Part shown: positions 1 through 64,000 of the stretch, piece after piece
How positions within the stretch are numbered: position 1 is the first letter of the stretch
How the letters are laid out: each line of letters begins with the position of its first letter
Position numbers and translations under genes: made by a program
Notes under the pieces: generated by a model
The model's input: the letters and a program-made list of their open reading frames with translations, nothing else
Databases searched by the model: none
Told to the model about the DNA's origin: nothing
NCBI GenBank assembly: GCA_021772975.1
Contig: JAJFKY010000011.1
Span: 1 to 64,000 of the forward strand
Length of the DNA stretch: 64,000 nucleotides
Source of the DNA: Gammaproteobacteria bacterium
Lineage (GTDB): Bacteria; Pseudomonadota; Gammaproteobacteria; Xanthomonadales; Wenzhouxiangellaceae
Direction: 5' to 3'

Positions 1-96
1 CTCGCACCCGCTGCGCGGACGCACTGTCGTGCGCCCCGATGGGCTCTCCTGCCAATCGGTCGAACCCTGACGAGCTTTCTCACCTACCGCTTCCAC

Positions 97-132
97 AAAT
101 TAAAAAAGCCCGCCTGGCGGACCTTTTTAATT
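97..132 (-). terminator. Rho-independent terminator downstream of tRNA-Ser
   Basis: A long inverted repeat lies immediately 3' of the tRNA on the minus strand. An A-rich arm (about 97-107) pairs with the T-rich arm (123-133), and a short GC stem (CCG/CGG around 110-120) sits in the middle. Read on the minus strand it ends in a run of T, as an intrinsic terminator does. It has the same A/T tracts on the other strand and could work in both directions. Confidence 0.75.
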
Positions 133-222
133 TGGCGGAGAGGGTGGGATTCGAACCCACGAAGGGCGTTAACCCTTGCTGGTTTTCAAGACCAGTGCAT
201 TCAACCGCTCTGCCACCTCTCC
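133..222 (-). tRNA. tRNA-Ser (anticodon UGA)
   Basis: The reverse complement folds as a class II tRNA. The acceptor arm starts GGAGAGG and pairs with CCTCTCC, followed by discriminator G and an encoded CCA. The anticodon loop CTTGAAA carries UGA, which reads UCA and other UCN codons. A long variable arm, as in serine tRNAs, follows the anticodon stem. The T-arm contains GGTTCGAATCC. The length of about 90 nt with CCA is normal for tRNA-Ser. Confidence 0.95.
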
Positions 223-573
223 GAGAACTGCAATGCAGGCGCGCAAGTCTAGCGAATCCGGGCGCGAATGCCAACAGTTTAAGCTGTTTTCGTGCTGAAT
301 CCGGAAATCCCGGGGACACCGGTCTGCAAGCGGACGGTGCTTCGGCCGGTCATACGGCAATAGGGAGGTGTTGTGCCGCAGCGCAGCCGAGTAGCGGATA
401 AACCCTTGTATAGTGATTGTGATGGCTGTTGGCGCTGTTCGATCCCAGCGCAGCACTGGCTTTATTATCAATATAGTCTATGCTCCACAGTGTTTGCTCT
501 GCGAGCCGAAAACTTGCTAACCTGAAAAATGAGCCTAACCCCCATAACATCAATAGGTGCATAGGGAGCACAT
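223..573. other. Intergenic region upstream of the response regulator gene
   Basis: About 350 bases lie between the tRNA-Ser gene (leftward) and the response regulator (rightward). I see no open frame with convincing protein-like composition. It must hold the promoters for both divergent transcripts. The only clear element is the ribosome binding site AGGGAG five bases before the ATG at 574. Confidence 0.5.
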
Positions 574-1215
574 ATGATCAAGGTAATGATCGTAGACGAT
601 CATGATTTAGTCCGAACAGGCCTGCGGCATATTCTGTCGCAGAGCGGCGATATAGAAATTGTTGCCGAGGCTGCCTCGGGTGAAGACGCATTACGCGAGG
701 TGCGCACCTGTAACCCTGACGTTATTTTATTGGATATCAGCATGCCGGGTCTGTCCGGGTTCGAGGTATGCGACCGCTTAAACCGTCATCATAAGCACTC
801 CAAAGTCATCATTTTGACTACCCATGCCAAAGAACCCTATCCGTCGCAGTTGTTGGAAGCCGGCGCCAGTGGTTATCTGACCAAGTCCTGCGCGGCCGAG
901 GAATTACAGAATGCCATCCGCAGGGTCAGCACCGGGCAGCGCTACATCGGCAGCGATATTGCTCAGCAACTGGCGCTGGCCATGCTGCCTGGATCACAGG
1001 GCTCGCCGTTCGAGGATTTATCCGCACGCGAGATGGAGGTGGTATTGATGCTGATCCAGGGTATGGAAATGCCGGATATCGCGGCAGCCCTCAGCCTCAG
1101 TCCGAAAACGGTGGCCACCTATAAATACCGGGTGTATGAAAAACTGGAAGTGAGCAATGAAGTGGCGTTAACCCGTTTGGCGCTGGAGCACGGCCTGCTG
1201 GAAAATCGGACTTAG
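574..1215 (+). CDS. gacA: GacA/UvrY-type LuxR-family response regulator
   Basis: This 213-residue two-component response regulator should bind DNA when phosphorylated by a BarA/GacS-type sensor kinase. The receiver domain (1-120) has the acidic pair Asp8/Asp9, the phosphoacceptor Asp54 in LLDISMPG, and the conserved Thr and Lys (about 82 and 104). A LuxR/GerE helix-turn-helix follows at about 145-205, with the LSPKTVATYKYRVYEKL recognition region typical of GacA/UvrY. In this family the main targets are small RNAs that titrate CsrA/RsmA. A good ribosome binding site (AGGGAG) supports the ATG. In many gammaproteobacteria this gene is followed by uvrC and pgsA; here both lie elsewhere in the window. 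No cognate kinase is visible. Confidence 0.88.
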   Translation: MIKVMIVDDHDLVRTGLRHILSQSGDIEIVAEAASGEDALREVRTCNPDVILLDISMPGLSGFEVCDRLNRHHKHSKVIILTTHAKEPYPSQLLEAGASGYLTKSCAAEELQNAIRRVSTGQRYIGSDIAQQLALAMLPGSQGSPFEDLSAREMEVVLMLIQGMEMPDIAAALSLSPKTVATYKYRVYEKLEVSNEVALTRLALEHGLLENRT

Positions 1216-1353
1216 TCCGGCGGTTGTTTTGGCGGGGGACCGGCAATAGCGCTGACTGACGAAGCTCAGACAGACGCTCAGGCCCGCCGGTAGACAGGGG
1301 ATGCGATTACTCGCTGGATAGCTGGTTCATTGTATGCCGCTCAGGCACATCCA

Positions 1354-1376
1354 CAGCGCACCTTGCAGGTGCGCTG
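1354..1376. terminator. Hairpin between convergent gacA and rne
   Basis: A perfect 9-bp stem (CAGCGCACC paired with GGTGCGCTG) with a 5-nt loop lies between the two convergent genes. A second palindrome, TGACCG-TTAC-CGGTCA, is at 1390-1405. Neither is followed by a clear T-run, so intrinsic termination is uncertain, although the position suits a shared 3' end. Confidence 0.35.
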
Positions 1377-1432
1377 CCTGAATACCATCTGACCGTTACC
1401 GGTCATCAATACTCAGCCACACGCCGGGTTGA

Positions 1433-4192
1433 TTAACCGTCCGTGCCGCTGCGTTCCGGTGGTTTATCACTGCTTTCACGCTGCGGCTTATTGGCTGGTT
1501 CCGCCAGGCTATACAGACCTTTGACGGCTTCGGGTTTGGCGCTTGGGCCGGTTGGTGTTGATGCGGTAGCCGGCTTGTCCGTGGCGGATTGCTTGCGGGG
1601 CTGTTTAGCGGCAGCCGAATCCGGCTTGGAACGGCTGGGTTTCGATGCTTCTGCCGCTGTGCTGGCGGTGGTTTTGGTATCGACCCGGGGCTTGCTGGTA
1701 TCAGTTTCCTTAGCGACCGATTTAGAGCTGCTTTCGCGCCCTTGATCAGCAGCGTGCCGGGTAGCTTGTTCAGGCCGGGCGGGTTGTTCAGATGTTGGTC
1801 TGGCTGCATCAGCGGTCCGCACGGGAGCTGGTGTTGCGACCGATTTAGCGCCATTCGCCTGGCTGCCAGCATTGTTATTGTCGCCAGTCGGATGTGCGGC
1901 TTTGCTTGGCTCTGCTTTGGGTTGAGCACGCTGGCCGTCCTGCCGGTTAGACGGTTGTTGCTGATCAGCGTTTGCGGGAGGCCGATCCTGTGGTTGCCTG
2001 GCTTGTTTGGGTTGCGATTCCGCCGCCGCAGCTCGCTGCGCGCCTGATGCATTGTCATTGCTCGGCGGTTGCTTCCCGGGGGGCTGATTGGGGTGCGTAT
2101 TGCCTTGCTGGTTACCCTGCTGATTGGCCTGATTGTTAGCCTGGTTGTTGGATTGGCTATTAGCTTGGATGGCATCCCCCGGCTGTTGCTGGCGTCCGCG
2201 ACGTTTGCGGCCACCACGTTTGCCACGCCGCCGGGGCGGGTTGTTTTTCTGCTCATCACTGACGTTGTTATTGCCGCCTGCATCTTTGCCACTGGTGTTT
2301 TGTGTCGGCTGCTTGACGGCTGCTTTCTTAGCGGTTTTTTTGCCGGTTTTTTTACGCGATGTGGTGCGCTTGCCGGTTTTTTTCGCACGGCGGTCAGCCG
2401 GATTTTGCTGGCGATCGTTGCCGCGGGTCTGTTGCGGGCCTTTGCGCTGCTGCTGTCTGGCCTGCTTGGCGGATTTCTGGGCTTGTTTCTTTTTCCGCCG
2501 GGCGGTGCTGTCGGCAGCGTCTTCGCGGTTGGTGAAGAAAGCAATGATGGCCTGCCACCAACCCTGTTTGGTGGGGCGTGCCTGCGGCGCCGGATCACTG
2601 GGACGCAGATTGCTGACGGCAGGCTGTTCGGCGGCCGCGGTGGCTTTAATAACATCACTGGCCACTACTTCGCCTTCATCAAGGTTGATCTGGAGATAGC
2701 TGGGCTCATCGCTGATTTCAGCTTTACGCAAGCGCTTGATTTCAAAGCGTGGCGTGTGCATGTCAGGGTTGGCCAGCACCAGAATCGGGACGTTGTGCCG
2801 CTGTTCAATGATTTGAATGGCTTCGCGTTTTTCATTGTGCAGAAAGTTAGCCACCTTGGTGGGCGCCTGAGCCAAAATCTGTCCGGTGTAATCCTTGATC
2901 GCTTCTTCCTCGATCAGGCGCAGGATCGACAATGCCAGAGACTCAACACTGCGGATGCTGCCGTGGCCAATGCAGCGTGGACAGGTCTGATAGCTGGACT
3001 CCCCGATCGATGGGCGCATCCGCTGGCGTGACATTTCCAGCAAACCGAATTTGGAAATGCGTCCGGTCTGGATGCGTGCCCGGTCCTGGCTGAGAGCATC
3101 ACGGATACGCTCTTCCACACGCCTTTGATTGCCGCGGTTGAGCATGTCGATAAAGTCAATAACAATCAGACCGCCGAGATCGCGGATACGCAACTGCCGG
3201 GCGATCTCATCAGCCGCCTCCAGATTGGTGTGGTAAGCGGTTTCTTCGATGTCCGAGCCTTTGGTGGCGCGCGCTGAGTTGATATCGATTGAGAGCAGGG
3301 CCTCGGTGTGGTCAATAACCAGCGAGCCACCGGAAGGCAGGGTAACCTCGCGGGCAAACGCGGTTTCAATCTGACTTTCGATCTGGTAGCGGGTAAACAT
3401 CGGTGTTTCTGATTGATAAATTTTGAGCTTGCGCAGGTTATGCGGCATCACCAGTTGCATAAATTCCAGCGCATTTTGATACACACTGTCGTTATCGATC
3501 AGAATTTCATTGATATCGTCGCGCAGGTAGTCGCGCAGCGCGCGGATGATCAGATTGCTTTCCTGGTAGATCAGGAATGGCGCTTTACGCTCACCGGCAG
3601 CTTTTTCGATAGCGGACCACAACTGCTGCAGGTAATCCAGGTCCCATTGCAGCTCTTCAATTTCCCGGCCTACACCGGCGGTGCGAATGATCAGGCCCAT
3701 GTTTTTGGGAATATTCAGCTGGTCCATGATGGTGCGGATCTGATCGCGTTCCTCACCACTGATCCGGCGCGATACGCCACCGCTTTTAGGGCTGTTGGGC
3801 ATCAGCACCGAATAACGTCCGGCCAGACTGATATAGCTGCTGAGCGCCGCGCCCTTGGTGCCGCGCTCTTCCTTTTCTACCTGAACGATCAGTTCCTGAC
3901 CTTCTTTAAGAACTTCTTTCAGATTGACGTTGTTGGGATTAACTCCATCCGGCAGGGACAGGGCAGCCGGGTTGATTTCCTTGAAGGGCAAAAAACCATG
4001 CCGTTCGCTGCCATAGTTAACAAAGCAGGCTTCCAGGCTATGTTCGACCCGGGTAATACGGGCCTTGTAGACATTGGCTTTCTTTTGTTCGTGGGCTGGG
4101 GTTTCCAGGTCGAGATCAATCAGTTTCTGGCCATCGGCGATGGCCACACGCAACTCCTCCGCTTGAGTCGCGTTAATCAACATACGTTTCAT
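1433..4192 (-). CDS. rne: Ribonuclease E
   Basis: This is the essential endoribonuclease of mRNA decay and rRNA/tRNA processing, and the scaffold of the degradosome. Starting at the MKRMLINAT methionine, the protein has 919 residues. The S1 domain lies at about 38-125. Catalytic Asp303 and Asp346 and the Zn-link cysteines Cys404/Cys407 (TCPRC) fall at exactly the E. coli positions. After about residue 520 the sequence is low complexity. A membrane-targeting-like amphipathic segment GWWQAIIAFF (about 544-553) is followed by Lys/Arg-rich RNA-binding stretches and a Gln/Asn-rich repeat. An upstream in-frame ATG exists (4234), but homology and a GAGGA ribosome binding site eight bases ahead favour 4192. 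The gene is transcribed away from rluC. Confidence 0.96.
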   Translation of the reverse strand: MKRMLINATQAEELRVAIADGQKLIDLDLETPAHEQKKANVYKARITRVEHSLEACFVNYGSERHGFLPFKEINPAALSLPDGVNPNNVNLKEVLKEGQELIVQVEKEERGTKGAALSSYISLAGRYSVLMPNSPKSGGVSRRISGEERDQIRTIMDQLNIPKNMGLIIRTAGVGREIEELQWDLDYLQQLWSAIEKAAGERKAPFLIYQESNLIIRALRDYLRDDINEILIDNDSVYQNALEFMQLVMPHNLRKLKIYQSETPMFTRYQIESQIETAFAREVTLPSGGSLVIDHTEALLSIDINSARATKGSDIEETAYHTNLEAADEIARQLRIRDLGGLIVIDFIDMLNRGNQRRVEERIRDALSQDRARIQTGRISKFGLLEMSRQRMRPSIGESSYQTCPRCIGHGSIRSVESLALSILRLIEEEAIKDYTGQILAQAPTKVANFLHNEKREAIQIIEQRHNVPILVLANPDMHTPRFEIKRLRKAEISDEPSYLQINLDEGEVVASDVIKATAAAEQPAVSNLRPSDPAPQARPTKQGWWQAIIAFFTNREDAADSTARRKKKQAQKSAKQARQQQRKGPQQTRGNDRQQNPADRRAKKTGKRTTSRKKTGKKTAKKAAVKQPTQNTSGKDAGGNNNVSDEQKNNPPRRRGKRGGRKRRGRQQQPGDAIQANSQSNNQANNQANQQGNQQGNTHPNQPPGKQPPSNDNASGAQRAAAAESQPKQARQPQDRPPANADQQQPSNRQDGQRAQPKAEPSKAAHPTGDNNNAGSQANGAKSVATPAPVRTADAARPTSEQPARPEQATRHAADQGRESSSKSVAKETDTSKPRVDTKTTASTAAEASKPSRSKPDSAAAKQPRKQSATDKPATASTPTGPSAKPEAVKGLYSLAEPANKPQRESSDKPPERSGTDG

Positions 4193-4508
4193 TGTTATAT
4201 TCCTCGCCATCCCAGGCTGCATCTTTCGCGCCATTTGTTGTGAAAGGCTGCGAACTTCCAGTTATCTGCTGGTCAGATTGCGTAAACCCGGGATGTCATA
4301 TTGGCAGTCAAGTTAAACTGACTCGACTGCAGCAGGTTCATTGAGCCAACAGCTTATCGGCTGTCAGACAGTTATTCATAAGTTACGATGTAACCCCTGT
4401 TGTGACCACATCAGTCATGATTCATTCACAACCGTGCTGAAGACCATCACAGATGTAAAGGAGTTGCAGCGCAAGAGTCGGAAGTTGGTGGTTATCACCG
4501 TGCATGCG

Positions 4509-4537
4509 ATGATAGCAAGTTTCGGCGAAACTGGCAA
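4509..4537 (-). promoter_or_regulatory. Predicted rne promoter with long 5' leader
   Basis: On the minus strand a -35 TTGCCA (4532-4537) and a -10 TATCAT (4509-4514) are separated by exactly 17 bases, and TGC before the -10 makes an extended -10. Transcription would start near 4502, giving a leader of about 310 nt before the rne ATG at 4192. RNase E in E. coli autoregulates through a similarly long 5' leader, so the leader (4193-4502) is probably regulatory. It contains small hairpins, such as ACAGC/GCTGT near 4349-4363. Confidence 0.55.
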
Positions 4538-4599
4538 TCAGCATGACGTTTTCCAGCGGTGAGGTTTTTTTCAGATAAAGGCAATAAATTCAGTAAGTT

Positions 4600-5532
4600 A
4601 TGGAAAAAACTACCCACCACACTCAAGTCCGTCAGGTTCGGGTTGAAGATGATCGCGCTGGCCAGCGGCTGGATAATTTCCTGCAGCATGCCCTGGGAGG
4701 ATTGCCGCGTGGTCTGGTATACCGGTTGATCCGGACTGGCCAGGTGCGGGTAAATGGCAAGCGCGCCAAGGCGATGCAGCGTCTGCTGAGCGGTGACGAG
4801 GTCAGATTACCGCCGGTTCGGCAGGCGTCGGAACTGCCGGTCAGGATTTCGTCTGAACTGCTGGAGCAGTTGCGTGCGGCGGTGCTGTATCAGGATCAGT
4901 ATCAACTGGTGCTGGATAAGCCGGCCGGTCTGGCGGTGCACGCCGGTAGTGGCCTGCGGTTCGGAGTGATCGATATCCTGCGCGAATTGTTACCACAATA
5001 CCCTGACGTAGCACTGGCGCATCGCCTGGACCGGGCGACCAGTGGTTGCCTGCTGGTCGGTTTTAACCGCGAGGTATTGCTGCGCCAGCAACAGGCATTT
5101 CGGCAACATCAGCTTGAAAAACGCTATCTGGCACTGCTCTGTGGCCGGCCTGAAACGCCGGCTTTTGAAGTTAATCTGCCGTTGCTCAAATCCAGCCAGG
5201 GTAAACGCTCCCAGATGCTGGTCAGCGAGCAGGGCAAACCGGCGCGTACCTGTTTTAAGGTATTGGAGCACTACGAACATTACACCCTGGTAGAGGCAGA
5301 GCCGGTAACCGGGCGGACGCATCAGATCAGAGTGCATGCGGCGGCCATGGGTTTAGCAGTCGCGGGTGACCCGTTGTATCAGAAACCGGCTGACTGTAAG
5401 GCGCAGCAGCAGTCCGGGCTGAAGCGCATGTTTCTGCATGCGCATCATCTGCGATTGAACTGGCCAGAGGATATTTTGGTCAATGCACCATTACCTGATA
5501 GCCTACGCAACTTTATCGACAAACAGAGCTGA
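4600..5532 (+). CDS. rluC: 23S rRNA pseudouridine synthase RluC
   Basis: This 310-residue enzyme converts specific uridines of 23S rRNA to pseudouridine. An S4 RNA-binding domain (about 20-80) precedes the RluA-family catalytic domain. The motif HRLDRATSG carries the catalytic Asp144, and later motifs (EKRYLAL, GRTHQIRVH) match the family. Placement divergent from rne is the usual arrangement for rluC in gammaproteobacteria and favours RluC over RluA or RluD. It is followed after 9 bases by the Lol permease gene. Confidence 0.92.
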   Translation: MEKTTHHTQVRQVRVEDDRAGQRLDNFLQHALGGLPRGLVYRLIRTGQVRVNGKRAKAMQRLLSGDEVRLPPVRQASELPVRISSELLEQLRAAVLYQDQYQLVLDKPAGLAVHAGSGLRFGVIDILRELLPQYPDVALAHRLDRATSGCLLVGFNREVLLRQQQAFRQHQLEKRYLALLCGRPETPAFEVNLPLLKSSQGKRSQMLVSEQGKPARTCFKVLEHYEHYTLVEAEPVTGRTHQIRVHAAAMGLAVAGDPLYQKPADCKAQQQSGLKRMFLHAHHLRLNWPEDILVNAPLPDSLRNFIDKQS

Positions 5533-5541
5533 TTTCCGCCT

Positions 5542-6786
5542 ATGTTTCAACCCTTATCCTTGTTTGTCGGTTTGCGCTACATGCGCGCCAAGCGGCGTAA
5601 TCATTTTATTTCCTTTATTTCTCTGACCTCGATGATCGGTATTGCCCTGGGTGTGGCTACCCTGATTACGGTTCTGTCGGTAATGAACGGTTTTGAGAAG
5701 GAATTGCAGGAGCGCATTCTGGGGTTTGTTTCGCATGCCACCATTGAAGACTGGAACAGTGAGTTTGAAAACTGGGAAGAAGTGGTGGCCTCCAGCCGTC
5801 AAAACCCGGAAATCGTAGGCGCAGCACCTTATATCGAGCAGGAAACCCTGCTGAAAGGTCGCGGTATCAATGGCGCACTGGTGCGTGGCATTGTGCCGGA
5901 ACTGGAAACCAGCGTGTCTGAGCTGGCCGAACATATGGTCAGCGGCGAGCTGACTGATTTACAGGCTGATGCTTTCCGGGTGCTACTGGGCGAAGGTCTG
6001 GCTTTGCGTCTGGGGGTGAGTATCGGTGATTCGGTCACCATTTTTGCGCCGCAGGTTCGGACCACGCCGGCGGGTATTATCCCCCAGGTCAAGCGTTTTA
6101 CCGTCGGTGGTATTTTTGCTGCCGGCGTGAATGAATATGATACCGCGCTGGCGGTGGTGCATATCAGTGATGCCCAGCGGCTGTTCCGGATGAATGAAAC
6201 CGTTACCGGGGTGCGGCTTAAATTAAAGGATTTATTCCAGGCCCGGGCCATCGCCGGACAACTGGCCAACCAGCTGGCCGGTGTTTACAACGTGCGTGAC
6301 TGGACCCAGCGGCACAGCAATTTATTTCGCGCCGTGCGGATGGAAAAGCTGGTCATGTTTGTTATTTTATCCATGATTATCGCGGTGGCGGCATTTAATA
6401 TCATCTCCACCCTGATTATGGTGGTGACCGATAAGCAAGCGGATATCGCCATCCTGCGCACCATGGGCGCCAGCCCTAAAACCATCATGCGGATATTTAT
6501 CGTGCAGGGCACGCTTATCGGGGTGGTCGGGACCTTGCTGGGGGTTGCCGGCGGCATTGCACTGGCGCTGAATGTGGAAACGATTGTAGGTGCCCTGGAG
6601 CAATTATTGAATACCGATTTTCTATCCGCCGATGTGTATTACATCAGTGATCTGCCCTCCGATCTGCAATGGCAGGATGTGGTGAAGTTCTCGGCCCTGT
6701 CGATGGTGCTGTCATTGTTGGCTACGCTGTATCCGGCAGCCAAGGCGGCCAAGGTGCAACCGGCCGAGGCACTGCGTTATGAATAA
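5542..6786 (+). CDS. lolC: Lipoprotein-releasing ABC transporter permease (LolC/E family)
   Basis: This is the inner-membrane permease that extracts outer-membrane lipoproteins and hands them to LolA. It is 414 residues long. There is one N-terminal membrane helix (about 24-50), a large periplasmic domain (about 50-265), then three C-terminal helices (about 268-295, 315-345, 375-400). The periplasmic part has a LolC-like hook segment (TTPAGIIPQVKR), and FRAVRMEK before the second helix is typical. Only one permease gene lies next to lolD, so it may act as a homodimer like the LolF type, unless a second gene lies elsewhere. Its last 8 bases overlap lolD. Confidence 0.88.
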   Translation: MFQPLSLFVGLRYMRAKRRNHFISFISLTSMIGIALGVATLITVLSVMNGFEKELQERILGFVSHATIEDWNSEFENWEEVVASSRQNPEIVGAAPYIEQETLLKGRGINGALVRGIVPELETSVSELAEHMVSGELTDLQADAFRVLLGEGLALRLGVSIGDSVTIFAPQVRTTPAGIIPQVKRFTVGGIFAAGVNEYDTALAVVHISDAQRLFRMNETVTGVRLKLKDLFQARAIAGQLANQLAGVYNVRDWTQRHSNLFRAVRMEKLVMFVILSMIIAVAAFNIISTLIMVVTDKQADIAILRTMGASPKTIMRIFIVQGTLIGVVGTLLGVAGGIALALNVETIVGALEQLLNTDFLSADVYYISDLPSDLQWQDVVKFSALSMVLSLLATLYPAAKAAKVQPAEALRYE

Positions 6787-7465
6787 TCAGACAATCGTTC
6801 TGCAAGCCATTAAGCTGGGCAAACAATTTGTGCAGGGCAATCGGATATTGGAAATTCTTGCCGATGTTGATTTGGCGATACACGCCGGTGAATCAGTGTC
6901 AATCGTCGGTGCCTCCGGTGCCGGTAAGAGCACCTTGCTGCACTTGCTCGGCGGTCTGGATAACCCCAGTTCCGGAAAAATCATGCTGGCAGAACAGGAT
7001 TTGATCGCCTGTAACGAAACCCGCCGTGGCGAACTGCGTAATCAGCACCTGGGTTTTATTTATCAGTTTCATCATTTACTGTCGGAATTTACCGCCCTGG
7101 AAAATGTGGCGATGCCTTTATTAATTCGTGGTGATGATCCTGCTGAAGCCGAATCTGCAGCCGCGGAATTATTAACTGAAGTAGGCCTGGGCGAGCGCCT
7201 GACGCACAAACCCGGCGAGCTCTCAGGCGGCGAACGCCAGCGTGCAGCGGTTGCCCGCGCCATGGTTACTCAGCCTGGCTGTATCCTGGCCGATGAACCC
7301 ACCGGCAACCTGGATGAAAACACCGCCGCACGCGTGTTTGATTTATTAATTGAATTGAATCGTAAACATCACACCGCATTGGTATTGGTTACCCATGATA
7401 TGCGTCTGGCTGAGAAAGCTGACCGCTGCATGGAATTAACCGGCGGGCATTTACGGAACCTTTGA
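6779..7465 (+). CDS. lolD: Lipoprotein-releasing ABC transporter ATPase LolD
   Basis: This 228-residue cytoplasmic ATPase powers lipoprotein extraction. The Walker A motif GASGAGKST is at 44-52, the Q-loop is in YQFHHLL, the signature LSGGERQRAAVARA lies near 148-161, and Walker B is CILADEPTGNLD. The switch histidine is in VTHD. The length and the LLSEFTALENV segment are typical of LolD. It overlaps the permease gene by 8 bases, which suggests translational coupling. Confidence 0.94.
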   Translation: MNNQTIVLQAIKLGKQFVQGNRILEILADVDLAIHAGESVSIVGASGAGKSTLLHLLGGLDNPSSGKIMLAEQDLIACNETRRGELRNQHLGFIYQFHHLLSEFTALENVAMPLLIRGDDPAEAESAAAELLTEVGLGERLTHKPGELSGGERQRAAVARAMVTQPGCILADEPTGNLDENTAARVFDLLIELNRKHHTALVLVTHDMRLAEKADRCMELTGGHLRNL

Positions 7466-7636
7466 TTTAAGTCAAAAAGCTGTTGTCCCGCTGAGTTAAA
7501 CTAAACATTAAAGATTGACCAATGAGTAACACATGGCTTTTAAACTGGTAGATTGTGCAGACGGTTAATAATGCCGGCTAAAACCACTTAGCATCGTTAA
7601 GCGTATACTGATAGAGTTACCACAGAGATTTCAGTT

Positions 7637-8056
7637 TTGAATGGATTAGCCAAATTCAGACAGCGCGATATACCCCTAAGGCGTCAAATCCTTAGTATGT
7701 TGGTACTTGCGTGGTTGCTGCTGGCGCTGAATCCATGCTTGATGGCGATGGGAGCGGAAGATGATTGCACTCATTGTCCGCCTGTTAATAACTGCGCGGC
7801 ACCAGCGACTGATTCGCATCCTGGAAGCCACTGTGTATTTGATGATCAGCTTGAAATCAAGCTGCAGGATGTTCAGAGTAATCATCAAGCAGATAAGCAA
7901 GCTAACCATCCGAAGAAACCACCCTTTACCTATCTGGTGGTGGACGATACACCTGCCATAGCGGTTGTTTCACGTCCTTTGCCTGACCGTCTGCTGGCGC
8001 TCAATCATTCCAGCGACCCTCCACTCCACGTACTGTACTGCGTCTATCTGATCTAG
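7637..8056 (+). CDS. Small exported Cys/His-containing protein leading the cus operon
   Basis: This predicted 139-residue protein begins with TTG; the first in-frame ATG is 60 bases later (7697). Residues about 15-38 form a hydrophobic signal-like segment, followed by a cysteine cluster, CTHCPPVNNC. The remainder is polar and His-containing. It lies 57 bases upstream of the cusC-like gene on the same strand, so a periplasmic copper-associated role is plausible, but I do not recognise a characterised family. Copper-linked small proteins of the DUF2946 kind are a possible comparison. A TATACT hexamer at 7604-7609 could be the operon -10; there is no good -35, which would suit an activator-dependent promoter. 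Confidence 0.6.
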   Translation: MNGLAKFRQRDIPLRRQILSMLVLAWLLLALNPCLMAMGAEDDCTHCPPVNNCAAPATDSHPGSHCVFDDQLEIKLQDVQSNHQADKQANHPKKPPFTYLVVDDTPAIAVVSRPLPDRLLALNHSSDPPLHVLYCVYLI

Positions 8057-8113
8057 CGTTCATTCCCGCATCCATCGTTTGTTTAATTCGATTTTTGTGC
8101 GTGGAGTACGCTT

Positions 8114-9451
8114 ATGTCTGTTGCTATGGGGCGTCGGTCCCGAAAATTACTCATCCATGGGTTACTGTTTTTTGTCAGCGCATTGCCGGTGTTGCCCGGC
8201 TATGCTCAAGCGCCTGATGCCCGGCAGGATAATAACGGGCAATTGAGGCTGGCGGCCGCCGTCGAAATCGCCCTCATGCAAAACCCAGGCCTGGCTGCCT
8301 TTGACGCTTTGTCAGATGCACTGGCAACCCGGCCGTCTCAGGCCGGTGCATTACCGGATCCGGTGTTGTCACTGAACGCGCTTAACCTGCCGACCAACAG
8401 CTTTGCGTTGGGTCAGGAGCAGATGACCCAGCTGCAGGTGGGGCTCAGCCAGCGGTTTCCTTTTCCCGGCAAGCGCAAGCTGATGCGCGTCACCGCCGAA
8501 TATGAAGCCAGCGCGGGCGAGGCACGGGTCACGGAGCAGCGCGATGCGCTGCGAGGAGCCGTGCGCAGTGCCTGGTGGCAATTGTTTTATGTTGAACGCG
8601 CGCTGGACACGGTGAGCAAGAATCAGCGGCTGATGCGTGATTTTGTAGAACTGGCCGAAACCAAATACGCGGTCGGGGATGGCTTGCAGCAGGATGTGTT
8701 GCTGGCACAGTTGGAACTGTCGCGCCTGCTTGATCTTGAGCTGGCGCTCAGCGGCCAGCGGCGCGGTGCTCAGGCCAGGCTGAACGCCTTGCTCAATCGT
8801 CCGTCTGATCAGCCGGTGACACTGGCGGACACGCCACCCAATGAACGTTTGCCGAAATTGCCGTCGGAGCCGGACCTGCTTAACAGCGCGGTAGAGCTCC
8901 GCGCCTCACTGAAAGTGCAGCACGATCTGCTGGAGGCAGCCGAGCAACGTCTGGCACTGGCCAAACGTGACGTGTATCCCGACTTCCGGCTGGGCGCCGG
9001 CTATGGTTTCCGGCAAGGTGATGATCCGCTGCGCGGTGGTCCCCGCTCTGATCTGTTCAGTGTCATGTTCAGTATCAACATACCGTTGTATTTTGGCAGT
9101 AAACAAAGCAAAGCGATCGATCAGCGTGGCAGCGAGCTTATTCAGCAAAGTTATCTGCTAACCGACACCCTGCGCAGCATTGAATCTCAGGTCAGCCGCC
9201 ATTTGGCCGATTATGAGGCTGCGCGGCAGCAAGTTTCGCTACTCAATACCGCCATCATTCCACAAGCCCGGCAGACGGTAGCTTCGATGCTGGCCGGTTA
9301 CCAGGTAAACCAGGTCGATTTCCTTAACGTCATCAATGGGCAACTCACGCTTTATAACGCCGAGCTCAGTTACTGGGAGGCACTTAGAAACGCCAAGCAA
9401 GCCCTCGCCGGGGTAGCAGCGGCCACCGGACGGGAGACTTTGTATGAATAA
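8114..9451 (+). CDS. cusC: CusC-like outer-membrane channel (TolC family)
   Basis: This outer-membrane factor would form the exit duct of a tripartite metal efflux pump. It has 445 residues with an N-terminal signal sequence (about 1-33, ending near YAQA). Two outer-membrane efflux repeats contain long helices and beta segments such as LGAGYGFRQGDDPLRGG and YFGSKQSKAIDQR. It belongs to the heavy-metal CzcC/CusC branch of TolC proteins. Its end overlaps the adaptor gene by 8 bases. Confidence 0.86.
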   Translation: MSVAMGRRSRKLLIHGLLFFVSALPVLPGYAQAPDARQDNNGQLRLAAAVEIALMQNPGLAAFDALSDALATRPSQAGALPDPVLSLNALNLPTNSFALGQEQMTQLQVGLSQRFPFPGKRKLMRVTAEYEASAGEARVTEQRDALRGAVRSAWWQLFYVERALDTVSKNQRLMRDFVELAETKYAVGDGLQQDVLLAQLELSRLLDLELALSGQRRGAQARLNALLNRPSDQPVTLADTPPNERLPKLPSEPDLLNSAVELRASLKVQHDLLEAAEQRLALAKRDVYPDFRLGAGYGFRQGDDPLRGGPRSDLFSVMFSINIPLYFGSKQSKAIDQRGSELIQQSYLLTDTLRSIESQVSRHLADYEAARQQVSLLNTAIIPQARQTVASMLAGYQVNQVDFLNVINGQLTLYNAELSYWEALRNAKQALAGVAAATGRETLYE

Positions 9452-10862
9452 ACTGATGGTAGCGATTTTGCTGCTGGTGGCGCTGCTCACGGGCGCCGCG
9501 CTGAGTTATTGGCTGGTTGGCACTGCACCCGCACCGATCGCGGAGTCTGTCACCGGCAATGACCGCGAACCCTTATTTTACCGTAACCCGATGGATTCGG
9601 AAGTCACCTCGCCGGTGCCCGCCAAGGACAACATGGGCATGGATTATATTCCGGTGTATGCCGACGCACAGCAGGACGATACGCCAGCGGGGACCGTACG
9701 CATTGATCCGGTAACCACCCAATCAATGGGGGTGCGCACCGCGCTGGCGCAGCGGCGCAGTTTGTCACGCGACATCCAGACACTGGGCCGTGTTGATTAT
9801 GATGAAAAACGAATTACCCGGCTGCATCCCAAGACCGAAGGCTGGATTGATGAACAGTTTATCGAGACCACCGGTGAGTCCATCCGCAAGGATGAGATAC
9901 TGCTCAGTATTTATTCACCACGGCTGGTATCCACCCAACAGGAATATCTGCTGGCATTGAACAATTATGCAACGCTGAGCCAGAGCCCGTTCGAGCATGT
10001 GGGCCGCGACGCCGCCAGCCTGTTGGAAACCACCGAGCAACGCTTGCGTTTGATGGACGTACCCGAGCATCAGATCGCCGAGCTCAAAGCGTCACGCAAT
10101 ATCAAAAAGCAACTGCATATTCATTCCCCGGTTAGTGGGGTTGTGATTCATATCGGCGTGCGTGAAGGTCAGTATGTGACACCACAAAATGAGCTGTATT
10201 TCATTACTGATCTGACGCGCGTATGGGTGTATGTGGATATTTACGAGCAAGAACTGCCCTGGGTCCGGGTCGGTGATCAAGCCGAGATGCAGGTAGATGC
10301 TGCGCCAGGACGCACTTTTATCGGGCAGCTTAGCTATATTTATCCCTATACCGAGAGCAACACGCGCACCACCAAGGCGCGCCTGGAATTTGACAATGAC
10401 GACTTGTTGCTCAAGCCGAATATGTTTGCTGATATCCGAATTCGTGCCAATCCAAGAGCCGATGCCGTGGCGGTACCGAGTGAGGCGGTGGTGCGTTCCG
10501 GGCTGCGTGAGAAGTTGTTTGTGGTCAGGGCACCCGGCCAGTTTGAACCACGTGAGGTTGAAATCGGCGTCAGCAGCGATGGCTGGACGGAGATACTCAA
10601 GGGCATTGCAGCGGGTGAGCGCGTGGTCACCTCCGCCCAGTTCCTGATCGATTCAGAATCGAAACTGACGGAGGCCGCCGCCAAGTTAATGCCTGCCGGT
10701 GATCAAGATAACGCTAGTGATAACGATAACGATCCGGGCATGCAACAGCATCAGGACATGCAAACGCATGACAGTGACAAATCCGGTGAAATGCAGCATG
10801 ACAGCATGCCTGGGGATGAAGGCTCGCAGCTTATGCACCAGCATAACGGGAGCTCGCCATGA
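9444..10862 (+). CDS. cusB: CusB-like periplasmic adaptor with heavy-metal binding domain
   Basis: This 472-residue membrane-fusion protein links the inner-membrane pump to the outer-membrane channel. A single N-terminal membrane anchor is followed by a heavy-metal-binding domain (about 45-75, with YRNPMDS and DNMGMDYIPVY). Then come the barrel-sandwich hybrid and helical hairpin regions of the CusB/HlyD family. The last 45 residues or so are rich in His and Met (for example MQQHQDMQTHDSDKSGEM), consistent with Cu(I)/Ag(I) chelation. It overlaps the pump gene by 4 bases. Confidence 0.92.
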   Translation: MNKLMVAILLLVALLTGAALSYWLVGTAPAPIAESVTGNDREPLFYRNPMDSEVTSPVPAKDNMGMDYIPVYADAQQDDTPAGTVRIDPVTTQSMGVRTALAQRRSLSRDIQTLGRVDYDEKRITRLHPKTEGWIDEQFIETTGESIRKDEILLSIYSPRLVSTQQEYLLALNNYATLSQSPFEHVGRDAASLLETTEQRLRLMDVPEHQIAELKASRNIKKQLHIHSPVSGVVIHIGVREGQYVTPQNELYFITDLTRVWVYVDIYEQELPWVRVGDQAEMQVDAAPGRTFIGQLSYIYPYTESNTRTTKARLEFDNDDLLLKPNMFADIRIRANPRADAVAVPSEAVVRSGLREKLFVVRAPGQFEPREVEIGVSSDGWTEILKGIAAGERVVTSAQFLIDSESKLTEAAAKLMPAGDQDNASDNDNDPGMQQHQDMQTHDSDKSGEMQHDSMPGDEGSQLMHQHNGSSP

Positions 10863-13800
10863 TTCAGAGCATTATCTCCGCAGCGCTGAAAAATCGCGTG
10901 CTGGTGCTGATCTTCACCCTGATTGCTATTGCCGCCGGACTGTTGGCGTTGCGTACTATGCCGCTGGATGCGATCCCGGATTTATCGGATGTACAGGTGA
11001 TTGTCTTCACCGAGTTCCCCGGTCAGGCGCCACAGGTGGTCGAGGATCAGGTGACCTATCCGCTGACCACTTCGATGCTGGCGGTGCCGTTTGCCAAAGT
11101 GGTGCGTGGTTATTCCTTCTTCGGTTTTTCGTTTGTCTATATTCTGTTTGAAGACGGCACCGACATGTACTGGGCGCGCTCGCGTGTGCTGGAGTACCTC
11201 AACTATGTCAGCAGTCAACTACCCAGCAGTGTGACTCCCACGCTCGGCCCCGACGCCACCGGTGTCGGCTGGGTATACGAATATGCATTGGTAGACCGCA
11301 CCGGGCAACACGATCTGGCGCAATTGCGTTCCCTGCAGGACTGGTATCTGCGCTATCAGTTGCAAACCGTATCGGGCGTGGCCGAGGTGGCCTCGGTGGG
11401 TGGTTATGTCAAGCAATACCAGGTTGAAGTTGATCCAGCAGCGCTGGCTAACTACGGTATTTCACTGTCAAATGTGCGCACGGCTATCCAGCGCTCCAAC
11501 AACGATGTTGGCGGACGGCTGGTGGAAATGGCGGAGACCGAGTACATGGTCCGCGGGCTTGGCTATATCACCAGTATTGATGATCTGCGCACAATTCCGG
11601 TCGGCACTGACGGGCAGGGTACGCCGATCCGCCTGGCGGATATTGCCGAGGTGCATCTTGGCCCTGAATTGCGTCGTGGCCTGGCTGAGTTGAACGGCGA
11701 AGGTGAGGTGGCCGGCGGGGTGGTCATTATGCGCTACGGCGGTGATGCCCTGGCGACAATTCAAGCCGTGCGGGACAAACTCGAGGAGCTTAAGAGCGGG
11801 TTGCCGGCAGGGGTGGAAATTGTCACCACCTATGACCGCGGAGCGCTTATAGAAAGCGCGGTCGATAACCTGCAAAGCAAGCTGATTGAGGAACTGATCG
11901 TGGTCAGCTTGATTTGCATGTTGTTCCTGCTGCACGTGCGCTCGGCGTTGGTGGCGGTGATCACCCTGCCAATCGGTGTGTTGCTGGCATTTCTGATCAT
12001 GCGTGGCCAGGGCTTATCGGCCAATATCATGTCCCTGGGGGGTATCGCGATCGCGGTCGGCGCGATGGTCGATGGTGCGATCGTAATGATCGAAAACGCG
12101 CACAAGCATCTGGAACAGGCAACGCTTGATGCGGGCGGGCGGCTGTCATCGTCACAGCGTTGGCGTGCCATTGATAGCGCTGCCCGCGAAGTCGGACCCG
12201 CGTTGTTTTTCAGCTTGTTGATCATCACGGTGTCATTCCTGCCGGTGTTCACTCTGCAAGCGCAGGAAGGCCGTTTATTTAGCCCACTCGCTTTTACCAA
12301 AACCTATGCTATGGCTGCTTCCGCCATACTGGCGATAACATTGACCCCCGTGCTGATGGGCTATCTGATTCGTGGCAAGATATTGGCCGAAGCCAAGAAT
12401 CCCATTAACCGTGTGCTGCACTACCTGCATACCCCGGTGCTCAAGCTGGCTATGGCCTGGCGCTGGTTGACGTTGCTGCTGGCGGCTGCTTTGTTGACGG
12501 TAACCATCTGGCCATTGGCACAATTGGGCTCCGAATTTATGCCGCCACTGGATGAAGGCGACATTCTCTATATGCCGACCACCTTTCCCGGTATCTCCAT
12601 CACCAAAGCCAGAGAGCTGCTGCAACAGACCGACAAGATTCTGAAAACCTTTCCGGAAGTCCTGACCGTATTTGGCAAGGTCGGACGGGCGGAAACGGCA
12701 ACCGATCCGGCGCCGCTGACGATGCTGGAAACCACTGTGCGGCTGCATCCGCGTGAGCTCTGGCCTGACCCGGATAAGACCACCCGTGAGCTGATGAGTG
12801 AAATGGATGCGGCCATTCGTTTCCCTGGCGTTGCCAATGCCTGGACCATGCCGATCAAAACTCGCATCGATATGCTGTCTACCGGTATCAAGACACCGGT
12901 GGGGATCAAGGTATCCGGACCCGACTTGAGCGAACTGCAGCGGATTGGCGAGGACATTGAGCGTGCCCTGAAAACACTGCCGGATACGCTCTCAGCTTAT
13001 GCCGATCGTGCCGTTGGTGGTTATTATCTGGATTTCGACATTGATCGCGAACGGGCCGCACGCTATGGGCTGACAGTTGGTGACGTACAGGATGTGATCC
13101 AGACTGCCATCGGCGGGATGAATATCACTCAGACAGTTGAAGGGCTGGAGCGCTATCCGGTCAACCTGCGTTATCCGCGTGAGTTGCGCGATAATATCGA
13201 TTCACTCAAGCGGGTATTGCTGCCGATTCCCAGCGGTGCTCAAATTCCACTATCACTGGTGGCCGAGGTGGCGATGCGCCGCGGACCGCCTTCGATAAAA
13301 AGCGAGAATGCCCGGCCCAACGCCTGGATCTATGTTGATATCGACGGTTCGGATGTAGGCGGCTACGTGCAGCGTGCCCGGCAAGCGGTACGTGAACAGA
13401 TTGAATTACCAGTTGGTTATACCCTGGCATGGTCCGGGCAGTTCGAATACATGCAGCGCGCGGCCGAGCGGCTCAAACTGGTAATTCCAGCGACGCTAGC
13501 GATCATTTTTCTGCTGTTGTATTTAAATTTTCGTAACATTTCGGCGCCACTGGTGGTAATGCTGTCGATTCCATTTGCTCTGGTCGGCGGCGTCTGGATA
13601 TTGTGGGTTTATGACTTCAATGTATCGGTTGCCGTAGCGGTCGGCTTTATCGCGTTGGCTGGCGTGGCGGCCGAGATCGGGGTGCTGGTATTGACCTTTA
13701 TTGATCAAGTAGTGGCTGAAAGGCGCCGCGAACTGGGGCGCCATCTACGTGCTGATGAATTGCGTGCAGCAGTACTGCGCGGCACCGCTGAACGCGTGCG

Positions 13801-14014
13801 GCCGATCGCGATGACGGCAGCGTCTACAATCGCTGGGCTATTGCCGATTTTTTGGGGACATGGCACCGGCTCGGAAGTGATGCGGCGTATCGCCGCGCCC
13901 ATGGTTGGCGGTATGCTGACCACTACCGTGTTATGTCTGCTGGTGTTGCCGGTTATTTACAGTTTCGTGCTGCAGTTCAAGGAACGCTCACAGTCGGCTA
14001 TGACGACTCGATAA
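10859..14014 (+). CDS. cusA: CusA-like Cu(I)/Ag(I) RND efflux pump
   Basis: This 1051-residue proton-driven heavy-metal exporter lies in the inner membrane. It has the RND layout of twelve helices and two large periplasmic loops. The proton relay Asp is in VGAMVDGAIVMIEN, and Glu is in GVAAEIGVLVL. Methionines in LYMP, LTMLET and RIDMLSTGIK appear to correspond to Met573, Met623 and Met672 of E. coli CusA, which bind monovalent copper and silver. This separates it from CzcA-type divalent cation pumps. It is the last gene of the overlapping cusCBA operon. Confidence 0.94.
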   Translation: MIQSIISAALKNRVLVLIFTLIAIAAGLLALRTMPLDAIPDLSDVQVIVFTEFPGQAPQVVEDQVTYPLTTSMLAVPFAKVVRGYSFFGFSFVYILFEDGTDMYWARSRVLEYLNYVSSQLPSSVTPTLGPDATGVGWVYEYALVDRTGQHDLAQLRSLQDWYLRYQLQTVSGVAEVASVGGYVKQYQVEVDPAALANYGISLSNVRTAIQRSNNDVGGRLVEMAETEYMVRGLGYITSIDDLRTIPVGTDGQGTPIRLADIAEVHLGPELRRGLAELNGEGEVAGGVVIMRYGGDALATIQAVRDKLEELKSGLPAGVEIVTTYDRGALIESAVDNLQSKLIEELIVVSLICMLFLLHVRSALVAVITLPIGVLLAFLIMRGQGLSANIMSLGGIAIAVGAMVDGAIVMIENAHKHLEQATLDAGGRLSSSQRWRAIDSAAREVGPALFFSLLIITVSFLPVFTLQAQEGRLFSPLAFTKTYAMAASAILAITLTPVLMGYLIRGKILAEAKNPINRVLHYLHTPVLKLAMAWRWLTLLLAAALLTVTIWPLAQLGSEFMPPLDEGDILYMPTTFPGISITKARELLQQTDKILKTFPEVLTVFGKVGRAETATDPAPLTMLETTVRLHPRELWPDPDKTTRELMSEMDAAIRFPGVANAWTMPIKTRIDMLSTGIKTPVGIKVSGPDLSELQRIGEDIERALKTLPDTLSAYADRAVGGYYLDFDIDRERAARYGLTVGDVQDVIQTAIGGMNITQTVEGLERYPVNLRYPRELRDNIDSLKRVLLPIPSGAQIPLSLVAEVAMRRGPPSIKSENARPNAWIYVDIDGSDVGGYVQRARQAVREQIELPVGYTLAWSGQFEYMQRAAERLKLVIPATLAIIFLLLYLNFRNISAPLVVMLSIPFALVGGVWILWVYDFNVSVAVAVGFIALAGVAAEIGVLVLTFIDQVVAERRRELGRHLRADELRAAVLRGTAERVRPIAMTAASTIAGLLPIFWGHGTGSEVMRRIAAPMVGGMLTTTVLCLLVLPVIYSFVLQFKERSQSAMTTR

Positions 14015-14241
14015 GTGCCGTGCGCCATTAATAACAGTCATGCCGGCATGGCTTGTGGTAACGATCTCAGGTGTAGATGGTAGCGCCGGCGGTTACCCTG
14101 GTCGTGCTGATATTCAGTTTTGACAGGTGTTTCTGGCGCGGGGGCGGCAGTCCGGCAAGTAGTATACTCAGCTGGATGATGTCAGCTCGGCAACAGCTGA
14201 TTTAACAACTAAGGGTTCCCTAAATTTATGAGTAATGCTGT

Positions 14242-15480
14242 ATGGCTATTAATTCGGTAAACAATCCCTTATCCATATTCTCGGCGATATTGCTGACTAT
14301 GTGCCTGATGCCGATTGACAGTCTGGCGCTGGAGTTGTCAGAACTGGCGTCACCGGCCAGCGGACATAGCGCGCAACCCCATTTATCCCGAGGCGTGGAC
14401 GGCAGTTTGTTATTGAGCTGGCTGGAGCATGCCGATGGGCAGGCTGTGTTGCGTTATTCCAGCCTGAACAAAGCTGGCTGGCAAGCCGCCAGCACCGTTG
14501 CCAGCGGCTCTGACTGGTTTGTCAATTGGGCCGATTTCCCCTCGGTCATGCCGGTCAGTGACAGTTTCTGGGCGGCGCATTGGCTGCACAAGCGTCCCGG
14601 CGGTACCTATGCTTATAACGTCACGCTGGCCATTTCCAACGATGCCGGGCATAGCTGGTCTGAACCATTCAGTCCGCATCATGATGGCACGCCCACCGAG
14701 CACGGCTTCGTCAGTCTGTTTCCGTGGCAAGACGGACTCGGTGCAGTGTGGCTGGATGGCCGCAATATGACGCCGGAAGGCCATGCCGTTGCAACCGATC
14801 GGCCTATCCATGAAACAGGCATGACCCTGCGTTCAGCGGTGATCACCGCCACTGGCGAACTGCGGAATCAGCAACTGGTCGATGGGCTGGTGTGTGACTG
14901 CTGTCAGACTGACGTAGCCGTGCTGCCGACCGGTCCAGTGGTGGTTTACCGTAATCGCAATGAGCAGGAAATTCGTGATATCTATGTGACCAGGGCGATC
15001 GACGGCCGTTGGCGGCAACCTGTTGCGGTCAATGATGATCATTGGGAAATAGCCGGTTGTCCGGTAAACGGGCCTGCTATTGCGGCGCAGGGTCAACAGG
15101 TGGCCGTGGCCTGGTATACCGGGGCAAATGAGCAGCCCCGTGTCCGGCTGGCTGTTTCTGATGACGGCGCGCGGACCTTCGGCCCGGCCATTGAGATTGA
15201 TGCGCAACAGCCGGCCGGTCGAGTGGATGTCGAGTTGCTGGCGGATGGCAGTTCAGCGGTGATCTGGATGTGTACCCGGAATAAAGCGCCGGCGTTATGT
15301 TTGCGTCGGGTATCGGCTGACGGCGGGCTGGGTGCTGTCAAGCATCTGGAGGGAATCGGCAAACCGGGTGGCTTTCCGCAGATGATGCAGTTTGAGGACC
15401 AGTTGATACTGGCATGGGTGGAATCCGGCGGAGATAAATCTCAGGTAAAAACCGCGCGCTTACCAATAACGTCCTTTTAG
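14242..15480 (+). CDS. Exported sialidase-fold protein with CDCC motif
   Basis: This 412-residue protein has a hydrophobic N-terminal signal (about 8-30). The rest is beta-propeller-like, with Asp-box repeats such as SNDAGHSWSEPF and SDDGARTFGPAI. A distinctive VCDCCQTD cluster lies in the middle. The catalytic residues of true sialidases are not evident, so an enzyme activity should not be assumed. The four-residue CDCC cluster and the position between cusA and cueR suggest a periplasmic metal-binding role (inference). It starts 227 bases after cusA with no obvious ribosome binding site; separate transcription is possible. Confidence 0.7.
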   Translation: MAINSVNNPLSIFSAILLTMCLMPIDSLALELSELASPASGHSAQPHLSRGVDGSLLLSWLEHADGQAVLRYSSLNKAGWQAASTVASGSDWFVNWADFPSVMPVSDSFWAAHWLHKRPGGTYAYNVTLAISNDAGHSWSEPFSPHHDGTPTEHGFVSLFPWQDGLGAVWLDGRNMTPEGHAVATDRPIHETGMTLRSAVITATGELRNQQLVDGLVCDCCQTDVAVLPTGPVVVYRNRNEQEIRDIYVTRAIDGRWRQPVAVNDDHWEIAGCPVNGPAIAAQGQQVAVAWYTGANEQPRVRLAVSDDGARTFGPAIEIDAQQPAGRVDVELLADGSSAVIWMCTRNKAPALCLRRVSADGGLGAVKHLEGIGKPGGFPQMMQFEDQLILAWVESGGDKSQVKTARLPITSF

Positions 15481-15577
15481 TCATGCGCGGACAGCCTGAT
15501 CAGCCAACCATCCGTGCCTGCTGACCAAACTGTTTATTGCAGGGTGCCGACTGTATCAGCATAGCCCGTGGAATGGG

Positions 15578-15970
15578 CTATTCTTTGCTACCCGCTAAAC
15601 TACCCAAAATCGGACAATCCGGGTCCTGATCACCCGGACAGGCCTGTTCCAGTTTAACCAGGCTTTCACGCATTGCCTGCAACTCGCGCAGTTTTCGGTC
15701 AACTTTGTCCAGATGCTTTTTCAGTATGGCCTTAACTTCAGCGCTGCTGCGGCTGGTGCTTGCATGTAAACCCAGCAGACTGCGGCACTCGTCCACACTA
15801 AAGCCCAGGTTACGTGCGCGTGCTACGAATCCCAGCTGTTGTAACTGATGCTCAGCATAATAGCGATAACCATTGTCGTGACGTGGTGCTTTGACCAGGC
15901 CGATATCTTCATAATAACGAATGGTTTTGGCCGGCAGGCCAGTCTGTTTGGCGGCTTGTCCGATATTCAT
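15578..15970 (-). CDS. cueR: Copper-responsive MerR-family regulator CueR
   Basis: This 130-residue MerR activator has the winged helix-turn-helix at 1-70, then a dimerisation coiled coil. It carries the metal loop CPGDQDPDCP with Cys111 and Cys119, matching Cys112/Cys120 of E. coli CueR. The residue in the SAEV segment (Ser76) corresponds to Ser77 of CueR, which goes with monovalent Cu/Ag sensing. It is divergent from the DUF4396 gene, whose promoter carries a perfect MerR-type operator. Confidence 0.92.
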   Translation of the reverse strand: MNIGQAAKQTGLPAKTIRYYEDIGLVKAPRHDNGYRYYAEHQLQQLGFVARARNLGFSVDECRSLLGLHASTSRSSAEVKAILKKHLDKVDRKLRELQAMRESLVKLEQACPGDQDPDCPILGSLAGSKE

Positions 15971-16000
15971 AGTGAAAGCTTCATTGGTGGTATGTCGGTA

Positions 16001-16031
16001 TTGACTTTCCAGTAACTGGAAAGTTTAGTCT
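16001..16031 (+). promoter_or_regulatory. CueR-type operator and promoter of the DUF4396 gene
   Basis: A -35 TTGACT (16001-16006) and a -10 TAGTCT (16026-16031) are separated by 19 bases, the over-long spacing that MerR-family activators correct by twisting DNA. The spacer holds a perfect dyad, ACTTTCCAG and CTGGAAAGT around TAA (16004-16024), close to the known CueR boxes of copA and cueO. It points at the gene starting at 16063, which has AGGA before its ATG. Confidence 0.88.
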
Positions 16032-16062
16032 GTGACTTCTGCCATTATTTTCAGGACACAAC

Positions 16063-16545
16063 ATGACTGAATGTCACCAAAACGAGCACTCTCGGCACGG
16101 CCATACCAATACCCATGCCAGCGGCGGTCAGTGGGTTACCGCGGCACATTCCACCTTGCATTGTCTGAGCGGCTGCGTAATTGGGGAGGTGGCCGGGTTA
16201 ATGATTGGTGTCTGGCTTGGTCTGGGTATCTGGCCAACGATCATTCTGGCGACCACGCTGGCGTATATTTCCGGTATCACTTTGGGTGTGGTACCAGTCA
16301 TGCGGCGTGAGTCGTTAAACTTCTGGCCGGCCTTGCGGATTATCTGGCTGGGTGAGGTGGTTTCCATCGGGGTGATGGAAATCGCCATGAATGCCACCGA
16401 TTACGCCGTCGGCGGAATGCAGGCGGGGTCGGTGTTATCGCCGCTGTTCTGGTTTGGTATTGCGGTGGCGGTACCCGCGGGCTTCCTGGCCGCCTGGCCG
16501 GTGAACTACTGGCTGTTGAGCAGAAATCTTAAAAAATGCCATTAA
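16063..16545 (+). CDS. DUF4396 membrane protein under CueR control
   Basis: This 160-residue integral membrane protein has about four helices. The N-terminus is His-rich (HSRHGHTNTHAS). The core has HCLSGCVIGE in the first helix, then MEIAMNATDY and a PAGFLAAWPVNYWL segment, the hallmarks of DUF4396. Proteins with this domain occur near copper ATPases and copper regulators. The Cys/His/Met residues inside the helices suggest metal contact (inference). The CueR operator directly upstream implies copper induction. The exact transport or chaperone function is unknown. Confidence 0.85.
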   Translation: MTECHQNEHSRHGHTNTHASGGQWVTAAHSTLHCLSGCVIGEVAGLMIGVWLGLGIWPTIILATTLAYISGITLGVVPVMRRESLNFWPALRIIWLGEVVSIGVMEIAMNATDYAVGGMQAGSVLSPLFWFGIAVAVPAGFLAAWPVNYWLLSRNLKKCH

Positions 16546-16730
16546 CAGGTGGCTGTTTACAGCATGATTAATTGCCTGCATAACCAGCAGCAATAGTGAT
16601 TTTAGCCGGCGAGTTTATTTGACAGGCATTTATAAAGCCCGCGACATTTTCCGCGAACAGGCTATTTTCTGACAATCGGGCGCGGACTTTGCCGCTATTG
16701 AGATAGTCGCGCCATGGGCACACTGAACGG

Positions 16731-19136
16731 ATGTCGGTGGCTGCATTTTTATCATTGCCCGGTGGGGTTTACGCAACAACCAGGGACGCGCCTGCAACCG
16801 TTAAACTGACCATCGCGGCCTGCCTGGGACTGTGTTCACTGGCCTGGTTGCCGGTGCTGCCGGGCAAGGGGGTGTTGCTGGCGCTGACCGCAGCTGGTCT
16901 GGTTTGTCTGCTACAAGCCCGCTGGCATGTTCTGGCGGTCTTGCTGCTGGGTGGCTGTTGGGCCTGCTGGCAGGCTCAACAGCTGTATCACGTTATTCCT
17001 CCAGAGCATATTAATCAGCCGGTCAAACTGGTGGGGCAGGTGGTCGGGTTGCCCGTGCAGTTACAGGATTTGCAGCGCTTTGTGCTGGAGGTCGGGGCGC
17101 CTGAATGGTTGGCGGGTAAGCGAATCCGAATCAGCTGGTATCGAACTGAACAAACGGTACACAGCGGTCAAAAGTGGCGGTTTATTGGAAAAATAAAACC
17201 GCTTCATGCAGTGGTTAATCCCCACGGATTTGATGCTGCGCGCTGGCTGTTGGCGCAGCGTATCAGTGGCAGTTTAGCCGTGCAGCAGGCTGAGCTGTTG
17301 AGCGCTGCTCCGGCAGGCTATGCGCTGGATCATCGGCGCGCGCAACTGCTGGCCTGGATTCAACACACCCTGCCAGCCGACCAGGCGGCGATCGCCAGCG
17401 CTCTAAGTGTTGGTCAGCGCGGTTTAATCGGGCCGGCTCAGCGGGATATCCTGCTGCGCACCGGCACTGGGCATCTGTTGGCGATCTCCGGTTTGCATAT
17501 CGGTATGGCGGCGCTGTTTGGCTGGTGGCTGGGTCAGTTGCTCACCGTTGCATGGTCTGCTCTACGCAGTGGCCTGGATGATGGCTTGGGTGATGGTCTG
17601 GGCTATGACTTGGCCAATTGCGATGGTTGCTGGCCCGGTGCGGAAGGCATCCGCCTGCTAATGATGTTGCTGGTTGCCATCGGCTACGCGGCTATCTCAG
17701 GTCTGATGGTCAGTACCGGGCGGGCATTGGTGATGCTGTTACTGGCCGCCGCGGCGATGCTGATGCGTCGCCGGATCAGTCCGGCCCGAGTGCTGTTGGC
17801 GGCGTTGCTGATGCTGTTACTGTATAACCCAATGGTGACATTGGGGGCCGGCTTCTGGCTGTCGTTTGGTGCGGTTTTCTGGCTGTGGTGGTCGCTGCAT
17901 GGCCGCTTGAGTCAGGGGCGCTGGTGGCAGCGTCTGATGGTGATTCAGGTGGTCTTGCTGCTGGGTATGTCGCCGCTGCAACTGGTCTGGTTTCAGCAAT
18001 TCAGTCTATTGGCGCTGCCGGCCAATCTGTTTGCCATTCCACTGGTCAGCGGATTGATTCTGCCCTTGCTGCTATTGGCGGTGCTGCTGCACAGCATGGC
18101 ACTGCCCGGCGCCGACATGCTGCTTCGCGCCGGCGGTGAACTGCTGCATTATCTGCACATTGTGCTGGCCTGGCTGGCGGGGTTTGAGTTCAGTGCCGTG
18201 TCGCTGACACCGTCCGATCAACCGGCCAGTCTGTTACTGGCATTAGTGGGCGGCGCCTGGTTGCTGCTGCCGCGTGGCTGGCCGCTGCGCTGGATCGGCC
18301 TGCTGCTGATGCTGCCGTTGTGTTTCCCGGGCAAGATCAGACCTGCCCACGGACACTGGGAAATGCAGGTCTTTGATGTCGGCCAGGGGCTGGCGGTGGC
18401 GATCCGGACCCGCGGGCATGTGCTGGTTTACGACACCGGTCCGGGAGATGGGCTGGGCCGCGATCTGGTGCAGGCAGCGCTGGTGCCTGTGTTACGTCGC
18501 TGGAATTGGGCCAGAGTTGACCGCTTAATCATCAGTCATGGCGATCTCGATCATGCCGGTGGCTATGCCACGGCACTGGCGGAACTGCGGGTTGCTGCAT
18601 CGTTCAGCAGCAAAACCAGGCTGGGACAGCCCTGTCATGCGGGTCACAGCTGGCACTGGGATGGGGTAGATTTCACTTTACTGCATCCCGGTGAATTCCT
18701 GCCTTATCTGGGCAATGACAGCTCCTGTGTGCTGCTGGTGTCATCCGCGCAGGGCCGGTTATTGCTGCCGGGTGATATCAGCAAGGCGGTCGAACAACGT
18801 TTACTGAACCGGTTTGGCGGGCCGCCCGCGGATGTGTTGGTGGTCGCGCATCATGGCAGCAAATCCTCATCCGGAGCGGCCTGGCTGGCGGCGGTTGCGC
18901 CACAACTGGCCGTGATCAGCGCCGGGCGCTGGAATCGTTTTGACATGCCGCACGCTCAGACGACAGCAGCTTTAGCCGGGCAGGGCGTAGCGGTCCTGAA
19001 TACCGCTGAGTGCGGCGCATTACGGGTGCGGACACGCGTTGACCGTCCGCCTCTGGTAACCGCCAGCCGGTGGCGGCAGCGGCGCTGGTGGCAGGCACCC
19101 TGGCATTGCCAGATTAACCCGATGTTTATGCAATGA
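16731..19136 (+). CDS. comEC: ComEC/Rec2 DNA-uptake channel
   Basis: This 801-residue inner-membrane protein carries transforming DNA into the cytoplasm. An N-terminal DUF4131 region and the Competence domain with many helices (about 215-500) are followed by a metallo-beta-lactamase-like domain. That domain has ISHGDLDHAGG and VVAHHGSKSSSG, consistent with a nuclease-type metal site. The length is normal and the frame is intact. The start at 16731 has no strong ribosome binding site, so a nearby start is possible. It precedes exbB by 43 bases, as in many gammaproteobacteria. Confidence 0.93.
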   Translation: MSVAAFLSLPGGVYATTRDAPATVKLTIAACLGLCSLAWLPVLPGKGVLLALTAAGLVCLLQARWHVLAVLLLGGCWACWQAQQLYHVIPPEHINQPVKLVGQVVGLPVQLQDLQRFVLEVGAPEWLAGKRIRISWYRTEQTVHSGQKWRFIGKIKPLHAVVNPHGFDAARWLLAQRISGSLAVQQAELLSAAPAGYALDHRRAQLLAWIQHTLPADQAAIASALSVGQRGLIGPAQRDILLRTGTGHLLAISGLHIGMAALFGWWLGQLLTVAWSALRSGLDDGLGDGLGYDLANCDGCWPGAEGIRLLMMLLVAIGYAAISGLMVSTGRALVMLLLAAAAMLMRRRISPARVLLAALLMLLLYNPMVTLGAGFWLSFGAVFWLWWSLHGRLSQGRWWQRLMVIQVVLLLGMSPLQLVWFQQFSLLALPANLFAIPLVSGLILPLLLLAVLLHSMALPGADMLLRAGGELLHYLHIVLAWLAGFEFSAVSLTPSDQPASLLLALVGGAWLLLPRGWPLRWIGLLLMLPLCFPGKIRPAHGHWEMQVFDVGQGLAVAIRTRGHVLVYDTGPGDGLGRDLVQAALVPVLRRWNWARVDRLIISHGDLDHAGGYATALAELRVAASFSSKTRLGQPCHAGHSWHWDGVDFTLLHPGEFLPYLGNDSSCVLLVSSAQGRLLLPGDISKAVEQRLLNRFGGPPADVLVVAHHGSKSSSGAAWLAAVAPQLAVISAGRWNRFDMPHAQTTAALAGQGVAVLNTAECGALRVRTRVDRPPLVTASRWRQRRWWQAPWHCQINPMFMQ

Positions 19137-19179
19137 ATGCGAGCATGTTAAATTACGCGTTTTTGAGAAGGAATACTGC

Positions 19180-19785
19180 GTGACAGAATTGATTCGCGCG
19201 GGCGGCTGGCTGATGCTGCCCATTATCTTATGTTCGATTATCGCGCTGGCTATCGTGCTGGAGCGATTCTGGTCATTGCGTCGTGAACGGGTGGTGCCCT
19301 GCAAGGATATCGAAAACGTGCATGCCTGGGCCGGGCAGGATGAACTGGACCAGAAGAATATCGAAACTTTGCGCAAGAGCTCACCCTGCGGCCGTATTCT
19401 GGCGGCTGCGCTGGACAACCGCCACCGCTCGCGTGAGATCATCAAGGAGGTGGTCCAGGATAACGGCCGGCATGTTATTCACAGTCTGGAAAAATACCTG
19501 AACACGCTGGGCACGATTGCCGGCGTGGCGCCATTACTGGGGCTGCTGGGTACCGTGATCGGTATGATCGATGTGTTTTCCGCGATCATCACCTACGGTG
19601 TTGGTGATCCGACCCGTCTGGCCGGCGGTATTTCCGAAGCGCTGATCACCACAGCCGCGGGTTTGACCGTCGCCATTCCGGCTTATTTCTTTCATCGTTT
19701 CTTTCAGGGCAGAGTGGCCGCGTATGTGGTTTTCATCGAGCAACAGGCAATGGCTCTGGTGGAAGTGATTGACCGGCAGCACTGA
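19180..19785 (+). CDS. exbB: ExbB/TolQ-family proton channel protein
   Basis: This 201-residue inner-membrane protein has a GTG start. Three helices lie at about 10-30, 100-135 and 150-175. The LNTLGTIAGVAPLLGLLGTVIGMIDVF block is the MotA/TolQ/ExbB signature. With ExbD it would convert proton flow into work on an envelope partner. Placement between comEC and msbA is the conserved gammaproteobacterial context, in which the pair is not tied to a tonB gene. Confidence 0.9.
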   Translation: MTELIRAGGWLMLPIILCSIIALAIVLERFWSLRRERVVPCKDIENVHAWAGQDELDQKNIETLRKSSPCGRILAAALDNRHRSREIIKEVVQDNGRHVIHSLEKYLNTLGTIAGVAPLLGLLGTVIGMIDVFSAIITYGVGDPTRLAGGISEALITTAAGLTVAIPAYFFHRFFQGRVAAYVVFIEQQAMALVEVIDRQH

Positions 19786-19796
19786 TAGCGACGCTT

Positions 19797-20219
19797 ATGC
19801 AATTACGAACCAGTCAAAAAGAGCAAACCGAGGTCAACCTGACCCCCTTGATTGATGTGGTATTTCTGTTACTGATCTTCTTTATGATCAGCACCACTTT
19901 CGAGCAGTCGGCCTCGCTGCAGGTCAGTCTGCCGCAAGCGGCCGAGGGCGAAACCGAGCAACAGTCAAATCCGGTGGTGCTGGCTATTGATGCACTGGGC
20001 AACATGGCACTGGATGAGCGCCGCCTGGACGGTAATGACCCTGCCACCGTGCGTGCCGCACTGTCAGCCAGCCTGCCAGCCATACAGGCCACCACGCTGG
20101 TGATTCATGCCGATGCCGAGGTGGCGCATAAGCACGTCGTCACGGTGATGGACAGCGCCGGTGAACTCGGCATTACCAATTTGTCGATCGCCACCATTGA
20201 TCAGGATGACGCCCCCTGA
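19797..20219 (+). CDS. exbD: ExbD/TolR-family protein
   Basis: This 140-residue bitopic protein has one N-terminal helix (about 17-40). It contains the conserved Asp of the proton path in LTPLIDVVFLLLIFF. A periplasmic domain with LVIHADAEVAHKHVVTVMD follows, as in ExbD. It begins 11 bases after exbB and should work with it as the energising complex. Confidence 0.92.
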   Translation: MQLRTSQKEQTEVNLTPLIDVVFLLLIFFMISTTFEQSASLQVSLPQAAEGETEQQSNPVVLAIDALGNMALDERRLDGNDPATVRAALSASLPAIQATTLVIHADAEVAHKHVVTVMDSAGELGITNLSIATIDQDDAP

Positions 20220-20279
20220 CATGCTCGCCAGTCAGTATGCCTGACGGCGACCGCTAATGCCCTGTATCGGCCAGCTAAT

Positions 20280-22037
20280 ATGACAGGCCCTTCCATTCCG
20301 GCGGAACATAACCAGCGCGGCGTCTGGCGGCGTTTGCTGCGCCAGATAGGCGGGCATTGGCCACTATTGATCATTGCGGTGATCGGTATGGCGCTGGATT
20401 CAGTGGCCCAGGCAGGTTTTATTTATCTGTTGCGGCCTTTGATTGATCAGGGCTTCAGTGCCGATAACCCGATGGGTCAATGGCTGCCACTGGCGATGTT
20501 CGGATTGATCGTGTTGCGGGTGACCGGCAACTTCAGCGGTATCTACAGCATGGAGTGGCTGGGGCGCAGGATTGTCGCCAGATTGCGCCAGCGGCTGTTT
20601 AATCAGTACCTGGTGCTGCCCAAGCGTTTTTTCGATCATCACAGCGCCGGTGATCTGGTTTCCAAACTGACCTATAACACCGATCAGGTCGCACACGCGG
20701 TGACCAACGGCATGATCACCGCGATCCGCGACAGCTTTACGGTGCTGGGATTGATCGTGGTGATGTTGCTGCAAAGTCCGATGCTGACCGCCACGCTGGC
20801 GGTATTGTTTCCGGTGGTGGCGATTGTAGTCAGCGTGATCAGCCGCCGGTTTCGCATGATCAGTAAAAAAATCCAGACCTCGATGGGTGGCCTGACGCAT
20901 ATCACCGAGGAAGCTGTGCGCGGGCATGCGATTGTCAAACTGTTTGCCGGACAGACTTACGAACAACAACGTTTCGCCGCCGTCAACGAGCACAACCGGC
21001 GCCTGCATCAGCGCCTGATCGCGACTCAGCTGGCCAGTTCCTCACTGGTGCAGATCTTTGCCGGGGTGGCGTTATTGCTGGTCCTGTATCTGGCCACTCA
21101 ACAGCGTCTGGAGCTGAATATCACGGCCGGGATATTCATGTCTGTACTGGGCGCGATGGTGGCCATGATTGCGCCCTTGAAACGATTGACCAATGTGCAT
21201 GCGCTGATTCAAAAAGCGATTGCCGCGGGTGAAAGCGTGTTTCAGGCGATTGATGAACAGGCCGAGCGCGATCAGGGCCAGCATGCCTCACACAGTAACG
21301 GGCAGGTACAGTTTGCAGCGGTTTCATTCTGTTACCCGGGCCGCACCGAACAGGCGCTAAAGGATGTCACGCTGGAATTGCCGGCCGGCTCGGTGACCGC
21401 GCTGGTAGGGCGTTCGGGCAGTGGTAAAACCACTCTGGCGGCATTGTTGACGCGCTTTTACGCACCCGCTGCCGGTCATATCAAGCTGGATCAAATCAAT
21501 TTGCAGAACTGGCGGCTGAGCGCACTGCGCGAGCAGATCGCCTACGTCGGTCAGGATGTGGTGCTGTTTAACGACACCCTGCGCAACAATGTGGCCTACG
21601 GGGCCTTGCAGAACAAACCTGAAGCCGAGGTACGCGCGGCGATCCAGCGCGCGCACGTGGATGAATTTGCTAAACGGTTGCCGGATGGTCTGGATACCAT
21701 GGTCGGTGATCGCGGGCATTTGCTGTCCGGCGGACAGCGCCAGCGTATCGCCCTGGCCCGAGCGCTGTTGAAGGATGCGCCGATTCTGATTCTGGATGAG
21801 GCCACTTCGTCACTGGATAATATCTCGCAGCAATATATTCAGGATGCCTTGCAGGAAGCGATGCAGGACCGCACCGTGCTGATTATCGCGCATCGGCTGA
21901 ATACCATCGAGCATGCCGATAATATTGTGATGATGGTCGATGGCCGCATTGTGGGGCAGGGCAGGCATGCCGAATTACAGGCGAATAACCCTGCTTATGC
22001 GGCACTTTATCAAATGCAGCAATCAGCACCTCAATAA
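20280..22037 (+). CDS. msbA: Lipid A export ABC transporter MsbA
   Basis: This 585-residue half-transporter flips lipid A-core across the inner membrane. Six helices (about 30-330) precede the nucleotide-binding domain. That domain has Walker A GRSGSGKTT, Q-loop YVGQDV, signature LSGGQRQRIALARA, Walker B ILILDEATSSLD and the switch His in IAHRL. Linkage to lpxK and kdsB supports MsbA over other type I exporters. Confidence 0.93.
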   Translation: MTGPSIPAEHNQRGVWRRLLRQIGGHWPLLIIAVIGMALDSVAQAGFIYLLRPLIDQGFSADNPMGQWLPLAMFGLIVLRVTGNFSGIYSMEWLGRRIVARLRQRLFNQYLVLPKRFFDHHSAGDLVSKLTYNTDQVAHAVTNGMITAIRDSFTVLGLIVVMLLQSPMLTATLAVLFPVVAIVVSVISRRFRMISKKIQTSMGGLTHITEEAVRGHAIVKLFAGQTYEQQRFAAVNEHNRRLHQRLIATQLASSSLVQIFAGVALLLVLYLATQQRLELNITAGIFMSVLGAMVAMIAPLKRLTNVHALIQKAIAAGESVFQAIDEQAERDQGQHASHSNGQVQFAAVSFCYPGRTEQALKDVTLELPAGSVTALVGRSGSGKTTLAALLTRFYAPAAGHIKLDQINLQNWRLSALREQIAYVGQDVVLFNDTLRNNVAYGALQNKPEAEVRAAIQRAHVDEFAKRLPDGLDTMVGDRGHLLSGGQRQRIALARALLKDAPILILDEATSSLDNISQQYIQDALQEAMQDRTVLIIAHRLNTIEHADNIVMMVDGRIVGQGRHAELQANNPAYAALYQMQQSAPQ

Positions 22038-22306
22038 TGACTGTATCCAATTGGCTAGTTGTATCGTTGCTTGCGATAACCTTACTCAACCTGATGTCCG
22101 CTTGGATAACAGCTAAAGCACCCGCCTTCAACTGGACGCAAAAGCCATTGCAAACAGCGTTGATTTGGCTGTTGCCGATTCTGGGAGCAAAGGTATTGTG
22201 TTGCTGTGGTTTTTGCTACAGGATCGTAGCGTCTTACGGTTACGCGAGTTATGCGCAAGGTAAACCTTCTCGTCTGGGTATCGGCGGTGGCGGTGGCGGT
22301 GATTAG
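22037..22306 (+). CDS. Small two-helix membrane protein between msbA and lpxK
   Basis: This predicted 89-residue protein has two hydrophobic segments (about 5-25 and 40-62), a QKPLQTALIWLLPILGA motif and a Gly-rich tail. It resembles small membrane proteins of unknown function in which WQ-K-LQ-L-WL-P--GA is conserved. Its ATG overlaps the last base of msbA's stop (TAATG), which argues for real coupled translation. It ends inside the 5' part of the annotated lpxK frame, so lpxK may start further downstream. Confidence 0.6.
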   Translation: MTVSNWLVVSLLAITLLNLMSAWITAKAPAFNWTQKPLQTALIWLLPILGAKVLCCCGFCYRIVASYGYASYAQGKPSRLGIGGGGGGD

Positions 22307-23273
22307 CCAATGGTTGCAAAGCATCTGGTATGGCGATAATAAGCCACCGATATACCTGCGTGGCATTGCCTGGGTATACGATGTCTATCTTTCCCGTTTA
22401 CCGAGCATCGAGCTGACTCGCGAGCCCAAGCCGGTGATTGTGGTGGGTAACGTTGTCGCGGGCGGTAGCGGTAAAACACCGCTCGTCATCTATCTGGCGG
22501 AGTTAGCCATGCGGCATGGTCTGCGAGTGGCGGTCATTGCACGGATCTACAAGGGTAGTGGAGATGGGCCGTTTCAGGTGACTGATAACACCCCGGTCAG
22601 TGAGGTGGGCGATGAGCCAAAACTATTGCAAAAGCGCCTGACCTGTCCTGTTGTTGTTTCTAGAAAAAGATCACAATCTATTGATTATATTATTAAAAAT
22701 GATATTGAATGTGACATCATTATCAGCGACGACGGCTTACAGCATCAGGCCTTGCCCAGGGCGGTTGAGATTGGGATTGTTGATGGCCAGCGTGGTCTCG
22801 GCAACGGCTATCTGCTGCCAGCCGGACCATTGCGAGAACCGGTCGAGCGCCTAAAGCGTTGCCAGTGGATTATCAGCAAAGGTCAAACCGGGCAGCCCGA
22901 TGTGTTGAGTATGACCATAACATCAGGTGCAGCCGTTAACCTGATCACCGCTGAGCAATGCCCTGTCAGTGTTTTTGTCGATCAGCCAGTTACCGCGGTT
23001 GCCGCGATTGCCAATCCGGACAGTTTTTTTGCTTATCTGCATGCGCAGGGGATAAATTTTGAACCGCGCTATTATCCCGATCATTATTTTTATCGCTCAG
23101 GTGAACTGGATACGCTGGCCCGGGACAGGCCATTATTAATGACTGAAAAAGACGCGGTAAAATGTGAGCATGTTCAATCAGATAAGCTCTGGTATGTGCC
23201 GATACAAGTTGAATTACCTGAAGCCTTTGACCAGGCCTTTATTAGCCGCTGTCAGGTATTGATTGATAATTAA
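22251..23273 (+). CDS. lpxK: Tetraacyldisaccharide 4'-kinase LpxK
   Basis: This enzyme phosphorylates the 4' position of the lipid A disaccharide at the inner membrane. The P-loop is VGNVVAGGSGKTP. The motifs ISDDGLQH, GNGYLLPAGPLREP and LLMTEKDAVKC are characteristic. The residues after the P-loop (ARIYKGSG) differ from the usual SRGYGG. The ATG at 22251 adds a hydrophobic stretch and overlaps the preceding gene by 56 bases. A TTG at 22314, just before QSIWYGD, gives a more typical LpxK N-terminus. The stop codon directly abuts a MITE-like element. Confidence 0.9.
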   Translation: MRKVNLLVWVSAVAVAVISQWLQSIWYGDNKPPIYLRGIAWVYDVYLSRLPSIELTREPKPVIVVGNVVAGGSGKTPLVIYLAELAMRHGLRVAVIARIYKGSGDGPFQVTDNTPVSEVGDEPKLLQKRLTCPVVVSRKRSQSIDYIIKNDIECDIIISDDGLQHQALPRAVEIGIVDGQRGLGNGYLLPAGPLREPVERLKRCQWIISKGQTGQPDVLSMTITSGAAVNLITAEQCPVSVFVDQPVTAVAAIANPDSFFAYLHAQGINFEPRYYPDHYFYRSGELDTLARDRPLLMTEKDAVKCEHVQSDKLWYVPIQVELPEAFDQAFISRCQVLIDN

Positions 23274-23562
23274 AGGAACCTCTGATTTAATCCGCCATGG
23301 TCGCGTTACTGCCTGAAATGCTCCAAGACAAGGCGTGGTTGCGCAGTGCAATAGCCGGTCTATTGCCAGGTAACGCAACGCAGGATTGGAGCATTTCAGG
23401 CGCAACCCCTGGTGGGAGCGGCCTTGTTTGGCGCATTGCAGCCCATAGACAATGGCCAATCTGTCCACTCGACATAGCCAGCTATGCTGTCGCTGACAAA
23501 GGCACTGCACTGCACCAAACAAAACTCGCTCGCGACTATGTCAGATTAAATCAGAGGTTCCT
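23274..23562. mobile_element. MITE-like palindromic element between lpxK and kdsB
   Basis: Perfect 19-bp terminal inverted repeats (23274-23292 and 23544-23562; outer bases AGGAACCTCTG...) continue inward imperfectly to about 32 bp. TAA occurs on both flanks (23271-23273 and 23562-23564), compatible with a 3-bp target duplication of the TNA type used by some IS5-group elements. The left copy is the lpxK stop codon. A second internal inverted repeat (CCTGAAATGCTCCAA near 23311 and its complement near 23386) makes a large hairpin. It has no transposase frame, so it is a non-autonomous element. Confidence 0.75.
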
Positions 23563-23567
23563 AAGCC

Positions 23568-24293
23568 ATGTCTGAATGCTGCATTATTATCCCGGCCCGT
23601 TTGGAATCTGCTCGTCTGCCCAATAAAGTGTTGTTGGATATTGCTGGTCAGACGATGTTGCAGCGGGTATGGCGGGTTGCATGTGGTGCAAAAGTCGGCT
23701 CCGTATGTATCGCCACAGATAATCAGATTATTGCTGATGCGGCAAACACGTTTGGGGCCAAGGTGTTAATCAGTGGCCAACAGGACTCTGGTACCAGCCG
23801 CATTGCCGAGGTGATCGGGCAGTTATCGTTCAATGACAATGATCTGGTAATCAACCTGCAAGGGGATGAGCCTTTGATGCCTCCGGAGATATTGAAAGCT
23901 CTGGCCGGTTTTGCCGATAACCAATCAGCCGATGCCTACAGTGTTTATTCCCGAATGCTTGAACCCGCCCGTATCGATGATCCGAATTGTGTCAAAGTGG
24001 TTTGTGATAGCAACAACAACGCATTGTATTTCAGTCGCAGCCGTATTCCGTCGCAGCGCGGTGATGAAACCGCGGAGTATCTTTTGCATCATGGTATTTA
24101 TGCCTATCGTGTTGGCTTGTTGAAACAATGGTCAGCATTCAGTCGCGGCCCATTGGAGCGGGCAGAAGGTCTTGAGCAGTTGCGCTTGCTGGAGAATGGC
24201 AAAAGTATTGCTATGCTGGAGGCATCCGAAATGATTCCTGCTGGTGTGGATACAGCGGAAGATTTGCTGCGGGTGCGCGAGCAATTTGCGTGA
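23568..24293 (+). CDS. kdsB: CMP-KDO synthetase KdsB
   Basis: This 241-residue cytidylyltransferase activates KDO for attachment to lipid A. The N-terminal IIPARLESARLPNKVL nucleotide motif, NLQGDEPLMP and the C-terminal EGLEQLRLLENG are the KdsB signature. It belongs to the lpxK operon functionally, but a MITE-like element now separates them by about 290 bases. Read-through or a new promoter is therefore needed. The small ycaR gene that often lies between lpxK and kdsB is absent. Confidence 0.95.
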   Translation: MSECCIIIPARLESARLPNKVLLDIAGQTMLQRVWRVACGAKVGSVCIATDNQIIADAANTFGAKVLISGQQDSGTSRIAEVIGQLSFNDNDLVINLQGDEPLMPPEILKALAGFADNQSADAYSVYSRMLEPARIDDPNCVKVVCDSNNNALYFSRSRIPSQRGDETAEYLLHHGIYAYRVGLLKQWSAFSRGPLERAEGLEQLRLLENGKSIAMLEASEMIPAGVDTAEDLLRVREQFA

Positions 24294-24311
24294 TCGTGGT
24301 TTTGCTGGAGC

Positions 24312-24346
24312 GATCCTTCATTCGCCGTGCTCATTCAGGATGACAG
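24312..24346. repeat. Dispersed short repeat (GATCCTTC...GGATGACAG type)
   Basis: About 35 bases just after kdsB match, in reverse orientation, the unit at 47490-47527 (both contain TCATTCAGGATGACA or its complement). The same family of short intergenic repeats recurs at 47430-47460 and 47553-47585 in this window. Confidence 0.6.
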
Positions 24347-24366
24347 GGTTATGATGTGAGGCGGGT

Positions 24367-24450
24367 TGTCGGGTTACGAACCCGCGGCTCTAACCCGACC
24401 TACAATAAATCTCGACGTAGGTCGGTTTAGGCCTCAGCCGTAAACCGACA
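24367..24450. repeat. REPIN-type inverted REP doublet, copy 1
   Basis: Two REP-like hairpin units in inverted orientation are joined by a short AT-rich spacer. The left half starts TGTCGGGTTACG and ends CCCGACCTAC; the right half starts GTAGGTCGG and ends CCGTAAACCGACA. A close copy sits at 27630-27714 in the same intergenic style. No RAYT (REP-associated transposase) gene is in the window. Confidence 0.8.
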
Positions 24451-24587
24451 AAACAGATGACAAAAATAGATAGGCTTATGCACAAACTCAAATACATAAA
24501 CTTACCAATATTCTGTTATTTCAAACCTTCAGGTGAGAAATCTTATTCCACTGGATTCCCTGATCAATCGCTAAGCTGGAAATCCCA

Positions 24588-25073
24588 ATGAGCCAGCCCG
24601 AATACCGAATCCTGGTGGTCTGCATGGGCAATATCTGCCGCTCGCCGACGGCGAAGGGATTTCTTGATAAACATATTAATAATAATAAGTTACAGAATAA
24701 AGTGAAAGTTGATTCTGCCGGAACTCACAGCTATCATATCGGGCATCGCCCAGATAGCCGCTCGCAGGCCGCGGCCCGTCAGGCCGGGGTGGATATTGCC
24801 TCTGATCGTTCCCGTAAAATTCATCCGGACGATTTTCACGGTTATCACGAAATCCTGGTGATGGACCGGCAAAACCTGTCTGACGTGCAGGCAGTTGCTC
24901 CTGATAATGCCACCGCGGTTATCCAGTTGATTATGCACGATCTGCCTGATTACGGCTCAGCCGAAGTGCCGGATCCTTATTACGGCGGTGAAAGCGGTTT
25001 TATCCAGGTGGTCGATATGTTGGATCAGGTATCAGCCGCGATCTGCCAGCGTCTGCTTCAGCAGTTGCGGTGA
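24588..25073 (+). CDS. Low-molecular-weight protein tyrosine phosphatase
   Basis: This 161-residue cytoplasmic phosphatase has the catalytic P-loop CMGNICRS, with nucleophile Cys12 and Arg18. The general acid Asp is in VPDPYYGG near the C-terminus. The length is typical of the family. Such enzymes often oppose tyrosine kinases that control exopolysaccharide export, but none is nearby. It overlaps uvrC by 4 bases (GTGA), so the two are co-transcribed. Confidence 0.92.
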   Translation: MSQPEYRILVVCMGNICRSPTAKGFLDKHINNNKLQNKVKVDSAGTHSYHIGHRPDSRSQAAARQAGVDIASDRSRKIHPDDFHGYHEILVMDRQNLSDVQAVAPDNATAVIQLIMHDLPDYGSAEVPDPYYGGESGFIQVVDMLDQVSAAICQRLLQQLR

Positions 25074-26890
25074 GCCGCGGCGAAGCTCAATTTGACGGTT
25101 CCAAGGCAGCCAGACAGCTCAGCACTGAACCGGGCGTGTATTTGTTCAGAGACGCCAAAGGCAAACTACTCTATGTAGGCAAGGCGCGTAATCTGCGCAA
25201 ACGGGTCAGCAGTTATTTTGACCGCCGCCACGAGGACCGACGGCTGGTCAGAATGGTTCGGCAGGTGCATAAAATAGATACGCATCTGACCCGGACCGAA
25301 GGTGAAGCGCTGCTGCTGGAAAATGAGTGGATAAAATCGCTTAAGCCACGTTTTAACATCAAGCTGCGAGATGACAAAAGTTATCCCTGGATACATCTGA
25401 CCGGTGATCATGATTTTCCGCGTGCGCATTTTCATCGTGGCGCACGCAACCAGGGTGGTGAGTATTTTGGACCGTATCCCAACGCCGGTGCGACCCGCGA
25501 TACGCTGAAAATTATTCATCGGGTATTCAAGCTGCGGATGTGCCAGGACTCCATCTTCGACAATCGCAGCCGGCCCTGCCTGCAGTATCAGATCAAGCGC
25601 TGCACCGCACCCTGCGTGGATTACATCAGCAGACAGAAATACGCCGAAGATGTGGCGCATGCGCAGCTGCTGCTGTCCGGCCGCAGCAGCAAAGTACGCG
25701 AATTACTGATGCGCAAGATGCGTCAGGCCAGCAAAGCGCTGGAGTTTGAACAGGCCGCGGTGCTGCGCGATCAACTGCAGACCCTGACCCAGGTGCATGC
25801 CCAGCAGTTTGTGACGGCTGATGGTGGGGATATGGACTATATCGCACTGGCACAGCAGCACGGCAGCACCGTGGTGCAGATTCTGACCATCCGGGATGGC
25901 CGTAACCTTGGCAATCAGACCTATCATCCTGATAACACCGCCGGCAATCAGCCGGGTGACATCATGGCAGCAGTGATCGGCCAGTACTATCATGTTCGCA
26001 AAGCTCCGCGGGCCATTATCCTTTCACATCTGCCCAGCGAGGCGGAACTGTGGCAGCAGGTATTAACTGAACGGGCCGGACGTAAAGTCAAACTGATCGA
26101 CAAACCACGCGGCACCCGGCTGCAATGGCTGAAGCAGGTGATCCACAACGCACAGGAAAGCATTCATCTGAGTCTGGCGGAGCAGGCCGGCGTAACCGAA
26201 CGGCTGGCCGCGCTGGGGAAAGTGCTGGGGCTGGATGAACCGCCCCGGCGGATTGAATGTTTTGATATCAGTCATACCAGCGGCGAGCTGACCGTGGCCT
26301 CCTGCGTGGTCTACGATCACACCGGCATCAATAACAGTCTGTACCGGCGTTTTAATATCCAGGATATCGCGCAGGGTGATGATTATGCCGCCATGCGCCA
26401 GGTGCTGCTACGCCGTTATAAGCGCCAGCAGGCCGAAGGCGCCCGCCTGCCGGACCTGATCGTGGTAGATGGCGGACTGGGCCAGGTTCGGCAGGCGCTG
26501 GAAGTGCTGTCGGAGCTGGAACTGCAGCATCTGCTGGTGCTGGGCGTGGCCAAAGGCCGCACCCGCCGCAGCGGCTTCGAGCGCTGGATTCTGCCGCCAC
26601 CACAGCCTGAGATCAAACCCGAACCGACCTCCGTAGCCGCCCATCTGATTCAGCAGATCAGGGATGAAGCACATCGCTTCGCCATAACCGGGCATAGACA
26701 ACGGCGCAGCAAAGCGCGCAAGACATCAGCACTGGAAGATATCCCGGGTATAGGGCCGAAACGACGGCGCGATCTATTGCAGCATTTTGGTGGGTTGCAG
26801 GGTTTACGGCAGGCTGGGGTGAGTGAGTTGATGCAGGTGCGGGGGATTAGTGAGGAGTTGGCGGAGAGGATTGTGTGTGCTATTAGATAG
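25070..26890 (+). CDS. uvrC: Excinuclease ABC subunit C
   Basis: This 606-residue nuclease makes both incisions in nucleotide excision repair. The GIY-YIG domain (GVYLFRDAKGKLLYVGKARN, about 21-95) makes the 3' cut. A UVR motif lies near 205-240. The RNase H-like domain (about 385-540, with CFDISHTSGE and VVDGGLGQ) makes the 5' cut. The C-terminus has helix-hairpin-helix motifs (LEDIPGIGPKRRRDLLQHFG). A GTG start overlaps the phosphatase stop. Its common neighbours gacA and pgsA are more than 11 kb away. Confidence 0.96.
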   Translation: MSRGEAQFDGSKAARQLSTEPGVYLFRDAKGKLLYVGKARNLRKRVSSYFDRRHEDRRLVRMVRQVHKIDTHLTRTEGEALLLENEWIKSLKPRFNIKLRDDKSYPWIHLTGDHDFPRAHFHRGARNQGGEYFGPYPNAGATRDTLKIIHRVFKLRMCQDSIFDNRSRPCLQYQIKRCTAPCVDYISRQKYAEDVAHAQLLLSGRSSKVRELLMRKMRQASKALEFEQAAVLRDQLQTLTQVHAQQFVTADGGDMDYIALAQQHGSTVVQILTIRDGRNLGNQTYHPDNTAGNQPGDIMAAVIGQYYHVRKAPRAIILSHLPSEAELWQQVLTERAGRKVKLIDKPRGTRLQWLKQVIHNAQESIHLSLAEQAGVTERLAALGKVLGLDEPPRRIECFDISHTSGELTVASCVVYDHTGINNSLYRRFNIQDIAQGDDYAAMRQVLLRRYKRQQAEGARLPDLIVVDGGLGQVRQALEVLSELELQHLLVLGVAKGRTRRSGFERWILPPPQPEIKPEPTSVAAHLIQQIRDEAHRFAITGHRQRRSKARKTSALEDIPGIGPKRRRDLLQHFGGLQGLRQAGVSELMQVRGISEELAERIVCAIR

Positions 26891-26922
26891 CAACAGAAGC
26901 ATCAGATTTAAACTTGCAATTA

Positions 26923-27534
26923 ATGAATAAACTAAACGCTATAAATACTCAAGTGATGAATTCTACGGCTACAACTGGCAATGATCAAAATGCGTGGATA
27001 TCTCAGGCCATCACTCTACTGAATGCGGCAGAACCAATAATGCGCCCTCTGGTTGATTATTTTTCAATGTATACTCCCGTTATTAGTGAAAGACCTGAGG
27101 AATATAATAATCCTACCATTGATCTTAATACTCATTGTGTAGCTATAATGTTATATGGTTTTAGTATTGAGTGTTTGCTCAATGCCTATTATTTATCCAG
27201 CGGTGGTGAGTTGTATGTAGATGGCAGGCTGCAACCTATAAAAGGCAGCGGTACACACTCTCTCCGCGACCTGTGTTCAGTAATTGACCTAGCGGATGTT
27301 CTTTCAAAAGAACATCTCAATTTTTTAGAAAAAATCAGTTTATATCTTCACATTGGTCGGTACCCTCAACCCAACAAGTTCAATAGATGGGGTACAAGAG
27401 AGTGCAGAGGGGGTGTGCGTGTTTTAGGCGTATGGACCCCACTTAATGATGAAAAAAAGCTTTATGGGGTTATTACCGAGCTTTTTGAGAAATTAAAAAC
27501 AGCACCTCCGCAATCTGTTTGTGTTTTAAGTTAG
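26923..27534 (+). CDS. AT-rich HEPN-like hypothetical protein
   Basis: This protein of about 203 residues is visibly more AT-rich than its neighbours, which suggests acquisition. The central part is helical. FSIECLLNAYYLSSGGELYVD, then GTHSLRDLCSVID and a final LYLHIGRYPQPNKF match the pattern of HEPN-like families (ECLLKA, GHDL, GRYP). The RX4-6H RNase motif of catalytic HEPN toxins is not evident. An in-frame TTG lies three codons upstream; the ATG at 26923 is chosen. A role in defence or nucleic-acid sensing is possible but unproven. REPINs and gene remnants follow it. Confidence 0.6.
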   Translation: MNKLNAINTQVMNSTATTGNDQNAWISQAITLLNAAEPIMRPLVDYFSMYTPVISERPEEYNNPTIDLNTHCVAIMLYGFSIECLLNAYYLSSGGELYVDGRLQPIKGSGTHSLRDLCSVIDLADVLSKEHLNFLEKISLYLHIGRYPQPNKFNRWGTRECRGGVRVLGVWTPLNDEKKLYGVITELFEKLKTAPPQSVCVLS

Positions 27535-27629
27535 CTTCAAATGCAGTACTCTGCTGACCGCCTGTAGGTAAACGCTGCGCGGAGTTAACCATGGTGTGGC
27601 TTGTCAAGATGACACAATGAGGCAGTATT

Positions 27630-27714
27630 TGTCGGCTTACGAACCTGCGGTTCTAAGCCGACCTACAACAAAGTCTCGAAGTAGGTCGGCTTAGGCGGTA
27701 GCCGTAAGCCGACA
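27630..27714. repeat. REPIN-type inverted REP doublet, copy 2
   Basis: It is nearly the same 85-bp structure as 24367-24450. The left hairpin starts TGTCGGCTTACG and ends AAGCCGACCTAC, a 14-base spacer follows, then an inverted unit from GTAGGTCGGCTTAGG to CGTAAGCCGACA. The two copies differ by compensating changes in stem positions (GGGTT versus GGCTT), as expected when the folded form is maintained. Confidence 0.8.
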
Positions 27715-27779
27715 ATATTCTTCGATTAGCAATCCGTAGTGGAAGTAAAATAACACCTCATCTTTGAGGTATGCTCTAC

Positions 27780-28190
27780 TCAATTCTCAAAGCCATCAGC
27801 AAAAACCTCCTCGTCCAAAATAGGCTCTGCAAATAAATAATAAACATCCTGCTCATCATTAAAAGTGGCCGCATAAATAATATGAGCAACTTCAATATCA
27901 GATTTTATATCAATATAATCACCCAGCTTATTCTGGGTGGGGTAGCCCGGGGATTGATCAAATGCCGGACTGGCTTGGTTATTGATAAGAAAGTTGCGAC
28001 CGCCATCCATCGAGAAACTGTAAAACAGTTGCGAGGTCGCTGAGCTGGCATCGTTGCGGGTGTCATACCAGATCACGTAGCCCCTCTATGCCGGGCAATA
28101 ATCCGGCAGGGTTAATAGCTGCTGCCAATCTCAATGGTTCACCCGGATCAATGGCTGTTACCTGGCTTAAGATGGGCGTTTCCAACGCAT
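27780..28190 (-). pseudogene. Frameshifted 3' remnant of a sialidase-like secreted protein
   Basis: The last 98 codons (27780-28076) read VIWYDTRNDASS...QDVYYLFAEP and end in EEVFADGFEN. They are typical of the C-terminus of exported beta-propeller (BNR) proteins. The upstream residues LETPILSQVTAIDPGEPLRL continue in another frame (about 28083-28190). One extra base near 28080 breaks the reading frame, and a stop at about 28195 ends it. No start or N-terminal part is left. Confidence 0.6.
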
Positions 28191-28250
28191 TTTTTTAGGT
28201 ATTGCCTGGGCACTGAGTGTTAACTGAACAGCCATGACCGGGCTGTTCAG
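28182..28250. repeat. Direct repeat, copy 1
   Basis: About 70 bases beginning CCAACGCATTTTTTTAGG are repeated imperfectly at 28387-28455. This copy contains a hairpin (CTGAACAGCC paired with GGGCTGTTCAG). The spacing and orientation suggest a local duplication in decaying DNA. Confidence 0.6.
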
Positions 28251-28257
28251 CAAATGG

Positions 28258-28276
28258 GCTGGGATAAAATCCCAGC
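28258..28276. repeat. Perfect small hairpin
   Basis: GCTGGGAT and ATCCCAGC form an 8-bp stem with an AAA loop. It lies between the two direct repeats. There is no T-run to mark it as a terminator. Confidence 0.4.
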
Positions 28277-28326
28277 TAAATCACTATAGATTAGCTGTAA
28301 AGTTTGAGCCTAAAGCGAGCCACAAT

Positions 28327-28360
28327 TGCCGGGATTCCGCTACGCTGCATCCCAGCCTAC
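28327..28360. repeat. REP-like hairpin
   Basis: The segment has GGGATTCCGC and GCATCCCAGCCTAC forming an imperfect stem. It has the general shape of the dispersed REP units found between genes in many Proteobacteria. It is only a single half-unit here. Confidence 0.45.
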
Positions 28361-28386
28361 TTGACTAGAGTTCCCCTTCAAACCCA

Positions 28387-28455
28387 CCAACGCATTTTTT
28401 AGATATTGTCTGAGCACTGAATTTTAAACCGAACAGCCATGACCGGGCCAGTCAG
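28387..28455. repeat. Direct repeat, copy 2
   Basis: This is the imperfect second copy of 28182-28250, with the same CCAACGCATTTTTTAG start and a degenerate hairpin. From here to 28631 I see no protein-like frame. Confidence 0.55.
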
Positions 28456-28631
28456 TCGAGGATGGTGTGCACCGAGTATTGAGTGCTGATGGCCTGGCAT
28501 CGGGCATGGGACTGTCTACCTGCCACTTGACGAATGGGTTTTACCGACGCTGGCGTGGGCCAGAGCGCAATAGCGTTTTCAGGCACCGCAAGCGGATACA
28601 GATGCCGCTCTGCTGCTATCCATTGCAGCGG

Positions 28632-29966
28632 TTATCGGGCAACAATATCCTCAAAGCCATCGACCATAAAATCTTCATCCACGGCATTAAAAAACAATCG
28701 GTTACCGGTACAGGTGCCCAGCCACAGATCATTAAATCCATCACCGTTAAAATCAGCGATGACCGCATCAAAAGTACCGGCCGGCAGCCAGTCACGCGCA
28801 GCGCCGTTAAACGGATCGCTTAGACCTGGATTTAGGCTGTCCGCATTATGCCGCAGCGCCGCGGGAAAACGGTCACAACCGGGTATATCAGTATCCACAT
28901 CGGTGACATAAATATCGTCAAAACCATCTCTGTCCAGATCGCCGACGGCGATGTTGCCGCCGAAACCCGCGGTCGTCGTGTCAGTCAGCCCGATGGTTTG
29001 AAATACAACACGTCCGTTGACAGTGGCCGTATTGATCAGCATCACATCCTGCTCATCATCCACAATATACAGATCCGGCCGGCCATCCTGGTTGAAGTCG
29101 GTCAGTGCCGCCATGTAGGCCAGGCCGGCATAAATGATATCCATATTGGCAAAACTGCCTGTCCCGTTGTTATAGATCAACCTGACCTGCGGCGGGGTGC
29201 TGCCATCGGGTGGCATCGAGCCGGAGGCGCTGACTTTGACGATGTCCTGACTGCCGTCACGATTAAAATCAGCGATCAGGGCACTGGTGCCGAACACCGA
29301 CTCATATTGATTTGGGTTCATCCGGGCGGTGGTCTGGTCGCTGAAAAAGCCAGCGCCATCATTGATCAACAACCGGTCTTCCAGGGTATTGTCGTAATCG
29401 GCGAAATATAAGTCGGGTCCGTTGCTTCCGGTTAAATCACCGGCGGCCACCGCACAGAATTTTGGTGGAGGGTTAAACGTCGGTACCCGCATGGCGGTGG
29501 GCTGATACGCCAGGCCGGCCCAGTTGCCGTCAGCCAGACCCAGGTTGATATAAATCCGGGGTGGATCAGAAAAAGTCGCAGCGGTGATCACATCCGGCCA
29601 GTTATCGTTATTGATATCGGCGATCACCACATCACGGTCATCGGTGGCATCCAGAAAGCCAGGCGCCAGCTCATCACTTCTGTCGGTCATCACCCCGGCC
29701 TGGTTCATAAACAACACATTGCGGCGTCCGCCCACACTGGAAAACGGCACTTTACGCACGATCACCAGATCCGGATCACCGTCCCTGTCCAGATCGCCGA
29801 CGGCCAGGTCTTTTTCCTCAAAATCAATGCTGCCGACCTGATCCGCGGGATCGCTGATGATATGGGTTGCGGTGACTTCGCGGAACTCAGTCCAGTCGCC
29901 AGACTGGGCGCCGGTTACGCTGGCAAGGAGTGCTGTGAACAGGCAGCTGATCAATCGAATACGCAT
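28632..29966 (-). CDS. Secreted FG-GAP/VCBS repeat protein with DGFE tail
   Basis: From the ATG at 29966 the protein has 444 residues, beginning with a signal peptide (MRIRLISCLFTALLASVTGAQ). The body is a series of FG-GAP/VCBS repeats with calcium-binding loops such as GDLDRDGDPDL, ADINNDNWPDV, ADFNRDGSQDI and TDFNQDGRPDL, which predict a beta-propeller. The C-terminus ends FMVDGFEDIVAR, like the tail of the remnant at 27780. No enzyme domain is visible. An upstream in-frame start (30044) would spoil the signal peptide. The function is unknown; adhesion or matrix binding is a common role for such repeats. Confidence 0.8.
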   Translation of the reverse strand: MRIRLISCLFTALLASVTGAQSGDWTEFREVTATHIISDPADQVGSIDFEEKDLAVGDLDRDGDPDLVIVRKVPFSSVGGRRNVLFMNQAGVMTDRSDELAPGFLDATDDRDVVIADINNDNWPDVITAATFSDPPRIYINLGLADGNWAGLAYQPTAMRVPTFNPPPKFCAVAAGDLTGSNGPDLYFADYDNTLEDRLLINDGAGFFSDQTTARMNPNQYESVFGTSALIADFNRDGSQDIVKVSASGSMPPDGSTPPQVRLIYNNGTGSFANMDIIYAGLAYMAALTDFNQDGRPDLYIVDDEQDVMLINTATVNGRVVFQTIGLTDTTTAGFGGNIAVGDLDRDGFDDIYVTDVDTDIPGCDRFPAALRHNADSLNPGLSDPFNGAARDWLPAGTFDAVIADFNGDGFNDLWLGTCTGNRLFFNAVDEDFMVDGFEDIVAR

Positions 29967-29995
29967 GGCAGTCCATTGTCTGAATAGTCCACCTG

Positions 29996-30004
29996 AGTAT
30001 AGCA
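29996..30004 (-). promoter_or_regulatory. Extended -10 element for the VCBS gene
   Basis: On the minus strand TGC-TATACT lies about 30 bases before the ATG at 29966, with transcription predicted near 29989. No good -35 is present, as is usual with an extended -10. Confidence 0.4.
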
Positions 30005-30144
30005 ATATCGGTGACCAGGAAAATTGACATGCGTAAGTAGCCACATGGCTGGCAATTCCTACCGGTTCGAATAAACCAGCTGATAAGGCAGGTTAAGCGG
30101 TGCTGGCTGGCCTTCGGCTTATCCTGACCCCGTGCTAAGCGTTG

Positions 30145-30412
30145 TTCAATCCAGCGCAGCGAACGGTTTGGCAAAAGCTGCTCCATTGATGCCTTTCAAA
30201 ACGATGAAAAAGAACAGAATGGTGATCGCCGAACCCGGCAACGGATAGACAATGACCAGGTAGTAGCTGTCCAAAACGGCGGCTAGGCGGTTGACCGGTT
30301 GGGCTTTGCCGGTACTTGCCCCTGTAACGGGCTCGGGCAGACGAGCAGGGCGGCGTACGGTTTGGATACAGGCAGCATAACCCTGACAACCTAATACCGT
30401 TTTGTGACAGCA
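30145..30412 (-). pseudogene. Possible gene remnant with one membrane segment
   Basis: A minus-strand frame without a usual start codon ends at 30145. It encodes a protein-like stretch with SYYLVIVYPLPGSAITILF and then FIVLKGINGAAFAKPF, which resembles a transmembrane helix. The upstream part contains LGC, but no signal or ATG. It may be a decayed membrane-protein gene. The rest of 30005-30500 shows nothing recognisable. Confidence 0.2.
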
Positions 30413-30500
30413 TCATGACTGGGTTAAGCTCGGCCGGCTACCAAACCGAGACACCATGCTGTTGAATGATTCAGTGCAGGCGGCAGGCAGGCTTGCTGCG

Positions 30501-31592
30501 TTATGCCTGCGCCGGAAGGCTGGTTTCAAGCAACTGCAGGTCTGCTGAATACCGCTTGAAAAGATAGGGCATACCGGCCGGGATAACCAGCGCATCGCCT
30601 GCACTCAGTTCAGTGACAGGCAAGTGCGGCAATTGCAGCTCCAGACTGCCGTCTAAAACAAACCAGAACGCCAGTTCCTGCTCGTGGGTAAGCCAGTTGG
30701 CAGCTGGTCGCAGAGAGTCCGTGGCACGCAGTATCCGCGCCTCAGCCAGGCCACTGGTGGCATCGGCGAGCCCGAATGAACTGCTAAGCAGGCCGGTGCT
30801 GTGATCAGCCTGCCAGACCGCGGCAGCGGCACGATACATATGATAGCGCTGGCCACTGAAGTCGTGACCGGGGGGATAGTGTATGCCCGGTAATTTCATG
30901 CTGTGATCCAGGCCGGTGATGTGTTCCGCCGGACTGCCGATTTCGATCACTTCCAGACCGTCGCAGGCCTCCAGTACCCGGTGCCGGATCAAAGGTGGCT
31001 GCAACACGCAATCACCGGCGGTCATGATAAACGGTTCGCCCTGGCCTTCGTACACCAGCCGCACCCAGCCCCGATAACAGTAAATCATCTGAAAACGAAT
31101 AGCGTGATAGTGCACATTATCCGGCACCGGTCCACCCTCTGGAATACGGATATGCGAAGCAATAAATCTGCCGCCCTGTCGATCTGGAATCAGATCACGG
31201 TAATGCATGCCGGCACGACCGGTTTGCCAGACACCCGGATCATCAGTCATGGGTTGAATGGCCAGCGCAGGTTGAAGTTCAGGTATCACCAGCGGCAGGC
31301 GTGCAGGCTCGAATTCAATCCGGGTACCATTGGGCGCCATCAGCGACGTGTCGGTATCACTATCTTCCGTGCCGATTCGCAGAGTGCCGGGCGAGCCGGA
31401 AAAGTTGCTGTCCAGCCGCAGTTGTAAACCATGTCCACTCAGCTGCGCCAGCCGAGGATTGTCAGCTGGCATGATGCTGTCCAGGCGGAAGCCCAGTTGC
31501 TGGATAAAAAAATCAATATTGGCCTGCAGATCAGCTGCCGGTAATACGACTTCAGCCAGTGCTATGCTGGTGTCCGGATTGATGACTGACAT
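30501..31592 (-). CDS. VOC-domain and double-cupin fusion protein
   Basis: From MSVINPDTS the protein has about 363 residues. Residues about 10-110 form a glyoxalase/bleomycin-resistance (VOC) domain (LAEVVLPAADLQANIDFF, FEPARLPL). A first cupin follows (HYHAIRFQMIYCYRGWVRL, GDCVLQPPLIRH), then a second C-terminal cupin (ELAFWFVLDGSLELQL, GDALVIPAGMPYLF). Both fold types commonly bind a metal through His/Glu, so a small-molecule dioxygenase or lyase is possible. The substrate is unknown. The chosen start has GGAAA seven bases upstream; a start at 31676 is less likely. Confidence 0.7.
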   Translation of the reverse strand: MSVINPDTSIALAEVVLPAADLQANIDFFIQQLGFRLDSIMPADNPRLAQLSGHGLQLRLDSNFSGSPGTLRIGTEDSDTDTSLMAPNGTRIEFEPARLPLVIPELQPALAIQPMTDDPGVWQTGRAGMHYRDLIPDRQGGRFIASHIRIPEGGPVPDNVHYHAIRFQMIYCYRGWVRLVYEGQGEPFIMTAGDCVLQPPLIRHRVLEACDGLEVIEIGSPAEHITGLDHSMKLPGIHYPPGHDFSGQRYHMYRAAAAVWQADHSTGLLSSSFGLADATSGLAEARILRATDSLRPAANWLTHEQELAFWFVLDGSLELQLPHLPVTELSAGDALVIPAGMPYLFKRYSADLQLLETSLPAQA

Positions 31593-31976
31593 TGAATATT
31601 TCCAATCGGCGGTGCAGGGTGCTTCGCCGTGCATTCTGACACGCGTCAGACGGTTGAGCAAAACCTGTAAACGCAACGATTTTACTGGTCGAAGGCTGGC
31701 TTAATTCAAGCTGATCCGCGAGCCGGTAAGCTCACTGTCATTTCGGCGGCAGTGAGAAATCTGTGTTCGTAGCAGGTGATTTTTCGGGTTCGTCAGTGCA
31801 ACTTCAGGCATGCCGGAAAGGCCAATTCCCAGGCTATCAACAGTAGTGCGGTGCTGTTTAAGCTGTAAAGTTGCGTAAAAGCCACGCTGGACGATTAACT
31901 TTTTGGTCATTTTTACCGACACCCGGATGGTGTAAGATGCTAATCACAATAAGCTGTGACCACCAATGGAGGGGTT
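31593..31976. other. Intergenic region with a small hairpin repeat
   Basis: This divergent intergenic region of about 380 bases contains a short dispersed-type element at 31731-31756 (CTCACTG paired with CAGTGAG around TCATTTCGGCGG). It is similar in style to the GTCATCC repeats elsewhere. No credible gene is seen. GGAGGGG before 31977 is the ribosome binding site of the next gene. Confidence 0.5.
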
Positions 31977-32996
31977 ATGCAACAGCATTCATCATACCGG
32001 CGTCGGCGCCGGACTACCGTGCGGGGATTGTCACTGATCTGTCTGGTTCTGCTGCTACCCGCCTGCGCGGCGGTCAATCAGCTTGATACCCAGCCATTCA
32101 AGGACTATGAATCAGCGATTTCGACCTTGAAGGATCAGTCTGATCAGGCCTTGCAGACGGTCTATCAGACCGAATTGGACCAGTTCAAAAGCAGCATTTC
32201 CGCCGGTGACAAATGCAAGGCGCAACAATTGCTGCTCAATTTCCCGGCAGATGCGACTTATGGCTGGAGTTATCCGCAATTGCCGCCCAGCTGTGATTTG
32301 CCGCAACAGCCGCTGTTTGCCTCCATCGCTGATATGCAGCAGACCCTGGCCGCTATGAACAGCCAGTTACTGAATTATGCCAGCTTGCTTTCGGCGCTGT
32401 CCGGGGTGGACGATACCACTCAGTTTAACGCTCAGGCCGAGGCTGAGAAATTTGATCAGAACGCCCAGTCTTTATTGACCCAGCTCAACGGGTTGGGTGT
32501 TAAAACCAGTGGCATCAGTTCAGGCGGACTGGCTTTATTTTCCACGCTCGGCGCCAATCTGGCCAAGAATTATCTGGAGAACAAGCGCGATGATCTGCTG
32601 ACGCAGGTATTGACCGAGGGTTTAAAACCACTGCAGAACTTCGCTGACCTGGCGGGGCAGGCCATGGCCATTACCGCGCAGAATGCCAAAGTTCAGTATC
32701 AGAGCGGCCCGGCGGATGGCATCGTGCGCGGGATCATAACCGGGCAGGGCGATGGCAGCCTGGATGATCTGCTCAGTCTGAACGATCAGTTGACTAAACA
32801 GCTCAGTCTGTATCAGAACATTGCCAAAGGTTACGCTGCATTGCCTGGCTCACAGCGTCAGCTGATTGCCGCGATACAACAGAATCGGCAGGTCAGTCTG
32901 GCCGAGTTGATTAATTATACGACCAATATCAAACAGCAATATCTCGCTTTGAAAGCTGCTTCCACCAGCAGTGGTGACGGCACCGGCGGCGAGTAA
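31977..32996 (+). CDS. Predicted lipoprotein of unknown function
   Basis: This protein of about 339 residues has a basic start (SSYRRRRRTT), a hydrophobic segment and a lipobox LLPAC, so it should be lipidated and sent to the envelope. The mature part is almost entirely Ala/Leu/Gln-rich helix with Ser/Asp turns, suggesting a long helical bundle. The C-terminus is Ser/Gly-rich. I do not recognise a family. GGAGGGG four bases before the ATG at 31977 supports this start over a GTG at 31956. The next gene starts 13 bases later and is probably co-expressed. Confidence 0.75.
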   Translation: MQQHSSYRRRRRTTVRGLSLICLVLLLPACAAVNQLDTQPFKDYESAISTLKDQSDQALQTVYQTELDQFKSSISAGDKCKAQQLLLNFPADATYGWSYPQLPPSCDLPQQPLFASIADMQQTLAAMNSQLLNYASLLSALSGVDDTTQFNAQAEAEKFDQNAQSLLTQLNGLGVKTSGISSGGLALFSTLGANLAKNYLENKRDDLLTQVLTEGLKPLQNFADLAGQAMAITAQNAKVQYQSGPADGIVRGIITGQGDGSLDDLLSLNDQLTKQLSLYQNIAKGYAALPGSQRQLIAAIQQNRQVSLAELINYTTNIKQQYLALKAASTSSGDGTGGE

Positions 32997-33009
32997 GCAG
33001 GAGCACATC

Positions 33010-33357
33010 ATGGCTGTTCAAACCAATGAAAAACTGGATTTACTCAAATACCTGATTTTTATCCGCGGCAAACTGCAGCATTTGTCCATCGAATTGCTGA
33101 CCATGGGAAAGGATCCCGCCAAAGTGGATGCGGTGGAGAAGAAACTGGCGGTGCAGATCAATAAACTGCGTGCCAAAGTGATGGATGAGTGGCAGGGCAA
33201 TGCCTCTCAGATATTATCTGAGCTGCAGGATCTGAATGAAAAGGCCCAGGCCAAAATTCGGGAAATGCGCAATGCCGTGGATAAAACCCAGGCGTTATCA
33301 GATTTTCTTGGGATTCTGGACAAAGGTCTGGCATTGGTAGCCGACGTGCTGGTATAA
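33010..33357 (+). CDS. Small helical/coiled-coil protein partner of the lipoprotein
   Basis: This 115-residue protein has no signal peptide and is predicted to be helical throughout. Heptad-like stretches occur at about 38-90 (KKLAVQINKLRAKVMDEW, LQDLNEKAQAKIREMRNA). AGGAG lies seven bases before the ATG. No family is recognised. Its position 13 bases behind a helical lipoprotein gene suggests a shared operon. As it lacks an export signal, a direct contact with the lipoprotein's mature part is uncertain. Confidence 0.7.
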   Translation: MAVQTNEKLDLLKYLIFIRGKLQHLSIELLTMGKDPAKVDAVEKKLAVQINKLRAKVMDEWQGNASQILSELQDLNEKAQAKIREMRNAVDKTQALSDFLGILDKGLALVADVLV

Positions 33358-33426
33358 ATCCGCATCCGTCACTCATTCGATCAATCACCATCACCCCGGC
33401 GCCTTTGTATTGATTAATTCGCAATC

Positions 33427-34239
33427 ATGATCTGGCTTGCTGTTTTGCTATTGGCGGCATTGATCGCCGCGTGGTTCTGGTGGTGGCCGGGTTTTCAGCG
33501 CCGCCGGGTGATGCGGCGTCCATTCCCGGCTGAGTGGAGCGCACTGCTTGAGCGGAACATGCCGATCTATGCGCGCTTATCCGAGCGCGAACGGCAACGA
33601 TTGCAGCAACTGGTGCAGTACTTCCTGCATCACAAGCAGTTTGTCGGCTGTGCCGGGTTGCAGATCAATGACGAAATCCGGGTCAGCATCGCCGCCGAGG
33701 CCTGTTTGTTGATTTTGTATCAACCCAGCACTCTATACGCTAAGTTACGGTTTATTTATGTTTACCCGCATGCATATCAGGCCCCGCATCGCCAGGTGAG
33801 TGAAGCGGGCGTGGTCAGTGAGGGCGTGCAGGGCAGGCTGGGAGAGTCATGGGATAGCGGCAAAATCGTGTTGTCCTGGGATGATGTAGCCCACGGTACG
33901 CGTGATTTCAGTGACGGTGAAAACGTCGTGCTGCACGAATTCGCGCATCAACTGGATCAGGAGTCGGGCATCGCCAATGGTGCACCATTGCTGCAGGACC
34001 GGGCCAGTTACCGGCGCTGGGCGTCCGTCCTGTCAGATGAGTTTGAGCAATTACAGAAGGAAGCCCGGTTGCGCCGGCGCAGAGTGATGAAGCATTATGG
34101 CGCCACTAACCCGGCGGAATTTTTTGCTGTCGCCACCGAGCATTTTTTTGAGCAGCCGGATGATTTACAGCAGCGTCATCCGGAGTTATTCAGTGAGTTC
34201 GAGGATTATTACGGCGTTGATCCCAGACGCTGGCAATGA
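33427..34239 (+). CDS. mtfA: MtfA-type zinc peptidase
   Basis: This 270-residue protein is of the MtfA/DUF980 family. The N-terminal 20 residues form a membrane-like helix, and the catalytic zinc site is HEFAH (His170, Glu171, His174). A downstream Glu in AEFFAVATEHFFE is the likely third ligand, as in gluzincins. E. coli MtfA inactivates the repressor Mlc and has aminopeptidase activity; whether an Mlc partner exists here is unknown. The N-terminal hydrophobic helix could anchor it to the membrane. Confidence 0.9.
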   Translation: MIWLAVLLLAALIAAWFWWWPGFQRRRVMRRPFPAEWSALLERNMPIYARLSERERQRLQQLVQYFLHHKQFVGCAGLQINDEIRVSIAAEACLLILYQPSTLYAKLRFIYVYPHAYQAPHRQVSEAGVVSEGVQGRLGESWDSGKIVLSWDDVAHGTRDFSDGENVVLHEFAHQLDQESGIANGAPLLQDRASYRRWASVLSDEFEQLQKEARLRRRRVMKHYGATNPAEFFAVATEHFFEQPDDLQQRHPELFSEFEDYYGVDPRRWQ

Positions 34240-34240
34240 C

Positions 34241-34259
34241 GGCCTGGGCTTGCCCGGCC
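34241..34259. terminator. Hairpin between convergent genes
   Basis: GGCC-GGG paired with CCC-GGCC forms a GC-rich stem right after the mtfA stop and before the end of the convergent gene. The T-run is weak, so it may be a transcript-protecting stem rather than a strong terminator. Confidence 0.4.
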
Positions 34260-34266
34260 TGAAATA

Positions 34267-35451
34267 CTAGAGCAGTTCATAAACCCAGGGCGAACCAAGC
34301 ACTTCGATTTTGACAACTTTGCGTGGTGCTTGTCGACTGACATAAAACACCTGCGAAGGCGCGCCGCCCTGATAGCGGATCATATCGGTTGCAAAAGTAC
34401 CGGCTGGCACGGTGACCGTTTGCGTGCCCAGGTTGTCCACCTGAATTATTCTTAGTTCATCGTTGTAAGTGTTGTACCAGTAAAAGCCAAATGACGTATC
34501 GATTGTTGCAGGCACGGCCGATGCCAGCATGATGGCGGCGGTGCGTTCAAAGTAAGGCTGGTCGATGGTTTGCTCCAAATTCAGCGTTCCTTGAGGTTCA
34601 AACGGCTGACGTGGATATTCAGAGCTGCCTGAGATTTGCTGGCCATTAAAGTTTGCATTGATCTGACTGGACTGGCCGAACATAGGGCCGCTTGCTGTCA
34701 TGGCTATCGGTTGCAGTGTCTGCTTATCGACGATCACCTCAATCGTCGCGTCTACATTGTATTCCGGTAACTGAGTTAATTCCTTTAAGGTCAAAACTTC
34801 ACCATATTGCTGGTGGGCATTGAAACTGTATTGCCATGTGGATTCACCCACCGGTTTGCCGTTCAGCAACATCTGAAAGGTCTGCTTGCCCGGACTAATC
34901 CAATCAGCGTTCAAGCGCAGGGCCTGGACTGGCGCTGAATTGGAAATGGGCGGGATGGATAGCAGGTCCAGCGTGGTTGAACCATCCGCTGCGATGCCAA
35001 CCCGGTACAGATTGTGATAAACCGATTCATCAATCGCCGATACCGGCTTGCCACTTAGACTATGGGTTAGCGTGGGCGTGGTGTTGCTGTGGCCGACCAC
35101 CAGGAAAACGCTGTCGGCAGGCGCGGATTTGAGCTCTTCAGCAAATTGTTCCAGTTTACGCGGATCGTAAATCTGCACTGCCTGACTGCGTTTGCCTTTG
35201 ATGGTTTCCGCGGTCAGCCGGGTGCGTTGATAATCGCTGCTGTAGATAGCGGTAAAATCTATTGCCGCAAGAATATCAGCGGCGGTTTCAGCCCGTTTGA
35301 TACCTGCTTCGGTTAAGCCCGGATCGCTTTTATCAGCAGCGTTGTCCAGCTGTTTTTCGGCATGTCGGACCAGATAAACGGTGATCGCCTCAGCGCTGTT
35401 TATCAGGCTTTGAGCGAGCAGGCAGTAACAGCAGAAAGTCAGAATTTTCAT
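34267..35451 (-). CDS. Exported histidine-phosphatase fused to a DUF3108-like domain
   Basis: This 394-residue protein has a signal peptide (about 1-22). Residues about 23-165 form a histidine-phosphatase (SixA/phosphoglycerate-mutase) domain. YLVRHAEK gives the catalytic Arg-His, and VVGHSNTT gives the second His. The C-terminal part (about 175-394) is beta-rich, with TVTVPAGTFATDMIRYQGG and SQVFYVSRQAPRKVVKIE, resembling periplasmic DUF3108-type domains. The fusion is unusual: a periplasmic phosphatase plus an envelope-type beta domain. The substrate is unknown. The gene is convergent with mtfA. Confidence 0.75.
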   Translation of the reverse strand: MKILTFCCYCLLAQSLINSAEAITVYLVRHAEKQLDNAADKSDPGLTEAGIKRAETAADILAAIDFTAIYSSDYQRTRLTAETIKGKRSQAVQIYDPRKLEQFAEELKSAPADSVFLVVGHSNTTPTLTHSLSGKPVSAIDESVYHNLYRVGIAADGSTTLDLLSIPPISNSAPVQALRLNADWISPGKQTFQMLLNGKPVGESTWQYSFNAHQQYGEVLTLKELTQLPEYNVDATIEVIVDKQTLQPIAMTASGPMFGQSSQINANFNGQQISGSSEYPRQPFEPQGTLNLEQTIDQPYFERTAAIMLASAVPATIDTSFGFYWYNTYNDELRIIQVDNLGTQTVTVPAGTFATDMIRYQGGAPSQVFYVSRQAPRKVVKIEVLGSPWVYELL

Positions 35452-35649
35452 AGCTTAATTATCCCTGTTTGACGTTGGGCGGCGATAAGCTCGCCAGATA
35501 TTAAACTCAGCTTAGACGAGTTGATGACATTGGCAAACCCGTTATGAGAGGTTTACGGTTGGATAGTCACTTTATTAAGACAGGCAGTGACTGCTGATAG
35601 CGGCTGACAGTCGGACTGATCACTCTAAGTCATAGTAAAGGAGGCGATG

Positions 35650-35973
35650 ATGAAAATGCAGGCATTACATAACCTGGAAGATATGATCAAAAAAGTTCCG
35701 GAACTGCCGGAACAGACCCGCAGTATGCTGCTGGGTGAAGTCAAAGAGGCTAAGAGCCCGCTGCAGACCGATAAAATGATTTACCGGCTGGTGGTTTCGG
35801 GTTTGGTGCTGGCGATTCTGGCGTGTCTGTTTTTTACTTTTTATATCACCCTGCAGAATACTGATCCCGCTACTGAAATAAAAATGCCGGAGATTTTTAT
35901 GGCCATTGGTTCAGCCGCTGTCGGTGCGCTGGCAGGCTTGCTGGCGCCCAGTCCCAGCCGTGCGGATGGTTAG
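35650..35973 (+). CDS. Small membrane protein of unknown function
   Basis: This protein of about 107 residues has a charged N-terminus (about 1-45) followed by two hydrophobic segments (about 46-68 and 82-100). AAGGAGG immediately upstream supports the second ATG (35650); the first (35647) is only two bases from it. No family is recognised. It ends at a strong hairpin shared with the convergent gene. Confidence 0.65.
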   Translation: MKMQALHNLEDMIKKVPELPEQTRSMLLGEVKEAKSPLQTDKMIYRLVVSGLVLAILACLFFTFYITLQNTDPATEIKMPEIFMAIGSAAVGALAGLLAPSPSRADG

Positions 35974-35974
35974 T

Positions 35975-36003
35975 TTTCCGGGCCGCCGGCAGCGGCCCGG
36001 AAA
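35975..36003. terminator. Strong bidirectional hairpin terminator
   Basis: There is a perfect 12-bp stem (TTTCCGGGCCGC with GCGGCCCGGAAA) and a 5-nt loop between two convergent genes. The stem ends in T-runs on both strands, so it fits a bidirectional terminator. Confidence 0.75.
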
Positions 36004-36008
36004 GGGTT

Positions 36009-37283
36009 TTACAGGGTGATGCGCAATCCCTGTTGACGGGTTTGCAGCAGGCTTAGTCGGCTTTGATCCTTAAGCTGCAGATGCCGTACGCTAAAAGGCG
36101 CTGTCAGGTTCGTGGCACTGAGTAAATCAGCAGCAAAATTCAGGTTTAGCTGACTTTGCCCGGCGTTGAGCCAGTTGGCGCTCTCGGCAACAGCAATCGG
36201 CTGCTGCTGACCTTGCCGGTTGGTGCCATACAGTACGCCGCTGACGGCATAACGCCCGGCGATGGCGGTATCAATACCCAACTGAATCTGAATGCTCTCA
36301 GAACCGGCTGCTGGCGTAGCTTTGCCGCCGGCAGAGCCGGTGTGGATGCCGACCTGGTTGTTCAGACGTGCGGTGGGCAGGGCTACCGCCAGCGCGGTTT
36401 TGGCATCCCGCATAACGGTCAGACCGTTGTTGTCGCGGGTCTTGACCAGAGCATGCAGCGACCACAGACCATTGCTGTTGCCGGCCGTGTCAGGTAAGCG
36501 TGCATTAGCATCAAAGCCGCCCTGGCGGTTGGCGGTAAAACTCACCGGTACCGAGATATCCGCATCGGGGGAACTCAGATAAGCCTGGATGTCAGCCGCG
36601 CTCAACTGATGCTCAATACCCTGCAGTGACAGGTTGGCGCGCAGCTGGCTGCCGGTCAGATAATTGCTGCGATTGACCTGCAGGTTCAGCACCGCCGGGC
36701 TGTCAGGTTCAAACACATGCACCACGAACTGATCACTGAACCCCGCTGCGGCGGCAATCTGGATACCTATCTCGCCGCTGCCGGTGCTGTCATCTAAACG
36801 AAATGCCACGCTGCCTGCGCTGAAGTTTGCGCCGGCTGCGTTCAGGCTCTGCTGATTGGCCAGGCTGGCGATGCCCTGGCCGGCGGGAAAACGGTTCCCC
36901 TGTACTGACAGCGTGATATCCGACTGGCTGAGCTCGACCGATTGACGGTCGGCCTGCAGTGGCGATATGCGTACGATAGCACCGGGTGCAGTGGTGGCAA
37001 TGGTGATGCCGCTGGCCAGACTGGTGCTGCTGACATCCAGCCAGTACTGACGGCTTTGCTGTACATACGGTTGCTCGGCGGCATTAAGCATGGCTGATGA
37101 GCTGACCGGCCAGCTGAACTGTACCGCCGTGCGGTCATTATTGAGGCTGGGCAGATTGACCCGGGACGATGCCAGTTGTGTGGCCTGCAGATCGTTGCCG
37201 GTTGACGGCAGCCATGCCGCGCTTTGCGCCAGTGCTGTGTGAGCCATCGCGCTGAATAGAAAAATAATTAAAGTCTTAAGCAT
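36009..37283 (-). CDS. Secreted beta-rich protein, DUF4785-like
   Basis: This 424-residue protein has a clear signal peptide (MLKTLIIFLFSAMAHTALA). The mature part is Ser/Ala/Gln-rich and beta-predicted, with no Cys. Conserved-looking segments are YWLDVSSTSLASGI, RFPAGQGIASLANQ and the C-terminal RLSLLQTRQQGLRI. The organisation resembles DUF4785 exported proteins. The gene is 11 bases behind the secreted hydrolase gene and has AGGAGA before its ATG, so the two form an operon. A shared extracellular role, such as lipase accessory or surface protein, is inferred from context only. Confidence 0.7.
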   Translation of the reverse strand: MLKTLIIFLFSAMAHTALAQSAAWLPSTGNDLQATQLASSRVNLPSLNNDRTAVQFSWPVSSSAMLNAAEQPYVQQSRQYWLDVSSTSLASGITIATTAPGAIVRISPLQADRQSVELSQSDITLSVQGNRFPAGQGIASLANQQSLNAAGANFSAGSVAFRLDDSTGSGEIGIQIAAAAGFSDQFVVHVFEPDSPAVLNLQVNRSNYLTGSQLRANLSLQGIEHQLSAADIQAYLSSPDADISVPVSFTANRQGGFDANARLPDTAGNSNGLWSLHALVKTRDNNGLTVMRDAKTALAVALPTARLNNQVGIHTGSAGGKATPAAGSESIQIQLGIDTAIAGRYAVSGVLYGTNRQGQQQPIAVAESANWLNAGQSQLNLNFAADLLSATNLTAPFSVRHLQLKDQSRLSLLQTRQQGLRITL

Positions 37284-37294
37284 GATTTGTCTCC

Positions 37295-38152
37295 TTACAG
37301 ATCATTGCGCAGAATGACATCCAGGCCGAAGCACTGGCGTCTGCTTTGATTATGACTGAGTGGCTCAGCGCCATTGGTCCGCTGGGTATCGTAAAACCAG
37401 AGCGTACCCGCGCCAGCCTGACTGGTGCATTCCAGAAAACCATCCGAGCAGCTGTTCAGCCAGGCCTGGGTAATCTCCAGTCCGACATTCAGGGTATAAC
37501 CGCCGCAGTAACTGTCCGGATCCCAGATCGCGGTTTCCACGTCGCTGCCGACCACGTTGTAAAAGTTTTTTGGCAGGGCCGGCCGACCGGCTGTGCCGAA
37601 TAACCAGGTAGAGTTGTAATAAGCCATCCAGGCAGGTTGCTGCATACGTACGGCATCGCTTTGATAACCGAGCAACCAACCCAGTGACTGCTCAAATATA
37701 TTGCCCTGCATGACCGCTTCGGCCAATGGCGTACCTAGGCTGGAGGGCGCTAATGCATTAACCCAGCGGGTCACGCTGATAATTCCGGGGTAACGGCTGT
37801 CCCAGGTTGGGTTGGACATGATCCAGCGCATCACATTGCCACCGTTGGAGTGGGTGATGACCACCAGGTCGTCGATGCCGCGGCTGCTGATAAAGCTGCT
37901 GAGCTGTCCGGCCAGACAACCGGCTGCATCCGGATGCCACATATATTGTTCAAAATCGCAGTTGATGACCACGTAATTGCTTTGATTGCTGAGACCTTGA
38001 CGGACCGAGTTAACAAAGCCACTTTGCCAGTAGTCGTTAAGTGCGTCAGTCTGCTCGCCGGTACCGTGCACAAAGGCAACCCCGGTGGCGGCCATGGCCG
38101 GTAGGCTGAGGGTCAGCATAATGAGCGTGAAAAATATCCTTTTTATCATCAT
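37295..38152 (-). CDS. Secreted alpha/beta hydrolase (lipase-like)
   Basis: This 285-residue protein has a signal peptide (about 1-21). VAFVHGTGEQ is the oxyanion-side HG motif, and THSNGG is the nucleophile elbow. That elbow is a GxSxG variant whose first position is Thr, so Ser is the probable nucleophile. A C-terminal EPLSHNQSRR could supply the catalytic His. Six or more Cys may form disulfides in the periplasm. GGAGGAA precedes the ATG. Lipase or esterase is the best guess; the substrate is unknown. Confidence 0.8.
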   Translation of the reverse strand: MMIKRIFFTLIMLTLSLPAMAATGVAFVHGTGEQTDALNDYWQSGFVNSVRQGLSNQSNYVVINCDFEQYMWHPDAAGCLAGQLSSFISSRGIDDLVVITHSNGGNVMRWIMSNPTWDSRYPGIISVTRWVNALAPSSLGTPLAEAVMQGNIFEQSLGWLLGYQSDAVRMQQPAWMAYYNSTWLFGTAGRPALPKNFYNVVGSDVETAIWDPDSYCGGYTLNVGLEITQAWLNSCSDGFLECTSQAGAGTLWFYDTQRTNGAEPLSHNQSRRQCFGLDVILRNDL

Positions 38153-38417
38153 TGTATTCCTCCAATGGGATGGTTACTTCCTAAAACCAACCTTAGGTTT
38201 ATTATGTAACTATTTGAAAAATATAGATCAAATAATTAAGGACAAACGTTAAGGCGTGTTTAAGCTATCAGTTGCCGAAGGCAAAAAGCAAATGCCCGTT
38301 AACCAGGGCCGTGCTGTGCCTGCGGTTGCCCATGTGGCACTCACAGACATCCGCATGGGGTAGCAGGGGTAGCGTAAAGTAGGGGATAATAGTCATTGCG
38401 CTCTGACCTGGTTAAGC

Positions 38418-38981
38418 ATGCCTTTAAATACCCCCATCATTTTGACGCTGTTTCGAATTGCACTGATCCCGGTGCTGGTGCTGGCGTTATATCTGCCGTT
38501 CGTCTGGGCCAACGAACTGGCAGTCGTCATTTTCATCGTCGCCAGTGCGACGGACTGGCTGGATGGCTGGTGGGCGAGAAGGACCGGTCAGACCAGCAGC
38601 TTTGGCGCTTTTCTGGACCCGGTTGCCGATAAGCTGATGGTCAGCGCCGCACTGGTTGTGGTGGTTCAGCAGCATCCTGACATACTGCTCGCGCTGGCTG
38701 CCGCAGTCATTATCTGTCGTGAGATCATGGTCTCGGCATTGCGCGAATGGATGGCCGAAATTGGCCGCCGTGGCCTGGTATCGGTGGGCATGCTGGGTAA
38801 AATAAAAACCGGGATGCAATTAACCGCCATCGGCTTTCTGCTGTATGGTGAGCCGATCTGGAAAATCCCGATATTCCATATCGGCCTGCTACTGCTGGTG
38901 ATAGCAGCTACGCTGACCCTCTGGTCGATGTTTATTTATCTGCTGGCGGCATGGCCAGCCATGCGGGGCGAAAACCGATAG
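38418..38981 (+). CDS. pgsA: CDP-diacylglycerol-glycerol-3-phosphate phosphatidyltransferase
   Basis: This 187-residue inner-membrane enzyme makes phosphatidylglycerol phosphate, the first step to phosphatidylglycerol and cardiolipin. The CDP-alcohol phosphotransferase motif is complete: DWLDGWWARR then GAFLDPVADK supplies the metal-binding aspartates. About six helices are predicted. The roughly 265 bases upstream hold a possible hairpin (CCCATG/CATGGG near 38330-38360) but no other gene. In many relatives pgsA follows uvrC; here it stands alone. Confidence 0.93.
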   Translation: MPLNTPIILTLFRIALIPVLVLALYLPFVWANELAVVIFIVASATDWLDGWWARRTGQTSSFGAFLDPVADKLMVSAALVVVVQQHPDILLALAAAVIICREIMVSALREWMAEIGRRGLVSVGMLGKIKTGMQLTAIGFLLYGEPIWKIPIFHIGLLLLVIAATLTLWSMFIYLLAAWPAMRGENR

Positions 38982-39109
38982 AGCAGGCCGGACGGCTACA
39001 TCGGCAGCTGTTCTTACAGCTGTTCAGGCCATTGTGCATCTGTCGTTTATCCAGCCATTATTGTTAACAGATATTGCTCTACAGACATTGTGATAAGGAT
39101 TGTTTAATC

Positions 39110-39937
39110 GTGACCAAAAAAACCAAAACCTCGCAGGCGGCGTGCGCCGACCGTCATTCGCTCTATCAGAATTCAGTGCAGGATACCGAGGCAGAGCTCG
39201 ACTTTGTCGCGGATATTTTCAAGCAATTAAATGGCCGGCAATTGCGGCTGTTACGCGAGGACTTTTGCGGCACCGCGAATACCGCCTGTGACTGGGTTAA
39301 ACGCAATAAACAGAACCTGGCTATCGGGATCGATCTTGATGAGGAGGTGCTGGAGTGGGGCAGACAGCATAACCATGCGCAGCTTAAGCCCGAGCAGCAA
39401 CAGCGGGTCCAGATGATACATGGTGACGTGATGCAGCCCCCGGCCACCCAGGTGGATGCCGTACTGGCCATGAATTTCAGCTATTACCTGTTTCTGGAGC
39501 GCGCTACCCTGCGGCAATATTTCCGCCGGGTATGTCAGTCACTGCAGGCTGACGGGGTGATGTTCATGGATGCCTATGGCGGTTATGAAGCGCACCAGGA
39601 AATGGAAGAAGAGCGTGATTGCGAAGATGACGATATCGGCGAGTTTGTATATATCTGGGATCAGCACCGTTTTAATCCGATTAATCATCATATGAACTGC
39701 CAGATTCATTTTAAATTTCCGGATGGTTCACGGATCAATAAGGCATTCAACTATAACTGGCGCTTGTGGTCGTTGCCGGAACTGCAGGAAATCCTGGCGG
39801 AAGCTGGCTTTTCACGCGTACATGTCTACTGGGAAGGAACCGACGAAGCAACCAATGAGGGCAATGGCATCTATGCCGTGGAAACCGAAGGCGAAGCAGA
39901 TGCGGGCTGGATTTGCTATCTGGTGGCGCAGAAATAA
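39110..39937 (+). CDS. SAM-dependent methyltransferase
   Basis: This protein of about 275 residues starts at GTG with AAGGA about ten bases ahead. It has a class I methyltransferase fold. Motif I is degenerate (LLREDFCGTANTACDW). IGIDLDEEVLEWG is the acidic ribose-binding strand, and MIHGDVMQPP and LAMNFSYYLF follow. The C-terminal part (GFSRVHVYWEGTDEATNEGNG) is typical of a little-studied methyltransferase group. The substrate is unknown. An upstream TTG (39074) in frame is less likely. Confidence 0.78.
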   Translation: MTKKTKTSQAACADRHSLYQNSVQDTEAELDFVADIFKQLNGRQLRLLREDFCGTANTACDWVKRNKQNLAIGIDLDEEVLEWGRQHNHAQLKPEQQQRVQMIHGDVMQPPATQVDAVLAMNFSYYLFLERATLRQYFRRVCQSLQADGVMFMDAYGGYEAHQEMEEERDCEDDDIGEFVYIWDQHRFNPINHHMNCQIHFKFPDGSRINKAFNYNWRLWSLPELQEILAEAGFSRVHVYWEGTDEATNEGNGIYAVETEGEADAGWICYLVAQK

Positions 39938-39952
39938 CCAGCCGCCGGGGGA

Positions 39953-40768
39953 TTAAAAATCGCTGCTGATGGCTCGCAGCCACTCAGCATAGCCACGGTA
40001 TTCATTGGCACTGACCGGGATAAAGGTTTTAACATCAAGCTCATCGATAACCGCAAAATTATCCGCGTCGTCGTTCAATGCGATTAAGGCTGCGGTAATT
40101 TCCGCGCGGAGTTGCTCATCCAGTTCGGGTGAAGCGCTGATGGCCACCGCGGGCATTTCTACACTGGTATCGATAATATTGAACTGCGGATAGTCCTCCG
40201 CCAGGCGGGTAGGAATAATCGCTGCCTCGGTGATACCAGCCCAGATTTGTTGTACCGCTTCATCCCAGCTGGTGGCGTTGGAAATAATCTGGGCCTGACT
40301 GAGAGGATTATTGTACCAGCGCGCCAGTACCAGATAACCGGTGCTTGGTGCCGGCATGGTGGCTACCGGCAGACCGACCAGGTCATCGCGCGTGGCATAA
40401 ACCTGATCCAGTACCGCCAGCGAATAACTGATTGAATTTTCCGCGCGCACCATGGGGATGAAATTCTTATAGTTCACCCGAAAATCAGTCAATGGGGCTT
40501 CTTCTATCGCCAGATCCACAGCGGTGTCATTTTTGATGGCCAGCCAGTGTTCCTGAAAATTACGTGGAATCACTAACTGCACATCACGATTCAGGCGCGT
40601 GCTCAGATAGTCGGCCAGGGGTTGATAGACCAGCTTGGCCTGGTCAGGTGGAAAAATGGGCTGGGCGACCATCTGCAACGGCTGAGCCGCAACAAAAGTG
40701 CTGAATGTGGCCACTGCGAAAAGGCCGATAGCGCATTTGAAGATAAAATTATTCGTCGCTGTGAGCAT
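39953..40768 (-). CDS. PhnD-like periplasmic substrate-binding protein
   Basis: This 271-residue exported protein has a signal (about 8-28). It has the layout of phosphate/phosphonate-type binding proteins (FPPDQAKLVYQPLADYLSTRLNRDV, then a GYLVLARWY segment). No permease or ATPase gene is nearby, so it is an orphan. In other bacteria such orphans can serve as sensors or scavenging proteins. The ATG overlaps the 3' end of ygfZ by 20 bases, implying co-transcription with it. Confidence 0.75.
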   Translation of the reverse strand: MLTATNNFIFKCAIGLFAVATFSTFVAAQPLQMVAQPIFPPDQAKLVYQPLADYLSTRLNRDVQLVIPRNFQEHWLAIKNDTAVDLAIEEAPLTDFRVNYKNFIPMVRAENSISYSLAVLDQVYATRDDLVGLPVATMPAPSTGYLVLARWYNNPLSQAQIISNATSWDEAVQQIWAGITEAAIIPTRLAEDYPQFNIIDTSVEMPAVAISASPELDEQLRAEITAALIALNDDADNFAVIDELDVKTFIPVSANEYRGYAEWLRAISSDF

Positions 40769-41609
40769 CTGTCATCCTATGCTTGGCTGTGCTGATGGCG
40801 GATACAGCAGTAACCGGGTACAAAGTTCCATTAGTTTCGTAGCTTAGCACTGTATCTATATGATTGTCATGCAAAACTGCCAGGCCCAATGCCAAATCTT
40901 TGCTTGGGCCATGCACCCTTGCCGCGGAGTGCGCTGAAATCAGCAACTGTCCCTGCACGGTACCTGACTGATCGCTCAGATGTGTTCCAGGCGCTGGCAG
41001 GGCGACGTCATTCGGATGCTCCCATTGTACCCGCCACAGGCTGCGCTTGAGTCTGCCCAGGTAGTGCGCGCGGGCAATGACTTCCTGACCGGGATAACAA
41101 CCTTTTTTATAATCCAGCGCCTGCCAGTGCTCCATCGCCAGCATCTGGGGCAGGAACTGGCCACTGGTGGCAGTACTCAGCCAGCACCAGCCAGCGTTAA
41201 TATCCTGCAACTGCCAGGCATTGATCTGCTCTGCCCGTGGTTTACCGTCTTGATGGTCTGAACCGCATAGCAACTGTGCCCATACTGGTCCGTCTGACTC
41301 CCCGGGCAAGGCATGGATAGAGATATCGTCGGCTGGCTTCAGATTAACCTGGCTGCGCAGGATGTACAGGCTCAAGCGCTGCTGAACGAGGTTGAGCAAA
41401 CTGCTGTCGAGCACCAGCAGGAAGCTATCAGCTGTTTCGCGCAGCACCAGCAGACTGGCAAGCACCTGGCCTTTGGCATTACACCAGCAGGCCGGCTTGC
41501 GTTGACCGGCCCGCAGTGAACTGAGCTTGACCGTGAGCTGTGCATCCAGAAATTCGGCGGCGTCGGTCCCACTGGTACGCAGGCAACTGAGATAAGGAAT
41601 TATTGACAT
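40749..41609 (-). CDS. ygfZ: YgfZ/GcvT-type folate-binding Fe-S protein
   Basis: This 286-residue tetrahydrofolate-dependent protein helps maintain certain Fe-S enzymes. The signature KKGCYPGQEVIARAHYLGRLKR carries the conserved Cys. The N-terminal barrel (LRTSGTDAAEFLDAQLT) resembles GcvT. The location, divergent from the succinate dehydrogenase operon, is common in gammaproteobacteria, where ygfZ, sdhE and ygfX cluster. Confidence 0.9.
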   Translation of the reverse strand: MSIIPYLSCLRTSGTDAAEFLDAQLTVKLSSLRAGQRKPACWCNAKGQVLASLLVLRETADSFLLVLDSSLLNLVQQRLSLYILRSQVNLKPADDISIHALPGESDGPVWAQLLCGSDHQDGKPRAEQINAWQLQDINAGWCWLSTATSGQFLPQMLAMEHWQALDYKKGCYPGQEVIARAHYLGRLKRSLWRVQWEHPNDVALPAPGTHLSDQSGTVQGQLLISAHSAARVHGPSKDLALGLAVLHDNHIDTVLSYETNGTLYPVTAVSAISTAKHRMTDAHSDE

Positions 41610-41716
41610 ATTTTCCAGTAATTATCAGCAAGCTCTCCAGCTACTATTGTGGCAACGGCGCTGGACATCAAACGCAGGTGACTTACAATACCTGAGAACC
41701 TTTACACAAGTCTGAC

Positions 41717-41935
41717 ATGGACAGCAACCGCAAACAAAACCAGGATAGGCCAGCGGCGCCATCATCCCGTGAAACCACGGCGGACCAGGCGGACGAAAGT
41801 TCTGACAGCCGCCCGGCTAATACCGTGCGTCCGAATGATGACGATGCCGGCCCAGCAGAATTCGGAGGCCGTAATGGTCTGGACCCCACCCGCTATGGCG
41901 ACTGGGAAAAAAATGGCCGTTGTATCGATTTTTAG
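41717..41935 (+). CDS. SDHAF4/DUF1674-like succinate dehydrogenase assembly factor
   Basis: This 72-residue protein has a polar, disordered N-terminus and a C-terminal signature EFGGRNGLDPTRYGDWEKNG ending in RCIDF. This matches the DUF1674 (SDHAF4) family. In eukaryotes SDHAF4 binds flavinated SdhA and protects it before assembly; in bacteria the role is inferred. It is the first gene of the sdh operon, 28 bases upstream of sdhC. Confidence 0.85.
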   Translation: MDSNRKQNQDRPAAPSSRETTADQADESSDSRPANTVRPNDDDAGPAEFGGRNGLDPTRYGDWEKNGRCIDF

Positions 41936-41963
41936 GATCAAGTTTTTAGCGTAAGGCATTATC

Positions 41964-42344
41964 ATGACACAACCCACCGCTCGACCATTATCACCGCATC
42001 TACAGGTGTATAAACCGCAAATTACTTCGGTGCTATCCATCTTGCATCGCATGACCGGCATCTTACTGGCGGCTTTTGCAGTGGGCTGGGTGGCGTGGCT
42101 GATAGCCCTGAACCGAGGGGAGGATACCCTGGCGGCCATGCAGTCACTGCTCAGCAGCATCCCTGGAGTAGTGCTGGCCGTGCTGGCTACCTGGACATTA
42201 TTTTATCATCTGCTGAATGGCGTCAGACACCTGGTCTGGGACAGTGGCCGTGGTCTGGAGTTGGGTACCGCCAGACTAAGCGGCTGGATGGTAGTGATAT
42301 TTTCGCTGCTGTTGACGGCCCTGGCATGGGGTGTCTGGTTATGA
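41964..42344 (+). CDS. sdhC: Succinate dehydrogenase cytochrome b556 subunit
   Basis: This 126-residue membrane anchor has three helices. PLSPHLQVYKPQITSVLSILHRMTG is the conserved quinone-site start, and HLLNGVRHLVWD contains the heme b ligand His. Its stop overlaps the sdhD ATG (ATGA). Confidence 0.94.
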   Translation: MTQPTARPLSPHLQVYKPQITSVLSILHRMTGILLAAFAVGWVAWLIALNRGEDTLAAMQSLLSSIPGVVLAVLATWTLFYHLLNGVRHLVWDSGRGLELGTARLSGWMVVIFSLLLTALAWGVWL

Positions 42345-42736
42345 GTTTACGCAGTCCTTTAGCGCGTGCCCGTAATCATGGCTCTGCCCGTGACGGTGTG
42401 CATCATTGGTGGCATCAGCGTTTATCAGCCGTGCTGCTGGTTCCGCTGGTTATCTGGCTGGTTGCAGCCTTGCGGGTGGCCGCAGGTGGTGACTTTATCG
42501 CGGCCCGGGAATGGCTGGCCCTGCCCTGGAACACGGTATTCGCGCTGCTGTTCACGCTAACGACTTTTTATCACGGTCAACTGGGTTTGCAGGTGGTTAT
42601 TGAAGATTACATACATACCCGCTGGCTGGAAGTCAGTTTGCAGGTAGTGGTTAAATTATTGGCTCTGGTACTGGCATTAATGGGCAGCCTGGCCATTTTA
42701 CGCATCGCGTTTGGCGTTGCCCCGCTGGCAGGATAA
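42341..42736 (+). CDS. sdhD: Succinate dehydrogenase membrane anchor subunit
   Basis: This 131-residue second anchor starts at the ATG overlapping sdhC. It has three helices. HQRLSAVLLVPLVIW and FYHGQLGLQVVIEDYIH match SdhD, with the Asp-Tyr pair near the quinone site. A longer open frame runs upstream inside sdhC but lacks SdhD features. Confidence 0.9.
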   Translation: MSLRSPLARARNHGSARDGVHHWWHQRLSAVLLVPLVIWLVAALRVAAGGDFIAAREWLALPWNTVFALLFTLTTFYHGQLGLQVVIEDYIHTRWLEVSLQVVVKLLALVLALMGSLAILRIAFGVAPLAG

Positions 42737-42745
42737 GGAACAAGC

Positions 42746-44533
42746 ATGAGCAAAGCCTACGAACCGATTGTGCATGAATACGATATTGTGGTGGTCGGCG
42801 CCGGTGGTGCCGGTCTACGTGCCACGATGGGGCTGGCTGCCACCGGATTGACCACCGCCTGTGTGACCAAGGTATTTCCCACCCGCAGTCACACCGTGGC
42901 GGCACAGGGGGGAATGAGTGCCGCACTCGGCAATATGGGCGAGGATGACTGGCGCTGGCACATGTACGACACCATTAAAGGTTCGGACTGGCTCGGTGAT
43001 CAGGACGCGATTGAATACATGTGCCGGGAGGCCGCGGCCTCGGTGATCGAACTGGAGCATTTCGGGGTGCCGTTTTCACGTACTGAAGAAGGCAAAATCT
43101 ATCAGCGGCCATTTGGCGGGATGACCACTCACTTCGGTGAAGGTACCGCGCAACGCACCTGTGCTGCCGCGGACAGAACCGGCCATGCGATTTTGCATAC
43201 TCTGTATCAGCAGTCACTGAAGCACAAAGCACAGTTCTTTATTGAGTATTTTGCCATCGATCTGTTAATGGACGACGAGGGTGTCTGCCGGGGCGTGCTG
43301 GCCTGGGATTTATCCGAAGGCCAGTTGCATTTATTCAAGGCGCATGGCGTGATCCTGGCCACCGGTGGCTATGGCCGCGCTTACTTTTCCTGCACCTCGG
43401 CACATACCTGCACCGGTGATGGCAACGGCATGCTGTTGCGCGCTGGTTTACCGTTGCAGGACATGGAGTTTGTGCAGTTCCATCCTACCGGCGTATATGG
43501 CGCGGGTTGTCTGATTACCGAAGGTGTACGCGGTGAAGGCGGATTTTTGACCAACTCCGAAGGCGAGCGCTTTATGGAACGTTACGCGCCCAACGCCAAG
43601 GATTTGGCGTCACGTGATGTGGTCAGCCGTTCAATGACCATCGAGATTAGAGAAGGGCGGGGCGTGGGCAGTGATGGTGACCATATTCATTTGAACCTGC
43701 AGCACCTGGGCGCCGATGTCATTCACAAACGCCTGCCGGGGATTGCTGAAACCGCCAGAATTTTTGCCGGCGTGGATGTCAGCAAGGAACCCATTCCAGT
43801 GTTGCCCACGGTGCATTACAACATGGGTGGCATTCCAACCAACTATCACGGCGAAGTGGTAACCCTGAAAGATGGTGATCCGGACAGTGTGGTGCCCGGT
43901 CTGTATGCAATCGGCGAAGCGGGTTGTGTTTCGGTGCATGGCGCCAACCGGCTGGGTTCCAATTCGCTGCTGGACCTGATCGTGTTTGGCCGCGCGGTGG
44001 CCAAACACTGTGGTGAAACCATAGAGCGTGGGCGCAAACATCCTGAAGTCAATCAGGACAAGCTGGATAAACTGCTGGGCGACTTTGATGCTTTGCGCAA
44101 CGCGGACGGCGATCAATCGACCGCGTCAATCCGCGCCAATATGCAGAAAGTGATGCAGGACGACGCCGCGGTGTTCCGCACCAGTGAGACTCTGCAACAA
44201 GGCGTGGAGCGAATCCAGGAGGTCAACGCCAGCTTTGCCGACGTGAAAGTCAGCGATCGTTCTCTGGTCTGGAATACCGATCTGGTGGAAACACTGGAAC
44301 TGCGTAATCTGCTTGGCAACGCCATGACCACCATGATCGCGGCTGAAAACCGCAAGGAAAGCCGGGGTGCGCATGCGCATGAAGATTTTTCCGAACGAGA
44401 TGATGAGAACTGGATGAAACATACGCTGATCTGGCTGGAAGCTGATCAGACCAGCATTGATTACCGGCCGGTGCATATGTACACCATGAGTGACGATGTT
44501 GAAGTGGTGCCGCCCAAAAAGCGCGTTTATTAG
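42746..44533 (+). CDS. sdhA: Succinate dehydrogenase flavoprotein subunit
   Basis: This 595-residue catalytic subunit oxidises succinate to fumarate. The FAD dinucleotide site is [12 protein letters not shown]. The covalent FAD ligand is His49 in SHTVAAQGG. Substrate-site motifs FGGMTTHFG and HPTGVYGAG are present. AAGGA precedes the ATG. Confidence 0.97.
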
Positions 44534-44565
44534 TTCCTTAATGATTGACTGACACAGGATAGGCA

Positions 44566-45351
44566 ATGGCCGAATTTACCTTACCCAAGAATTCGAAAAT
44601 TCAGCAAGGCAAGCACTACCCGGCGGGCAGTGATGCCAAACGGGTCAAGACCATCCAGGTTTATCGCTGGGACCCGGACAGTGGCGAAAATCCGCGCGTG
44701 GATCGTTACGATATCGATCTGGATAAGTGTGGCCCGATGGTGCTGGATGCGATCATCTACATTAAAAACCACGTTGATGCGACGCTCAGTTTCCGGCGCT
44801 CCTGCCGGGAGGGCATTTGTGGTTCCTGCGCGATGAATATCGGCGGCACCAATACCCTGGCCTGCACCAAGGCGATTGCCGATTTCAAAGGTGATATCAA
44901 GATTTACCCCTTACCGCACATGCAGGTGATCAAGGATCTGATTCCTGATATGACCAACTTTTATGCCCAGCACGCTGCCATAAAACCCTGGATGCAGACC
45001 CAAAGCCCGCCACCGCCGGATAAGGAACGCCTGCAGTCGCCGGAAGACCGCGACAAACTGGATGGCCTGTACGAATGCATTATGTGTGCCTGCTGCTCAA
45101 CCGCCTGTCCCAGTTACTGGTGGAACAGTGATCGCTATCTGGGACCGGCTACTTTATTGCAGGCTTATCGCTGGATTGCCGATTCCCGCGACGAAGCCAA
45201 GGGCGAGCGTCTGGACGAGTTGGAAGACCCGTTCCGGGTGTATCGTTGTCACACCATCATGAACTGCACCAGCGCCTGTCCGAAAGGTTTGAACCCGGCC
45301 AAGGCAATTGCGAAAATCAAGCAGGAGTTGGTCAACCGCCGGGGACTGTAG
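44566..45351 (+). CDS. sdhB: Succinate dehydrogenase iron-sulfur subunit
   Basis: This 261-residue electron-transfer subunit has the three expected cluster motifs. [10 protein letters not shown] with a later Cys binds [2Fe-2S], [12 protein letters not shown] binds [4Fe-4S], and [14 protein letters not shown] binds [3Fe-4S]. An N-terminal extension of about 25 residues (to [11 protein letters not shown]) is somewhat longer than in E. coli. It is followed directly by sdhE. Confidence 0.97.
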
Positions 45352-45356
45352 CCGGC

Positions 45357-45605
45357 TTGAACCAGGCTCCCGTCAATAAGAATGCGCTGCGTTGGCGCTG
45401 CCGACGGGGTATGCAGGAGATGGATATCCTGTTGCTGCGCTATCTGGATACCAATTACGATCAGGCGGACACCTCTGAACAGCAGGCCTTTGCTGAATTA
45501 TTGCAGCAGCAGGATGACGTGCTGTGGGACTGGTTGTCCGGGCGCGGCTTACCGGATGACGCAAACCTTTCACAGCTTGTGTGTCGATTAACAAAGCATA
45601 GTTAA
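45357..45605 (+). CDS. sdhE: FAD assembly factor SdhE
   Basis: This 82-residue protein starts at TTG five bases after the sdhB stop and belongs to the DUF339/SdhE family. The RGMQE motif (RGxxE) docks on SdhA and promotes covalent FAD attachment. DILLLRYLDTNY and the C-terminal WDWLSGRG fit the five-helix fold. With the SDHAF4-like gene at the head of the operon, two different SdhA maturation factors frame sdhCDAB. Confidence 0.9.
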   Translation: MNQAPVNKNALRWRCRRGMQEMDILLLRYLDTNYDQADTSEQQAFAELLQQQDDVLWDWLSGRGLPDDANLSQLVCRLTKHS

Positions 45606-45630
45606 ACGACTTCTGGCTATACTGGCTTTT

Positions 45631-46494
45631 ATGACCCAGGCCAATATCCCAATCAAACATAACGAATGGCGCACGACGGCGCTGCCCGTGACCTTACGCT
45701 GGCATCAGCGCTACTGGTTATGGGCGGCATTGCCGATGTTATTGGTATTTGCTTTTGAGGCGCTGCAGATCAGTTTGCTGGAAACATCCCAGGCGCCGAA
45801 TGTCAGCGCTATGGCGCAGATTTTGCTGATGCTGGTTTTTTTCCTGGCCTGGATCGTGGTACCGCGTGTGATCTGGCAGCAATTTCACCCGTTGCCTCCG
45901 ACCAACGGCTGGTTGCCATTGCTGCTGAAACTGGGGTTGATCGGCATTGGCTTGTCGGCTCTGCATTTGCTGCTGCTCGCCGGATTATTGCGCCTGATGT
46001 ATTCAGCTCCTGGCTGGGGAATCAGCCAACTGCTGCAATCATGGCTCGAAGTCTGGTTAGGTTACGCTGGCCTGTGGCTGTTGTTGTATTGCCTGACCTG
46101 CTTGTGTATCGGCATGTTGCAATGGCGGCAACAGTCTGTGAAGCCCATGGCCAGAATAGCGGTGCGGCATGCCGGTAACACCTATTATCTGCAACCCGAA
46201 GACATTATCTGGATTGAGGCAGACGGTAATTACGCACGGATTTATCATCAACATCAAGTTTATATGCTGCGTCAATCATTGAGTGCCCTGCAACGCAGTT
46301 TACCAGGCACTCGGTTTATGCGGACCCACCGGCAGGCGCTGGTAAACCTCAATCAAGTGCGTAGCCTGATGCCCGCAGCCGGTACCCAGACTTATCGGCT
46401 GGCATTGAACGGTGATTTGCACGCGCCGGTCAGTCGCCGGTACCTGGCCTTACTCAAGCAACGTCTGGGGCAGGGCGCGCCAACCACTCATTAG
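45631..46494 (+). CDS. Membrane-bound LytTR-family transcription regulator
   Basis: This 287-residue protein has four N-terminal helices (about 30-155) and a cytoplasmic C-terminal LytTR domain (about 175-280, with IIWIEADGNYARIY and RTHRQALVNL). Such proteins are one-component regulators whose membrane part may sense an envelope signal. TATACT ends only seven bases before the ATG, so a leaderless transcript is possible, but no -35 is clear. The target genes are not obvious; DUF3108-like genes nearby are candidates. Confidence 0.85.
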   Translation: MTQANIPIKHNEWRTTALPVTLRWHQRYWLWAALPMLLVFAFEALQISLLETSQAPNVSAMAQILLMLVFFLAWIVVPRVIWQQFHPLPPTNGWLPLLLKLGLIGIGLSALHLLLLAGLLRLMYSAPGWGISQLLQSWLEVWLGYAGLWLLLYCLTCLCIGMLQWRQQSVKPMARIAVRHAGNTYYLQPEDIIWIEADGNYARIYHQHQVYMLRQSLSALQRSLPGTRFMRTHRQALVNLNQVRSLMPAAGTQTYRLALNGDLHAPVSRRYLALLKQRLGQGAPTTH

Positions 46495-46645
46495 ACTGGT
46501 TGACTGGTCACCGCTGATTGGCCGCTGGTCAAGCAACTCCTTTATTCACATACAACATCCTGCCGTTCATCACGGAGTCCTTGCGGCCGCTGGTCTGGCG
46601 GTCAATTCTGTAGACACATTTATTGGACGATAAGGAGTTTTGTTG

Positions 46646-47404
46646 ATGAATCATTTACCCGCACTTTGGGTTTCAGTTTGGCTGATTGGATTGTTAGCGA
46701 TGATCGGAGCGCTTAATGCTCAGACAGAGCCAGTTACCAGTTTGAAGTTTGTTACGCCCGAATTCATTGCCTATGAGGCCACCTACAACAGCACCTCATC
46801 GTTAACCGGTGAATTCACATTACAGGTCAGGCCGGTGCCGGACATCCAGGCCATCAACCTGATCGATATTATTCCCACTAAAACCGGCACTATCGTGGCG
46901 CAACGCAATGTGGATGCCACTACCTATCGCCTGCAAAACTCCGCTGGCCCTTATTTTGCCTGGGGACCGGAATATGTCACTCAGTTAATGACAGGCAATG
47001 CATATGACTGGGTACGGATTCCGCTGACGGGTGGTGAGCCAGTAAGACAGCAAGGCAAATTAACCCACGGTGCACCGGTTTCAGTCATGTTCTCGCCAGC
47101 CCTGGCGGCACTCATGCCAATGCCCATAGACAGCACTTTCAGCTTACCAGCTACCACACCTCGAAAATCCGGTCAGGTGGACAGTGAATTAGTGAGATAT
47201 CGAGTGCTAAGGCGTGAAACACTGCAGACGCCGGCAGGCATGGACTGCGAGTGTTGGGTGCTGGAGCAGCAGGGCCCTGGAGGCAGTGTGACCTTATACT
47301 GGATTGACCGTCAGCCACCTTTCGTATTCCGTCGTCATCGCGATGCGGGTACCGAGCGTGAATTTGTCTCGGACTTGCAGTCGTATCGTGAGATTACGCG
47401 TTAA
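46646..47404 (+). CDS. Exported DUF3108-like protein
   Basis: This protein of about 252 residues has a signal (VWLIGLLAMIGALNAQ) and a beta-rich body. RRETLQTPAGMDCECWVLEQQ and LYWIDRQPPFVFRRHRD resemble DUF3108-type periplasmic proteins. AAGGAG lies eight bases before the ATG at 46646; TTG codons just upstream are weaker starts. The protein is related in style to the C-terminal half of the phosphatase fusion at 34267. The function is unknown. Confidence 0.65.
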   Translation: MNHLPALWVSVWLIGLLAMIGALNAQTEPVTSLKFVTPEFIAYEATYNSTSSLTGEFTLQVRPVPDIQAINLIDIIPTKTGTIVAQRNVDATTYRLQNSAGPYFAWGPEYVTQLMTGNAYDWVRIPLTGGEPVRQQGKLTHGAPVSVMFSPALAALMPMPIDSTFSLPATTPRKSGQVDSELVRYRVLRRETLQTPAGMDCECWVLEQQGPGGSVTLYWIDRQPPFVFRRHRDAGTEREFVSDLQSYREITR

Positions 47405-47429
47405 CTGTCACGGCGCAGCTTGCGCGAGC

Positions 47430-47585
47430 AGATTCTTCGCCTACGGCTCAGCATGACAGGTTTTGGGTTTGTTCATAAACAGTTTGGTTTGTCATCCTGA
47501 ATGAGCACAGCGAATGAAGGATCTCTGTCCATGACGTCAAGAGGTTAGTTACTGAGATTCTTCGCCTGCGGCTCAGAATGACAAC
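47430..47585. repeat. Cluster of three short GTCATCC-type repeats
   Basis: Units at 47430-47460, 47490-47527 (opposite orientation) and 47553-47585 share GATTCTTCGCC-CGGCTCAG-ATGACA or its reverse. A similar unit occurs at 24312-24346. The cluster separates two convergent genes. Confidence 0.65.
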
Positions 47586-47586
47586 C

Positions 47587-48396
47587 TCACCGCGCGGCTT
47601 TTCGTCTGTTGCGCAGAATGCTCTCAGTGCGCAGTGCGTCACCGGGGTTGTCTACATCAATCGGCGCGTCAGCAAATGGCATGGTGATGGGTTGAATATT
47701 CATACCCCAGCGTTTGGATAAACGTTGTCCCAATTGTGCCAGGGTGGCCAGTCTGAATTTATACAGGATGACAAAGCCCAGGCCAAAAGCCTTTAACAGG
47801 CGCGAAGGCTTTTTGCCAAACTGACCGCCGCCCTCAAATGCTCTGGCTGTCTTCAGCGCTGCGGGGTTCATTAATGCATACAGGTTGCAACTGGACCAGC
47901 CACCATCCTTGAGATTATGAAATGCGCGTTTACCATCTGGATAAGCTGTCAGAATAACTTCCGCCGGTGTCATGCCGGCCGCAACGTCAGGTTGCAGGCG
48001 CTCCAGTTCAGCACAGAAATGCTGAATCATTTCCGGGGTGTGCAGAGCATTGTCACCGGTGGTGATCAGCAATGGCCAGATATCGCCCATGGCGGTTACG
48101 GCACGGACCGATTCGAACAGGTTTTCCTGGCTCGGTAGATATTCGATTACCCCCTGGTCAAGCAACTCAGCCAGACGGGGAACGCTAGCCAGTATTTCAC
48201 GCTGCTCGATGGCCACGATAATCCGGCGGCAACGGCCACTGTCTACCAGCGTGTCGACCACGCGCTGCAGCATCACGGTCCCATCGAGCTTGATCAGGCA
48301 TTTATGGCTGACCTGCTGGGTTTTCGCGACAGCGTCCTCGGCACCCTGGCGGCTGGCCGCCAGGATCAATGCGTTCATGGTGGGTTGATGGCTCAT
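47587..48396 (-). CDS. MobA-like nucleotidyltransferase
   Basis: This 269-residue protein has an N-terminal NTP-transferase domain (about 8-150). ALILAASRQGAEDAVAKT is a variant of the nucleotide-binding loop, then come CLIKLDGTVMLQRVVDTL and LLITTGDNAL. The C-terminus is basic (RNRRKAAR) and less typical. Similar proteins are annotated as molybdopterin-guanine or sugar nucleotidyltransferases, but no cofactor or sugar genes are adjacent, so the substrate is open. Confidence 0.75.
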   Translation of the reverse strand: MSHQPTMNALILAASRQGAEDAVAKTQQVSHKCLIKLDGTVMLQRVVDTLVDSGRCRRIIVAIEQREILASVPRLAELLDQGVIEYLPSQENLFESVRAVTAMGDIWPLLITTGDNALHTPEMIQHFCAELERLQPDVAAGMTPAEVILTAYPDGKRAFHNLKDGGWSSCNLYALMNPAALKTARAFEGGGQFGKKPSRLLKAFGLGFVILYKFRLATLAQLGQRLSKRWGMNIQPITMPFADAPIDVDNPGDALRTESILRNRRKAAR

Positions 48397-48418
48397 GATG
48401 GTCCTGTGGTCAGTTTGT

Positions 48419-49819
48419 TTAAGCTTGACTGGATGAGCTCAATGCCAGCAGTTCACGCACTGGCTGTGGCTCTCGCAGCTGGAGCAGCGCGGTCCGCAAC
48501 GCCGCACTTTGATCTATGCCGATGACAGGCTCGACACAGCTTTGATATTTTTCCCATAACTGTGCGGCTGTCAATGGTCTGGCCAGACTGCCAATCGGCA
48601 TATTGACACTGGTTTTCAGGTGGCGACCGTCGTGGCAGTGAATATGCACTTCGGTGGCGAATTCAGACTCCAGCTGGTCCACCGGTTCGCTCTGAATACT
48701 GCTCAGCAACCGCCTGGTGGCCGGGTCTGCAATGGCCTCGGTGGAAAAATCAGCCAGGGTTACCTGACCACGCCGCAGCCCGACCGCAAGATTGTACTCC
48801 AGGCTGAAGCGCGCCTGCATGGCATCAACTGGCTGTGAGTACATCAGGTTGGCCAGATGCGCAGCCGGTGCGCGGACCAGGACATGTTCGACCTCGTCGG
48901 CGGCCAGGCTGTGCTGCTCGCGCAGTTCCAGCAGGCCGTCCAGCGCGCGATGCACGCTGCCGCAATTGGGATAGCGTTTTACTTTCAGGCCATGCTCCTG
49001 GAGATGCAACGGCTGGCCTATCGAAGTGCTATCAAACTGCATGGTCTGGCCGTGCTCAGCCTTGCCCTGCATCTGCTCCGCAAGCTGTTCCACATCCGGA
49101 CCCACCATCAGCTGTCGCAGACCTTTACTGCCGTCCAGCGTATGTTCACCGGCGGTCAGGCCGGCTTCCGCAAAACACGCTGCCTGGACACCCGCAGCCG
49201 CGGCCAGGCCGGCGTGCAGTGGCTTGGCCATGCTGCCAAACTGGCTCATCATGCCACCGGCAAAACTGGTGGACAGGGAAATCGCATGGGCGGTCTGCCC
49301 GCTATCCAGCTGCAATAATCGGGCACAGGCGGCGGTGGCGCCGATCGCGCCCAGCGTAGCGGTGGCATGCCAGCCTCGACTGCGATGATAGGGATTAACC
49401 GCCTGGCCAACTTTGCCCAGAATCTGCAGGCCGATGATATAGGCATCCAGCACTTGTGCTGTCTGTCCATCGCGCTCCGCGGCCAGACTCAGCAGGGCAG
49501 GAATCAATACCGCTGAAGCATGTGCTTTGGCCGGATCGAAATTGTCATCAAAATCCAGCGCGTGCGCGGCAGTGCCGTTGACCAGCGCCGCCATGGGTGC
49601 GGATAAGGTGTGTACATGGCCAATCACCTGACACTCGCCGCCGCCCCAGCGCCGCGCCAGCTCCAGGCTGATGGTTACCGGCTGTTCTGTGGCGCCGGCA
49701 ATGGTCACTGCCAGGGTATCAATCATCGCGTCGGCGGCGCGTTGCCAGGCAATAGCCGGCCAGTCCGGAGTTGCTGAGGTGATCCACTCGGCATAACGGG
49801 TCTGAGGATTACAGGTCAT
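48419..49819 (-). CDS. MmgE/PrpD family protein
   Basis: This 466-residue protein belongs to the 2-methylcitrate dehydratase (MmgE/PrpD) family. HALDFDDNFDPAKAHASAVLIPALL contains the conserved His/Asp cluster, and KRYPNCGSVHRALDGL is a second family motif. No prpB, prpC or acnD is nearby, so a methylcitrate role is not supported by context; many members have unknown dehydratase or decarboxylase functions. Confidence 0.88.
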   Translation of the reverse strand: MTCNPQTRYAEWITSATPDWPAIAWQRAADAMIDTLAVTIAGATEQPVTISLELARRWGGGECQVIGHVHTLSAPMAALVNGTAAHALDFDDNFDPAKAHASAVLIPALLSLAAERDGQTAQVLDAYIIGLQILGKVGQAVNPYHRSRGWHATATLGAIGATAACARLLQLDSGQTAHAISLSTSFAGGMMSQFGSMAKPLHAGLAAAAGVQAACFAEAGLTAGEHTLDGSKGLRQLMVGPDVEQLAEQMQGKAEHGQTMQFDSTSIGQPLHLQEHGLKVKRYPNCGSVHRALDGLLELREQHSLAADEVEHVLVRAPAAHLANLMYSQPVDAMQARFSLEYNLAVGLRRGQVTLADFSTEAIADPATRRLLSSIQSEPVDQLESEFATEVHIHCHDGRHLKTSVNMPIGSLARPLTAAQLWEKYQSCVEPVIGIDQSAALRTALLQLREPQPVRELLALSSSSQA

Positions 49820-49869
49820 CGCGTGATTTTACCGTATCCGGAAGATGATTTTGATGTTTGAATTCAGGC

Positions 49870-50319
49870 ATGCAGCAAAAGCCACCGATTAATCAATTCA
49901 AGCAGCCACTGGATATTATGCTGGTAGCCTCAGGCCGGACAGTGCTGCTGTCTGGCATATTGTTGAGTATGGCGGTAGTGGCAGTATGCCTGGCACAAAT
50001 CAGGCCGATCATTCAATGCGCGCTGCTGATCGCGGTGTTGATATATACATGGTTCGAATACCGGCAATGGTGCCGGTCCGTGCAATGGCATGGCCTGCAT
50101 CACGACGTTGCCGATCAATGGTGGCTGAGCACCCCGAGCGGTCAAAGAAAACCACTGCTGCTGAGTCGGCACATTTATGTCGCAGTGCCGTTGGTGATCA
50201 TACCGGGTCACTGTGCAGGGCAAAAAGTAACCCTGTTGATCTGGCGTTATCAATATCCGCCGGATACTTTCCGCCGCTTGTGTTTGTATCTACGCTTGAG
50301 CAAACGCTGGGATCAGTAA
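49870..50319 (+). CDS. YgfX-like membrane protein
   Basis: This protein of about 149 residues has two N-terminal helices (about 20-60) and a small cytoplasmic domain. Tryptophan-rich and basic stretches (DQWWLSTPSGQRKPLLL, DTFRRLCLYLRLSKRW) match the YgfX/CptA pattern. In many gammaproteobacteria ygfX lies next to sdhE; here it is 4.3 kb away. An upstream TTG at 49858 is a possible alternative start. A toxin role reported for E. coli YgfX should not be assumed here. Confidence 0.6.
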   Translation: MQQKPPINQFKQPLDIMLVASGRTVLLSGILLSMAVVAVCLAQIRPIIQCALLIAVLIYTWFEYRQWCRSVQWHGLHHDVADQWWLSTPSGQRKPLLLSRHIYVAVPLVIIPGHCAGQKVTLLIWRYQYPPDTFRRLCLYLRLSKRWDQ

Positions 50320-50336
50320 TACGCTGCGGAAAGTCT

Positions 50337-51254
50337 TTATGAACGGGTAGATGTCAGCCCGATAGCCTGCCAGAAATCGTCACAGGCAGTCAGCACCGCG
50401 CGCGGGTTTTCCAATTGCGGATAATGTCCGGTGTCGTTTAACTCGACCACATCCGGGCCAGGGATCAGCTGACGATAGGCATCCGCCAGATGAGCGCCGG
50501 AAATGGGATCCAGGCTGCCGACAATCAGCCGCAGCGGTATGGCTGCATCGGTCAAGGCCGTCAGCCAGCGCTGGTAAAAATGTTTGCGCTCGTGTAGGTA
50601 ACGACTGAGCCTGGGCATCACCTGTTGACCTTTATGCTCGCTGATTAATGCCCACATCTGATCGATATGCCAGTCATCCGGTTGGTACTGGGGTGCAAAA
50701 ATTCGTCGCATATTGCGCCCCAGGGCAGCTTTGCCTAACCAGGGCGTTAATAAAAAGCCCAGCGGTGAAGCCATCAGGTGCTGAATCAGCAGCGGCCGAT
50801 GAATGCCATGAAACAAACCGCCGTTCAGGAAAATACAGGAATTGATTCGAAAGCCGAGTTGTCCGGCACGCTGCCGGGCAAGCAGCTCCTGAGCCACCGA
50901 TACACCATAATCATGCACCAGTAGATGAGTGTTTTTCAGCTGACGCTGTACAGCTACGGATTCGTGCAAATCGGCCTGCAGGGCAATTGAATAATTCAGC
51001 CTGCGGGGCTTGGCGGACAAGCCAAAACCCGGCATGTCGATCGCGCTAAGTGCAAACCTCTGACTCAGGTCGGGCCACAATCGGTACCAGTCCCAGCTGG
51101 CGGTCGGAAAACCGTGAATCAACAGCAAAGCCGGTCGCCCGGGATCAGCTGAAGCCTGTGGGTGCCTGCAAAAGATCCGCAGGTTCTGATACTGACGGTA
51201 ATGACCGGCCTGCCGCCATTCCGCTACGCTGATTCTATTGCTGTGTTCGGACAT
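50337..51254 (-). CDS. Alpha/beta hydrolase (Asp-nucleophile type)
   Basis: From MSEHSNR the protein has about 305 residues. LLLIHGFPTASWDW supplies the oxyanion HGxP motif. VHDYGVSVAQ puts Asp at the nucleophile elbow, as in haloalkane dehalogenases and epoxide hydrolases. VGSLDPIS gives the acid and NDTGHYPQLENP the catalytic His. The substrate is unknown. An ORF extension to 51317 is less likely. Confidence 0.82.
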   Translation of the reverse strand: MSEHSNRISVAEWRQAGHYRQYQNLRIFCRHPQASADPGRPALLLIHGFPTASWDWYRLWPDLSQRFALSAIDMPGFGLSAKPRRLNYSIALQADLHESVAVQRQLKNTHLLVHDYGVSVAQELLARQRAGQLGFRINSCIFLNGGLFHGIHRPLLIQHLMASPLGFLLTPWLGKAALGRNMRRIFAPQYQPDDWHIDQMWALISEHKGQQVMPRLSRYLHERKHFYQRWLTALTDAAIPLRLIVGSLDPISGAHLADAYRQLIPGPDVVELNDTGHYPQLENPRAVLTACDDFWQAIGLTSTRS

Positions 51255-51395
51255 CAGATGATTTGACCGGCCGGTTGCTGTAAAAATATCCGCATCAGCA
51301 TACCACCGGCATCTCATCCAGCAATCATGTGCTGATCGGGCAGGGCATCCGTGCGAACCTGGATGACTGACCCTTAAGCTGGCCTAAATCCGTTT

Positions 51396-52457
51396 TCAGG
51401 CTGAGATTGAGACTGGACGGGCGAAGTATCCGCGGGTGGCATTGGCGAACGCCACCAGTGACAACATCACCGGAACTTCTACCAGCACACCTACCACGGT
51501 TGCCAGCGCCGCCCCGGAGTTCAGGCCAAACAGGCTGATCGCCACCGCCACCGCCAGTTCAAAGAAATTCGAGGTTCCAATCAGCGCGGCCGGTGCGGCG
51601 GTACTGAATGGAACGCGCCATAGATAGGCCCAGCCATAGGCTATGAAAAAAATACCGTAACTTTGGATCAGCAGCGGGACCGCGATCAAGGCGATCACCA
51701 GTGGTTTGGCGATAATTGTCTGGGCCTGCAGGCCAAACAGCAAAACCACCGTGGCCAGCAGCCCCATGATAGAGAAAGGCTTGAGTTTTGCGGTGAATTT
51801 GGCAATACGCTGGTGACTGCCGGAACCGTCCAGCAGTTTACGGGTGATGTAGCCCGCCACGAGTGGAATAACAACGTACAGCACAACCGATAAAAGCAGG
51901 GTCTGCCAGGGCACTACAATATCGGTTACACCCAGCAGCAAGGCCGCCAGCGGAGCAAAGGCAAACACCATGATAAGGTCATTGATCGAGACCTGTACCA
52001 GGGTGTAATTGGCATCGCCGCGGACCAGCTGGCTCCAGACAAAAACCATCGCGGTGCAGGGCGCCACCCCCAGCAGAATCATGCCCGCGATATATTGCCT
52101 GGCAGTCTGAGGATCGACTATTCCACTGAATACGTATTCGAAAAATAAAATACCCAGCGCCGCCATGGTAAATGGTTTGACCAGCCAGTTGACCACCAGT
52201 GTGATACATAGGCCTTTGGGCTTTTTACCGACATCCCGCAGTGAAGAAAAATCCACGTTAACCATCATCGGGTAGACCATCACCCAGATAAAAACGGCGA
52301 CCACCAGGTTGACACTGGCATACTCAAGCGCTGCGATTGCCTGGAACAGTTCAGGCCATATCAGGCCCAGGCCAACCCCGCCGGCAATACACAACGCAAC
52401 CCACAATGATAAGTAGCGCTCGAATAATCCCATCGCTGATCCGCTGTCCGTGCTCAT
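51396..52457 (-). CDS. acr3: ACR3-family arsenite efflux permease
   Basis: This 353-residue inner-membrane arsenite exporter has about ten helices. [19 protein letters not shown] carries the conserved Cys of Acr3, and [18 protein letters not shown] is the other family block. It is the last gene of the arsRICB-type operon and overlaps arsC by 4 bases. Confidence 0.94.
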
Positions 52458-52864
52458 AACAACTGTTTCCTCATGCGCGCTTCCAGCAGCTCAAAGGCGT
52501 GCTCAAACGCCTGCCTGACAGTATCCTCCGAACCTTCTGCTTTAGCCGGGTCGGGAATACTCCAATGCAGCTGCTTAGCCGCACCAAGCAACACCGGGCA
52601 ACTTTCGCTGGCGGCCTGGTCGCATACCGTGATCACCAGCTCAAAAGGCTGGCCGGCAAACTCGTCCCAGGACTTGCTGCGTGGCGCTACCGCCTCAATG
52701 CCATGGCGTTGTAATGCTGCAATGGATTCAGGATGCACATAACCGGCCGGCGAACTGCCTGCGCTGACTGCATGGTATTGTCCTTTGCCGAAATGATTGA
52801 GCATGGCTTCGGCCATGATTGAGCGGCAGGAATTACCGGTGCACAGTACCAGTACCTGTTTCAT
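52454..52864 (-). CDS. arsC: Thioredoxin-linked arsenate reductase ArsC
   Basis: This 136-residue protein is of the low-molecular-weight phosphatase-fold type. CTGNSCRS provides Cys8 and Cys13. [11 protein letters not shown] supplies Cys81 and Cys89, which relay the disulfide to thioredoxin. It reduces arsenate to arsenite for Acr3 to expel. Its start overlaps the end of the VOC gene. Confidence 0.94.
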
Positions 52865-53304
52865 CAGTTGCAGCAGTCCGCGGTTTTTTCAGCCGGCACA
52901 CAGCAGGCTTGATCTGTAGTTATGGCGTGGTCCGAGAACAGTTCCGTATCCGCCATGCTCTGATAGGCTTCCCAGGCGATGCCGGCGGGATCGGTCAGCC
53001 AGGACTTGTCGGCGCGGGCATAGCAGCAGACTGTTTCGCCCTCGTCAAACAGCGAGATATCGGCGGCTTTGAAGCGGGCTCGCAAGTGTTCCAGTTCGCT
53101 GTGTTCGTCTACCTGCAAGCCAAGATGATCAAGCCCGGCTTTGCCTGCGCGGGTAGAGATGGCGAAGTTGATGCGGGGATCATCCAGCAGCCACTTCGCG
53201 TAGTCGAGTTTGGTTTTTACCGGCTCGGCATTGAACAGTGCGGTGTAGAATCTGACGCTTTGCTCAAGGTCTTTGACATTAATGTGGATGTGCATTCGTT
53301 GCAT
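52864..53304 (-). CDS. arsI: ArsI-type C-As lyase (VOC superfamily)
   Basis: This 146-residue protein has VOC metal ligands His5, His60 and Glu112, and the vicinal pair Cys93-Cys94 (TVCCYARADKSW) that binds trivalent organoarsenicals in ArsI. Family knowledge predicts oxygen-dependent cleavage of the carbon-arsenic bond of methylarsonous acid or aromatic arsenicals. The CadI name is used for close homologues. The C-terminus adds more Cys (QACCVPAEKTADCC), possibly for extra metal binding. Confidence 0.9.
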   Translation of the reverse strand: MQRMHIHINVKDLEQSVRFYTALFNAEPVKTKLDYAKWLLDDPRINFAISTRAGKAGLDHLGLQVDEHSELEHLRARFKAADISLFDEGETVCCYARADKSWLTDPAGIAWEAYQSMADTELFSDHAITTDQACCVPAEKTADCCN

Positions 53305-53319
53305 AGGAGTTAGCTCTGT

Positions 53320-53694
53320 TTATGGTGTTGCCTCGGTCTTATCTGCACAGCAGTTGGCCAATTCGATAATCGAGCATCCGTTTTTTAGGTCTTCGCGGAT
53401 ACTGGCAAACTCCACGCTGCAGCAATCCTTGACCATAAAAGCAATCAAGTCGTGCGTCAGGTCGAAGTTGGCCGAGTAAATAACCGAGCGGCCCAATTTG
53501 CGTGACGATATGATGCCGGCCTGGGCAAGATGATTGAGATGAAAAGACATGGTGTTGTGCGGCGTTCCCAGTGTTTCACTGAGTACGCCGGCAGCCAGCC
53601 CGTCCGGGCCAGCCTGGACCAACAACCGGAAGGCCCTCAGGCGTGTTTCCTGAGAGAGCGCAGCAAACATGTTCATGGCTGTATGAATGTCCAT
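53320..53694 (-). CDS. arsR: Arsenic-responsive ArsR repressor
   Basis: This 124-residue winged-helix repressor has the recognition helix in TPHNTMSFHLNHLAQAG. The metalloid-binding Cys are at VKDCCS, and another CC is near the C-terminus (ELANCCAD). The Cys arrangement (C-terminal, not in helix alpha3) is like the Acidithiobacillus-type ArsR rather than the plasmid R773 form. Its promoter carries an inverted repeat. The ATG at 53694 lies six bases after the predicted -10, so the mRNA may be leaderless. Confidence 0.9.
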   Translation of the reverse strand: MDIHTAMNMFAALSQETRLRAFRLLVQAGPDGLAAGVLSETLGTPHNTMSFHLNHLAQAGIISSRKLGRSVIYSANFDLTHDLIAFMVKDCCSVEFASIREDLKNGCSIIELANCCADKTEATP

Positions 53695-53700
53695 GTGTCC

Positions 53701-53729
53701 AGACTAGTAGACATATTTAGATATGTCAA
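53701..53729 (-). promoter_or_regulatory. ArsR operator inside the ars promoter
   Basis: On the minus strand -35 TTGACA (53724-53729) and -10 TAGTCT (53701-53706) are separated by 17 bases. The spacer is filled by GACATATTTAGATATGTC (53710-53727), a perfect 7-4-7 dyad, which places repressor directly on the promoter. Transcription would start within a base or two of the arsR ATG. Confidence 0.75.
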
Positions 53730-53854
53730 CAGCTATCGACCTATCTGGGTGGTGATTATGCGGCCAGGCAGTGACCAGGTACGCTCACCACTGTTGTCAT
53801 ACTGCTTAACAGGGCGATACGGAGAGGCTGGTTCCAGGCCTTGCCAGGCTGCAT

Positions 53855-54880
53855 TCAGTTGATGCGGCTGACCTGATAGTTTTGTGCCCGCAATAAATCC
53901 AGCAGATTATCCGGGCCAATCAGGTGCCCCTGACCGACCGCAATCAGCACATCTTTATCGTTGTTAAGGTATTTGACCACCTCAGGTATCCAGGCCCGGT
54001 TCCGGTAAGCCAGAAAAGCCTCGTAAATGATCGGGTAGTATTCCGCGAACAGTGCGCGTTTGCGGCTGACCTCATCCAGTTCACCACTGCGCCAGAGCTC
54101 ATACAGTTCGGTCAATTCATCCAGTGGGTCTTCAGCCTCTTCGATGGAGCTGCGCAGGTAATCGAGCACCACTTCAGGTTGCTGCGCGGGTTCAATATTC
54201 TGCATCGCCGAGGCTATCGCCTCCAACCGTAAAGCGGGGGTTTCCAGGCCAGCCAACTGGCGGCGATTCAAGCGGGCATGCGCCAGCAGCCAGTCCTCAA
54301 CGCCCCGTAATTCATTCAGGCCACTGTCGCGCCGGGGCAGCACGGAAAACATAAACAGGGTGCTGGGAGCGGACAGTTTTTCGAGATCATCGGGCTGCAG
54401 TCCACGCTGCGCTCCAGCGTCTATGATCTGCTGTTTCTCAGCTTCATCTAAATGCGAGAAAAGTGGTGTAAGCTCATGAATACCTTTGTTATTGCCAAAG
54501 CTTTGTTTGATAGTATTCTTTTTCTCGGTGCCTCGTTTACGCTGCTGGCTGTAATCGAGCTCCAGCACCAGCGTGTCAATTCTACGCAGCGCCAGGTTCA
54601 GTCCAGGTGAAACCCACTCCGGTTTGAGTAAAGGTGATTGCAGTCGGCTGGGAGCGGTTTTGCGTACGAAGGCAATCTCAGGTGATCTGCCCGGCGGCAG
54701 CACATGCACGGTACCGAATATCCACACCGCGCCATTCGAATCAGGGTGCTCTACTCGCCACAAAGGCGGATAACTGCGTTCACTGACAGGCAATCCACTG
54801 CAGCCGCTGACCAGCATCACCAGCAGTATTCCGGTCATCAGTCTGTTGCTGGATAATAAGTATGTACGTAATAGCCTCAT
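53855..54880 (-). CDS. TraB/GumN-family lipoprotein
   Basis: This 341-residue protein has a signal and lipobox (LVSGC near residue 27). TraB-domain motifs are WIFGTVHVLP near the start, GVEDWLLAHAR in the middle and VLIAVGQGHLIGPDNLLDLL at the end. These proteins are related to erythromycin-esterase/Tiki-type folds with His and Glu residues, but the bacterial function is not established. It does not belong to the ars operon, as it ends 160 bases downstream of arsR in divergent layout. Confidence 0.82.
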   Translation of the reverse strand: MRLLRTYLLSSNRLMTGILLVMLVSGCSGLPVSERSYPPLWRVEHPDSNGAVWIFGTVHVLPPGRSPEIAFVRKTAPSRLQSPLLKPEWVSPGLNLALRRIDTLVLELDYSQQRKRGTEKKNTIKQSFGNNKGIHELTPLFSHLDEAEKQQIIDAGAQRGLQPDDLEKLSAPSTLFMFSVLPRRDSGLNELRGVEDWLLAHARLNRRQLAGLETPALRLEAIASAMQNIEPAQQPEVVLDYLRSSIEEAEDPLDELTELYELWRSGELDEVSRKRALFAEYYPIIYEAFLAYRNRAWIPEVVKYLNNDKDVLIAVGQGHLIGPDNLLDLLRAQNYQVSRIN

Positions 54881-55112
54881 TATTTCGGAACTCCGGCGCC
54901 GATAGCGGTATAGCTTAACTGATCTCGTCTTACGGTTTTGAGGTGAAAAACATGCATGAGTTTCATTCCATCAGCCGTCCTTGATCACAGCCCAGTATCA
55001 GACCAGCGGGACTGGTCGCGCGATGGTTCGTCAGAGGTACCGGCTGGTGCTGTTTGTTAGCTTGGCCAATCCTCATCCGCTGCTTGCTTTCAGCACCGCT
55101 GTATGTAAACAG

Positions 55113-58100
55113 TCACGCGGGCACGGGAGCTGTATGTTCCTGATCGGTTTCATTACTGTGATCACGGGCAATCAGAATATAGATGGCGGGCACCACAAAC
55201 AGCGTAAACAGCGTGCCGATAAACATTCCGCCGACCAGTACCAGGCCAATTGAGTTACGCGCTTCGGCGCCGGCGCCGGTCACCAGCACCAGCGGAAAGT
55301 GTCCCGCAATGGTGGCCACGGTGGTCATCAGGATCGGACGCAGACGGGTACTGGCCGATTCCTGGATGGCTTCCAGTTTGTTGTGACCCCCGCGCTGCAA
55401 TTGATTGGCGAATTCAACGATTAAAATACCATTTTTGGCGATCAGCCCGACCAGTGTGACCAGGCCGACCTGGGAGTAAATGTTCAGCGTGGTGGTCCAG
55501 CCATCGGTCCAGAAACCCAATTGTGGACTGGGCATTTTCAGAAAGGTGAAGACCAGTGCGCCGAACATCGCCAGCGGCACCGAGCCGGCCAGGATAATCA
55601 GCGGATCACGAAAGCTGTTGAACTGAGCGGCCAGCACCAGGAAAATCAGGGTGACGGCCAGCAGGAACGCGGGCAGGAAGGTATTACCCTCCGAACGCAA
55701 CTGACGTGATTCGCCGGTGTAGTCGATCAGGTAGCCGGCTGGCAGAATTTTTGCGGCTTCATCTTCCAGAAAGGTGAGCGCCTGATCCAGTGGCCTGATC
55801 GCGACACCGCTGATTTTGACTGAATTCAACTGCTGAAAACGATTGATGGAACGGGGCACGGTTTTATATTCGATATCCACCAGAGCGCCCAGTTGTACCA
55901 GCTCGCCGTCCGGGCCGGTTACAAAAATATCCTGTAACTGCTCGGCGGTCAGCCGCTGGTTGCGTTGAATCTGCGGAATCACCTTGTAACTGCGGCCATC
56001 AATACTGAACCGGTTGACAAAATTACCGCCTACCATGGCGCCCAGATCGGCGCCAATGTCCTGCAGGCTGAGCGCCAGATCGCCGGCCCGGCTGCGGTTA
56101 ATATTCAATTGCGCCTGAGGCTGATCAATTTTGAGATCAATGACGGGAGGAAAAGCGAACATGCCGCTCATGGTCGCGGCTTGTTGCAACTGCTCGGCAA
56201 AGCCGACCAGTATTTCCGGCTCGGCGGTTGAAGCCAGTACAAACTCAACCGGAAACTGTCCGCCGCCGGGCAGCGCGGGCGGGGTAACTGGAAACAGGTT
56301 GATACCGGTCAGTTCCGCCAGCCGCTGTTGTACCTCCGGTTGTATATCGAACACCGTGCGGGAGCGCTGATCCCAGGGTTTTAGCACCATACCGCTGAAG
56401 CCGAATGCAGGGCTGATCAGTTGAAAGGTGAAATCGCTTTCCGGATAGCTTAGAAAAATCTCATCAGCGGCATCGGTATACAGGGTGGTGTATTCCAGGG
56501 TGGCGTTGGCGGGTGCTTCCACAATGCCGAAAATAACGCCCTGATCTTCGGCCGGCGCGAGTTCTTTGGACGATAGCATAAACATCGGCACGCTCAGCAG
56601 GCTGATCACAACCCACACGATATAGACCGCCGGGCGGGCCTGCAGACTGCTGTTGAGCAGGCGCGAATAGCGGTTATTCAGACGTTCAAAATGGCGCGCT
56701 GTAAAGGCCGCAAAGCCTCGCTCCTGCATCCCGGATTTGAGCATCCGCGAACTCATCATTGGTGACAGAGTCAGTGCCACCACGCCGGAAATAGCCACCG
56801 CACCGGCCAGCGTAAAGGCGAACTCCCGGAACAGGCTGCCGGTCAGACCGCCCTGAAAACCGATCGGCAGATACACCGCGGCCAGGGTGATGGTCATGGC
56901 GATAATCGGGTTGACCAGCTCGCGTGCGCCCAGCAGCGCCGCCTGCAGCGGTGATTTACCCTCACTGATATGCCGCTCGACATTTTCCACCACCACGATC
57001 GCGTCATCGACCACCAGACCGACCGATAAGACAATCGCCAGCAGGGTCAGCAGGTTAATGGTGAAGCCGAACACCTGCATCAGAAAAACCGCGCCGATCA
57101 GCGATAGAGGTATGGCAATGACCGGAATCAGCGCGGAACGCAATGATCCCAGGAACAAAAAGATCACGATAATCACGATGATCAGTGTTTCTATCAGGGT
57201 TTTGACGACATCGGTAATCGCGGCATCAATGTATTCGGTGGCGTCGTAGGCTACCGCAGCCTGCATGCCACTGGGCAGGTCCGCCTGAATGGACTGCATT
57301 TCTTCGCGGACCCGTTTGATGACATCCAGCGTGTTGGCGTTGGGCAGCACAAACATGCCCATAAACACGGCGGTAACACCACTGAAGCGGACTTCCGTTT
57401 CGTAATCCTCAGCTCCCAGCACCACCTCGGCAATATCCTCCAGGCGCACAATGCCGTTGGTTTCCTGGCGTATGATCAGGCGCTTAAAGTCGTTGACGTT
57501 GCGCAGGTCGGTATTGGTGGTCAGGTTCAGTTCAATCAATGCGCCTTTGGTGGAGCCTGGCGCGGCCAGAAAATTATTTGCCGCCAGCGCCTGACGGACC
57601 TGCACCGGCGTTACATTCATCGCCGCCATCTGCTCAGGGTTCAGCCAGATACGCATGGCGAAGGTCCGGCCGCCCAGGATTTCAGCCTGTTGGACGCCTT
57701 CGATGGAAGCCAGGCGCGGCTCCACCACCCGGACCAGAAACTCGGTGATTTCATTCTGCTGCAGAATGTCCGAACTGAAGCTTAAATAGGCGGAGGCGAA
57801 CTCACTGTCAGCCGAAACCACGTCGATAGTGGGCACTTCAGCCTCGGGCGGCAGGTCATTGCGGACTTGATCAACCTTGGCGCTGATTTCCGACAGCGCC
57901 TTGATCGGGTCGTAATTAAGTTTCAGGCGGGCAGTGATGGTGGATACGCTCTGGCTGCTCTGTGATTCGATGTACTCAATGCCATCGGCTTCCGCGATCA
58001 CGCGCTCCAGTGGCGTGGTGATAAAGCCGCGCACCAGTTCCGCGCTGGCGCCCACATACACGGTACTGATGGTCACCGATGAGTTTTCACTGCGCGGATA

Positions 58101-58208
58101 TTGCCGCACATTCAGAGAGCCGATGGCCTGCAGTCCCGCCACAATGATCAGCAGGCTGACCACTACCGCCAGCACCGGGCGCTGGATAAATAAATCGGTG
58201 AATTTCAT
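55113..58208 (-). CDS. RND multidrug efflux pump (HAE1/AcrB family)
   Basis: This 1031-residue inner-membrane pump has the HAE1 pattern. The double Asp proton relay is in GLVVDDAIVVVENVERH, and the Lys partner is in LIAKNGILIVEF. Twelve helices and two periplasmic loops fit drug or solvent export. Heavy-metal methionines are lacking. It is the second gene after the adaptor (11-base gap). No outer-membrane channel gene is next to it. Confidence 0.93.
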   Translation of the reverse strand: MKFTDLFIQRPVLAVVVSLLIIVAGLQAIGSLNVRQYPRSENSSVTISTVYVGASAELVRGFITTPLERVIAEADGIEYIESQSSQSVSTITARLKLNYDPIKALSEISAKVDQVRNDLPPEAEVPTIDVVSADSEFASAYLSFSSDILQQNEITEFLVRVVEPRLASIEGVQQAEILGGRTFAMRIWLNPEQMAAMNVTPVQVRQALAANNFLAAPGSTKGALIELNLTTNTDLRNVNDFKRLIIRQETNGIVRLEDIAEVVLGAEDYETEVRFSGVTAVFMGMFVLPNANTLDVIKRVREEMQSIQADLPSGMQAAVAYDATEYIDAAITDVVKTLIETLIIVIIVIFLFLGSLRSALIPVIAIPLSLIGAVFLMQVFGFTINLLTLLAIVLSVGLVVDDAIVVVENVERHISEGKSPLQAALLGARELVNPIIAMTITLAAVYLPIGFQGGLTGSLFREFAFTLAGAVAISGVVALTLSPMMSSRMLKSGMQERGFAAFTARHFERLNNRYSRLLNSSLQARPAVYIVWVVISLLSVPMFMLSSKELAPAEDQGVIFGIVEAPANATLEYTTLYTDAADEIFLSYPESDFTFQLISPAFGFSGMVLKPWDQRSRTVFDIQPEVQQRLAELTGINLFPVTPPALPGGGQFPVEFVLASTAEPEILVGFAEQLQQAATMSGMFAFPPVIDLKIDQPQAQLNINRSRAGDLALSLQDIGADLGAMVGGNFVNRFSIDGRSYKVIPQIQRNQRLTAEQLQDIFVTGPDGELVQLGALVDIEYKTVPRSINRFQQLNSVKISGVAIRPLDQALTFLEDEAAKILPAGYLIDYTGESRQLRSEGNTFLPAFLLAVTLIFLVLAAQFNSFRDPLIILAGSVPLAMFGALVFTFLKMPSPQLGFWTDGWTTTLNIYSQVGLVTLVGLIAKNGILIVEFANQLQRGGHNKLEAIQESASTRLRPILMTTVATIAGHFPLVLVTGAGAEARNSIGLVLVGGMFIGTLFTLFVVPAIYILIARDHSNETDQEHTAPVPA

Positions 58209-58219
58209 ACCGCCGCCGG

Positions 58220-59344
58220 TTATCGGTTATCAGGTTGTGGTTGGAGTTGAAAATCCGGCTGCAGCGTATTATCAATACTCACAGCTTGACCGTTGCGTAA
58301 TTTGAACACCCCGGTGGTCACCACCTGTTGGCCGGCTTCCAGGCCGGTTTCCACGGCCACGAAATCACCTTGCTGGCGGCCCAGCCGGACAAATTGCTGC
58401 CGCACCGTCTGGCCGCCACCAGCTGATTCGATGATATATACCGAATCACCATAAGCTGCGTTCAGAACGGCGCTGGCCGGAATCGCCAGCACCTGCTCGG
58501 GTTGTGGTAAAACCACCGCAACACTGGCTGACATGCCGGGCAGCACTTTGCCAGCGGAATTGGGCAGGGTGGCCTGGACCGCAAGATTGCGGGTGCTGGC
58601 ATCCACTTCAGGATTGATGGTGGTGATGAATCCAGACAGCGCTTGAGGCTCAAGCGCGTCCAGCAGCGAATCGGTGTAAGCGCTTACCGTAAGTCCGGTC
58701 TGCAACTGATTGTAGTGACGCTGAGGCAAGACAAAGTTGAGCAGGATCGGGTCCAGCGTCTGCAGTGAAACAATCGGATCGCCTTCTCTTAAAACCTGAC
58801 CCAGATTGACCTGCCGAATGCCCAGTCGGCCGGCAAATGGCGCGCGGATGGTCTTTCTCTCGATGTTGGCACGAATACTGTCAGCTCTGGCCCGGGCCTG
58901 CTGCAAGGCCGCATCAGCACTATCGAAGGCAGCCTGCGAGCCTGCCTGGGTGGTCAGCAACTGCCGGCTGCGCTGCAAATCCAGCTCGCCCAGTGCAATC
59001 GCTGACTCAGCTTCGCGTAATTGGGCGCGTTCGGTGGCAATATCCTGCTGCACCAGCAGTTCGCCCACCGCAACTTCAGTGCCGGACTGAAACTCAATCG
59101 CAGTCACGGCACCAGGCTGTTCGGCGGATACCGTAACCCCTTCAACGGCCTCAAATGCACCGACGGTATGCAGTTCTGAGTCCCAGGTCTGTAAGCTGAC
59201 TTCGGCCGCGTTGACCGTTAGAGGTGGTTCGGTGAAGTTTTCACCAGAGGCGATCAAAGCGCCAATCTGGGCGCCTTTGATGCCGCCCAGCACAGCGATA
59301 ACGATAATTAAGCCAATGACGGCGAGTAGTATGCGTTTTTTCAT
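58220..59344 (-). CDS. RND periplasmic adaptor (MexA/AcrA-like)
   Basis: This 374-residue adaptor has an N-terminal membrane anchor (LLAVIGLIIVIAVLGGIKGAQ). It has a short helical hairpin (about 100-160) and IRAPFAGRLGIRQVNLGQVL in the lipoyl-like domain. LNFVLPQRHYNQL marks the barrel. It should recruit an outer-membrane channel from elsewhere in the genome. Confidence 0.92.
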   Translation of the reverse strand: MKKRILLAVIGLIIVIAVLGGIKGAQIGALIASGENFTEPPLTVNAAEVSLQTWDSELHTVGAFEAVEGVTVSAEQPGAVTAIEFQSGTEVAVGELLVQQDIATERAQLREAESAIALGELDLQRSRQLLTTQAGSQAAFDSADAALQQARARADSIRANIERKTIRAPFAGRLGIRQVNLGQVLREGDPIVSLQTLDPILLNFVLPQRHYNQLQTGLTVSAYTDSLLDALEPQALSGFITTINPEVDASTRNLAVQATLPNSAGKVLPGMSASVAVVLPQPEQVLAIPASAVLNAAYGDSVYIIESAGGGQTVRQQFVRLGRQQGDFVAVETGLEAGQQVVTTGVFKLRNGQAVSIDNTLQPDFQLQPQPDNR

Positions 59345-59789
59345 AATTCAGTGTGTCTGTTGACCCGGCAGCAGCCAGTTGCATGCTGAGTTCTGATGCG
59401 CGCGAGGCAGCGCTGAGGTTCCGTAATTATAAACGAATCCATGCTTGCATAGACGAACCAGCCTGCGTTAATTCGACGCAGCTTGCTCATTGGTTGTAAT
59501 CGCTTCTAGTGTGCTGCAAACAAGCGGCAGAGCAGGGCGTGTTACCTGGCTGATGGTAGACATTAACAAAACTTATTCTCGATGCCTGGCATATGGGCTT
59601 GTGTCAGGGCTATAAGGTGCTGGAAGGCGTGCGGTTAAGGCTTGGGGATTAAGGATTCAATCTGCCATATTGGTGGCGGGGATTGCATATACGCCCAGCC
59701 AGTCCGGCTTATGCCAGCTGGCGAAGATACAACAATTTTGGGTGGGTTAAGAAAGTCTTTTCAATTAGAAAAATGATTAAATAAATATT
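59345..59789. other. Intergenic region upstream of the DUF2306 gene
   Basis: About 640 bases separate the divergent adaptor and DUF2306 genes. Most of 59345-59740 shows no protein-like frame or strong repeat. From 59750 it turns AT-rich, ending in the promoter at 59790. It probably contains the divergent promoter of the RND operon near 59345-59420. Confidence 0.4.
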
Positions 59790-59818
59790 TTAACTAATTG
59801 ATAATAAAACATTATACT
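59790..59818 (+). promoter_or_regulatory. Predicted sigma-70 promoter of the DUF2306 gene
   Basis: TTAACT (59790-59795) and TATACT (59813-59818) have a 17-base spacer in an AT-rich block. The transcript would start near 59825 and have a leader of about 160 nt; GAAGGAA lies before the ATG at 59986. Confidence 0.55.
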
Positions 59819-59985
59819 AACAGTAAATTCAAAGCTTATGCTGGAATGGTCACCAACTGCAATCGCTTTTCCGAGCTGCATAAAATTTTTGCCAGACCCA
59901 TGACTAAAGCCCTATGACGAACAGTTGGGAGTGTGAGAGTATTACAACACCATAACACCAGCCAATTGTCAGAGAAGGAAACAGC

Positions 59986-60822
59986 ATGGCTTATCATCAA
60001 AAAAATCAGGCTAACAGCCTGAGCGCGGGGTTATATCCCGTTGCGGATAAAACCCTAAGAGCAGCAGCGGTGTTCTGGTTTCTGACGGCTGTTATAGGCC
60101 AATGGATTTTCGTCTATTACCTGGTCGTTCACTATGGCGGCACAGCGGTGCAGGGTGACTGGGCAGCGTGGAGCCAGGGCGGGCCACAAGGAATGATCCC
60201 AGGTGATACGCTGGGCAATGTCTCGATGGCAATGCACATTTTGCTGGCAATAATCGTGATGTTCGGCGGGCCGCTGCAGCTTATTCCGAAGATTCGCAGC
60301 CGCTTTCCGACCTTCCATCGCTGGAATGGGCGCACCTTTATCCTGGGCGCTGTCGCAGGCAGCGTATTTGGCCTCTATATGATCTGGACCCGTGGCAGTG
60401 TGGGCGCACCTATTCAGCATATCGGTACCAGCCTGGACGGCATCTTGATAATGGTTTTTGCCGTCATCGCTGTACGCTTTGCGGTGGCCCGCAACATCGT
60501 CAGGCATCGCCGTTGGGCGTTGCGGCTGTTTATGGCGGTGAGTGCCGTGTGGTTTTTCAGAATAGGGCTGATGGCGTGGATAATACTCAATGGCGGACCC
60601 GTCGGTTTTGACCCTGAGACATTTACCGGGCCATTTCTTATATTTCTGTCTTTTGGACAATACCTTGTGCCGCTGGCCATACTTGAACTGTATTTACGCA
60701 CCCAGGATAGCGCTGGTGCAGCGGGCCGGTTTACGATGGCGGGTTTTCTATTGCTGGCAACTCTGGTAATGGGTGTTGGGATTTTCGGCGCCACCATGGG
60801 TATGTGGCTGCCACGCATGTAG
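59986..60822 (+). CDS. DUF2306 membrane protein
   Basis: This 278-residue protein has about seven membrane helices and matches DUF2306 (HILLAIIVMFGGPLQLIPKIR, TFHRWNGRTFILGA, NIVRHRRWALRLFM). The repeated HR-W and RH-RWA motifs are conserved in the family; heme or cofactor binding has been suggested for such patterns but is not shown here. The function is unknown. It is convergent with the MerR gene behind it. Confidence 0.82.
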   Translation: MAYHQKNQANSLSAGLYPVADKTLRAAAVFWFLTAVIGQWIFVYYLVVHYGGTAVQGDWAAWSQGGPQGMIPGDTLGNVSMAMHILLAIIVMFGGPLQLIPKIRSRFPTFHRWNGRTFILGAVAGSVFGLYMIWTRGSVGAPIQHIGTSLDGILIMVFAVIAVRFAVARNIVRHRRWALRLFMAVSAVWFFRIGLMAWIILNGGPVGFDPETFTGPFLIFLSFGQYLVPLAILELYLRTQDSAGAAGRFTMAGFLLLATLVMGVGIFGATMGMWLPRM

Positions 60823-60846
60823 TCCAGTGATAGTTCTACAAGCTAC

Positions 60847-61236
60847 TCAAGTATCCATTAATTCATCAATGACCGGGCAATCGTTCAAGCTGCCGTCCTG
60901 GCACTTGGCCGTTAATCGGATCAGCGCATTTTCCATCTGCCGCAGATCAAGCAACTTTTTCTGAACATCCAGTAAATGTTCAACCAATAACTCGTGCACA
61001 TCCGAGCAGTCCGGCTGCGTCTGCTGGGCGATTCCAGACAGGCGTTTCACTTCATTCTGGGTAAAGCCCAATGCCCGGCAACGCAGGATAAACTGCAGCC
61101 ATTTGAGGTGCTTACCATGATAGTCCCGGTAACCGTTCGGCAACCGCTCTGGCTTTGGTAACAGTCCGATCTTTTCGTAGTAGCGGATAGTTTCTATCGG
61201 GCAGGCTGCGGTTTCGGCGAGCAGTCCAATTTTCAT
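60847..61236 (-). CDS. CadR/PbrR-type MerR regulator
   Basis: This 129-residue MerR-family metal sensor has a winged HTH and IRYYEKIGLLP. Ligands Cys77, Cys112 and Cys120 (DCSDV and KCQDGSLNDC) match the divalent Cd/Pb/Zn sensors CadR and PbrR and differ from the CueR pair. Its operator faces the cassette on the other strand. Which metal it senses needs a test, because the downstream genes include a MerT-like protein. Confidence 0.88.
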   Translation of the reverse strand: MKIGLLAETAACPIETIRYYEKIGLLPKPERLPNGYRDYHGKHLKWLQFILRCRALGFTQNEVKRLSGIAQQTQPDCSDVHELLVEHLLDVQKKLLDLRQMENALIRLTAKCQDGSLNDCPVIDELMDT

Positions 61237-61251
61237 TTTAGGTTCCTTTAC

Positions 61252-61282
61252 TTGACTCTGTAGTAACTACAGGCTTTAGTAT
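61252..61282 (+). promoter_or_regulatory. MerR-type operator of the metal cassette
   Basis: TTGACT (61252-61257) and TAGTAT (61277-61282) are separated by 19 bases with the dyad CTGTAG-TAA-CTACAG between them. The core CTCTGTAGTAACTACAG is close to CadR/PbrR boxes. Transcription would run into the gene at 61327. Confidence 0.85.
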
Positions 61283-61326
61283 GCATAGCAACGTAGCCAA
61301 ATAGCAAGCCTGAGAGACACTAGCCA

Positions 61327-61536
61327 ATGCCGGACTTTATTCAGTTTTCAAAAATCACCTGTCCGCAGTGCGGGCATATCGAACGCGAGCGGATGCCAAT
61401 CAATGCCTGTCAATACCTTTATGAGTGCAAGGGCTGTGGTCAGTTATTAAGTCCGCAAGCAGGGGATTGTTGTGTGTACTGCTCTTACGGGAGTGTTAAA
61501 TGTCCACCAATCCAGCTTGGCAGTGTTTGTGCGTAG
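61327..61536 (+). CDS. GDCCVxC-type putative metal-binding protein
   Basis: This 69-residue protein has a treble-clef-like beginning (CPQCGHIERER, CKGCGQLL) and the motif AGDCCVYCSYGSVKCPPIQ near its C-terminus. This is the pattern of small GDCCVxC proteins that neighbour mercury and cadmium genes. It has nine Cys in all, so it very likely binds metal. It is the first gene after the MerR-type operator. Confidence 0.8.
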   Translation: MPDFIQFSKITCPQCGHIERERMPINACQYLYECKGCGQLLSPQAGDCCVYCSYGSVKCPPIQLGSVCA

Positions 61537-61538
61537 GC

Positions 61539-61916
61539 ATGCGTGAAGATAAAAAAATAGCAGTCACCAGCGGCAGTGCCGTCGGCTTAAGTGCCTTGTC
61601 GTCATTGATTGGTTTGTGCTGCATCGGGCCTTGGGCGGTTGCTGTGCTGGGTGTTTCAGGCGCTATCACCATGGCTCGATGGCAGCCGTTGCGCCCATAC
61701 TTTCTTGGTGTGGCGGTGATCATGCTGTTATGGGCTTTTTGGCGGGTATATGGCCCGGCACGCAAAAAACTCTGCCAGGCAGGGGTGTGTCCATCCAGGC
61801 CATCTACGTGGCTGCAGCTTAGTCTGTGGTGTGCAGCGATATTGGTGCTGATGGCTTTTTTCTCAGATCAATTGCAATGGTTGTTGGTGGATCCAACGCC
61901 GGAGGGCGTTCGTTAA
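61539..61916 (+). CDS. MerT-like membrane protein
   Basis: From MREDKKIAV the protein has about 125 residues, with three or four membrane helices. SSLIGLCCIGPWAVAVLGVSGA holds the paired Cys typical of the first helix of MerT. LRPYFLGVAVIMLLWAFWRVYG is the second MerT-type block. Cys occurs again in KKLCQAGVCP, near the third helix. MerT moves Hg(II) into the cell, but no MerP or MerA is visible here. Its stop shares a base with the next gene. Confidence 0.82.
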   Translation: MREDKKIAVTSGSAVGLSALSSLIGLCCIGPWAVAVLGVSGAITMARWQPLRPYFLGVAVIMLLWAFWRVYGPARKKLCQAGVCPSRPSTWLQLSLWCAAILVLMAFFSDQLQWLLVDPTPEGVR

Positions 61917-63190
61917 TGAAAATACCTGTGCTACTGGTTTGCTGCTGTCTACTTACCGCTTGTTCATCCGATGACTCGTCTGAAAACAACCCGGTCATTA
62001 ATCAACCTGCTTATCAGTTGGTCGATGAGTCACTGGATCAAATCAGGAATGATTTTAATGCCATGCAGGATAAAATCAGGCTGGTATTTATCAGCGGGCC
62101 TTCATGTGGGATTTGCTTACGTGGTATGGATGATTTGAATAAATCCATTGTCTCCACGTTACAAAATGATGCGCGTGCGCACACCATGGTCCTATATGTG
62201 CCTGCACTGGGCGCAAAAGAAAGACATGTAGCAGCGGCTGTACCATTAATGCAGGGGCCCAGAGTGAGCCACTATTGGGACGAGCAGGGCGGCAGTGGTC
62301 TTGCGTTTCAGGAAACCCTGGACATTCCCATGTATGCCTGGGATATCTGGATGATATATGAGCCTGGCGCAGTCTGGGAAGATGGATCACCGCCTCCTCA
62401 ACCGGCTTTCTGGCAACATCAATTGCCTGGTTTGCCAACCGGTCAGCGGCTTGACGCACAGCATTTTGCCGAGATGGTTCATGTAAGCCTCAAGCAAGTG
62501 CCCCAATCGACAGAATCAACAGCAGCATCAACGGGGCAGCCAGAGATGACGGAAATTATAGCGGTTGCACAGCCGAGCAGCGTCATCATCAAACAGCATC
62601 ATCGCAGCCGCGGTGGTTATCAAAAGCTCAAGACCATTAAGGCAATTAATTACTTCGGCGAAACAAAAATTGATGATCAGAGCTATGCGGTAACTGTTGA
62701 AACCGCGCGGCCCAATGATTACATACGCGTTGCTAATGATGGCACAAACCAGTCTTCGCTGGCATGGGACGGACAAAGCGCGGTAAGCGACGGTTCCACA
62801 GGCGCACTACCCAGTGACATAAGGGTTGAGTTATTGGCATCCTACGATTTTGATGGCTGGATGACCGACTGGAAATCAAAAGGCTATCAGACCAGACGTA
62901 TGGGCATGGTGAAATACCAGGACCGGTTACCCTGGTTGATCAAAACCGAACTGAATAATGGACGTATGTGGCATGTCTATGTCGATAGTCATACCGGCGA
63001 TGCTTTCAGGCAGGCACTGATCGGCCCGGATGGTATGGAGTTGATCGCACTGGAGTTTGGAGATTATCGTGATGTTGACGGTTTTCGCCTGCCACACCAG
63101 GTCAAATACTTTCGTGGTGAAAACCTGATTGCCGTTGATCAGTATGCACGGATTGATGTGATCGTCGAAACCGGAGGGCAGGGCACATGA
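61916..63190 (+). CDS. Thioredoxin-like lipoprotein with LolA-like C-terminus
   Basis: From MKIPVLLV the protein has about 424 residues with a lipobox LLTAC. An N-terminal domain (about 50-200) has SGPSCGICLRGM, a CxxC-type redox motif in a thioredoxin-like setting. The C-terminal half (about 230-420) is beta-rich. KTIKAINYFGETKID, KYQDRLPWLIKTEL and RMWHVYVDSHTG resemble the LolA/LolB-like lipoprotein-carrier fold. The combination of redox and lipid-like domains is unusual. Its first base overlaps the MerT-like stop. Confidence 0.72.
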   Translation: MKIPVLLVCCCLLTACSSDDSSENNPVINQPAYQLVDESLDQIRNDFNAMQDKIRLVFISGPSCGICLRGMDDLNKSIVSTLQNDARAHTMVLYVPALGAKERHVAAAVPLMQGPRVSHYWDEQGGSGLAFQETLDIPMYAWDIWMIYEPGAVWEDGSPPPQPAFWQHQLPGLPTGQRLDAQHFAEMVHVSLKQVPQSTESTAASTGQPEMTEIIAVAQPSSVIIKQHHRSRGGYQKLKTIKAINYFGETKIDDQSYAVTVETARPNDYIRVANDGTNQSSLAWDGQSAVSDGSTGALPSDIRVELLASYDFDGWMTDWKSKGYQTRRMGMVKYQDRLPWLIKTELNNGRMWHVYVDSHTGDAFRQALIGPDGMELIALEFGDYRDVDGFRLPHQVKYFRGENLIAVDQYARIDVIVETGGQGT

Positions 63191-63738
63191 GGCAATCTGA
63201 ACCGCTGGAGTTTGTTGATATCGGTACGTTGCACAGGCCAGGTCCAATCGGGCGACTGGTTCGTTTATTATTGGGCATTGCCTGCCTGTTTGCGCTATAT
63301 CAGCTAATTATTTATCGCACGACTATTGTCTCAACGCCGATCAGCGTGCTGCCCAATATCGCACTCATGCTGCTGCCAGCGATAGGCATCATCAATTATG
63401 TCGTCAATATAGGTTTTGGCAAAAGCTGGGGCCGCTGGCCAGGCTATTTATCAGTTGCCGCATTTGCGCTGCTGGCCCTGTTGGCATGGTGGTTGCACGG
63501 CACGCCTGATCATCAATTACTGGGCTGGCCTTTGTGGCTGTGGATGGCTTATTTCTATGCGCACCTGGGTGCTTCGTTTGTATTATCGGCCGTGATTGCG
63601 ACGCCGGGGTGTGAAATGCGTTCGATTCCCGAGTTGGTGGGGCGGTTATCAGAACGGCCAGCGCTCGAGCATCATTGTCCAGTCGGATTTATCAGTCGCA
63701 TTGATCAATGGGAGCGTGACCGCCAGCGTAATCAGTAA
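63187..63738 (+). CDS. Membrane protein with conserved EHHCPVG tail
   Basis: This 183-residue protein has four or five membrane helices (about 22-45, 50-75, 90-110, 115-145). The C-terminal segment GCEMRSIPELVGRL and EHHCPVGFISRIDQWE is a recurring motif in small membrane proteins from metal-resistance neighbourhoods. It overlaps the preceding gene by 4 bases and should be in the same operon. The function is unknown. Confidence 0.7.
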   Translation: MRQSEPLEFVDIGTLHRPGPIGRLVRLLLGIACLFALYQLIIYRTTIVSTPISVLPNIALMLLPAIGIINYVVNIGFGKSWGRWPGYLSVAAFALLALLAWWLHGTPDHQLLGWPLWLWMAYFYAHLGASFVLSAVIATPGCEMRSIPELVGRLSERPALEHHCPVGFISRIDQWERDRQRNQ

Positions 63739-63858
63739 TTATCCGAGAGTTCATTCCACACTGGCCGACAAAATAAAGCTCACCGTCATACAGTCCGTAT
63801 TGACGCCAGAGCGAGTGAATACTTCCAAAGTCACCGCTCAATAATTTAAGTCACTCGA

Positions 63859-64000
63859 TCACAACAACTGGTGCAGCGCTGCCTTTTCCCAACGACGAAA
63901 AGTCGGCACTGAAGCACCACAACGCTGTGCAGCTTCTGAGTTCCTCCCACTTGGATGCCATCGCACGGAACAGAAACGATGCCACGCATGGTAGAGGTTA
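63859..64000 (-). CDS. Partial HTH-like open frame at right edge
   Basis: A minus-strand frame running off the end of the window ends at 63859. The last 46 residues include HPSGRNSEAAQRCGASVPTF followed by RRWEKAALHQLL. This could be a helix-turn-helix, of a type seen in small phage or transposon regulators. It is too short to name with confidence; a spurious frame is possible. Confidence 0.3.
   Translation of the reverse strand, partial: NLYHAWHRFCSVRWHPSGRNSEAAQRCGASVPTFRRWEKAALHQLL

Follow-up and report, generated by a model that had tools for sequence, protein, structure and literature searches.

A gene for a small membrane protein of the DUF4396 family lies behind what is, by pattern search, the only predicted CueR target promoter of its genome, and the control of this gene by copper is well supported by its own promoter region and by the loci of its relatives. 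The protein is probably a previously undescribed copper-resistance protein and perhaps a copper exporter; judged from sequence, the most fitting description is that of an inner-membrane component of the copper-resistance machinery under copper-sensor control. With its sole predicted CueR site driving an uncharacterised four-helix protein and no CopA found, this genome raises the question of how the cell clears cytosolic copper, and the cueR-DUF4396 locus provides one gene on which this question can be tested. We found no account of DUF4396 (PF14342) function in the accessible portions of the open-licence literature, and a description elsewhere is possible; the function, once assigned, would carry over to the annotation of many genomes and copper-resistance clusters.

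The cueR-DUF4396 divergon

The features discussed below lie within the window, i.e. the whole stretch of 64,000 nucleotides that was analysed:

8114-9451, + strand: CusC-like outer-membrane efflux protein (PF02321, 144.6 bits)
9444-10862, + strand: CusB-like adaptor with a Met/His-rich C-terminal tail (PF16576, 265.6 bits; tail read in the translation)
10859-14014, + strand: CusA/CzcA-family HME-RND permease (TIGR00914, 1273.5 bits, cut-off 701.45)
15578-15970, - strand: cueR, Cu(I)-responsive MerR-family regulator (TIGR02044, 159.7 bits, equivalog cut-off 147.4)
16001-16006, + strand: -35 element TTGACT, read in the sequence
16004-16024, no strand assigned: CueR operator, perfect 10-1-10 dyad (sequence reading and pattern search)
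16026-16031, + strand: -10 element TAGTCT, read in the sequence, 19 bases after the -35 element
16063-16545, + strand: DUF4396 gene, ATG at 16063, 160 amino acids, four predicted transmembrane (TM) helices

The 160-residue open reading frame matches the complete PF14342 profile (124.5 bits, cut-off 27, positions 1-141 of 141), and DUF4396 is the sole Pfam family in the protein at an E-value of 0.001. The initial annotation had identified the gene correctly but had let it extend over 16001-16545; the gene itself comprises 16063-16545, and 16001-16062 are its promoter and leader. The His-rich N-terminus and the stretch HCLSGCVIGE to which it had drawn attention are present, the latter as residues 33-42, together with a MEIAMN motif and a C-terminal CH. 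The gene, which is followed by comEC (16731-19136), runs rightward from 16063 and forms a divergent pair with cueR, which runs leftward from 15970. This opposite neighbour scores above the CueR equivalog cut-off, as its earlier naming implied, its translation contains C111-x7-C119, and on these two features of its sequence it is identified as CueR. The two Cu(I)-binding cysteines of Escherichia coli CueR are C112 and C120, according to the text available of PMC5329002.

The dyad, ACTTTCCAGT-A-ACTGGAAAGT at 16004-16024, has 10-base arms that are fully complementary, and the spacer between TTGACT and TAGTCT comprises 19 bases (16007-16025). A 19-bp spacer is a known form of CueR promoters, as given in the accessible part of PMC7911910, and with its dyad in such a spacer the DUF4396 promoter has the form of a CueR-controlled promoter. 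In the window, the pattern ACYTTCC-N6-TGGAARGT matched the operator site without mismatch on both strands and two other sites with 3 mismatches, amounting to 4 matches at up to 3 mismatches versus 3.11 expected. The longer pattern TTGACYTTCC-N6-TGGAARGT, searched at up to 3 mismatches, gave 8 matches in the 3.7-Mb genome versus 6 for a backwards control; these are the operator site (0 mismatches), its opposite strand (2) and six more with 3 mismatches each. The site upstream of DUF4396 is the only one with 0 or 1 mismatch, so that CueR has no predicted target promoter in this genome other than that of DUF4396. The operator that had been called near-ideal for its 19-base spacer and perfect 10-1-10 dyad is therefore not only present but the sole site of this quality in the genome.

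The three cus-like genes encode a CusCBA-type HME-RND pump (8114-14014) that had been overlooked in the initial annotation, so that metal-efflux genes are indeed nearby. A BNR-type protein (14242-15480) stands between cusA and cueR; a homologue of it (615 bits) is located upstream of cueR in a sibling genome (L026 4397-5584), and in Kineococcus and Phyllobacterium plasmids the annotation places BNR-type glycosylhydrolases (F510_1955) next to DUF4396. Just upstream of cusC lies a Cys/His-rich open reading frame with a TTG start (7637-8056) and no Pfam or NCBIfam match. The window also holds a second MerR-family regulator (60847-61916, - strand; 104 bits to CueR, below the cut-off) and, divergent from it, a MerT-like gene (61500-61916; PF02411, 45.9 bits).

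Conservation and gene neighbourhoods in relatives

The protein was aligned with its relatives in 70 rows, of which 67 come from the loci L025-L101 and the others are L016, L018 and the window protein; near-copies, truncated loci and a few uncertain starts were omitted. Twelve residues (T31, H33, C34, C38, E42, W95, E98, M105, E106, M109, N110 and N148) are invariant in all 70 sequences and three are nearly so (D113 in 68, C159 in 65, H160 in 69); the motifs H-C-x2-G-C and M-E-x2-M-N are unchanged in 70/70. The N-terminal part averages 4.1 histidines and contains at least three His/Cys in 54 of the 70 sequences. AlphaFold2, run on the 70 sequences, gave four long helices with high confidence (pLDDT 87.5). 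Lysine and arginine together average 2.96 per sequence in loop 2-3 and 2.84 at the C-terminus but 0.03 and 0.16 in loops 1-2 and 3-4, a distribution that places both ends in the cytosol; the protein is thus predicted to have four TM helices and two cytosolic termini. No solved structure related by sequence to DUF4396 was found. The fold searches stayed at noise level: the best E-value with Foldseek was 0.3, and the best VIA match, a TRIC channel with Z 10.0 and an rmsd of 5.5 for 119 residues, falls in the range that chance alone yields for helical bundles.

Eighty loci of relatives were collected in one genome-collection scan with patterns from four short DUF4396 proteins, to which type the set is biased. 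In 53 of them at least one copper-type gene is located within 4 kb (a CopA oxidase, CopB, a Cus gene or a regulator of the MerR or CsoR family), and in 40 such a regulator is present within this distance. Using the same loci at 4-8 kb as control, the rates per 100 kb of DNA examined were 3.9 versus 0.5 for CsoR, 4.4 versus 0.2 for the oxidase, 3.7 versus 0.2 for CopB and 3.5 versus none for the MerR family. When neighbours within 6 kb were clustered, the largest groups after DUF4396 itself were the oxidase (19 loci), MerR (15), CsoR (15) and CopB (10); representatives scored as CopA oxidase (TIGR01480, 764 bits), CopB (PF05275) and CsoR-type repressor (PF02583), and three of the four MerR-family neighbours tested pass the CueR cut-off, the fourth (L094) failing with 116.1 bits. 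The order copA(oxidase)-copB-DUF4396 occurs in several loci, and DUF4396 is a recurrent member gene of these CopA(oxidase)-CopB (Pco/Cop) clusters; to our knowledge, it is not among the known Pco/Cop components. The window genome, by comparison, has the RND pump, whereas its best candidate for a CopA-type oxidase scores 128.8 bits, below the family cut-off of 478.95. In Acidihalobacter yilgarnensis a copper cluster is flanked by DUF4396 and DUF302 proteins, according to the available text of PMC7760498. Six loci with short DUF4396 proteins (L079, L086, L087, L092, L096, L098) share a fixed setting with three gene clusters (c6, c7, c8); no copper regulator was found in them, and most keep CEHH-like N-termini.

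DUF4396 matches are present in 55 plasmid records and in one phage record. Ten plasmids were examined, and in five of these DUF4396 has neighbours linked to copper or heavy metals: L141 (a copper-binding protein with a four-helix-bundle annotation), L142 (a metal-sensitive regulator, HMA and P-ATPase), L146 (P-ATPase and a cation transporter), L148 (a copper-binding protein and an oxidase fusion) and L150 (cueR and an oxidase fusion). A weaker metal context was seen in L145 (RND permease and DUF305), and no copper or heavy-metal genes were found beside DUF4396 in L143, L144, L147 and L149. In both fusions (L148 3821-5656 and L150 3773-5731) DUF4396 comes first, then a linker rich in histidine and an additional hydrophobic segment, and last the multicopper oxidase domain. 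Among plasmids alone, annotated DUF4396 genes occur in proteobacteria, actinobacteria, haloarchaea and a fusobacterium.

Operator types were compared by searching the DNA ahead of DUF4396, to a maximum of 280 bases, for CueR boxes and for the CsoR box published in PMC5057107 (as given in its accessible part), with 100 shuffles each; the comparison excluded L099, L102 and L103 as well as loci whose upstream sequence was shorter than 120 bases. The limits (up to 4 mismatches for CueR, up to 1 for CsoR) were chosen after the scores had been seen, and every box counted beat at least 99 of the 100 shuffles. Where a C-x7-C CueR is adjacent, CueR boxes precede DUF4396 at 10 of 11 loci, as against 0/7 with the other MerR type and 0/12 with an adjacent CsoR, the one CueR-adjacent exception being L104, where just the end of the DUF4396 gene was matched. 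CsoR boxes were found at 10 of the 12 CsoR-adjacent loci (not at L048 and L056), at none of the 11 CueR-adjacent ones and at none of nine in which genes separate CsoR and DUF4396 (a CopA-type oxidase in seven cases); the counts for both box types include close kin (L034/L043, L029/L049/L061, L075/L077/L084/L085) and hence are not independent. Where no regulator is present within 4 kb, a CsoR box was found at L030, L039, L050 and L059 and a CueR-like box at L060. In four loci of Hyphomicrobiales (L075, L077, L084, L085) cueR lies downstream of DUF4396 in the same orientation, with the box upstream of DUF4396. To judge from these searches, the operator type matches the regulator type in relatives without crossing. 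On a quick tree of 109 DUF4396 domains, in which 45 of 106 branches are weakly supported, the CueR label needs 4 changes, 2 of them forced by well-supported branches, and the window protein and its sibling fall within a set of 39 rows of which 19 are CsoR-linked and 2 CueR-linked. These recurrent changes indicate that different copper sensor types gained control of DUF4396 more than once.

The link to copper does not extend to the entire family, because in a WCLIGC clade of 12 rows from small marine genomes the search made found neither CueR nor CsoR within 4 kb. Its neighbours, where readable, are ordinary, the exceptions being a MerR of another type at L130 and a partial oxidase match at L126. 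DUF4396 thus appears to be copper-linked only in part, with the WCLIGC subfamily lacking a clear copper context.

Distribution of copper ATPases

The window assembly is rated 99.9% complete, and no copper P1B ATPase over the family cut-off was found in it (best match 356.5 bits, cut-off 397). This best match has a PF12156 domain and, from this domain and the next gene, reads as a CcoI-type ATPase; the remaining P-type matches are weak. The remark that no copA is nearby was correct and, within the profile search made, extends to the whole genome. The cueR-DUF4396 divergon recurs, with a 0-mismatch box, in the genome of a congener, G114 (L026, Gammaproteobacteria bacterium OFTM154), and in it no copper ATPase over the cut-off was found either (best match 385.7 bits). 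Coordinates and scores that are identical for the genomes behind L073 (Wenzhouxiangella limi) and G037 assign the window to the family of Wenzhouxiangella. Downstream of a second CueR-like box of G114 (2 mismatches; L026 5758-7425, G114 C18:147346) lie genes for a 297-residue protein that matches no Pfam family and for HMA-like and MerT-like proteins.

Of the 200 genomes in the order set, 173 score above the copper ATPase cut-off; about one third have no high-scoring match (E below 1e-150, judged by eye), and the same holds for 3/9 DUF4396 genomes. In the class set, a copper ATPase family match is missing in 11 of 32 DUF4396 genomes, six of these 11 being inferred from absence among the listed matches, versus 25 of 338 others (Fisher p 5e-5, uncorrected for descent); 18 of the 32 have a match at cut-off level as read from E-values. 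Ten of the 11 genomes without a match are of the WCLIGC type, many from few small-genome families, and this association is therefore no evidence for the copper-linked type. For the latter, in the genomes (of unassessed completeness) behind 50 hand-chosen loci of the 80, no ATPase match was present in 17/50 and none over the cut-off in 21/50.

No copper ATPase family match was found in six of nine genomes with a csoR-DUF4396 divergon, a sample that includes metagenome assemblies of unassessed completeness and close kin, and the link to missing ATPases appears strongest for these divergons. Genomes with a cueR-DUF4396 pair, when tested, had a high-scoring CopA in 7/11 cases, so that DUF4396 is not simply a CopA substitute; its role as a general CopA replacement is not borne out. 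Parasphingopyxis marina has a csoR-DUF4396 divergon and no copper ATPase match. In its family, which we take to be Sphingomonadaceae (149 genomes; high-scoring CopA defined by eye as E below 1e-160), a high-scoring CopA was found in 0/4 genomes with short-type DUF4396 versus 79/145 others (p 0.046), a contrast of small numbers that is suggestive only. Genomes of this family with non-short types (L165-L178, L185) had a high-scoring CopA in 14/14 cases versus 65/131 genomes lacking DUF4396 (p 1.2e-4), and in two of them (L173, L177) a CueR-like gene (127-128 bits) is divergent to a DUF4396 gene of WC type by motif.

Proposed function and alternative explanations

Export of copper from the bacterial cytosol is credited mainly to P1B ATPases. 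The cueR-copA and csoR-copA (cueA) divergons share sensors, divergent layout and operator types with the DUF4396 loci, as far as described in the available text of PMC7911910 and PMC5057107. However, they control an ATPase of 800 residues, whereas the DUF4396 divergon controls a four-helix protein of 160 residues that lacks the P-type ATPase domains of CopA, a P1B-1 ATPase; any CopA-like action would be by analogy at most. MerT-type metal transporters resemble DUF4396 as small membrane proteins with first-helix cysteines under the control of a MerR-family sensor; they differ in that MerT is an importer and in that DUF4396 has no PF02411 match at E 0.001. The earlier proposal of a probable Cu/Ag-induced membrane protein gains support from the matched operator and regulator types, the clustering with copper genes and the four predicted helices, while Cu, Ag and Au are indistinguishable as inducers by sequence.

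We favour, with a confidence that stays just short of even, a copper-induced inner-membrane Cu(I) protein that would most likely move Cu(I) out of the cytosol. Rising cytosolic Cu(I) (or Ag, Au) would cause dyad-bound CueR to distort the over-long 19-base spacer, as expected from CueR biology, and the gene would be switched on. Conservation and topology suggest that Cu(I) is taken at the cytosolic side by the His-rich tail, H33-C34-x2-G-C38 and C159-H160; it may then be passed via E42, E98, M105-E106-x2-M109-N110 and D113 along TM1 and TM3 to the periplasm, with proton coupling through the invariant acidic residues as our guess for the energy source. Periplasmic Cu(I) would be handled by the CusCBA-type pump or, in relatives, by CopA multicopper oxidase and CopB. 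The oxidase fusions fit this mechanism, since their His-rich part would be cytosolic and the oxidase would lie beyond one more helix. In the window genome, where no CopA ATPase was found, DUF4396 would perform the cytosolic-export step that CopA performs elsewhere. The more specific idea that short His-rich DUF4396 proteins are ATP-independent inner-membrane Cu(I)/Ag(I) exporters, which replace CopA under CueR or CsoR in some bacteria without P1B-1 ATPases, is put forward tentatively. Some six other residues might just as well hold copper as transport it.

Cu(I) might instead be handed by DUF4396, along the inner membrane or across it, to CopA-type oxidases for their maturation, the gene being copper-induced because the oxidase is. 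The oxidase cluster in 19 loci, the order oxidase-copB-DUF4396 and the oxidase fusions speak for such a delivery factor, but the window genome has no such oxidase over the cut-off and many divergons are oxidase-less in the DNA examined, and we regard this role as unlikely. A membrane-bound buffer, whose His-rich tail and cysteines hold excess Cu(I) on the cytosolic side without transport, would agree with the N-terminal His/Cys content (at least three in 54/70) and with the Csp-type copper-binding protein found as a plasmid neighbour. It would have little need for the most conserved residues (including E98, M105, E106, M109, N110), which are located inside predicted helices, and is improbable. 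We are similarly sceptical of a copper-induced protein with another job, e.g. membrane or redox repair under copper stress: the ordinary surroundings of the WCLIGC clade suggest that the fold may have another base function, but this clade has, by eye, a tryptophan in the place of H33, whereas H33, C34 and C38 are kept in all 70 copper-linked sequences.

Import of Cu(I) to feed cuproproteins deserves mention for a resemblance to the CTR copper importers, which are trimers with three TM helices and an M-x3-M motif in a TM helix. DUF4396 proteins likewise have an invariant M-x3-M (M105, M109) in a TM helix; some small-genome relatives, moreover, lie near a TonB receptor (L116). Unlike CTR, however, the DUF4396 model has four helices, with no Pfam match beyond DUF4396 at E 0.001. 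Both regulators, CueR and CsoR, respond to copper in the cytosol and regulate genes for efflux, according to the accessible part of PMC7558416, which favours export or binding over import; given this control by copper-excess sensors and the linkage to efflux and oxidase genes, an importer is very unlikely. Least credible of all is a chance arrangement in which the dyad serves cueR alone and DUF4396 is a passenger outside copper control, for although a box between divergent genes can serve either one, the -35 element, the 19-base spacer and the -10 element are oriented towards DUF4396, and matching box types recur before DUF4396 in relatives, even where cueR lies downstream.
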